DNA of 35,501 bases. Origin: an uncultured Rubritalea sp. (GTDB lineage: Bacteria > Verrucomicrobiota > Verrucomicrobiia > Verrucomicrobiales > Akkermansiaceae). The stretch lies in assembly GCA_937132085.1 (NCBI GenBank), contig CAKZNV010000160.1:1-35501 (forward strand). The letters run 5' to 3'. The position numbers and the translations under genes were made by a program. Below the pieces are notes generated by a model, which was not told the origin of the DNA, did no database searches, and was given only the letters and a program-made list of their open reading frames with translations. Below, in pieces: positions 1-35,501 of the stretch (the first letter of the stretch is position 1; each line of letters starts with the position of its first letter).

Positions 1-854
1 ATTTGCTCTAGTCTGATGGCTTTCTTGCCGAGTGGCTTGAGCGCATCGAGTGACTTCTTAGTGAGGCGTTTTGCTTCTTTCTTGGAGGCTTCTAGTCCGA
101 GAATTGCCGGGTAAGTAGACTTATCGACAGCTTCGTCTTTACCAGCAGTCTTACCTAGCTGTTCTGTTGTCTGAGTGACGTCTAAAATGTCGTCAATGAC
201 TTGGAAAGCTAGTCCTAGGTTATAACCAAAAGTAGTGAGCGCTTCGAGCTTCGCTGGAGTGACATTGGCGGTCATTGCTCCGAGTCGTATCGAGCTTGTT
301 AGCAGTGCAGCTGTCTTGGCTTCGTGGATCTGGATGAGTTGCTTCTTAGTGAGGCTTTTGCCCTCTCCTTCGAGGTCGAGCACCTGTCCCCCGATGAGTT
401 TTTTACTGCCACCAGTTTCCGCAAGCTCAGCCACGTAGTTGCCTACATGATAGCGCTTGGTAGCTGGAGTCCTGGCGATGATAGCGAAGGCTTCGGTAAG
501 TAGCGCATCGCCACAGAGCACAGCGACACCTTCTCCGTAGACCTTGTGACTAGTCGGACGGCCACGGCGTAAATCATCATCATCCATGCATGGTAGATCA
601 TCATGGACGAGCGAATACGTGTGCATGATCTCTACTGCGCATGCCGGAGCTAGAGCATTAGTGACATCGCCACCGCAAACTTCAGCCGCAGCGAGACAGA
701 GCACCGGACGCAGTCTCTTGCCACCAGCAAAAATGCTGTAGCGCATCGCTTTGTGGATAGTTGCTGGTCTAACATTCTCTCTAGGGAGCTGACGTTTTAG
801 TTCAGCGTCGACTAGTTTCTGTTGCTGTTTAAGCCACGGTTTGAGATCGCTCAT
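1..854 (-). CDS. ispA: Polyprenyl (farnesyl/geranylgeranyl) diphosphate synthase, 3' end cut by window edge
   Basis: This is a trans-isoprenyl diphosphate synthase. It condenses isopentenyl diphosphate with an allylic diphosphate in the cytosol, feeding quinone, carotenoid and undecaprenyl synthesis. I read it by translating the minus strand from the ATG at 852-854; 284 codons are visible and the stop lies beyond base 1. GGKRLRP is at residues 44-50. The first Asp-rich motif, DDLPCMD (85-91), has the DDxxxxD spacing of bacterial short-chain enzymes. The second Asp-rich motif, DDILD, is at 222-226, and GGQVLDLEGEG lies near 156-166. The family is certain. The chain length of the product (C15 or C20) is not. 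The gene starts 11 bases after the asd stop on the same strand, so the two are probably co-transcribed. The C-terminus is missing only because the window ends. Confidence 0.93.
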   Translation of the reverse strand, partial: MSDLKPWLKQQQKLVDAELKRQLPRENVRPATIHKAMRYSIFAGGKRLRPVLCLAAAEVCGGDVTNALAPACAVEIMHTYSLVHDDLPCMDDDDLRRGRPTSHKVYGEGVAVLCGDALLTEAFAIIARTPATKRYHVGNYVAELAETGGSKKLIGGQVLDLEGEGKSLTKKQLIQIHEAKTAALLTSSIRLGAMTANVTPAKLEALTTFGYNLGLAFQVIDDILDVTQTTEQLGKTAGKDEAVDKSTYPAILGLEASKKEAKRLTKKSLDALKPLGKKAIRLEQ

Positions 855-865
855 AGAATTAAATA

Positions 866-1876
866 TTAAAGGATTTCTGCGATTTGGACTGCGTTGAGAG
901 CAGCGCCTTTACGCACCTGATCGCCTACCACCCAGAGAGCGAGAGCATTGTCTACCACTTGGTCCATACGGATGCGGCCTACTAGGCAATCATCTTTACA
1001 GGTAGTGTCGAGTGGGACTGGATAGCTTTCAGTATCTGGATCGTCTTTGATCTGAATTCCAGGATAGTCTGCATAGGCAGCTTTCGCACCAGCCACATCC
1101 ACAGGCTTTTCAAACTGTGCAGTGATGGACACTGAGTGAGATCTGTAAACAGGAACTCGCACACATGTGCAGGTCACTTTGAGGTCTGGAATACCGAGAA
1201 TCTTGCGGCTTTCGTTGACCATCTTGATCTCTTCTTTGGTGTAGCCACCTTCTTGGAAAACATCCACGTGTGGGATCACATTTGAAGCAATCTGCACTGG
1301 ATAAACATTGATGAGGTCATCACCGATTTCTTCACCTGCAGCGAGAGCCTTAGTTTGTGCTTCTAGTTCTACGATACCTGCAGTTCCAGATCCTGACACG
1401 GCTTGGTAAGAGGATGCGATGATCGCTTTGATACCATACTTCTGATGCAGTGGGAATAGTCCCATGAGAGAAATAATGGTGGTGCAGTTCGGGTTAGCGA
1501 TGATGTTCTTAGGAAGGTTTTTAGCCGCCTCAGGATTGATTTCTGGAACGATGAGTGGGACGTCTTCGTCCATGCGGTAAGCAGATGAGTTATCAATGAC
1601 GATACATCCAGCCTTTGCAGCAGAAGGAGCAAACTCTAGAGACGTGTCACCACCAGCAGCGAAGAGTGCGATGTCGATACCAGCGAAGCTATCGTGAGTG
1701 AGTTCTTTAATCGTAATTTCTTCTCCACGGAAGGTGCGGGTTTTCCCTGCTGAGCGAGCTGAGGCTAGTAGAGTGAGTTTCCCAATAGGGAAATTTCTCT
1801 GATCTAGACATGCTAGCATTTCTTCTCCCACTGCTCCAGTGGCTCCTACGATGGCGATGTTTTTTGCTGCGTTCAT
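866..1876 (-). CDS. asd: Aspartate-semialdehyde dehydrogenase
   Basis: This enzyme reduces aspartyl phosphate to aspartate semialdehyde with NADPH, the branch point to lysine/diaminopimelate, threonine and methionine. I chose the ATG at 1874-1876 (336 aa). The open frame extends 18 codons upstream, but those residues resemble nothing in the family, and the Rossmann motif GATGAVG then falls at residues 11-17 as expected. An AGGA-like site lies about 10 bases before this start. The catalytic Cys is Cys131 in NPNCTT, with Gln158 in SYQAVSG and His247 in RSHSVS. The length is normal for the family. The gene lies just upstream of the polyprenyl synthase and is divergent from the SanA-like gene. 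The identification is secure. Confidence 0.95.
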   Translation of the reverse strand: MNAAKNIAIVGATGAVGEEMLACLDQRNFPIGKLTLLASARSAGKTRTFRGEEITIKELTHDSFAGIDIALFAAGGDTSLEFAPSAAKAGCIVIDNSSAYRMDEDVPLIVPEINPEAAKNLPKNIIANPNCTTIISLMGLFPLHQKYGIKAIIASSYQAVSGSGTAGIVELEAQTKALAAGEEIGDDLINVYPVQIASNVIPHVDVFQEGGYTKEEIKMVNESRKILGIPDLKVTCTCVRVPVYRSHSVSITAQFEKPVDVAGAKAAYADYPGIQIKDDPDTESYPVPLDTTCKDDCLVGRIRMDQVVDNALALWVVGDQVRKGAALNAVQIAEIL

Positions 1877-1992
1877 TTTCTTAGTCCTGTTTAGGTAGAG
1901 GGAAGATAGGGGAATATGGCTGAATGGCAATAAGTGATTCTGTGTGTATAGTTAAACTTGTGTAAATTTAGCTGCTGCGGTAACTGTTCAGT

Positions 1993-2673
1993 ATGAAAAT
2001 TTTCAGTGTGATCTGGAGCTGGAGCTTCTTTAAAAACTGCCTAATTATCGGCTTGATAGGTGTTGTGCTAGTAGCCCTGCTGATCTGGTGGGCGAATAAG
2101 GCCGCGATCGAAGCTGGTGAGGGAAAGCTCTATGATGATGTGGCTAAGATGCCTGCAGAGGATGGCAAGAAGCGTGTGGCATTAGTATTTGGCTGTTCAG
2201 AGAAGATCGGTAGCCGTGATAACTTGTATTTTAAATACCGTATAGAAGCCGCAGCTGAGCTATGGAAAGCGGGGAACATCCGTGGATTCATCGTCTCTGG
2301 AGATAATGGTGCAGAAAACTATAATGAACCAGAAGACATGAAGCAGGCGCTCATCAAGAAAGGAGTGCCAGCAGAGAAGATCGTTTGTGATTACGCAGGG
2401 TTCAGAACTTTGGATTCAGTGGTGAGGTTGAAAGAAGTGTTCGATGTGACCGAGGTCGTTTTTGTGACCCAGAAATTTCACAATGAACGTGCTGCGTATC
2501 TGGCAGAGAAAGAAGGGATCGATTTCATTGGCCTCAATGCCCAGGCTGTTTCAGGGAATGCCGCAAAGAAAACTAACACAAGAGAATATCTCGCTAGAGT
2601 GAAGATGCTCTTAGATACCCTCGTTTCTAAATCGCCAAAGTTTCTGGGTGATAAGGAAGAGCTAGGGTTTTAA
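1993..2673 (+). CDS. SanA/YdcF-type (DUF218) membrane protein
   Basis: This 226-aa protein has one N-terminal membrane segment (about residues 13-33) and a DUF218-type domain that should face the periplasm. The core resembles E. coli SanA: VFGCSEKIGSRDN, then FKYRIEAAAELW, VSGDNGAENYNEPEDM, CDYAGFRTLDSVVR and VTQKFHNERA follow in the same order. SanA is linked to envelope barrier function (vancomycin exclusion at high temperature), but its biochemical activity is unsettled. The gene is divergent from asd across a short gap, and a dehydrogenase gene follows about 60 bases downstream. I am sure of the family. The physiological role is inferred from E. coli. Confidence 0.85.
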   Translation: MKIFSVIWSWSFFKNCLIIGLIGVVLVALLIWWANKAAIEAGEGKLYDDVAKMPAEDGKKRVALVFGCSEKIGSRDNLYFKYRIEAAAELWKAGNIRGFIVSGDNGAENYNEPEDMKQALIKKGVPAEKIVCDYAGFRTLDSVVRLKEVFDVTEVVFVTQKFHNERAAYLAEKEGIDFIGLNAQAVSGNAAKKTNTREYLARVKMLLDTLVSKSPKFLGDKEELGF

Positions 2674-2733
2674 GCTCATCTGATTTACTTCTCTAGAAAA
2701 TGAGGTATCTATAAGAGGAAATAAATAAACATC

Positions 2734-3618
2734 ATGGAAAAACAAAGAATAGCATTTGTAGGAGTAGGGCGTATGGGAGCAAACATGGCACGTCGTCTTA
2801 AAGACTGTGGCTACGAAATTACCGCAATAAACGATGTGGATAAGGCAGCAGCTGAGTCTCTCGCTGAAGAACTAGGAGCTAAGTATTGTGCAAGCCTCTC
2901 TGAGCTGACAGCAGCTGCGGATGTCGTATTCACCGTGGTGAGTAATGATAATGCAATGCGCAGTATCTTTATCGATGCTGAAGATAATCTACTGCAAGGA
3001 TCAGAAGGCACAGTCTTTGTGAATTGTGCCACTGTGTCTGATAAAGTTCAAAAGGACATAGATGTCGCTGCGAAAGCTGTCGGTGCTGCTACGCTAGAAG
3101 GTGCGATGGCATCGAGCATTAGCCAAGCACGTGAGGGCAAACTTTTCCTCATCATCGGTGGTGAAAAAGAGGTCTTTGAAAATCTAAAACCGCTACTCGA
3201 TCAGTTGAGCGTGAATTTAAAACACACAGGTGAAATCGGTAAAGCATCACAGGTGAAAGCACTGGTGAATATGGTGATGAACATCAATACCGCTGCGCTG
3301 GCAGAGGGATTAGGACTGGCTGATGCATTAGGTCTAGACCTGGAAATGATCGTCGATGTGTTTGCTCAGACTGGTGCTAATAGTCGAGTGCTAGAGACAG
3401 ACAGTGAGGACATGATCGCTCGTGATCACGAGGCTTGGTTCATGGCTGAGCACGCAGCGAAAGACAGTGGGCTGGCTCAAGATCTCGCTAATGAGGTGGG
3501 TTTAAATTTACCTCTCAATGATGCGACCAAGGCACAGTATGACAAGCTCACTGAGATGGGCAAAGGGCAACTGGACAAATCAGGAATCTCAGAACTTACT
3601 TTTCTCAAACGTCTCTAG
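2734..3618 (+). CDS. NAD(P)-binding beta-hydroxyacid dehydrogenase family oxidoreductase
   Basis: This 294-aa cytosolic protein has the layout of the 3-hydroxyisobutyrate dehydrogenase/tartronate-semialdehyde reductase/GLYR family. The N-terminal Rossmann motif GVGRMG is at residues 10-15. A second helical domain follows, and the conserved catalytic Lys is in GKASQVKALVN (Lys175, Asn179). The substrate loop that usually reads DAPVSGG is here EGAMASS (around 122-128), so I do not assign a substrate. A GAGGAAA-like purine-rich stretch lies about 15 bases before the ATG. The gene is on the same strand as the SanA-like gene. The family call is firm; the specific reaction is open. Confidence 0.85.
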   Translation: MEKQRIAFVGVGRMGANMARRLKDCGYEITAINDVDKAAAESLAEELGAKYCASLSELTAAADVVFTVVSNDNAMRSIFIDAEDNLLQGSEGTVFVNCATVSDKVQKDIDVAAKAVGAATLEGAMASSISQAREGKLFLIIGGEKEVFENLKPLLDQLSVNLKHTGEIGKASQVKALVNMVMNINTAALAEGLGLADALGLDLEMIVDVFAQTGANSRVLETDSEDMIARDHEAWFMAEHAAKDSGLAQDLANEVGLNLPLNDATKAQYDKLTEMGKGQLDKSGISELTFLKRL

Positions 3619-3700
3619 GTCGATGGGTAAAGAATACCAGCTTCTACTGTAACCTCTGCTCAAAAAACACTTAAACTAGGGTGTAAAACAAAATTTAATC

Positions 3701-4477
3701 ATGAAACTCACAATCAAAAATCTATTAGTCGTAACTTCATTCAGCATTCTCACCTCTGGCCTAGCCATGGCGGAAGGTGATGGGAACAACAACTGGGCAG
3801 AGGAAGCTGCTCAGAAATACGAACAGAAAGCAGCGGATGCCACAGCAAACAATCTTCCAGAACAAGCTGCTATCTACACACGTATGGCTCAGATCAAGCG
3901 TGATGCAGGAGCTGCTAAGGGAGAATTCAGCTGGGATGAGTATCACGAACTGTCAGCTAAGCTAAATACTCTTAAAGGTGGAGATAAGAAGGGTAAGCCT
4001 AACAAAGGCTTCGTAGATGCAGCTAGCAAGTATGATCAAAAAGCAGCGGCTGCAATGGCGGCTGGTAATGAGAAAGACGCTGCGATCTACAAGCAGTTGG
4101 CTGATATCAAGCGTCTAGCTGCTGCCGGTAAACTCGATAACTGGGATGAATATCACGCACTCACTAAACAACTTTCTGGTAACAAAGGAGACAAAAAGGC
4201 GCATAAAAAAGATCACAAGAAGAAGCACCCACATAAGCACCCGAAAAAAGATCACGGTAAGAACGACAAAGGCAAGAAATCACCAAGCCAAGCCTTCCTC
4301 GATGCAGCGGATGAGTATGAAGCTAAGGCGAACGAGGCGATGAACAATGGCAATGAGCATAACGCTAGAATCTACACAAGATTAGCAAACATCAAGCGTG
4401 ACGCAGCCATCGCTCTAGAGACAGGAAAGTCTCATGACTGGACCGAGTATTTCAAGCTTAAGAAGGAACTCAAGTAG
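3701..4477 (+). CDS. Secreted protein with three ~60-aa alpha-helical repeats and a His/Lys-rich linker
   Basis: I do not recognise a named family. The protein has 258 aa. A signal peptide (residues 1-24, ending AMA) suggests export. Three copies of one repeat follow at about 31-92, 101-160 and 197-258. Each has the form AA-x-KY(D/E)-x-KA, then NxxxxAAIYxxxAxIKRxA, then WxEYxxLxxxL. Between copies 2 and 3 sits a linker (about 163-193) of almost only Lys, His, Asp and Gly, including HPHKH. It could bind metal or polyanions, but that is speculation. The repeats are predicted helical and contain no Cys. The gene is monocistronic by appearance, with its own terminator. Confidence 0.8.
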   Translation: MKLTIKNLLVVTSFSILTSGLAMAEGDGNNNWAEEAAQKYEQKAADATANNLPEQAAIYTRMAQIKRDAGAAKGEFSWDEYHELSAKLNTLKGGDKKGKPNKGFVDAASKYDQKAAAAMAAGNEKDAAIYKQLADIKRLAAAGKLDNWDEYHALTKQLSGNKGDKKAHKKDHKKKHPHKHPKKDHGKNDKGKKSPSQAFLDAADEYEAKANEAMNNGNEHNARIYTRLANIKRDAAIALETGKSHDWTEYFKLKKELK

Positions 4478-4515
4478 TCCTCACAATATTTTATTTAGTG
4501 TTATTATTAGTTTAG

Positions 4516-4559
4516 ACACCTATTCATCGACTCATTAGAGCGTGGATAGGTGTTTTTTC
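4516..4559 (+). terminator. Rho-independent terminator after the three-repeat protein
   Basis: The arms ACACCTAT (4516-4523) and ATAGGTGT (4546-4553) pair perfectly, and a run of T follows directly. The loop is about 22 bases. It lies between two convergent genes. Confidence 0.75.
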
Positions 4560-4576
4560 TGTCTGGTGAAGTTGCC

Positions 4577-6277
4577 CTAAGAGCTGACCTCTTGATCAGT
4601 TTGGAAAAAGTTTCGCATGCGCTTGTGCATGTCATCGTAAAAGCCTTTCTTGATCGCTTCTAGCATCGCTATCTTCTCTGGTGTGGCAGTGGATTCATCT
4701 ATCTTTTCAGAGAGCATCTTTTCATTAAATGACTTTTCTAACTCAATCATAGAGTCCAGAAATGCTCTTGCCGCTCTCGATTGTTCGACTCCATCCACTA
4801 GCGCATTCTCTAGGTTCTTATTTCTTGTTAGAGCGGTGAGCTCACCTTGATTATGGTTCGTCATGTATTGCGCATGATTCTGTAAAAAGCTTTGGTGGTC
4901 ATTATCAAACATGACTTCATCTCTATCTAACAGTTTGTCATAAGGCCCAGCTTTACAGAAGAATTTCACCATCAGAGGGATCGTGTCCACTAGCATGAAA
5001 AGGGCTGTGAGAATGATGTAAGTCATGTAAGCGAACTCGCCTCCTTCTTCACCTTGTTCGAAGAGGTAGTGCAGCGCTAGAGTCTGAGTGAGGATGTCTT
5101 TACGAGGTTCTGATGCGATAGCTAGTAAGCTGGCTCTCTCATCTGCGGCTACAGAGGCGGCACCTTGTTGCAGACGATCTAGCTCTTTGAGCATTCCATC
5201 TATTTGGATTTTTATGGTGTCACGGATTTGGTTTTGTTGAGTGACGAATTGCTCGGCCTGATCTGCATCTACTTTCTGACGCAGCACAGCGAGACGAGCT
5301 TCCTCGATAGCGCTTTTAGCTTTTTCGGCTTGTAGCAAAACTTCGTAGGCAGAGATGGCAGATTTCTTAGCATCAGAGACCGATGTGAGCATGTTGCTTT
5401 TTTCTTCAGTCAGCTGCTTGAGCTGCTCGCCTAGACGTGAAGCTTCGGTGCGGCGCCATGCTAGTTGGTCGTCACGGATACTTCTAGCTCTTGGTCCAAG
5501 ACCACGAATTCCACTACGCTGGCCATTGACTTCTTTTTCAAACTGCTCCTGCCAAGACGCTAGCTCGGTTTGGATCTTAGTGTATTGAGGACCTAGCTCG
5601 GCGACTTGCTCATCGATAGCATCAATGCGAGTGGTGAAAGTTCTAGTGGCGTCAGTGATCGATTGATCAAGTGCCGCTTGTTTCTCTGGTGAGAGCCCAG
5701 GGATAGGAGGTTCTTTCTGGTCATCTTGCAGGAGGAACTTCGCTTGGAAGGTTTCATTCCAGCGGTCACGTTGCTTCTTAATCGCTTCTTCCTGAGAGCG
5801 GACACCAGCCATGGCTGTATCTTTTTGTTCTGTGAAATAGACTCTAGTCTTCTGGATCTCAGCGGAGCGTGCTGTCTCGACTACGCCAGTGATCGTGTCT
5901 TTGAATAAAAGCAAGACGAGTGGGTGAGCAATCGTGAGACCCATCAGTCCAGCTACGGTGAGACGCAGAGCGAATTGGCCGAGTTTTTTCAGTGGTGAGA
6001 GGAATGCACGGTAGCTAGCGAGGAGTGCTCGGTCGATCGTGAGAATAATAAATGCCCAGACTAGCGCTACCGGAAGAATGACCCAGTAATTATCTGTTAG
6101 AGTGGAGAGAGCGTAGGCACAAGCGATGAATGCGAATGCGCAGGGAACCAGAACAGTAGCTCCAAAAGCGACATACTTACGCTGCTCCCAATTCGGGCAT
6201 TGCTCCAGTGTCTCTGTTCCTGCCGCAGAGAGCCAGAAGAACATACGCTTCCAGAGTGAGGGTTTCTGATTTTTCAT
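4577..6277 (-). CDS. DUF4407 membrane protein with long coiled coil
   Basis: This 566-aa protein matches the DUF4407 architecture. Three membrane segments lie near the N-terminus (about 37-58, 64-83 and 103-125), with the family-like stretch VWAFIILTIDRALLASYRAF between the second and third. A long charged helical and coiled-coil region runs from about 135 to 375. A fourth membrane segment is at about 416-438, and the tail is soluble. The function of DUF4407 is not established. The shape suggests a membrane-anchored scaffold or sensor whose coiled-coil domain lies on one side of the membrane. The gene is convergent with the repeat protein and has a 465-base AT-rich upstream gap. Its nearest neighbours to the right are the unusual cassette and the TIR gene. 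Confidence 0.8.
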   Translation of the reverse strand: MKNQKPSLWKRMFFWLSAAGTETLEQCPNWEQRKYVAFGATVLVPCAFAFIACAYALSTLTDNYWVILPVALVWAFIILTIDRALLASYRAFLSPLKKLGQFALRLTVAGLMGLTIAHPLVLLLFKDTITGVVETARSAEIQKTRVYFTEQKDTAMAGVRSQEEAIKKQRDRWNETFQAKFLLQDDQKEPPIPGLSPEKQAALDQSITDATRTFTTRIDAIDEQVAELGPQYTKIQTELASWQEQFEKEVNGQRSGIRGLGPRARSIRDDQLAWRRTEASRLGEQLKQLTEEKSNMLTSVSDAKKSAISAYEVLLQAEKAKSAIEEARLAVLRQKVDADQAEQFVTQQNQIRDTIKIQIDGMLKELDRLQQGAASVAADERASLLAIASEPRKDILTQTLALHYLFEQGEEGGEFAYMTYIILTALFMLVDTIPLMVKFFCKAGPYDKLLDRDEVMFDNDHQSFLQNHAQYMTNHNQGELTALTRNKNLENALVDGVEQSRAARAFLDSMIELEKSFNEKMLSEKIDESTATPEKIAMLEAIKKGFYDDMHKRMRNFFQTDQEVSS

Positions 6278-6742
6278 AAGGTATTTATATTAAATACTCT
6301 TACTGTGGTCAAATTCTATCATTTATCTTTGGTTTTCAATCCACCAATTCTACATACTTTTTTAAGAGGTTGGACCTTCTGTGAAGCTCTCTATTTATGA
6401 GGTGAAAAGCCAGCTCTCTCCTTAAGCTAATCCCTTTGCCTTTTAGTTTTCTTCATCACAATTATAATTTTTTTCATTTCAAGGGAATGGTCTACTAATC
6501 CTCTAACGGGAATGATATGGTAAAGATATATTAAATTTATGTTGGGTCTGTGGCGGAATATATTTTCCTCCTTGCGTTTCCCTAGAAATCTAGTCTGTGT
6601 GTGCTTGAGATATTTTCACTGAGAAACTTGCATTGACTCAGTAATGAGTTTTATGATTATATGTTTGTCTGATATGTTTTTTGTATAGCGTTTTTTATAA
6701 AACGCCCCATTAATCCTGAATAAATAAAATTAAACCATAACC
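6278..6742. other. 465-base AT-rich intergenic region between divergent genes
   Basis: No coding signature, tRNA or transposon end was found here. It must hold the promoters for the DUF4407 gene (minus) and the three-gene cassette (plus). Small palindromes are present near the right end: ACTCA-gtaa-TGAGT at 6636-6649 and GCGTTTT-ttat-AAAACGC at 6688-6705. Either could be an operator. A TTGACT at 6633-6638 has no convincing -10 partner. Base composition changes to AT-rich at about this point. Confidence 0.6.
6688..6705. promoter_or_regulatory. Possible operator palindrome upstream of the three-gene cassette
   Basis: The arms GCGTTTT and AAAACGC are separated by 4 bases and lie 37 bases before the ATG of the 412-aa gene. 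This position would suit a repressor site or a 5' leader hairpin. It is short and could be chance in AT-rich DNA. Confidence 0.25.
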
Positions 6743-7981
6743 ATGAACAGCGAAACTCTAGTGCCTCACTTTGAAGAAGCCACGAAAAGAAATAGAAAAG
6801 ACCATGTAATCCTTGTGAAAATCGTCTACCTCATGAAATGGGGTGTTCTCTTTAACCAAACAGGCAAAGTAAAAAAACGTGTTTTAGATGAAATTGAAGA
6901 AATGTCCTATCTGAACAAAGTCGTGTCAGGAGCTACTCTTTCATCATATTTTGGTCAGCAGGCAATCCAATCTACAATTGGATTATACAGTCGAGCATTG
7001 CAAGGCCGAACGTTTGCTCATGTAAATCGTAACAAGTCCCTTTCAGAGGAAGAGATTGAGGATTTATTATTTGATCAGGATTATCTAATAGGAACAAATA
7101 AGAACAATCTGGCCACAGAAAATGAGATTATAGAAATACAGCTAAAAAATGTCTATTCTGCGGTAGTTTTAAATGACCAAGCTGTATTGAGGAAAACAGT
7201 ATTTGATTTAATGGAAAATATCTGGAGACAAATCGATTACTTCGCTCCTTTATCCAGAGATCTAAGGACTATTTCAGCTTATTGTTTATCAAAAGGAAAG
7301 AACGGCCTTGGTGAGAGAGTGGGTGAACTTAATGTTAATGTTTCTCGTTCAATTAGGAATTGGATTGGATACAGCACTGGGGCATTGACTGTATTATTTC
7401 AGCATCTTTGGTATGACCCGATACTAGATGATTACTTTTCAGAATCTGCGCTAGAGACAATTCAAAATATACATAAGATCGCCTTTGACAGAGATAACTT
7501 ACCTGACGGAACAAATCTGGACGTTAAAGGAGCCTCAGAGCAACCATTGGGCAGAGTGATTGAAACGAAAGGATTCGTTAAACAAATTAACACATTCCGA
7601 AACTCTGCAGGAGAGTTAATTAGTCGCTTCTTACTCTCTGACCCTTCAAGCTTGGCTGAAATATGGGTGCAGGGGAAATATGTGCATTTCGAGCATATTG
7701 GTATAGCGTCTGGGACTTATGTTACCTTGAGTGGTGAATTAAAGGATGGTGTGATTGATGGAGAAAACGCCAAATACCTTCAGGTAGGCAAATTTTCGAT
7801 GAATGAATTGAAAGATAATAACTGGAAGCTAAGGCTGCTAGATATTGCTCGCCCTTATTTTGATAGTTACCGTGGGAATTTATTAATTTCTTGGTCTCTC
7901 TCTCCTCATCGCAGATATGGAGACAGTGTAAGTAAACTTGGTGCCTCTGAAATGCTATTTAGACCTCTTGTAGGGAGCTAA
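6743..7981 (+). CDS. Uncharacterised 412-aa protein, possible OB-fold-like segment; first gene of low-GC cassette
   Basis: I do not recognise this protein. It has 412 aa, with no signal peptide or membrane segment. The N-terminal two thirds look helical. The segment about 268-350 looks all-beta: GRVIETKGFVKQIN, then SRFLLSDPSS, EIWVQGKYV and GTYVTLSGEL. That pattern of short strands with a GxxxxxG-V start resembles the OB folds of nucleic-acid-binding proteins, but this is my reading without a profile search. The coding sequence is visibly AT-rich (17 G/C in the 60 bases 7081-7140) compared with housekeeping genes here, which suggests horizontal acquisition. A coiled-coil gene follows after 57 bases and a TGT-like gene after that, all on the same strand. 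Confidence 0.7.
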   Translation: MNSETLVPHFEEATKRNRKDHVILVKIVYLMKWGVLFNQTGKVKKRVLDEIEEMSYLNKVVSGATLSSYFGQQAIQSTIGLYSRALQGRTFAHVNRNKSLSEEEIEDLLFDQDYLIGTNKNNLATENEIIEIQLKNVYSAVVLNDQAVLRKTVFDLMENIWRQIDYFAPLSRDLRTISAYCLSKGKNGLGERVGELNVNVSRSIRNWIGYSTGALTVLFQHLWYDPILDDYFSESALETIQNIHKIAFDRDNLPDGTNLDVKGASEQPLGRVIETKGFVKQINTFRNSAGELISRFLLSDPSSLAEIWVQGKYVHFEHIGIASGTYVTLSGELKDGVIDGENAKYLQVGKFSMNELKDNNWKLRLLDIARPYFDSYRGNLLISWSLSPHRRYGDSVSKLGASEMLFRPLVGS

Positions 7982-8038
7982 TAGATAAGAAGTTTTTTAC
8001 GTAATGTTTAAATTAAGATTTAACTTAAAAACAATAAA

Positions 8039-8554
8039 ATGGATGATATAGAAGAGTTGAGAAGGCAATTAGGAGAAATTAACGAGTCCTTAAGGGAGAA
8101 AAATGAAAACCATGCTGAGAAAAATCAAGAACTCGATGGATTGAAACAGGACCTTGAGGAAAGACGTAATTCTGAGTATAGGCCAAGCACTATGGCGATT
8201 TTAAACGACACGGTAGCAGAGGAAAAAAAAATCTGGAAACAAGATAAAAAACAAGCGATCAGTGATAAAAAGGATCAAATAGATGCTGTCGAAGATGAAA
8301 TTAAAGACATCGAACAAGGTATCAAAGATTTACAAAAAGACAGGGATACAAAAGAGCAGGAGATCAAAGATCATCCTGACTATTCTAATTCTGATCAAAC
8401 ATTTGAATATAATAGTTTGGATGGTGATGAGATCGCGGACATGGAATCTGACTGGGGAGAAGAGGGAGAGGGGCACCATGGTGACAATCCTGTAGATGAA
8501 GATGATGTCAGAAAACATTTTACTATAGAATGGGGCGATCTAACCAGGCTATAA
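8039..8554 (+). CDS. 171-aa coiled-coil protein with acidic tail; middle gene of cassette
   Basis: No family was recognised. Residues 1 to about 115 are almost entirely charged heptad-like helix, for example ELRRQLGEINESLREK and later DAVEDEIKDIEQGIKDL, typical of a long coiled coil. The C-terminal 50 residues are strongly acidic (DGDEIADMESDWGEEGEG) and end in a short, more ordered-looking tail. It has no Cys, signal peptide or membrane segment. Its position between the 412-aa gene (57-base gap) and the TGT-like gene (25-base gap) suggests one transcript. It may link the two other products as an adaptor, or act as a nucleic-acid mimic through its acidic tail. Both ideas are inference. Confidence 0.7.
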   Translation: MDDIEELRRQLGEINESLREKNENHAEKNQELDGLKQDLEERRNSEYRPSTMAILNDTVAEEKKIWKQDKKQAISDKKDQIDAVEDEIKDIEQGIKDLQKDRDTKEQEIKDHPDYSNSDQTFEYNSLDGDEIADMESDWGEEGEGHHGDNPVDEDDVRKHFTIEWGDLTRL

Positions 8555-8579
8555 TCCCAACTAATTTTCAAACCATACA

Positions 8580-10016
8580 ATGATAAAAATCCCTAAATTT
8601 AAACGAGATAAGTATATTTTCATCTCAAATCTTAAAGATGTTACTGCGAATCCTGATTACCCGATCACTATGCGTAGGGATGGCTATTTGTTATCCTCTC
8701 AATACACGAATCGTTCCCTTGAGGCACTTGCCAAATTGGTAAAAGCGCGAAGGAACCTCCTTGTAAGTGATAATGGAAATTTCACACGGATGAAATCCAT
8801 TACTTCAAGATTTAGCCTACGTGGAGAGGCCATTTTGGCTCTAGCTATTGAGGAGGTTAAGAAAGACGACAAAGTTAAGCACGAGACTCTAGAGCAACGG
8901 GTTGATCTGATACTAGAGGTCGAGAAAGCTTGTGCTCAGGAATTAGCTGAAATGGATTTCGAGGCAATCATCCGAAAGCAATTAAGCATCAATCCTGATT
9001 ACATGATTGCCATGGAGGATCTAACTATACCAGTTATGATGATGCTAGGATTGATGCATCCAGTCTTTGAGCCTTCAGCTAATAATGTATCGAAGCACCA
9101 GAACAATTCAATTGAGCTCTATAAAACCCAATCTTCTGGAAAAATGGGAAGTGCGGATGGGCTTTCAGAGGTTGCTAAGTTTCATGTATTGCATGCTTAT
9201 GACTATGCTAGCGCCTTTCAAGGAGCAAAGGAGATCAGAAAAAAATTGAGCCCTGAAGGAATTGCAATCAGCTATGGAGGTCCAATGAAAAGTAGAAGGT
9301 GGGTTACTTCTCTGAAGTTTGGAGATAAGGTGGAAACTTTCAAAGAAAAACTACCTGAGCCCTACCTCGCTGCGACAGCCTTAACTTTGGGAGCAGCAAA
9401 AGGACTTGAATCGGGTGTTCCTGTCCATATTCTAGGGGTAGGGACTCCAATCCTTATTGCTATGATCTCTACTCTTTTGCCTGAATCGTCTGCTATTAGC
9501 ATCGATTCAACAGCTCCCTTCAAAGATGCGAATGTGGGGACTCTTTACGGGTCTAAAAGTGCTTTTATAAAGATGGACCAATATAAAGTGGCTGCCTACT
9601 CGTTGATCAACAACAGTCCTTTCACATCTAGAACTCCATTCTTTAAGCAATTTGAACACGATTTTCCTTCAAACTGGGATGCTCTCCGTGCTGAACTAGG
9701 AGTTACAACCAACTCTAAAATCAAAGATATCGCCTCGATACTAAAAAAGGAGACAGAATTAACAGAAAAGTATATTCCCTTTTTTTCTAAAATGCGTTCA
9801 GGAAAAGATGAAATGATGAAGCGCCTGCGAATGGACAGGGCTGGTCATAACTTTTGGATATTGAGAAATATTTGTGTTTCAGTTCGTGATAGAATGGATG
9901 ACAATGATGACTTGAATAAGTGGATTGAATATCAAGTAAGTCGCTATTGCTCTGTAGCAAATAGGAAGTGGGCCGAAGCGGTTAAGCATTGCTTCGAATT
10001 ATCTAAAAAATATTAA
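8580..10016 (+). CDS. Divergent tRNA-guanine transglycosylase (TGT) superfamily protein lacking the Cys zinc motif
   Basis: This 478-aa protein shows the TGT landmarks in order. VSDNGNF at 62-68 matches the TDSGGF motif (Asp64 for the active-site Asp). AMEDLTIP at 144-151 matches the FDECTP region (Asp147). SYGGP at 231-235 matches QGG. HILGVGTP at 283-290 followed by IDSTAP (Asp309) matches the YLMGVGTP...DCVxPT stretch with the nucleophile, and GTLY at 320-323 matches GTLF. GHNFWILRN (His423) matches the TIHNLYFYL region with the zinc His. The distance from SYGG to Asp309 is close to that in bacterial TGT. The CxCxxC zinc ligands are absent. TGT enzymes exchange guanine for a 7-deazaguanine in tRNA, and DpdA homologues do so in DNA. 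The substrate here is unknown, and no queuosine genes are nearby. The family call is by motif reading only. Confidence 0.72.
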   Translation: MIKIPKFKRDKYIFISNLKDVTANPDYPITMRRDGYLLSSQYTNRSLEALAKLVKARRNLLVSDNGNFTRMKSITSRFSLRGEAILALAIEEVKKDDKVKHETLEQRVDLILEVEKACAQELAEMDFEAIIRKQLSINPDYMIAMEDLTIPVMMMLGLMHPVFEPSANNVSKHQNNSIELYKTQSSGKMGSADGLSEVAKFHVLHAYDYASAFQGAKEIRKKLSPEGIAISYGGPMKSRRWVTSLKFGDKVETFKEKLPEPYLAATALTLGAAKGLESGVPVHILGVGTPILIAMISTLLPESSAISIDSTAPFKDANVGTLYGSKSAFIKMDQYKVAAYSLINNSPFTSRTPFFKQFEHDFPSNWDALRAELGVTTNSKIKDIASILKKETELTEKYIPFFSKMRSGKDEMMKRLRMDRAGHNFWILRNICVSVRDRMDDNDDLNKWIEYQVSRYCSVANRKWAEAVKHCFELSKKY

Positions 10017-10197
10017 TAAACAGCGATGAGACAGTAGAAGCTAATCAGCAATCACTCAATTTCAGGTCGTGTCTTGGTTTTATAGAATTTATGGAAGCCC
10101 GCTGAATAAGAAAAATTAAAAGAGGGCCGTCGCTATAGTTCTTCCCAAAAAATTAATATTGAATATAGTTACCTCTAAATTTCGAGTATCATAACCT

Positions 10198-11091
10198 ATG
10201 AACATGTCCCCGATGTATATCTTTCTTCTCTGTTCGGCTGTCAGCCTAGCATTGCTTCTAGTAGTCTATTGTAGAGCAGCGATGAAGTCTCGTGGTAAAG
10301 GTGGTGCGAAGTTGTTGGTGCCTGCGCTTTCCGCTTTGTTGGCTTTCGTTGGAGTTGTGTTCTTATTTCAAAAGAGCATTCACACTGAGAAAGAACATGA
10401 AGATATGGATCTTCGGTTTAGTAAATTACAGGGATTTAACAGAACGGTAGAGCGGCTGCAGCATCATTTGAATGAAGCCAATGCGATAGACTCATACCAT
10501 CGCTATCTGAAAAGGATGGAGCTGGAAGATACTGACGAAGCGCTCATCACATATCTGCAGCAGACCGCAGGATTATCATCTGAATCAGGGAATAGACAAA
10601 CCACTATTGTCGGTTTTAGTAGCACTCTTGATAAGGAATTGAGCCAAGTGACTCCAGACGGACTATTAGGAACTAGCACTTGGAATATCATAAGAGGCTT
10701 GGTCGCAGATTATCAAGAACGTGAGTTAAACAACCCTGAGTTTAGAGATGATCCTAAGCAGGTGATTACTCCCAAGCAGATAGATGAGGCCTTGCACTGG
10801 ATCATCAACAAAGGAGAAGGTTCTAACACTCCATTGGGGGCGGATCGTCGGATTCTCAATGACACTCTGACATTTTTATTTCAATTCCTTCATGAGACAG
10901 TCGGCTTTCCAGATGAGGATCGGCTAGGGCGGGGTATTGGTATAGAGAATCGGACATATCAAGAGACGAGTATCTGTAAGGCTGTGAAGCTCTATCAGAA
11001 AAAGTATAACAAAAATCATAAATCTACTTTTTTGGTCGAGGATGGCGGAATGGGGCCTAATACCATTCTAGCTATCTCAAGAGGTAAATGA
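10198..11091 (+). CDS. Two-helix membrane protein with peptidoglycan-binding-like motifs
   Basis: This 297-aa protein has membrane segments at about 7-26 and 39-58. They are joined by a short basic loop (CRAAMKSRGKGGAK), so the positive-inside rule places the loop in the cytosol and the large C-terminal part outside the membrane. Two stretches resemble the core of peptidoglycan-binding domain type 1 (DG-xx-G-xx-T): PDGLLGTSTWNII around 153-165 and EDGGMGPNTILAI around 281-293. The second is preceded by KAVKLYQKKY, like the AV-xx-YQ helix of that fold. The function is unknown; a cell-wall contact role is inferred. The TIR gene starts 28 bases downstream on the same strand, so the two are likely co-transcribed. 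Confidence 0.65.
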   Translation: MNMSPMYIFLLCSAVSLALLLVVYCRAAMKSRGKGGAKLLVPALSALLAFVGVVFLFQKSIHTEKEHEDMDLRFSKLQGFNRTVERLQHHLNEANAIDSYHRYLKRMELEDTDEALITYLQQTAGLSSESGNRQTTIVGFSSTLDKELSQVTPDGLLGTSTWNIIRGLVADYQERELNNPEFRDDPKQVITPKQIDEALHWIINKGEGSNTPLGADRRILNDTLTFLFQFLHETVGFPDEDRLGRGIGIENRTYQETSICKAVKLYQKKYNKNHKSTFLVEDGGMGPNTILAISRGK

Positions 11092-11119
11092 TCGCCAGAT
11101 TCTCTCACTTTTCTTCTAC

Positions 11120-11740
11120 ATGAACACACTCATCATATTCACAGTCATCATGCTAATCATTAGCTTGGCGTCTTGGTATTTCGTTTATTCGGGGTGCTCA
11201 TCTAAGGTGGTGCAGGGGGACGCGAACCCTCTGACTAATGAAACGCAACAACTCACTAAACCTGATGGGAAAATATTTATTTCTTATCGCCGAGTTGATT
11301 CAGCTGACATTACAGGACGTCTCTTTGACCGCCTTAAGAAGCATTATGGTGCTTGCGTTTTTAAGGATGTAGATTCTATCCCAGTCGGGGTGGATTTCAG
11401 AGATCATATCAGCCAGGCTCTCGATGAGGCTGAAATTTTCATCTGTGTGATCGGTCCGAGTTGGCTCAGGTCTCAGGACGATGTAGCAGGCCCTAGAGTA
11501 AAAAAGGACGATCATGTCATGCTCGAAATAGAGTCCGCTTTAGATAAGAAGATTCCGATTATTCCAATACTGGTCCGCAATGCAGTCATGCCAGAGAAGC
11601 ATGAACTCACTGAAGAAACTATGGAGATCACCTACCGTAACGCTACTATGCTAAGGCCTGATCCAGATTTCAACACAGATTGCTCCCGGATTTTTGCAGC
11701 CATTGAGGAAATACTTACCTCCAGCGGAGTGAGCGGGTAA
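11120..11740 (+). CDS. Membrane-anchored TIR domain protein
   Basis: This 206-aa protein has one N-terminal hydrophobic segment (about 4-23). No positive charge precedes it and a Lys follows, which favours an N-out, C-in orientation with a cytosolic TIR domain. The TIR domain covers about 50-200. It starts with KIFISYRRVDSAD, then VFKDVDSIPVGVDF (BB-loop region, about 80-93), ICVIGPSWL, and DHVMLEIESAL. Glu136 in that last stretch aligns with the catalytic Glu of NAD-consuming TIR domains, followed by IPIIPILV. Bacterial TIR domains often cleave NAD+ or make cyclic ADP-ribose signals in antiphage defence, while others are scaffolds. A fixed membrane anchor is less usual for defence TIR effectors. 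The partner is probably the upstream wall-binding-like membrane protein. Confidence 0.88.
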   Translation: MNTLIIFTVIMLIISLASWYFVYSGCSSKVVQGDANPLTNETQQLTKPDGKIFISYRRVDSADITGRLFDRLKKHYGACVFKDVDSIPVGVDFRDHISQALDEAEIFICVIGPSWLRSQDDVAGPRVKKDDHVMLEIESALDKKIPIIPILVRNAVMPEKHELTEETMEITYRNATMLRPDPDFNTDCSRIFAAIEEILTSSGVSG

Positions 11741-11836
11741 GCACTATTCGGCACAATCCTGCAATTGGGCTTTGACGATTAAAATGGGTGCTGTAATTAA
11801 GTTAGGTCTAATTATTAACTCATCCTTTATTTATCT

Positions 11837-13276
11837 ATGACAAAATCCAATGTAGAAGACACATTTAATGTGTTCCTAGAAAATCAAAAATGCGCCATCA
11901 GGCTGATTCAATCTATGAGTAGTTTGATTTATGAAAAGTCTGTAGAGCTTACTTTATTTAAAAATTCTCTCCGTGAGGAAGGTGTGTCTGAGATGCTAAA
12001 GCTGCATAAGAAAAACCTGACGACTAAGGAGGTGAGTGTGGCTCTAACAGCAGAGATTGCAGCTCAGTTAGAGAAGATGGATTTGAGGCCAGTGACCATC
12101 GATATTGGAAGGTTGGCTGGTGCTTGGACTGAGGCGGATGATGGAACGCAGACATTGGCTGAGTTTATGCAAGAGTATCTTAAAGAGGCTCTGGGCGCAG
12201 GGAATAGTAAGATGACACCTAAGGATGTGGTTCTTTTTGGCTTTGGTAGAATCGGTAGATTGGTCTGTCGTGAGCTGATTGAGCAGGCTGGTCGAGGTCG
12301 GCAGCTGAGGTTGAAGGCGATCGTGGTGCGTAGTGTGGATGCAGATAGTATTCAGAAGCGTGCGGCTCTGATCAATAACGACTCAGTGCATGGACAGTTC
12401 GCAGCGGATGTGACTGTGGATCAAGAGAATCATTTGTTGATCATCAATGGTCAGGTGGTGAAATTTATCGCTGCGTCTTGTCCTGAAGAGATCGATTATG
12501 AAAAGCATGGGATAGAGGATGCTCTGGTGATCGATAACACGGGGGCTTATACTTCTAAGGAAGAGCTAGCGAGACACTTGAAGGCCAAAGGGGCTAAGAA
12601 GGTGATTTTGACTGCTCCGGGTAAGGATACTAAGAATGTGGTGTTTGGAGTGAATGAGGGTGATCTGGATCTTGATAACGATGAGATTTTCACTGCGGCA
12701 TCATGCACTACTAATGCGATTTCGCCAGTGTTGCAGGTGATTGAACGAGAGTTCGGTATTGAGAAGGGACACGTAGAAACGATTCATGCGTATACCAATG
12801 ATCAAAATCTGTTAGATAACATGCATAAGAAATATCGCCGTGGCAGATCTGCTGCGATGAATATGGTGATCACTTCTACAGGGGCAGGAAAGGCTGTTTC
12901 ACAGATTATCCCTAGTCTACTAGGCAAGCTGACGTCGAATGCTGTTAGAGTGCCTTGTCCGAATGGTTCGTTGGCAATTATGAATTTAAAGCTAGGTAAG
13001 CAGGTCACCGTGGAGGAGGTGAATAGAGTGATTCGTAGGGAAGCTGAAGATGGCAAGCTGGCGAATCAGATTAACTTTTCTACCGATCCTGAAACAGTGT
13101 CTTCTGACATTATCGGCAATGTATGTTGCTCGGTGTTTGATAGCAGTGCTACGATTGTCTCGCCAGATAGCGGTAGCGTGGTTCTCTATGTCTGGTATGA
13201 TAATGAGTATGGATACAGCATGCAGGTGGTGAGGCTAGCGAAGTATGTTTCCCATGTTTTTCGCCAGGTGTTTTAG
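11837..13276 (+). CDS. gap: Glyceraldehyde-3-phosphate dehydrogenase, long form with N-terminal extension
   Basis: This enzyme oxidises glyceraldehyde 3-phosphate with NAD(P)+ and phosphate in central carbon metabolism. The protein is 479 aa, about 140 residues longer than ordinary GapA. The extra part is a helical N-terminal region (1 to about 125). The catalytic core then follows: GFGRIGR at 135-141, the active-site Cys290 in ASCTTN, and His317 in TIHAYT. C-terminal NPVRVP-like (NAVRVPCPNGS) and YDNEYGYS-type (WYDNEYGYSMQ) signatures are also present. Similar long GAPDHs of about 480 aa are known in Pseudomonas and other groups and may work mainly in gluconeogenesis; that role is inferred here. 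The gene has its own terminator and looks monocistronic. Confidence 0.92.
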   Translation: MTKSNVEDTFNVFLENQKCAIRLIQSMSSLIYEKSVELTLFKNSLREEGVSEMLKLHKKNLTTKEVSVALTAEIAAQLEKMDLRPVTIDIGRLAGAWTEADDGTQTLAEFMQEYLKEALGAGNSKMTPKDVVLFGFGRIGRLVCRELIEQAGRGRQLRLKAIVVRSVDADSIQKRAALINNDSVHGQFAADVTVDQENHLLIINGQVVKFIAASCPEEIDYEKHGIEDALVIDNTGAYTSKEELARHLKAKGAKKVILTAPGKDTKNVVFGVNEGDLDLDNDEIFTAASCTTNAISPVLQVIEREFGIEKGHVETIHAYTNDQNLLDNMHKKYRRGRSAAMNMVITSTGAGKAVSQIIPSLLGKLTSNAVRVPCPNGSLAIMNLKLGKQVTVEEVNRVIRREAEDGKLANQINFSTDPETVSSDIIGNVCCSVFDSSATIVSPDSGSVVLYVWYDNEYGYSMQVVRLAKYVSHVFRQVF

Positions 13277-13306
13277 GTCGAAACGATAAGTTTTTAAACA
13301 AAACGA

Positions 13307-13339
13307 GCGAATTGCACGGATGCAATTCGCTGGTTTTTT
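13307..13339 (+). terminator. Rho-independent terminator after gap
   Basis: A perfect 10-bp stem GCGAATTGCA/TGCAATTCGC (13307-13316 and 13321-13330) with a CGGA loop is followed by TGG and six T. It lies between convergent genes and could serve both. Confidence 0.9.
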
Positions 13340-13359
13340 ATTGTTGAGTGGTTGAAAAA

Positions 13360-13782
13360 CTACTTCCTTTTAAACAGTCCGATGTAAGGGCTGAGGATGG
13401 CTTTGAGTAGCTTGAAGACTAGGAATACGAGTCCTAGGGTGAGGATGAGTGCTAGCACTACGATGGCGATGACGCCCCAGATAGGGATGCTCCATTTACT
13501 CTTTAGAAATCTAAGTTTTGGGCTGCCTAGCAGAGTCATCACTTTAAAGATGATACGTTGCTTTAGCGGGATGCCTGGCATCTTAGAAAGGTCAGGCATG
13601 CCACCTGCTCCGAACATTGCCGAGAGATCTGGCATGCCGTCAGCTCCAGCGAATGCTGCAAACGGATTGTCCGCTTGAGCATTTTTGTTAGGCTTCTTAG
13701 TAGCAGGTTTGGTTTGCTTAGCTTTGTTAGATTTCTTGGATGAAATGACTTCTACATCGGCTTCGATTACTTTCTTGCTCAT
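13360..13782 (-). CDS. Small membrane protein with repeated GMPDLS motif, last gene of the mre operon
   Basis: No family was recognised. The protein has 140 aa. The N-terminal third is Lys/Ala/Pro-rich and looks disordered. GMPDLS then occurs twice (49-54 and 61-66) in a Gly/Met-rich stretch. One strong hydrophobic segment at about 101-127 and a basic C-terminus (LFKRK) follow, so it is probably a single-pass inner-membrane protein. It starts 29 bases after the RNase G/E stop on the same strand, which suggests co-transcription with the cell-shape genes. A role in anchoring RNase G/E or the elongasome would be guesswork. Confidence 0.65.
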   Translation of the reverse strand: MSKKVIEADVEVISSKKSNKAKQTKPATKKPNKNAQADNPFAAFAGADGMPDLSAMFGAGGMPDLSKMPGIPLKQRIIFKVMTLLGSPKLRFLKSKWSIPIWGVIAIVVLALILTLGLVFLVFKLLKAILSPYIGLFKRK

Positions 13783-13811
13783 AACTTCTGTTAGGTTGTT
13801 TAAACTTAGTC

Positions 13812-15410
13812 TTAGACTTGGATAAGAGTTTTCTCTGTCTCAGCATCGATGATAGCGAAGCGCTCACGGTGGAGTGCTGTGTCGGTGCGGAAGATGAGTC
13901 TGCCGTTGTGACTACGCTCTAGCTCTACGAGGATCTTAGAGTCCTGTTGCTTGAATCTGTTAAGAACTTCTGGGTTTACCATGACGATGAGATCGCCGTG
14001 TTCTTCCTGCTCTTGGTTACGCTGAATGAGTGTGTTGAGTGTGCGCTGGATTTCTACAGACATAGTCATAGTAGTCTTCACTCTAGCTTTACCTTGGCAG
14101 TATGGGCATGGCTCATACATGGTGTCACGGAGTGACTCATTGAGTCTCTGACGTGTCATTTCCATGAGGCCAATCGCAGAGATCTGCATGACCTGAGTCT
14201 TGGCTTTGTCACGCTTGAGGCGTTCCTTCATGACTCTGTAAACAGCCTGCTGGTCACGGCGGTGACGCATGTCGATGAAGTCTACTACTACGAGTCCACC
14301 GATGTTTCTGAGGCGGAGCTGACGTGCTACTTCTTCAGCTGCTTCGAGGTTAGTCTCAGTGATCATTTTCTCCACGTCCTTAGAACCTTTGTTTCGGCCG
14401 GTGTTGACGTCGATAGCGATAAGAGCTTCTGTCTCATCGATGACTAGGTAGCCTCCACATGGAAGCCAGACTTGACGGAGGAATGCTTCGTCGATCTTTC
14501 TCTGAATGCCGATCTTCTCGAAGATTGACTGCTTAGATGGTAGATACTGGATACGGCGTTTCGCTCTGCGGGAAATTTTTCCTGCTACTTCACGCATGAA
14601 TTCTGTGGTCTCTAGATCGTCACAGATGACCTGATCAACATCATCAGTGAGGAAGTCTCTAGCGGTGCGTTCGATGAGTCCTGGCTCTTGGAATGCGATG
14701 ACTGGTGCTGGCTTCTCGTCACGCTTAGTCTCGATTTCATTCCACTGTTCCATGAGCATGGCGAGGTCACGGACAAAGTGGCGAGCACGCTGACCGATAG
14801 ACACTGTTCTCATGATGATGCCCATTCCATCTGGAACTTGGAGCTTCTGCATGATGCGGCGTAGACGCTGGCGTTCCTTAGGATCATCGATCTTACGGGA
14901 GATGCCGAACTGCTCTGAGAATGGCATGAGGACGAGGTAACGTCCAGCGAGTGAGATGTTAGTGGTGACACGTGGGCCTTTGTTTCCGATAGGTCCTTTA
15001 GATACCTGAATGAGGATCTCTGAGCCGATTGGGTAGATGCTTGGGATGTCTTTAGAAGTGATTTTTTTCTGCTTCTTTCTTGGCTTGCCTTCACGCTGGA
15101 TCTCTTCGAGTCCTCCGTCGAGTGCCGCTGGGATAGCATCCCAGAAGTGGAGGAATGCGTTTTTGTCCATGCCGATGTCTACGAACATAGCTTTGAGGCC
15201 TTGCTCGATGTTTTTGACAGTGCCTTTGAAGATTCCACCGACGATGTTGGCTTCGCCTTCACGCTCTACGTCATATTCTTCTAGGCTGTTATGTTCTAAC
15301 AGAGCGACTCGACGTTCGAGCTTTTCTGAGTTGATAACGAGTGTGACGCCTTTACTAGGGTCTGGTGTGCCGGCTCCGAGGCCGAAAGCTTTTTTGATTT
15401 TTCCGATCAT
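13812..15410 (-). CDS. rng: Ribonuclease G/E family endoribonuclease
   Basis: This 532-aa protein has the Rne/Rng catalytic layout. An S1-type RNA-binding domain near the start (about 38-155) contains a basic insert (RKKQKK). The 5'-sensor/RNase H-like part follows. The catalytic Mg2+ Asp residues are Asp334 (AIDVNTG) and Asp377 (VVVDFIDM). The zinc-link motif CPYC is at 435-438. No long C-terminal degradosome scaffold is present, so it is RNase G-like in size. In E. coli rng (cafA) also lies beside mreBCD, where it matures 16S rRNA 5' ends, so the neighbourhood supports the call. The start at 15410 gives a normal N-terminus (MIGKIKKAFG). mrdA lies 71 bases upstream. Confidence 0.93.
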   Translation of the reverse strand: MIGKIKKAFGLGAGTPDPSKGVTLVINSEKLERRVALLEHNSLEEYDVEREGEANIVGGIFKGTVKNIEQGLKAMFVDIGMDKNAFLHFWDAIPAALDGGLEEIQREGKPRKKQKKITSKDIPSIYPIGSEILIQVSKGPIGNKGPRVTTNISLAGRYLVLMPFSEQFGISRKIDDPKERQRLRRIMQKLQVPDGMGIIMRTVSIGQRARHFVRDLAMLMEQWNEIETKRDEKPAPVIAFQEPGLIERTARDFLTDDVDQVICDDLETTEFMREVAGKISRRAKRRIQYLPSKQSIFEKIGIQRKIDEAFLRQVWLPCGGYLVIDETEALIAIDVNTGRNKGSKDVEKMITETNLEAAEEVARQLRLRNIGGLVVVDFIDMRHRRDQQAVYRVMKERLKRDKAKTQVMQISAIGLMEMTRQRLNESLRDTMYEPCPYCQGKARVKTTMTMSVEIQRTLNTLIQRNQEQEEHGDLIVMVNPEVLNRFKQQDSKILVELERSHNGRLIFRTDTALHRERFAIIDAETEKTLIQV

Positions 15411-15481
15411 AATGTTTTTGATGTTATAAAGTTAATGGTTAGATTGTTGATTGAATGTTTTGTTAGATTGTGTGTGTGAAA

Positions 15482-17611
15482 TTATTCGACTGGGATGGCT
15501 CTAGGGATGACCTTTTGTGATCCACGTTCGTCGATAGTTGGTGTGATATTTGGTTTAATGTTTGGTGTATAAAAAATAGGGTCTTTGTCTTTACGAACGA
15601 TTTCGATGGCTTCTGCTTCGTCGCCAGTTTCTCCGTTATTACCGTAGATTGAGTTAAGGGGGTTGATACTAGGGATTTTAATTTCTTCGATGAGGTCTTG
15701 GTGACCGATGTATGGTTTACTAGAGACGAGTTTGTGTTTCTTGCCTTCTTCTATCTCGAATAGTCCAGAGAGGATGAGATTGACGAGTGGGCCAGCGACC
15801 TTTCCGCCGCTTCCGCCACGTTTGACTGCTACAATGACTACGTAGCGAGGATTCTCATAAGGAGCGAATGCTGCTGTCCATGCGACGTGGGTTTTGACGC
15901 CATCATCTCTAGTCTGCGCTGTGCCAGTTTTGGCTCCGATGATCATGCCTTTAGGACAAGCTCTTCTAGCGGTTCCGCCTATTGCAGTGGCAGCGAGTCT
16001 CATGCCGTAGCGAATGGTCGTGAGGTGGCCTTCTCCGATTCCTTCTTGGAGCAAATTCAGTTTAGCTGGTGCTGCGTAGCTTTTGGTTTTGTTAGTGAAA
16101 CTGTTAGTTACCTTGCTGATGATACGAGGTTGGTAGTAGTCGCCGCCATTGGCGACAGCTGAGAAGATAGCCGCCATTTGTAGAGGAGTGGCTTGGCAAT
16201 CGCCTTGACCGATTCCCATCATACCTGTGTGGGCGTCTGACATACGTGCTTCAGGGTATCTTTTCTTCCAACGGACACTACCTGGGACAGTGCCTCGTTG
16301 TTCTTGTGGAAGGCGGATGCCTGTCTTGCTACCGAGTCCGAGCATTTGGTAAACTTCGACTACTTTCTTGTATCCGATCGTATTACAAATCTTCATGAAG
16401 AATGGATTGCATGAGCGCTGGAGTGCTTCAGCGAGAGCGAGAGTTCCGTGCCCCACAGTCTTCCAGCATTTGATTTTTAGTTTACCGTAGGCGACGTGTC
16501 CTGGGCAGTTGCAGTTATAGCGGTGCATGCCGTATTTACAGCCAGCGATGGCGGCAGGTATTTTCAGCGTGGAGCCTGGGGTGAGACCTGTGATAGCACG
16601 GTTGATGAAAGGAGCTGCGGTGTTGTCTGTGTAGAATGCGTAGCGTTTGGTGCTGATGCTTGGGGTGAAGTCGTTCGGGTCGTAGTTTGGCACAGATGCC
16701 ATGGCTAGGACTTCGCCAGTGTTCGGGTCCATGACGATGGCGGCGGCTTTTCCTGCTTGGCGGAGTGAGTTTTCCACTAGCTGCTGGATGTGTGTGTCTA
16801 TAGTGAGGTAGACGTCTGAGCCTGGTCCTGGTGGTTGGTAGTCAGTGACACCGAGGACTTTGTTTTTATCGTTCTTGAGGATCTTTTTGATCCCTTCTCT
16901 ACCAGTGAGCTCTTCGTTCATGCTCTGCTCTATACCAGCGATGCCTGTGGAGTCTCCTATGTAGTGGTTGAAGTTGCCTGTGATCTTGCCTTTTTCCCAC
17001 TGCTTAGTGTAGCCTAGGACATGGGAGGCTGTGGCGCCGAATGGATACTTTCTGGCTGGGGCTGCATCTATATAGACGCCTGGTAGCTGGATGTTTTGCT
17101 CGGCAAATTTAGCAAATTCATCATAAGAGAGATCTTTTCTGAATACGAATGGAACGAGTCCTCCGTGGGTGCTGTAATGAGCCTCCATAGCTTGGGAGCT
17201 GTATTTAGCATCTAGTCCGATGTATGCGAGGTAGGGGCGGATGGTTTTGTTGACCATACCTGCAATGTCAGTTTTTTTGCTCTTTACTGGTGACCCCTTG
17301 TAGTTGACTAAGATTTCACGTTTGAGGGTTTCTCCGTATTCTGCGATGTAGTTTTTGTGGATTTCAGCGAGGTTGAAATAGACGATGTAACTCTGGTTAT
17401 TCTGAGCGAGTGTGATGCCGTTGCGGTCTTTGATTTCACCACGGATGCCAGGTTCACGGATAGTTTCCTCTTTGTTAGAAGGGACTTTAGCGCTGTAGTA
17501 TTCCTTCTTCTCTATCTGCATCTCATAGAGACGAGAGAGCAAGACTCCTGTCCCTAATAGAACGAAGAGGGTGAGGAAGTAGAGTCTGTATCTGTAGCGT
17601 GGAGTGTGCAT
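15482..17611 (-). CDS. mrdA: Penicillin-binding protein 2 (elongasome transpeptidase)
   Basis: This 709-aa class B PBP cross-links peptidoglycan during cell elongation with MreBCD and RodA. One N-terminal membrane anchor (about 10-27) is followed by the non-catalytic pedestal domain with RGEIKDRNG at about 57-65. The transpeptidase domain shows all three active-site motifs: STLK with Ser347, SCN at 400-402, and KTG at 561-563. The Cys-containing stretch after the catalytic motif (CNCPGH...CW) resembles that of other PBP2 proteins. The C-terminal tail of about 90 residues is rich in acidic and Pro residues and probably disordered. It lies 24 bases after mreD. No rodA gene is visible in the window. 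Confidence 0.94.
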   Translation of the reverse strand: MHTPRYRYRLYFLTLFVLLGTGVLLSRLYEMQIEKKEYYSAKVPSNKEETIREPGIRGEIKDRNGITLAQNNQSYIVYFNLAEIHKNYIAEYGETLKREILVNYKGSPVKSKKTDIAGMVNKTIRPYLAYIGLDAKYSSQAMEAHYSTHGGLVPFVFRKDLSYDEFAKFAEQNIQLPGVYIDAAPARKYPFGATASHVLGYTKQWEKGKITGNFNHYIGDSTGIAGIEQSMNEELTGREGIKKILKNDKNKVLGVTDYQPPGPGSDVYLTIDTHIQQLVENSLRQAGKAAAIVMDPNTGEVLAMASVPNYDPNDFTPSISTKRYAFYTDNTAAPFINRAITGLTPGSTLKIPAAIAGCKYGMHRYNCNCPGHVAYGKLKIKCWKTVGHGTLALAEALQRSCNPFFMKICNTIGYKKVVEVYQMLGLGSKTGIRLPQEQRGTVPGSVRWKKRYPEARMSDAHTGMMGIGQGDCQATPLQMAAIFSAVANGGDYYQPRIISKVTNSFTNKTKSYAAPAKLNLLQEGIGEGHLTTIRYGMRLAATAIGGTARRACPKGMIIGAKTGTAQTRDDGVKTHVAWTAAFAPYENPRYVVIVAVKRGGSGGKVAGPLVNLILSGLFEIEEGKKHKLVSSKPYIGHQDLIEEIKIPSINPLNSIYGNNGETGDEAEAIEIVRKDKDPIFYTPNIKPNITPTIDERGSQKVIPRAIPVE

Positions 17612-17635
17612 AGCTGTTATGGGTATTAGCTTAGT

Positions 17636-18241
17636 TTAGCTTTCTTCTTCTAGAGATTTGAATTTAAAATAACGGCGTTTTAGGCCGTCGTAGCGGATAG
17701 TGTGGTCGAACCACCGAGCGAGCTTGAATAGGATGAAAAATAGCAGTGGTGAGCAGAGCATGGTGAGCAGTGCTGAGATCCACATTTGCTGGAAGATACT
17801 AGCGGGGAAGTAGTAGTCACCGCGGATGATGTTGATGAGAAGATATTCTGAGAGGAGGTAGAAGAAGGTGGCTACACCCGTGAGTGCGGCGGATAGTTGC
17901 CATACTCCTTTACGGAACAGTGGTTGAACGCCCTGCATAAGAACACCCATGACAGCGTAGAGAATGATGGAGTAGCCGAAGCGCATCTGATCCACGGGAT
18001 GATCGTAAACAGTAGGATCGCCGCCAGCTGGGCTGAGGGTGTTCTGCGCATCCCAGATGAATCCGCAGAGGAATGCAAGACCGAGCATCGGAGAGAATCC
18101 TACAGTGACAGCGCAGCAGAGAAATGTCAGTGGGAGGATGTAGATCTTAGCATCATACCAGCCAGTCACCGCTGGCAAGAACTGCTGAAATATGCAGGCC
18201 AGAAGGACGAGTATGAATATGCTGATGTGGTAGCGGATCAC
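17636..18241 (-). CDS. mreD: Rod shape-determining protein MreD
   Basis: This 201-aa polytopic membrane protein has about five hydrophobic segments, as expected for MreD, the inner-membrane partner of MreC. Sequence similarity in this family is low, so the call rests mainly on size, topology and position between mreC and mrdA. The start codon is GTG at 18239-18241, which overlaps the mreC TGA stop by four bases (GTGA) and suggests translational coupling. Confidence 0.85.
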   Translation of the reverse strand: MIRYHISIFILVLLACIFQQFLPAVTGWYDAKIYILPLTFLCCAVTVGFSPMLGLAFLCGFIWDAQNTLSPAGGDPTVYDHPVDQMRFGYSIILYAVMGVLMQGVQPLFRKGVWQLSAALTGVATFFYLLSEYLLINIIRGDYYFPASIFQQMWISALLTMLCSPLLFFILFKLARWFDHTIRYDGLKRRYFKFKSLEEES

Positions 18242-19044
18242 TGAGTGAGAACAAAGACGGTGTGTAATGCCGCAAAGTCTACTGCTGGTTTTACCTGTGC
18301 CTCAGCATTGATAGCACCACGCTCTACAGAGACGATAGTGCCTAACACTACGCCCTCCGGAAATAAGTCGCCCCTACCTGTGGTGACGACTTTTTGTCCT
18401 TTTTTGACGTTGGTGTTTCGAGACAGATATTGTAAGCGCAGCATGGGATTATCCCCATTTTGTGCTCTCTGTCCGCTAAGTATGCCTACTTCTTGAACTC
18501 CACCATTTCCCTCTACTTTCGCAGAGACTTGGCAGGCTTCATCGGTAAGCAAAATCACAGTTGAGGACTCATCGTCTGGTCGGTCTACCTTACCGACGAG
18601 TCCTTCAGCAGCGATCACGGGGTGCTGTGCACTTATTCCGTGATCTGAGCCTCTATCTATCTGAGCGGTTTCCCACCAGTTAGAAGGCTTGCGGCGAATG
18701 ATTTTTGCAGCTGTTACGCTGAAAGGGGTGCGTTGCTGGAAGTCTAGCGCCGCTCGCATCTGGATGTTTTCTTGTTCCAGTTTACGAAGGTGCGTGATTT
18801 CTGTGCGCAACTTGACGAGTTCAGTTTCGGCTAATTGTAGCTTGGCTGAGAGTTCATCTGAATGAACTATTTCGTCGTTAAAAGATCTGATTTTAGTCTC
18901 CATCGCTGAGCCACTATTTACGAATGGGCTGATAACGGTGAAGTAAGCACTCTGAATCTTGCGCACACCGGCGTCACTCCTCGTGAGCGACCAGGCAAGG
19001 CCGCAGAGGAATAAGATCAGAGTTATTAAGTTGAGTGGCTTCAT
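18238..19044 (-). CDS. mreC: Rod shape-determining protein MreC
   Basis: This 268-aa protein has one N-terminal membrane segment (about 5-20), a coiled coil (about 55-100) and a periplasmic beta-rich domain, the standard MreC layout. Recognisable family stretches are RKPSNWWETAQIDRGSDHGI, AAEGLVGKVD and VVTTGRGDLFPEGVVLG. MreC links cytoplasmic MreB with MreD and the PBP2-RodA synthase. The gene starts 12 bases after mreB and overlaps mreD. Confidence 0.93.
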   Translation of the reverse strand: MKPLNLITLILFLCGLAWSLTRSDAGVRKIQSAYFTVISPFVNSGSAMETKIRSFNDEIVHSDELSAKLQLAETELVKLRTEITHLRKLEQENIQMRAALDFQQRTPFSVTAAKIIRRKPSNWWETAQIDRGSDHGISAQHPVIAAEGLVGKVDRPDDESSTVILLTDEACQVSAKVEGNGGVQEVGILSGQRAQNGDNPMLRLQYLSRNTNVKKGQKVVTTGRGDLFPEGVVLGTIVSVERGAINAEAQVKPAVDFAALHTVFVLTQ

Positions 19045-19056
19045 TGGGGAATTGTA

Positions 19057-20148
<1,092 letters not shown>

Positions 20149-20353
20149 TTAGCATAAGTTGGTTACGCTGCTTGTGAGTTGATGTTTCAAAAGAAACTAT
20201 TTACTTGCCGCGCACGTGCGTGACTATCTGTATGAATTGTGCTTTGGTCAAGCCGGATTTTGCTTATATAGTCATTCTATACGGCGGTTTCACGAGGAAA
20301 TCAAATTTAGTGGTTTGATAATTTAGCAAGCTGGATATTTTAGCCGAAATAAG

Positions 20354-21424
20354 ATGGAGCGAGAGCAGAGAGATGAGGTGAGGCGGAGGAAGATTATTCA
20401 TATTGATATGGATTGCTTCTACGCAGCTATCGAGCAGCGAGATAATCCGGCAATCAGAGGGCAGCCTGTGGCGGTGGGAGGTGCTGGGCGGAGAGGAGTT
20501 CTGTGCACTGCGAGTTATGAGGCTAGGGAGTTTGGCTGTCGGTCTGCGATGCCTGGTTTTAAGGCGCTGGAGCTTTGTCCACAGCTGATTATTGTGCCTG
20601 TGAGATTTGAGGTTTATCGCTCAGTTGCGTCGCAGATTCGTGCGATTTTTGGCAGATTTACAGAGCAGATTGAGCCGCTATCTCTGGATGAGGCGTATCT
20701 GGATGTGAGTCATTGGGAGACGAGTCCGGGTGCGATTGCGAGGGAGGTGCGGATGCAGATATTTGAGGAGACGGGATTGACTGCTAGTGCGGGTATTGGG
20801 CCGAATAAACTGCTGGCGAAGATAGCCAGTGACTGGAGGAAGCCCAACGGCCAGTATGAGGTGACGCCAGAGGGTGTGGCGGAATTTATGCACGATATGC
20901 CTGTAGCGAAGCTGTGGGGAGTGGGTAAGAAGATGCAGGAGAAGCTGCATGCACTGGGGATCTATACTTGTGCGGATATGCAGAAGTGGGATAAATTTGT
21001 GCTAGCTCAGAGATTTGGAAAGTGGGGAGCTGAGCTGTATGATGTGTGCCGAGGAGTGGATCACAGGGAGGTGAGTAGTTCACGGACGCGGAAGTCGATC
21101 AGTAAGGAAACGACGTTTTCAGAAAATGTGAGTCGAGTGCAGGATTTACTGCCTGAAATGGCAGAAATGGTGGAAGAAGTGAAAAAATCTGTAGAAAAAA
21201 AGTATTCTGATCGTGGAGTCAAAAGTATGGTGATAAAATTGAAATTTGATGATTTTTCCCAGACAACAATTGAGCGAGTTGCGACAGCGCCTGATTTTAA
21301 ATTAGGTAAAGAGTTGTTAATAGAAGGCTGGAAACGAGGAGGCCAAAAATCTGTGAGGCTTTTAGGAGTGGGGGTTAAGCTGGCTGATGAGGGGGATGAC
21401 TCACAGATGGAGTTAGGTGTGTAG
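20354..21424 (+). CDS. dinB: DNA polymerase IV (Y-family translesion polymerase)
   Basis: This 356-aa error-prone polymerase carries out lesion bypass and extends mismatched ends. The catalytic carboxylates are in HIDMDCFYAA (Asp18) and LSLDEAYLDV (Asp112, Glu113). The steric-gate region FYAAIE and the helix-hairpin-helix stretch MPVAKLWGVGKKMQEKL are clear. The protein ends in QMELGV, which fits a beta-clamp-binding motif at the usual C-terminal place. Length is normal. I saw no clear LexA box upstream. The gene is divergent from mreB. Confidence 0.95.
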   Translation: MEREQRDEVRRRKIIHIDMDCFYAAIEQRDNPAIRGQPVAVGGAGRRGVLCTASYEAREFGCRSAMPGFKALELCPQLIIVPVRFEVYRSVASQIRAIFGRFTEQIEPLSLDEAYLDVSHWETSPGAIAREVRMQIFEETGLTASAGIGPNKLLAKIASDWRKPNGQYEVTPEGVAEFMHDMPVAKLWGVGKKMQEKLHALGIYTCADMQKWDKFVLAQRFGKWGAELYDVCRGVDHREVSSSRTRKSISKETTFSENVSRVQDLLPEMAEMVEEVKKSVEKKYSDRGVKSMVIKLKFDDFSQTTIERVATAPDFKLGKELLIEGWKRGGQKSVRLLGVGVKLADEGDDSQMELGV

Positions 21425-21588
21425 CATCAGTTTTGCAGATGTAATTGAGGTATATATAAGATAGATTGTGTTATGAATGTGAATGTTAATGTTTCTGTAA
21501 TAGCTTGACTAAATCTTACCTCTGCTGAGCTTGGCAATTGTAAATTGTATCTTGAAAATAGTGAATCGAAGTTTATATTAAGGTTACT

Positions 21589-21918
21589 ATGGCAAAGAAA
21601 GATAACAAAGCTTCTACTAGAGGTAAGCGGTATAACACTGCTGAGAGAGTGAAAATTCTCACCTTTGTGGATAAGCATAACGCTAAGAACGGGAGAGGTG
21701 GCGCTGCCGCAGCTTCGAGAAAGTTTGATGTTTCACAACTCACTATTGGTAACTGGCTGAGAGCAGCTGGTTCACCATCTCCTAAGCGCAAGAAGAGTAA
21801 TGTCGATGTAGATCAGGCTCTAAAGAGACTAGGCGAACTTCATAAGCTGATGGCTAAGGTCGAGTCTGAGTTAGACTCTCTACGTAAAGAATATGCAGAG
21901 CTGAAAATGGCTCTTTAA
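21589..21918 (+). CDS. Small DNA-binding protein: helix-turn-helix plus C-terminal coiled coil
   Basis: This 109-aa basic protein does not match a family I can name. Residues 17-60 (TAERVKILTFVDKHN...GGAAAASRKFDVSQLTIGNWL) resemble the homeodomain-like helix-turn-helix of transposase OrfA/Fis-type proteins, with ISRKF-type and NWL helix ends. Residues 73-107 form a leucine-rich coiled coil (LKRLGELHKLMAKVESEL), probably for dimerisation. There is no catalytic domain and no inverted repeats of an IS element flank it, so I read it as a regulator or nucleoid-type protein rather than a transposase fragment. AAGG lies 6 bases before the ATG. Confidence 0.75.
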   Translation: MAKKDNKASTRGKRYNTAERVKILTFVDKHNAKNGRGGAAAASRKFDVSQLTIGNWLRAAGSPSPKRKKSNVDVDQALKRLGELHKLMAKVESELDSLRKEYAELKMAL

Positions 21919-21942
21919 AAGTAAACTGACTGTATAGTATAT

Positions 21943-21976
21943 AGCGGCTGGATCACTACATAGTGATCCAGCCGCT
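21943..21976 (+). terminator. Strong 16-bp inverted repeat after the small DNA-binding gene
   Basis: AGCGGCTGGATCACTA (21943-21958) and its exact complement (21961-21976) are separated by two bases. It sits 24 bases after the stop codon. No T-run follows (GTGGTTTA), so it is either a terminator working without a clear U-tract, an mRNA-stabilising hairpin, or a palindromic protein-binding site. Confidence 0.5.
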
Positions 21977-22097
21977 GTGGTTTAGGGAGGTAGCGTAATC
22001 TTAAAAGATGCTGAATGGGCTGAAAAAGTCGGCTAGATGCCTACGTATGAATGGGGTGAGAGATGAACATGTGTCATAGACCGTGAAATGGTATTGC

Positions 22098-22125
22098 TTG
22101 CAAAAGTAGGAATTAACGCTAGAGT
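22098..22125 (+). promoter_or_regulatory. Possible sigma-70-type promoter for the exbB operon
   Basis: TTGCAA (22098-22103), a 16-base spacer and TAGAGT (22120-22125) would place the transcript start close to 22132, about 11 bases before the ATG. Each hexamer matches the consensus at four of six positions. This is suggestive only, and no ribosome binding site is visible behind it. Confidence 0.25.
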
Positions 22126-22142
22126 GTGACTCACTAACCGCT

Positions 22143-23081
22143 ATGAAAACAGCATATAAAATAACGATCAGTATATTGGCTCTATTTATGATGACAGGGC
22201 TCAGCTCTGCTCAGGATGAGGTGAAGAAGCAACTAAGTGCAGGAGACATCAATGTGTATGAGCTCATCACTGAGCAAGGAGGCCCTGTGGTCTATCCATT
22301 AGCGGTGATTTCAGTTCTCACCGTGGTATTGATCTTCTTCTTTTTGATCACCATTCGTAGGCATAAAGTAGTCAGTGATCGTTTCATGACGAATGCTGAA
22401 ATCTTGATCCGCAAAAAAGATTACCTAGGTCTAGTGGCTCAGTGCAACAATAGTGGTGAGAGCATGGCTAGAATCACTGAAAAGGCAGTGAACTTCATGA
22501 CGAAGAATACTGGAGTAGCATTCAATGATGTGCGTGAAGTGGCTGAGGCAGAGGGCTCACGTCAGTCTGGTATGCTTAATAACAGAATTAGTTATCTTTC
22601 GGATATCGGCTCCATCGCTACGATGATGGGACTGCTAGGAACTGTGATCGGCATGATCGTAACCTTCATGAGAATCTCTCAGGGAAATGTGGATGGTGTG
22701 CAGCAAATGAAGGTGGCAGAAGGGGTTTATCCGGCTCTGATCACGACGGGTATTGGACTAAGTATCGGTATCGTTGCTATGATCTTCTATTCATTTTTCC
22801 GAGGTAAGGTGCAGAAGTATATTTCAGAGTTAGAGGCTGCTGCTACACATTTGTTAGCATTGCTTTCTGCTCAGTATAATAGAAATGCACAGCTTCGCTC
22901 AGAGCGACAAGCTTCTAACAGACAGTTCTATGCGTCTGGTGATGAGATGACGACTATCGGCGATGATTTCGCTATGCCAGAAAAACAGGGCAGGCAAGAA
23001 GAGGCTCTGGATCACGAAGGAATTCAAGGTCCTATTCCAATGAGGGATAAACGAGAAAGCCGCACCGTAGAAGGTATCTAG
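22143..23081 (+). CDS. exbB: ExbB/TolQ/MotA-type proton channel subunit with signal peptide
   Basis: This 312-aa inner-membrane protein forms a proton-driven motor with ExbD. A cleavable-looking signal peptide (1-23, ending SSA) is followed by membrane segments at about 49-71, 155-177 and 197-219. The family stretch IGSIATMMGLLGTVIGMIVTF and the following VAEGVYPALITTGIGLSIGI are typical of ExbB/TolQ. The C-terminal tail of about 90 residues is hydrophilic and longer than in E. coli ExbB. It is the first gene of a tight operon with ExbD (14-base gap), the ExbD-like periplasmic protein and a TPR protein. Whether the system drives outer-membrane import or Tol-Pal-like functions cannot be told, because no TonB, TolA or receptor is present in the window. 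Confidence 0.9.
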   Translation: MKTAYKITISILALFMMTGLSSAQDEVKKQLSAGDINVYELITEQGGPVVYPLAVISVLTVVLIFFFLITIRRHKVVSDRFMTNAEILIRKKDYLGLVAQCNNSGESMARITEKAVNFMTKNTGVAFNDVREVAEAEGSRQSGMLNNRISYLSDIGSIATMMGLLGTVIGMIVTFMRISQGNVDGVQQMKVAEGVYPALITTGIGLSIGIVAMIFYSFFRGKVQKYISELEAAATHLLALLSAQYNRNAQLRSERQASNRQFYASGDEMTTIGDDFAMPEKQGRQEEALDHEGIQGPIPMRDKRESRTVEGI

Positions 23082-23095
23082 ATCTAGATTTCGAC

Positions 23096-23518
23096 ATGAA
23101 ATTTAATAAACATACAGCCCCTCCAGCAGGATTTCAGCTAGCGCCGATGATTGATATCATTTTCCTATTGCTGGCATTCTTCATCGTGACTTATCAGATG
23201 ACTGATGATGAAAAAGATGTAGAGGTGCAACTGCCAACCGCTGAGGAAGGCCAAGCAAATCCTAGAAGTCACCTTGAGAAGGTGATCAATATTCGCGAAG
23301 ATGGCACTGTGATCATCGACAAGAAAGTTTACACATTGGATGAACTACAAGTGAAGATGGCGAATCTAGTGCGAGTGAATAAAAGTCAACCAGTGAGGCT
23401 CCGTGGTGATGGACGAACCGAGTATAAGTATATTGTTCAAGTTCTCGATCGTTGCAAAAAAGCCGGTGTGTGGAATGTTTCATTCGCCACAGGAGTGCCA
23501 AAAGGAAAGCCTCATTAA
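23096..23518 (+). CDS. exbD: ExbD/TolR-type biopolymer transport protein
   Basis: This 140-aa single-pass protein has a short cytosolic N-terminus, a membrane helix at about 16-36 with the proton-path Asp20 in PMIDIIFLLL, and a periplasmic domain (about 55-138). The periplasmic domain reads INIREDGTVIIDKKVYTLDEL, then RLRGDGRTEYKYIVQVLDRC and GVWNVSF, a standard ExbD pattern. It is the direct partner of the upstream ExbB. The gene after it encodes copies of the same periplasmic domain, so the two should be compared. Confidence 0.93.
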   Translation: MKFNKHTAPPAGFQLAPMIDIIFLLLAFFIVTYQMTDDEKDVEVQLPTAEEGQANPRSHLEKVINIREDGTVIIDKKVYTLDELQVKMANLVRVNKSQPVRLRGDGRTEYKYIVQVLDRCKKAGVWNVSFATGVPKGKPH

Positions 23519-23536
23519 GGAAAATACTGATCAATC

Positions 23537-24202
23537 ATGAAAAGACTATTTACAGCGATTATAGGGATCTCACTCGGAATGATCATAAGTTCGCAAGCTT
23601 TTCAGGCTCCTGATAGGAGTGTTCCTCAGGCGATGAAAGATGATGAAATTAATCTTGCCTTGCCTGAGCTTAACCAAGAAAAGGATGTTGAAGTTAAGCC
23701 GTTAGCTGATGGGAAAGTCATGCTAGGCGGTGAAAAAATGACCATGGAAGAGCTAGGTAAACGAGTGAAGAAGTTAGTAAAGGAAGATAAAGATCTACAA
23801 ATAAGGCTGATTGCTGATGGCAAAATAGAGTATAAAAAAGTAGTGGCAATCCTTGATCAGCTAAAAGCATCAGGTGTTTGGAATATCTCTTTCAGGAAAA
23901 ATTCTACGGAAGTAGCTCCCCGGAAATTTTCACCTCCAGTGATTGAGGTGGATAAGAATGGGGGAATTAAGATTAATAAGAAGGTCTTATCGGTTGGTGA
24001 GCTAAAGGCTAAATTAGTAGCTTTAGCACGAGTTAATACAACACAGAAGGTCATTATCAGTCCTTCTGCTGGGGCTTTAAATAAAGATGTCCTAAAGCTA
24101 ATCTCAGTTTGTATTGAGGCCGGAATGGAAGATGTTAGAATAGCATCACCTCGGGTGTTAGAACTCGAAAATAAGAAAACTTTAAAAGAATCAATAAAAT
24201 GA
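23537..24202 (+). CDS. Secreted protein made of two ExbD-type periplasmic domains
   Basis: This 221-aa protein has a signal peptide (about 1-22) but no ExbD transmembrane proton-carrying helix. Residues 36-120 copy the upstream ExbD domain closely. VKPLADGKVMLGGEKMTMEEL parallels the ExbD INIREDGT stretch, QIRLIADGKIEYKKVVAILD parallels RLRGDGRTEYKYIVQVLD, and GVWNISF is nearly identical. Residues 135-204 form a second, more diverged copy (IEVDKNGGIKINKKVLSVGEL, then KVIISPSAGALNKDVLKLIS). The product is therefore probably a soluble or membrane-tethered periplasmic partner that could pair with the ExbD dimer or replace a TonB/TolA contact. It lies 18 bases after exbD and overlaps the TPR gene by four bases. 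I know no name for it. Confidence 0.8.
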   Translation: MKRLFTAIIGISLGMIISSQAFQAPDRSVPQAMKDDEINLALPELNQEKDVEVKPLADGKVMLGGEKMTMEELGKRVKKLVKEDKDLQIRLIADGKIEYKKVVAILDQLKASGVWNISFRKNSTEVAPRKFSPPVIEVDKNGGIKINKKVLSVGELKAKLVALARVNTTQKVIISPSAGALNKDVLKLISVCIEAGMEDVRIASPRVLELENKKTLKESIK

Positions 24203-26607
24203 AACGTAAAATTTACACCTCTCTCTCTCTCAGTTTATTGGCGCTCAATGTAAATGTCTTGAATGCTCAGGCTCCTGAGGCTCTTGTTGTTGAAGAACCT
24301 GTGGCGGAGGCTCAGCCAGAACTGAAGGAAGATCCTGCTCAAGATTACTTTGAGCGTGGTAATCAGCTGTATAAAGCGGCCAACGAAGCGAAGGATTTGA
24401 GGATTAAAGAACGGTATTTCGAGAGAGCTATTCCTATCTTTAGAAATTATATTAAAACCTATCCTAAGCATAAAAACACTCAGATGGCTTGGTATTATCT
24501 AGGTGAGTCCTACTACCAAACGGGTGAGGTGAAGACTGCTACAGAGACGTTTAAGACCATTATTAAATTTTATAAAACGGGAACGTTTGTTTCTGCATCT
24601 GCTTACCGTTTAGCTCATGATAATTATAGCTTAAAGAATTACGATACGGCGGCTCAATACTTTGCTATATCGGCTAAAAACTCTAGTAATGAGGCAGACA
24701 AAACGAGGTCGATTTTCTACCAAGCTCAGAGTTTAACTATCGCAGGTAAATCAAAAGAAGCTGTTGTTCTATATGGAGCAGTGTCAAAAATTGTGGCTGA
24801 TAATCCTTATCGTGAACGTGCTGCTTTGACCTATGCTAAGTTGTTATTAAGAGAATCTGAGTATGAAAAAGCTCTTGTTGCATGTGAGTCGCTGCTGATC
24901 CCAAGTCAGAGCGAAGATGTGAAGGCGGAAGCTGCTTATTATGCTGGTTTTTCAGCGAATGGAGCAGGGAAGAAAGAACAGGCTGAAAAGTATTATAACA
25001 TGAGTCTTCTGAGTAATTCAGACAAGTGGAAAGGCCAAGCTCAGACAGGTCTGATGGGAATACGTTTTGTCGAGAGAGACTTTGAGGGCGTGCTTAAATT
25101 AGCACGACTTGGTAAGTTTGAGATGGCGCCTAAATTTAAAGCCAAGCAAGGAATCATCGTGGGGCAGTCGTATTACCAGATGAAACGATACGCTAGCGCT
25201 ATCGAATATTTTATAGATGTAGAAAAAAGTGCAGCAGGAACGGACGAGGCATTCAATGCTGGTTATTATAAGTTACTGAGTTTTTATAATTTGAAAACTG
25301 GCGGCATGGGACCAAGAGTCGATCGATTTTTGCAGAACTACGCAGTAGGTAGAGGTAAACATAAGTTTATCCATCAGGCTCTACTGATGAAAGCTGAGAA
25401 TCTCTATATCGCGAAAAAGTATAAAGAAGCCGCAGACGTTTATGCTGATATTAATACAGAATTAATCGATAAAAAATATCATGAAGGAGTGAGCTATAGA
25501 AAAGGTAGCTGCCTCGCTAAGGTAGAGAATCATGCTGGTGCAGCAAATGCATTTACTTCATTCATCGCGGCATTCCCAGAGGCTGAAAATATCCAGGAAG
25601 CGTATCTTATCCGTGCAAGCTCGTATGCGATGTTAGATGATCGAGGCAAGGCGCTAAGAGATTATGATCAGGTGATTAAAGATGCACCGACAACGAAGAA
25701 TGCATCGATAGCTCTTCAGAGAAGTGCTCAAATTCAGCTGCTCAATAAGAACTACACGGATATGATAGTGCGCTATGAACAGCTGCTAAAAGAGTATCCG
25801 AAACTACCGGCGAAGGTGCAGGCTAATGCTTATTACTGGATTGGCCGTGGCTATTTTAAAAGCAAGAAATACGAAGATGGAATCAAGAATCTCGATCAGT
25901 GCAGAAAGCTAGATGCTGGTAGCTATAAGAAGCAGATTTCAATGCTCAGGGTGATAGGGCATTTCAGCCTACGAAATGTGAAAGAGACTGTCGAGGCTGT
26001 GACAGATGCAGAGAAAAATGGTCTTGGAAAGAAAGTGCCTCTCAATATCTATCGCTGGCTTGGTGGTGAGTTTTATAACAATGATGAATTTGCCAAAGCA
26101 TCTGAGTATCTCAAAAAAGGAGTGGAGCACGGAGCTGCTAAAGCGACACCGATTCCTATCTGGAGAGTGCTCTCTAAAGCGCAAATGAAAGCTGAACTTT
26201 ATCAAGATGCTTTTCTATCCGTGAGTAATCTTCTTAGTCTTGAAGATGATAAATCGAGACAAGTGGATGCTCTGTTAGATAAGGCTAAGATTCAGGCTAT
26301 GCTAGGTAAGACCGGTGACTCGAAAAGAACTGCTGAGTCTGCTCTGGAGATGAATCCTACGGGTAAGACACAAGCTGAGTTGCTCAAGATAGTCGGTGAC
26401 TTTTACTTTATCATTAGTGAGCATAAAGAGGCTGCTATCCGCTATGTTCTCCTCGTTGATATGGCTGAGAACTTAGAGTTCCATCCTCAAGTATTGGATA
26501 GGCTCGCGGTCTGTTTAGCGAAGCTAGGTGACACTGCCGAATCTGAGCGATATGCGTCTAAGTTGAAGACTGTCTACCCTAAATATAAACGAGAAGCTGC
26601 TCAGTAA
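24199..26607 (+). CDS. Large secreted tetratricopeptide-repeat protein of the ExbBD operon
   Basis: This 802-aa protein has a signal peptide (about 1-24, ending LNAQ) and is otherwise a long series of TPR-like helical pairs. Recognisable units include YFERAIPIFRNYIKTYPKHKNTQMAWYYLGESYY near the start and ALRDYDQVIKDAPTTKNASIAL further on. The repeats resemble those of periplasmic TPR proteins such as YbgF/CpoB, which work with the Tol system and cell-wall synthesis. The ATG overlaps the stop of the preceding gene (ATGA), so translation is probably coupled. The likely role is a periplasmic or outer-membrane scaffold energised by, or organising, the ExbBD motor; this is inferred from position. 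Confidence 0.85.
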   Translation: MKRKIYTSLSLSLLALNVNVLNAQAPEALVVEEPVAEAQPELKEDPAQDYFERGNQLYKAANEAKDLRIKERYFERAIPIFRNYIKTYPKHKNTQMAWYYLGESYYQTGEVKTATETFKTIIKFYKTGTFVSASAYRLAHDNYSLKNYDTAAQYFAISAKNSSNEADKTRSIFYQAQSLTIAGKSKEAVVLYGAVSKIVADNPYRERAALTYAKLLLRESEYEKALVACESLLIPSQSEDVKAEAAYYAGFSANGAGKKEQAEKYYNMSLLSNSDKWKGQAQTGLMGIRFVERDFEGVLKLARLGKFEMAPKFKAKQGIIVGQSYYQMKRYASAIEYFIDVEKSAAGTDEAFNAGYYKLLSFYNLKTGGMGPRVDRFLQNYAVGRGKHKFIHQALLMKAENLYIAKKYKEAADVYADINTELIDKKYHEGVSYRKGSCLAKVENHAGAANAFTSFIAAFPEAENIQEAYLIRASSYAMLDDRGKALRDYDQVIKDAPTTKNASIALQRSAQIQLLNKNYTDMIVRYEQLLKEYPKLPAKVQANAYYWIGRGYFKSKKYEDGIKNLDQCRKLDAGSYKKQISMLRVIGHFSLRNVKETVEAVTDAEKNGLGKKVPLNIYRWLGGEFYNNDEFAKASEYLKKGVEHGAAKATPIPIWRVLSKAQMKAELYQDAFLSVSNLLSLEDDKSRQVDALLDKAKIQAMLGKTGDSKRTAESALEMNPTGKTQAELLKIVGDFYFIISEHKEAAIRYVLLVDMAENLEFHPQVLDRLAVCLAKLGDTAESERYASKLKTVYPKYKREAAQ

Positions 26608-26737
26608 GTTTTTTTGACTAAAGGTTATTTGTGTGTTTTTAGATTGCCATAAGGGCATTCTTTCCTAGGCTGTTAGTTTATCTGTTGGAAAAAATATTTT
26701 CTGCGGAATTCATACTAACCCAAACACACATATATAC

Positions 26738-28819
26738 ATGGAAGAATTATATTTTATGACCCCTTTAGCTGGCATTATTGGTCTGCTAATAGCTGCGGTA
26801 ATATTAGTCTCTATCGTCAAGAAACCCGGCGGTGAAGGAAAGGTGGCGGAAATCGCCGAGAAGATCCATAAGGGGGCGATGGTGTTCATGAAGCGTGAGT
26901 TTATTCTCATCTCCATCTTCGCAGCAGTGATCGCGTTAGCTTTATTTTTCTTCCAAGATCAGGCCTACGGAAAGCTTCAGGCAGGTGCGTTCTTGTTCGG
27001 TTGTATCGCTTCTTCTTTTGCCGGATTTGTCGGTATGTATACAGCGACTAAAGCAAATGTGAGAACTACGATTGCAGCTAAGGATGAAGGCGCAGCAGCG
27101 GCTCTCAACGTAGCATTTTTCGGTGGCTCAGTGATGGGTCTCACAGTGGCTTCGATGGGCTTGATCGGTCTCGGTGTTCTATTCTGGAAGTTCTCGGGTT
27201 CTAGTCATGTAGCGGAAATCATGGAAGGCTTCGCAATGGGAGCTTCACTCGTTGCTCTCTTCTACCGTGTAGGTGGTGGTATTTTCACTAAGGCTGCTGA
27301 TGTCGGCGCTGACCTTGTTGGTAAAGTCGAAGCAGGAATTCCTGAAGATGATCCACGTAACCCTGGTGTGATTGCTGATAATGTTGGAGACAACGTTGGC
27401 GACGTAGCAGGTATGGGATCAGATATTTTTGAATCATACTGTGGAGCTCAGATTGCAACAATTGCGATCGCAGGAGCTGTAGCAGTCCGTGCTGTGGAAA
27501 CTGGTGGCCACGCCCTTCTTGATAAAGTGGGTGCTACTATAGAACAAGCTCAGTCACTCATGTTCTTGCCACTCGCACTAACGACTGTTGGTCTGTTTTG
27601 TTCATTACTAGGTATCTTACTCGTGAAGGCTATGTCTTCTAAAGATCCAGCCTCAGCGCTGCGTATCGGAACCATAGGTTCAGCCATTATTTTCATCGGT
27701 GCGGCCTTTGCGGTTTGCGCTAATTTCGGACTTAACAGCAACCCAGCTATCGCCGTTCTTTGTGGTGCAGTTGGAGGTATCGTTATCGGTCTTGTGACTG
27801 AGCACTACACTGGTGGTAAGCCGATCCGCGATATAGCGGCTCAGGGTGAAACTGGTGTGGCTACTGTCATGATCGCAGGTCTTTCAGTAGGTCTCCGCTC
27901 AGTAGCGATCCCGCTCCTCACGCTCTCAGCGACTATTTACGCATCTTACCAAGCAGCCGGTCTCTACGGAGTAGGTCTAGCCGCTGTAGGTATGCTCGGA
28001 ACAGTAGGTATCACAATGGCTATCGACGCCTACGGACCAGTAGCGGATAACGCTGGTGGAATCGCAGAAATGGCAGCTATGGGACCTGAAACACGTAAGA
28101 TCACAGATGGTCTGGATGCTGTAGGTAACACTACTGCTGCTATTGGAAAAGGCTTTGCTATCGGTGCTGCTGGACTCGCAGCACTCGCTCTCATTACCGC
28201 ATTCATTCAGAAAGCAAATATCCAGAACTTCAACTTCCTAGATGAAAATGTGCTTTCTACCTTCTTCGTGGGACTCTTCCTCGGAGGCATTGTGCCATTC
28301 CTCAATGGAGCGATCACCATGAACGCTGTGGGTGAAGCTGCTTTCGAAATGATCACTGAGATCCGCCGTCAATTTAGAGAAATCCCAGGACTTCTCGAAG
28401 GTAAAGAAGGCGCAGAGCCAGACTCTGACAAGTGTGTAGATATCGCTACAGCTGCAGCAACAAAGCGTATGATCTTACCAGCGATCCTCGCAGTGGGAAC
28501 ACCGCTAGCAGTTGGATTCGGGTTCAAAGCTATTGGTGGTGGAGACACCGGAGCGATCGCCCTCACAGGCTGTCTCATCGGAGCTCTTCTCGGCTGTATC
28601 CTCATGGCTCTTATGATGTCAAATGCAGGTGGAGCATGGGACAACGCTAAGAAATACGTAGAAGATGGCCACCACGGCGGCAAGGGCTCACCTGTCCATG
28701 AAGCCTGTGTGGTTGGAGATACTGTTGGTGATCCATTTAAGGACACCTCAGGCCCATCTATGAACATCATTATCAACGTAATGGCAATCGTTTCACTAGT
28801 GATCGCAGGACTACTCTAA
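26738..28819 (+). CDS. hppA: K+-dependent membrane-bound ion-translocating pyrophosphatase
   Basis: This 693-aa protein with about 16 membrane helices hydrolyses pyrophosphate and pumps H+ or Na+ across the inner membrane. The substrate motifs DVGADLVGKVE (188-198) and DNVGDNVGDVAGMGSD (214-229) are intact, with the second set (DAYGPVADNAGG and VGDTVGDPFKDTSGPS) further on. In GNTTAAIGKG (463-472) the residue after GNTT is Ala rather than Lys, which marks the K+-stimulated subfamily. Many of these pump Na+, but the ion cannot be decided by eye. The start is uncertain: ATG 26738 has no ribosome binding site, while ATG 26756 has GGAAG about 10 bases ahead. A terminator follows. Confidence 0.95.
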   Translation: MEELYFMTPLAGIIGLLIAAVILVSIVKKPGGEGKVAEIAEKIHKGAMVFMKREFILISIFAAVIALALFFFQDQAYGKLQAGAFLFGCIASSFAGFVGMYTATKANVRTTIAAKDEGAAAALNVAFFGGSVMGLTVASMGLIGLGVLFWKFSGSSHVAEIMEGFAMGASLVALFYRVGGGIFTKAADVGADLVGKVEAGIPEDDPRNPGVIADNVGDNVGDVAGMGSDIFESYCGAQIATIAIAGAVAVRAVETGGHALLDKVGATIEQAQSLMFLPLALTTVGLFCSLLGILLVKAMSSKDPASALRIGTIGSAIIFIGAAFAVCANFGLNSNPAIAVLCGAVGGIVIGLVTEHYTGGKPIRDIAAQGETGVATVMIAGLSVGLRSVAIPLLTLSATIYASYQAAGLYGVGLAAVGMLGTVGITMAIDAYGPVADNAGGIAEMAAMGPETRKITDGLDAVGNTTAAIGKGFAIGAAGLAALALITAFIQKANIQNFNFLDENVLSTFFVGLFLGGIVPFLNGAITMNAVGEAAFEMITEIRRQFREIPGLLEGKEGAEPDSDKCVDIATAAATKRMILPAILAVGTPLAVGFGFKAIGGGDTGAIALTGCLIGALLGCILMALMMSNAGGAWDNAKKYVEDGHHGGKGSPVHEACVVGDTVGDPFKDTSGPSMNIIINVMAIVSLVIAGLL

Positions 28820-28848
28820 AGCAGTCTAACAGAATTATAAAATAACCA

Positions 28849-28878
28849 AAGTCGTTCAGGAAACTGAGCGACTTTTTT
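28849..28878 (+). terminator. Rho-independent terminator after hppA
   Basis: An 11-bp stem (28849-28859 with 28864-28873, one G-T wobble and GAAA loop) runs into a six-T tract. The T tract overlaps the stop codon of the convergent exonuclease gene at 28877-28879. Confidence 0.85.
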
Positions 28879-29389
28879 ATGCTTCGTGGCAGAGTTGATA
28901 AGCCCTCATTAGAGCCTTCACATCTACAGTAGCACGATGTTGATCACCGAGCTCTTTGAATGCCTGTTCCATGAACCGTTCGTAGTTGCTCTGACCGTCA
29001 TTAAGCTCGAAGTTACGATAGATCTTTTTGATGTCTGAAATGCCTTTGACTGTGAATGGGCGTTTTCTACCAGCGGTATCGTAGAGCTTGTCCAGCCATT
29101 GTCGTTCGTAGTATGGCGCATCTGAGTAAATATGACTTCCTGAGAGCACTGCATCGAGACGATCACAAGCTTCATGTATGCTGATGCCGTTCTTGTTTAG
29201 CTCTTCATGTTTAATTCTATGCAGATGCTCAGCTTCTATACTCCAGTATGTCCACTCGGAGACTGGAGTAATAAGAAATGAAGTGATTTCACCAGAAGCA
29301 TCATTCCAAGCAATCTCAATGGGGTAAGATTCTATTACTAACCCAGAGGCTTCAATGTCGAGAAATATGGGATAATGTAAGAGGCTCAT
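28877..29389 (-). CDS. DEDDh-type 3'-5' exonuclease-like protein
   Basis: This 170-aa protein consists of an exonuclease domain only. The metal-binding residues of the DEDDh class can be seen in order: Asp11 and Glu13 in FLDIEASG, Asp90 in YSDAPYYE, and His151 with Asp156 in HRATVDV (HxAxxD). The family includes RNase T, oligoribonuclease and the DnaQ proofreading subunit, acting on DNA or RNA 3' ends. There is no clamp-binding or helicase extension, so the substrate is open. It resembles the small stand-alone 3'-5' exonucleases annotated in many genomes. The gene is convergent with hppA and looks monocistronic. Confidence 0.82.
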   Translation of the reverse strand: MSLLHYPIFLDIEASGLVIESYPIEIAWNDASGEITSFLITPVSEWTYWSIEAEHLHRIKHEELNKNGISIHEACDRLDAVLSGSHIYSDAPYYERQWLDKLYDTAGRKRPFTVKGISDIKKIYRNFELNDGQSNYERFMEQAFKELGDQHRATVDVKALMRAYQLCHEA

Positions 29390-29595
29390 ACCTAGAAAAA
29401 TTAGTATAATGAGTAGTAGTATTCTAGATAAAAATTCCCTTATTTGTAGTGCTATGAATTAAAAAAATATCATTCTTCTAGTATTGGGAAATAGTGCTCT
29501 GATTGAGGAGTGAATGAGTTTAAAGAATATTTACTATTAACTTTTCGATAGAGACTATTTGCTGTAAGTAGTTAATTACAAACAAAAGATTACCC

Positions 29596-29982
29596 ATGAA
29601 ATTCCTTTATCCACTCATATTGATCGGCGCTCTCAGCAGCTGTGGGGTGACTGATAAATATAAAAACAATCCGAACCTACCGTATTCAGCGACTAAATAT
29701 GATGTAGATAGATTGAAAAGGGAGGGGCCAGTGAAGCCTCAGGCAGGAGCTTATAATACAGTTTATAATAAGATGAATAAGCCACTGCTTTCACTGGATT
29801 TACCAGTGTCGTTTGTGGCTGATACGGTGACATTTCCTTACGATGTTTATAAGTTGATCAAGAAGTCCTATGCCAATCAAGATGGTGGAAATATAGACGA
29901 CGACTCAGGCTTCATGGAAGATCCTTATGATCCTGCCAATGATCCTTATTTAAACGATACAGAGACTCTAGGGGATAATTAA
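29596..29982 (+). CDS. Small lipoprotein, YceK/YidQ-like
   Basis: This 128-aa protein has a lipoprotein signal peptide ending ALSSC (Cys16), so it is probably lipid-anchored in the envelope. The stretch PLLSLDLPVSFVADTVTFPYDVY (about 58-80) resembles the core of the YceK/YidQ lipoprotein family (LPxSLVADTxxLPYD). The C-terminus is acidic and probably disordered. The function of this family is unknown. The 206-base gap upstream shows no other feature. Confidence 0.75.
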   Translation: MKFLYPLILIGALSSCGVTDKYKNNPNLPYSATKYDVDRLKREGPVKPQAGAYNTVYNKMNKPLLSLDLPVSFVADTVTFPYDVYKLIKKSYANQDGGNIDDDSGFMEDPYDPANDPYLNDTETLGDN

Positions 29983-30017
29983 CGATATCAGCATCAGCTA
30001 TCTGAATCGTTGAAGCT

Positions 30018-30047
30018 AGTCGCCTCTCCTCGGTGGCCGAGGCGACT
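30018..30047. terminator. Hairpin between convergent lipoprotein and sialic-acid lyase genes
   Basis: AGTCGCCTC (30018-30026) pairs with GAGGCGACT (30039-30047), a GC-rich 9-bp stem. No clean T-run follows on either strand, so it is only a probable bidirectional terminator. Confidence 0.5.
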
Positions 30048-30062
30048 ATAAAAATGAAGTTT

Positions 30063-30992
30063 TTAGGCGATACTTGGGTTCAAGTATGGCTCAACACCAG
30101 TTTCCATGAGCTTGTCCCATAGAGCGTCAGCTTGTGACTGAGGAACTTCAGGGAATGGAGCGCGGCATGGTCCAGTAGGAACGCCGAGTTTAGTGATGAT
30201 TTGTTTCACAGCTGGGTGGTAGCTGTTAGAGTTATTACAGATCACACGCACTACGTTTTCTGAGATCTTCTGTAGCTCAGTCGCTCCAGCTGTATCACCA
30301 GCCTTGTAGCGTTTGATGAGTTCAGTATAGAGAGGAGCCATGAAGTTAAATGTGCTTCCTACAAAGCCTTGTGAACCGCAAACAAGACCGCTGAGTAGCA
30401 TCTCGTCAACACCGAATACCATGTCGAACTTACCGTCGAGAAGCTCCTGGCCACCCATGAAGTCATGGATACAAGGGTTTGTGAACTTAACTCCACGTAG
30501 GTTAGGGATCTCTTCGCTAGCTTGTGTGAGGAAATCATTTAGGCCTACATTGACACCAGAAAGTCCTGGGATATGGTAGTAGTAGAATGGAATATCAGGT
30601 GCTCCTGCTGCAATGATCTTCATGGACTGAACGAGTGCTTCAGTAGTTCCGACTGGGAAATAAGTAGGGCTGATCGCTGAAGTTGCTTTAGCGCCTACAC
30701 TTTGAGCATGTGCTGCTAGTTCGGCAGCTTCATAGACACTATTGTGACCTACGTGAACAATGAGATCCATTTTGTCTTGAGCTGCTTTAGCATAATGCTC
30801 TGTGACAAGACGACGTTCTGCGCCTGTTAGGTGAGCGCCTTCTCCAGTAGAGCCGCAATTGAAGATTCCAGATGCTCCAGCTTTGAGCAAAAACTCTCCC
30901 ATAGGGGCGATGGCATCGTAATTTACCGAGAAATCGTCGTTCATCGGAGTGTAAGCCGCAGGGATGAGACCTGTTATGTTGTATGTGTTCAT
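30063..30992 (-). CDS. nanA: N-acetylneuraminate lyase (DapA/NanA aldolase family)
   Basis: This 309-aa TIM-barrel aldolase cleaves sialic acid to N-acetylmannosamine and pyruvate. Family marks are GSTGE at 47-51 (pyruvate carboxylate site), Tyr139 in YYYHIPGLSGV (137-147) and the Schiff-base Lys169 in RGVKFTN. The YYYHIPxLxGV and FGVDEMLLSGLVCGSQGFVGSTFN stretches are those of N-acetylneuraminate lyases rather than dihydrodipicolinate synthase. A divergently transcribed sialidase gene next to it supports the substrate. The enzymes for the next step (ManNAc kinase or epimerase) are not in the window. Confidence 0.9.
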   Translation of the reverse strand: MNTYNITGLIPAAYTPMNDDFSVNYDAIAPMGEFLLKAGASGIFNCGSTGEGAHLTGAERRLVTEHYAKAAQDKMDLIVHVGHNSVYEAAELAAHAQSVGAKATSAISPTYFPVGTTEALVQSMKIIAAGAPDIPFYYYHIPGLSGVNVGLNDFLTQASEEIPNLRGVKFTNPCIHDFMGGQELLDGKFDMVFGVDEMLLSGLVCGSQGFVGSTFNFMAPLYTELIKRYKAGDTAGATELQKISENVVRVICNNSNSYHPAVKQIITKLGVPTGPCRAPFPEVPQSQADALWDKLMETGVEPYLNPSIA

Positions 30993-31170
30993 ATGTTAGT
31001 GAATGAAAATTCCATTTTTCTAAGCATTTAGCTAGGATTTGTCGGTGGTGTTAAAAGTAATCCAGTTGTAGTCTTGTTCTATTTTAGTTGAAAAGTGGTT
31101 TTATCTACCTACTAGATCTCCATTGTTGTATTCTTATAAGTAATATCTAATGCTAGAGCTAGAGTTATTT

Positions 31171-33378
31171 ATGAAAAACATTATTATACAGACTATCATT
31201 GTTAGTTGCTCAGCATGTATTGGCTTTGCACAAGTGATCACGCTTGAGAAAAAGGTGGTCAATCAGCCAGGTCAGTTCTTGTCTTCCTATGAGGGGATCG
31301 AATTACCAGAAGGAATGGTCGTGCAAGGGTCTCAGGTGCATTACAAGGCATCGGTTACAGGGATGGATGCTGCGACTACTAAGTTTCATTACACTTTTAA
31401 GCAGAAGCGTGGTGATGTTGCTTTCAAGAAAGGTCTATCCAACAAGAATTCATTTAAAGCTGACTGGTATGGAGAGAATATCATCGTAGTCACAGCGATG
31501 GATGCTTCCGGTAAAACAGCGAAAAAAGAAGATTCAGTGATTTGTGAGTTTGCTTCTCGCAGAGTGCAGGGCGGCGATGCGGAGAGTCTCCCAGAAGAGT
31601 ATCGTAAGAGTATTCGTAGAGGAGATATCCATGATATCCGTAAGAAAGAAAAGGGCATGGCGTATCTTCCTGTAGATATTTCACGTGGAGATAAGGACTC
31701 AGATCAGATGAAGATGGGGTTCTTTGAGTGCACTGAACCACGTATTTTCAAGACATCAAAAGGCACGCTTCTCACCATCACCCAAGCTAGAAGAATCGGT
31801 AGGAGTGATGCGCCTGAGGGACAAGCCATTCTTATCAAGCGCAGTGAAGACCAAGGTGCGACTTGGACACACGAAATGATGTTAGATCAAAATGGTAAGG
31901 ATGTCTGGGGTTACTCTGCAACGGTCGAAGTCGATGGTGTGATCTATTGTTACGTAGCAGCTGGCCATCCATCACATCAGAATTCAAATCTTACAGTTCG
32001 AGGTCTCTACTACTACACGAGTAAGGACGATGGTAAGACCTGGAGCACTCGCACTAGGCATGATCAGATTTCAGATGAAATGGGCTTAAAGGCTGGAGTG
32101 AAAATCCCTAACGGAACCTCACCGAACTGTAACATTCTGGTAGTGCCAGGATTAACTCTCGATGGCAAAGCTGCACCAGAAGGTCAGGGCTTACTACTCT
32201 CTACCTACGCTCACGGCTATCTCTGGGCTAGTATCAATGGCGGTAAAGAGTGGGTGATAGTTGGCAACAGCAAGGAAATGCGAAAACAAGAAGTTGAGAT
32301 TTTCAACGAGCTTGGTTGGTCCGTGTTAGATAATAAAGATGGTGACATTTATATGGTTTGGCGTAGGCAGGCATTCACTGGATTCAAGCTAGAATACATT
32401 ATGTCAAAGCATTTTAAATCTGGGCCAACTGGTATTGAAATAAAGAAGAACTACAATCAGGATTTAAAGAACCTCCTAGCGAGACGCTGCCATTTCGGCA
32501 TCAGAACTATCGACCATGGTAAGGATAAAGGTCACGTTCTGATGAATACGCAAGGCGCTGGCTCTCGTAATCACATCATTTTGGGGATGACGAAAACTCC
32601 AATCACCGATGACATCTCTGCTGGAATGTATGAGAAGGTTACCGTAATGGAAGACATCGCATGGGGATACTGTGATCTGGAGCATCTTCATACGAAAGAG
32701 CCAGGCTACGCAGGACTCGGGAAGGATGCCATTATCCTCTACGGAGAATCTGAGCCAGTGCATAATGAAACGCATCAGTTCATCCCGCTGAGTCCGAGTG
32801 GCAAAGGAAGAGACGAGCGCTACACTGCTACTTGTTTTATGCTCAGCATGGATTATTTCGACTTACTCAGTAAATTAGAAGCTAAGAAGAATTTCGTCGA
32901 TCCTACTCAGGTTTCCTTCGAGCCAAGCCAAGGTTTTGAAAAGTATAAGCAACAGAAGAGACACTATGATATCGCAGAACCGATCACTGATCATCAAGGC
33001 AATATCTGGAGTGATCTTGTCCTGTATAGCCGTGAAAAAGGAGTTGCTAAGACAGGGTCAAATTGCATCATGCTTGGTAACAAAGGAAACGACCTTCAGA
33101 CCACTAGCGTGAAATTGGCAAAGAAGAAGATCAGTAAAGTGAGCTTCTTCATCACCAGCTTTTCTGGGAAATCTAAGAACCTCACCCTCACCGTGGAATA
33201 CCGCACCAGCCCAACTGGAGCTTGGAAGACTGCTCTAACAGGCGACTACACTAAGAACCCTATCCCAACGAAATACGTAAAAGTAGAAGCTCCTCTTGAG
33301 GCTTCCGGAGAGATTGAAATCAGACTAGGTGTGAAAGGTGTCAGAGGCTTCCTCATCGATGACTTTAAAGTAGAGTGA
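31171..33378 (+). CDS. Secreted sialidase (BNR/Asp-box beta-propeller) with C-terminal beta domain
   Basis: This protein is predicted to release terminal sialic acids from glycans outside the cytoplasm. I start at the ATG at 31171 (735 aa), because it begins a clean signal peptide (MKNIIIQTIIVSCSACIGFAQ). The upstream ATG at 31150 would add acidic residues before it. An N-terminal beta domain of about 150 residues is followed by the propeller, with EPRIF (189-193) in place of the usual FRIP motif. Asp boxes are SEDQGATW (225-232), SKDDGKTW (284-291) and the weaker SINGGKEW (354-361). A C-terminal jelly-roll-like segment of about 170 residues ends the protein. It is divergent from the sialic-acid lyase. 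Strict sialidase activity is not proven by motifs alone. Confidence 0.82.
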   Translation: MKNIIIQTIIVSCSACIGFAQVITLEKKVVNQPGQFLSSYEGIELPEGMVVQGSQVHYKASVTGMDAATTKFHYTFKQKRGDVAFKKGLSNKNSFKADWYGENIIVVTAMDASGKTAKKEDSVICEFASRRVQGGDAESLPEEYRKSIRRGDIHDIRKKEKGMAYLPVDISRGDKDSDQMKMGFFECTEPRIFKTSKGTLLTITQARRIGRSDAPEGQAILIKRSEDQGATWTHEMMLDQNGKDVWGYSATVEVDGVIYCYVAAGHPSHQNSNLTVRGLYYYTSKDDGKTWSTRTRHDQISDEMGLKAGVKIPNGTSPNCNILVVPGLTLDGKAAPEGQGLLLSTYAHGYLWASINGGKEWVIVGNSKEMRKQEVEIFNELGWSVLDNKDGDIYMVWRRQAFTGFKLEYIMSKHFKSGPTGIEIKKNYNQDLKNLLARRCHFGIRTIDHGKDKGHVLMNTQGAGSRNHIILGMTKTPITDDISAGMYEKVTVMEDIAWGYCDLEHLHTKEPGYAGLGKDAIILYGESEPVHNETHQFIPLSPSGKGRDERYTATCFMLSMDYFDLLSKLEAKKNFVDPTQVSFEPSQGFEKYKQQKRHYDIAEPITDHQGNIWSDLVLYSREKGVAKTGSNCIMLGNKGNDLQTTSVKLAKKKISKVSFFITSFSGKSKNLTLTVEYRTSPTGAWKTALTGDYTKNPIPTKYVKVEAPLEASGEIEIRLGVKGVRGFLIDDFKVE

Positions 33379-33397
33379 TTCTAAAATAGAATCACTC
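33373..33397. terminator. Bidirectional hairpin overlapping both stop codons
   Basis: A perfect 11-bp stem GAGTGATTCTA/TAGAATCACTC (33373-33383 and 33387-33397) with an AAA loop contains the TGA of the sialidase (33376-33378) and the TAG of the convergent dehydrogenase (33381-33383). CTTT follows on the plus strand. The two genes are only two bases apart. Confidence 0.7.
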
Positions 33398-34484
33398 CTT
33401 TAGCATTTCTTCCTGCTAGTAGATCATCAAAGGCTGTTGCTAGATCATCGAGCGCATAGGTTTTTGTGACCAATTGATCTAACAGTAGGTCACCAGATTG
33501 GTAATGCTTGAATAATTTAGGGAAATCTTCAGATGGCTTACACTTTCCGTAGAGAGGATTCATGTAAATTTTATCCCATTCGAAGAGTTCCATATTAAAT
33601 GTGATTGGCTGCTCGATTCCACTTACTTGAATCGCTGTTCCTGCGTTGCGAATCATAGCTAGTGGAGCTGCGCCTAGCTGAGCAACTGCGGTGCATTCGA
33701 AGGCGTAATCTGCGCCTCTTCCTTCAGTAAGTTCTCTGACTTTTTCAGCAGCTAGAGCCAGACCTTTGTCTTCTGTCGAAGCTAAGATCGTGTGTGTCGC
33801 TCCAAATTTCTTAGCGGTCTCAAGTCTGTCTTCGCTGATATCGATTGCGATGATTTTCTTCGCTCCTGAGATTCTAGCTCCTTGAATAACGTTCAGCCCT
33901 ACACCGCCAGTGCCTAGCACTACGGCGGAGCTACCAGGGGTAAGTTTTGCAGCATTAGTCACTGAGCCAACTCCTGTCATCACGCCACAGCCTAGGATAC
34001 AGGCAGAGGAAAATGGGATGCCATCAGCGAGCTTCACTACTGCATCTTCTCTCACCATTGCTAGGCTAGCCATGGTTCCGAGATTGAATGAGCGTGGCGC
34101 AGGCTCACCTTTATAGAGAGAACTCTCTACGCGAGCGTGGCCATGCATAGGATTTTTGCCTGTGACTGGCGAATTCACCTCACAGATAGATTCATTACCG
34201 AGCAGGCATTGGTAGCACTTCTTACAAGGTATCGCCCAGCTGAGGACTACCTTGTCGCCAATTTTAACACCGGTCACATCATCACCAATCGCTTTCACGA
34301 TGCCTGCGCCTTCGTGCCCCATGATGAGTGGACCACCCCATTTCATGGAGTCATGATCCGTGTGGCAAATCCCTGAAGCCTTGATTTCTACTAAGACCTC
34401 ATCGCCGATAGGATCGGATACCTGGATTTCTTCGATAGAAAAGTCGCCTTTCCCATCTGCTATGGCTGCTCTTGCTGTGTGCAT
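33381..34484 (-). CDS. Zinc-dependent alcohol dehydrogenase (class III-like)
   Basis: This 367-aa medium-chain dehydrogenase oxidises an alcohol or reduces an aldehyde with NAD(H). Catalytic-zinc ligands are Cys40 (SGICHTDH), His57 (MGHEGAG) and Cys166 (LGCGVMTGVG). Structural-zinc ligands are Cys87, Cys90, Cys93 and Cys101. The nucleotide motif GTGGVG is at 191-196, followed by AIDISEDRLETAKKFGATH. The LGCGVxTGxG pattern is that of class I/III alcohol and formaldehyde dehydrogenases. The true substrate is not clear. A 2Fe-2S ferredoxin and a ferritin-like protein precede it on the same strand within short gaps, so it may work with an oxygenase-type reaction that makes its alcohol or aldehyde substrate. 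Confidence 0.9.
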   Translation of the reverse strand: MHTARAAIADGKGDFSIEEIQVSDPIGDEVLVEIKASGICHTDHDSMKWGGPLIMGHEGAGIVKAIGDDVTGVKIGDKVVLSWAIPCKKCYQCLLGNESICEVNSPVTGKNPMHGHARVESSLYKGEPAPRSFNLGTMASLAMVREDAVVKLADGIPFSSACILGCGVMTGVGSVTNAAKLTPGSSAVVLGTGGVGLNVIQGARISGAKKIIAIDISEDRLETAKKFGATHTILASTEDKGLALAAEKVRELTEGRGADYAFECTAVAQLGAAPLAMIRNAGTAIQVSGIEQPITFNMELFEWDKIYMNPLYGKCKPSEDFPKLFKHYQSGDLLLDQLVTKTYALDDLATAFDDLLAGRNAKGVILF

Positions 34485-34509
34485 TTTTGTGAATTGTTAG
34501 ATCGTTATG

Positions 34510-34770
34510 TTAGAGGTCTAGTTCTATCGGCTCAGTAGGAACACAGCAGCATGGTAAGCAGGTTCCTTCATCAGGTGTTGTAGCTGGTTCGTTCTCGTAG
34601 GAAACCTTGCCACTACATAGCGTAGTCATGCATGTCCCACAATCGCCGAACCTGCAGCCAAGATCTAAATCAATGCTATTATCTTCGGCGAATTCTGCTA
34701 GAGATTCGTAATCGTTGTCCCAACTTATAGTTTCGTCACTTTGCTTAAATGTTACTTTTATATCACTCAT
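34510..34770 (-). CDS. 2Fe-2S ferredoxin
   Basis: This 86-aa plant/adrenodoxin-type [2Fe-2S] ferredoxin carries electrons. The cluster ligands Cys39, Cys44 and Cys47 (GCRFGDCGTC) have the C-x4-C-x2-C spacing. The fourth ligand comes from the run CCC at 74-76 near the C-terminus (CLPCCCVP). The extra Cys residues there are unusual. The protein lies between the ferritin-like protein and the alcohol dehydrogenase, with gaps of 32 and 25 bases, so it probably feeds electrons to the di-iron protein; this is inferred. Confidence 0.9.
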   Translation of the reverse strand: MSDIKVTFKQSDETISWDNDYESLAEFAEDNSIDLDLGCRFGDCGTCMTTLCSGKVSYENEPATTPDEGTCLPCCCVPTEPIELDL

Positions 34771-34802
34771 TATTTTAAAATTGTTAGACGTTTGTGTTAG
34801 GT

Positions 34803-35501
34803 TTAGTGAGTCACCGGTTTCATGTCAGCTCTGGCTTCTAGATAGCTTGTGTTGAATGCAGCTACGTTTTGATTCACTTCCACTCCCCATGTTTCACATG
34901 CTGATCGGTAGGCATCAGGCCACCAGTTTCTGTGCTGAGTGAGACCATCTTCCTCCCACTTGCTAAAGTCTTGATATGATGCCGCCCAGTTCTTGTCGCC
35001 ATAAGCCATCGCTTCCTTCTGTGTGCCAATTTCTTTCACCAACCAGTCACGTCCTACACGAGCGTGGAGAATCTCATCTGCCCAGTCGTAGTCCTGCATC
35101 TTCATGGCTATCGGAGTAGCGGCGGCTACCGCATATTCCCACTCGGCTTGCTTGCCTGTCTTCGCAGGCATGAGACCTTGCTCGATGTAGAAGAGCACAG
35201 AGTGACGTTCAATAGGACTTAGCATGGTATTCATTGTTAGAGACCATGTGTGATTTAGTGAAATCTCTTTCCAATCCACTCCTGCATGGAGGAATCCTAG
35301 CTCACCCATCATTGCATGACGTGCTTCATCCCAGAGTTGACGCCCCATGTCTTTGTAGTAGTGGTAAGGTTTACCAGGTGTCTCTGTGATAATAGAAGCC
35401 ATCATTTCTGGCACATCGATCTCACGCATACGCTTGTAATACATCATCAGCGTCTTAGGGAGTGGTGGTTGCTCTGGATCATGGAGAAATGCCTCTGCAT
35501 T
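34803..35501 (-). CDS. Ferritin-like di-iron protein, 5' end cut by window edge
   Basis: 232 residues are visible and the frame stays open to the window end, so the start lies outside. An internal ATG at 35447 is not convincing as a start, because the 18 residues before it (NAEAFLHDPEQPPLPKTL) read as normal protein. Two ExxH motifs typical of ferritin-like di-iron proteins can be seen: EARH in LWDEARHAMMGE and EILH in WADEILHARVGRDW. The visible part lacks a signal peptide. Such proteins store iron or act as oxygenases and oxidases. With ferredoxin and alcohol dehydrogenase directly downstream, an oxygenase-like role is possible but unproven. Confidence 0.75.
   Translation of the reverse strand, partial: NAEAFLHDPEQPPLPKTLMMYYKRMREIDVPEMMASIITETPGKPYHYYKDMGRQLWDEARHAMMGELGFLHAGVDWKEISLNHTWSLTMNTMLSPIERHSVLFYIEQGLMPAKTGKQAEWEYAVAAATPIAMKMQDYDWADEILHARVGRDWLVKEIGTQKEAMAYGDKNWAASYQDFSKWEEDGLTQHRNWWPDAYRSACETWGVEVNQNVAAFNTSYLEARADMKPVTH

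Follow-up and report, generated by a model that had tools for sequence, protein, structure and literature searches.

Dpd gene clusters carry TGT homologues (PMC6884629), and a TGT together with a GNAT protein is found in a subset of the BRC (BREX-related capture) systems, which are defined by a HerA/FtsK translocase with PglZ, DUF6079 and DUF4007 (PMC12839542). We analysed a window of 35,501 nucleotides (the whole stretch of DNA) containing a three-gene cassette, A-B-C, whose third gene encodes a probable remote TGT-superfamily protein. Among the main window genes, Pfam recognised no Dpd partner genes, no genes for 7-deazaguanine synthesis and none of the BRC genes PglZ, DUF6079, HerA/FtsK, DUF4007 and GNAT. 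The initial annotation had called the cassette undescribed, which held true within the profile libraries and the literature searched; no description of the A-B-C trio was found in that literature. Our preferred reading, to which we assign a probability of roughly 0.45, is that A-B-C is a rare, horizontally moved unit built around C, that within the TGT superfamily C forms a new remote branch, and that it carries out base exchange or base release on nucleic acid.

The three open reading frames lie on the same strand where the initial annotation had placed them, with 57 bases between A and B (7981 to 8039) and 25 bases between B and C (8554 to 8580). Gene A (6743..7981, + strand) encodes a protein of 412 aa with a helical, divergent N-terminal part, a possibly OB-like C-terminal domain (about residues 250-350) and a conserved tail (SWSLSPH...GASEMLF). 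Gene B (8039..8554, + strand) encodes a charged, coiled-coil-like protein of 171 aa with an acidic tail. Gene C (8580..10016, + strand) encodes a protein of 478 aa, with D64 as the putative general base and D309 as the putative nucleophile. The cassette had been described as AT-rich, in agreement with GC contents of 0.384 (A), 0.382 (B) and 0.403 (C) against 0.451 for the window. The GC3 of the cassette genes was 0.33-0.38; outside the cassette, GC was 0.454 in the TIR gene, the next but one downstream, and 0.494 in hppA.

Directly upstream of the trio and divergent from it is a gene for a DUF4407 membrane protein (4577-6277, - strand, E 1e-50). Downstream, a gene for a 297-aa protein with a hydrophobic N-terminal part (10198-11091) precedes the gene for a TIR-domain protein (11120-11740, + strand), which has an N-terminal hydrophobic segment. 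The top NCBIfam match of the TIR protein was Thoeris type III ThcB4 (E 8e-12, below the cut-off), and PADLOC gave SAVED-TIR and ThsB. The following gene (11837-13276, + strand) encodes a long GAPDH (PRK08289 type) that is extended at the N terminus and is present in addition to the usual GAPDH; it had only one close relative (in genome G006, 60% identity) among the 30 genomes searched. Housekeeping genes for GAPDH, RNase E/G, PBP2, MreC and MreB were identified with Pfam to the right of the cassette. The genome from which the window comes (G000) is 4.46 Mb and 98.7% complete, and has no clear Shine-Dalgarno sequences; the finished genomes of its relatives are 2-3 Mb. These traits suggest a Verrucomicrobium of the Akkermansiaceae type.

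The blocks of C follow the order found in TGT: SDNGNF (residues 63-68; 8769..8786, + strand), HAYDYASA (205-212), YGGP (232-235), HILGVGTP (283-290), SIDSTAPFKDANVG (307-320) and GHN (422-424). The stretch from HILGVGTP to SIDSTAPFKD (residues 283-316; 9426..9527, + strand) contains the putative catalytic Asp309. MAFFT alignment of C with TGT matched SDNGNF to DSGGF and GVGTP to GLGTP, placed D309 in the nucleophile block and paired the two HN motifs, and the HAYDYASA block was also aligned. In the alignment with DpdA the D64, GG and D309 blocks were aligned, SDNGNF falling on DSGAF. The spacing from D309 to G320 in C equals the D-to-G spacing of D-C-V-x-P-T-R-x-A-R-x-G. These active-site blocks are nearly invariant in the four C homologues that we know (see below), the exceptions being F68W and G234A in locus L080 and Y232F in locus L078. 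As an ordered motif set, the TGT-like signature claimed for C was recovered in all four homologues and in 26 of the 29 Verrucomicrobial TGTs sampled, but in none of 200,000 shuffles of C, and so exceeds chance; because the expression was composed after C had been seen, these counts lend support without amounting to a blind test. The zinc site CxCxxC...H is absent in all four C proteins, and since the zinc pattern is likewise missing from 26 of the 29 sampled Verrucomicrobial TGTs, it is a poor discriminator.

Single-sequence searches with C gave no significant match in Pfam, PADLOC, PHROGs, NCBIfam or the PDB sequences, and the matches in PHROGs and the PDB sequences were at chance level. Sequence profiles from Pfam and the PDB likewise gave no match to C; PF01702 matched neither C nor the cores of two homologues at E <= 1. 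The best family match was NCBIfam TIGR00432 (archaeosine TGT), with E 0.084 over residues 270-297 only. Comparison by hhalign with alignments of TGT and of DpdA was not significant, and the Dpd models of PADLOC did not match C. A DpdF match of the A protein of L078 (E 0.058) was at chance level.

Structure prediction with AlphaFold from the single sequence was of no use (pLDDT 34), and from the four sequences, template-free, it gave a weak model (pLDDT 53, pTM 0.36). Foldseek with this weak model placed TGTs at ranks 1, 3 and 4 among 350,542 PDB chains (prob 0.98, 0.92 and 0.95). VIA-align returned eukaryotic, archaeal and bacterial TGTs in nearly all of the top 50 rows at Z 6.3-7.5, values which are middling by the scale of the tool (Z < 8) and may reflect a common arrangement. 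A fold search in BFVD gave no interpretable match. The lack of a TGT fold in C had been named beforehand as the result that would count against the annotation; the comparisons by Foldseek and VIA-align point, on the weak model, to TGT. Four agreeing lines, that is, the blocks, the signature, Foldseek and VIA-align, thus lead to the TGT-type reading, none of them being decisive alone. C very probably belongs to the TGT superfamily, in which it most likely forms a new, remote branch; it falls outside PF01702, the curated TGT family, and does not pass the Dpd tests.

Relatives of C were sought by a scan with degenerate patterns over genomes of 84,980 species. The patterns were chosen through alignments with artificial companion rows carrying conservative substitutions, which were used for pattern choice only, and tblastn with the real protein served to confirm the matches. 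Three full-length homologues with 50-55% identity were found, so the known members are four, and as the scan requires an exact pattern, divergent members will have been missed. The hosts are Desulfosediminicola flagellatus of the Thermodesulfobacteriota (L078), a Crocinitomicaceae MAG (L079) and a Prolixibacteraceae MAG (L080). The order of A, a small gene in the B slot and C is kept in all four loci, in three phyla. Whether the trio occurs together in other genomes had also been set beforehand as a refuting test, and co-occurrence was found in L078, L079 and L080.

An alignment of the four C homologues has 157 invariant columns out of 482. The two Bacteroidota copies (L079 and L080) share 51.6% identity and the window copy shares 55.5% with the Thermodesulfobacteriota copy, pairs from different phyla ranging over 47-55%. 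The divergence of C does not track taxonomy; that the identity between the Bacteroidota copies is no higher than that between copies of different phyla speaks for horizontal movement. A first scan of genome contigs with the single C sequence was empty. No relative was found by tblastn in plasmids and phages, nor in viral contigs, degenerate-pattern scans included. There was likewise none in 58 genomes of relatives or in 384 and 388 genomes of the own class and the own phylum, respectively. No further true match appeared in 395 Bacteroidia, 345 phylum-level relatives of Desulfosediminicola and 354 genomes from the order to which L080 belongs. It means that the cassette is rare, samples of 345-395 genomes holding no other true member. 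A match in G1654 (E 0.0019) was rejected as chance, because the locus, L085, carries an unrelated large protein.

Only in L079 (9347-10000) and L080 (9338-10000), C is fused to an extra N-terminal domain of about 220 residues with a conserved LYPIWDSxIN motif. The domain has a weak DUF6308 match (E 2e-5 in L080, below the curated cut-off) and no meaningful PDB match, and DUF6308 was not mentioned in the literature searched. It is possibly a nucleic-acid-binding module.

The A proteins of the window, L078, L079 and L080 are homologous over the C-terminal region of about 170 aa (BLAST E 1e-27 to 4e-5), their N-terminal parts being divergent, and three of the four share the tail SWSxSP...GA[SG]E[MIL]LF. 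The OB-like nature proposed for A is consistent with the data but weakly so: sub-threshold matches to DUF1980_C (E 0.038), tRNA_anti-like (E 0.11) and RecG (E 0.04) fell in the homologous region in three different A proteins. We take an OB-like C-terminal domain in A as a lead from the sequence.

The coiled-coil character claimed for gene B holds for the window protein, which is highly charged and coiled-coil-like with a net charge of -27, but not as a conserved part of the cassette, since unrelated small proteins fill the B slot elsewhere. BLAST detected no similarity between the B proteins of different loci, the only related ones being tandem paralogues in L080. The B-slot proteins of the relatives have 99-128 aa and are mostly Cys-rich, with 5-11 Cys in L078, L079 and L080, and three of these four proteins have a hydrophobic middle (L078, L079 and the paralogue L080a). 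The window B is soluble and strongly acidic, with neither a hydrophobic segment nor Cys. The tandem paralogues of L080 (8464-8775 and 8830-9129; BLAST E 6e-7) have 11 and 8 Cys, and one of them has the hydrophobic middle.

The initial annotation had noted that a route to 7-deazaguanine was missing, and at genome level this can be said more firmly: the sole match to the QueC family (PF06508) in the genome is the GMP synthase GuaA. The genome has, separate from C, a canonical TGT (C6), which is its sole PF01702 match. With this TGT present and QueC absent, the host probably obtains its queuosine precursor by salvage, which may be of queuine or preQ1. Without QueC, preQ0 made de novo is an unlikely base for C in the window host.

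The neighbours of the trio differ from locus to locus. In L078 an SduA (Shedu, DUF4263)-like gene (15085-16263) lies downstream of the cassette, at a distance of about 3.6 kb. In L080 a gene for an MBL-fold protein (5018-6589), with weak LmuA, RTasMBL and 6A-MBL matches, lies about 430 bases upstream of A. The neighbours in L079 look like housekeeping genes. Shedu, MBL or TIR genes are thus near three of the four loci, with a different gene at each, and may be there by coincidence; the neighbourhood would agree with an accessory region or a defence context.

In the mechanism that we propose for the unit, Asp309 of C would attack a nucleoside in nucleic acid at the anomeric carbon and displace the base, Asp64 would serve as acid/base, and another base, or water, would take the place of the displaced one. 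A would bind or present the nucleic acid by means of its OB-like domain. B may be a fast-evolving partner, effector or target, wholly different between lineages. The combination of a conserved enzyme with divergent partners, the low GC, the patchy distribution and the nearby Shedu, MBL and TIR genes fits modification or defence better than housekeeping modification of tRNA. A fuller version, that A-B-C is a new modification or defence system with a third TGT branch, a base other than de novo preQ0, an OB-like guide subunit and coupled hypervariable small proteins, is tentative, and on balance we doubt it. If it were true, a third branch of base-swapping enzymes would stand beside tRNA TGT and DpdA within a compact three-gene unit, and it would raise the question of which base is inserted where preQ0 is not made. 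The hypervariability of the B slot would point to an arms race.

Several other explanations were considered. C could be a TGT-like enzyme for tRNA or another RNA, making a physiological or stress modification with no role in defence, and A and B would be factors for specificity or assembly. OB-like domains are common in tRNA-binding proteins, which agrees with this, as do the tRNA-acting TGTs as closest solved structures and the TGT-like HN block retained in C. Yet a very patchy distribution across phyla, unrelated B proteins and the presence of a canonical TGT elsewhere in the genome are unlike a housekeeping enzyme for tRNA, and we regard this explanation as unlikely.

The trio might also be a conflict module, in which C acts on host or phage nucleic acid, removing or exchanging bases as a toxin, and the small B is an effector or immunity factor. 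No toxin or antitoxin family could be recognised, and the window B lacks the hydrophobic segment and the Cys, while the small and hypervariable B proteins, with a hydrophobic middle in L078, L079 and L080a and tandem paralogues in L080, and the SduA, MBL and TIR genes nearby are what such a module might show. We think it rather improbable.

It is less probable still that C is a TGT-like or other TIM barrel whose substrate is a small molecule or protein B rather than a nucleic acid, with a resemblance to TGT in fold and motif only. The non-significant profile-profile comparisons with TGT and DpdA and the departure of C from TGT around the base-recognition blocks point in this direction, together with the UxaE epimerases at Foldseek ranks 2, 5 and 6. 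The prob values of UxaE (0.20-0.47) are however below those of TGT (0.92-0.98), and several invariant residues of C coincide with catalytic positions of TGT. A larger local unit made up of the trio and the adjoining 10198 and TIR (11120) genes was also considered. These genes are on the same strand, and no strong terminator was detected between C and 10198, but such a unit is very improbable given the 181-base gap after C, the higher GC downstream and the absence of both genes beside the trio in all three other loci.

Returning to our preferred reading of a unit around a new TGT-superfamily branch, C can be compared with the known systems as follows. With TGT, the queuine and archaeosine tRNA-guanine transglycosylases (PF01702; PDB 7ovs, 6h45 and 1j2b), it has in common the block order D-x-G-x-F, GG, G-x-G-x-P, D-x-x-x-P-x-[RK] and HN, and among PDB entries TGTs match the predicted fold best. 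It differs in having DNGNF where TGT has DSGGF and DST where TGT has DCV, in lacking a PF01702 match and CxCxxC, and in being encoded in the A-B-C cassette. With DpdA it shares the DS[ST] nucleophile motif, a DSGAF-like base motif and the His in the H-x-x-G-x-G block, but has a longer C-terminal part with the TGT-like HN. Judged by its motifs, C is a mixture, with DS[ST] and the His before GxG as in DpdA, and GxGxP, P-x-[RK] and HN as in TGT. The likeness to BRC, compared by description (PMC12839542), is the recruitment of a TGT homologue into a proposed defence locus; the partners of C, unlike those in BRC, are A and B.
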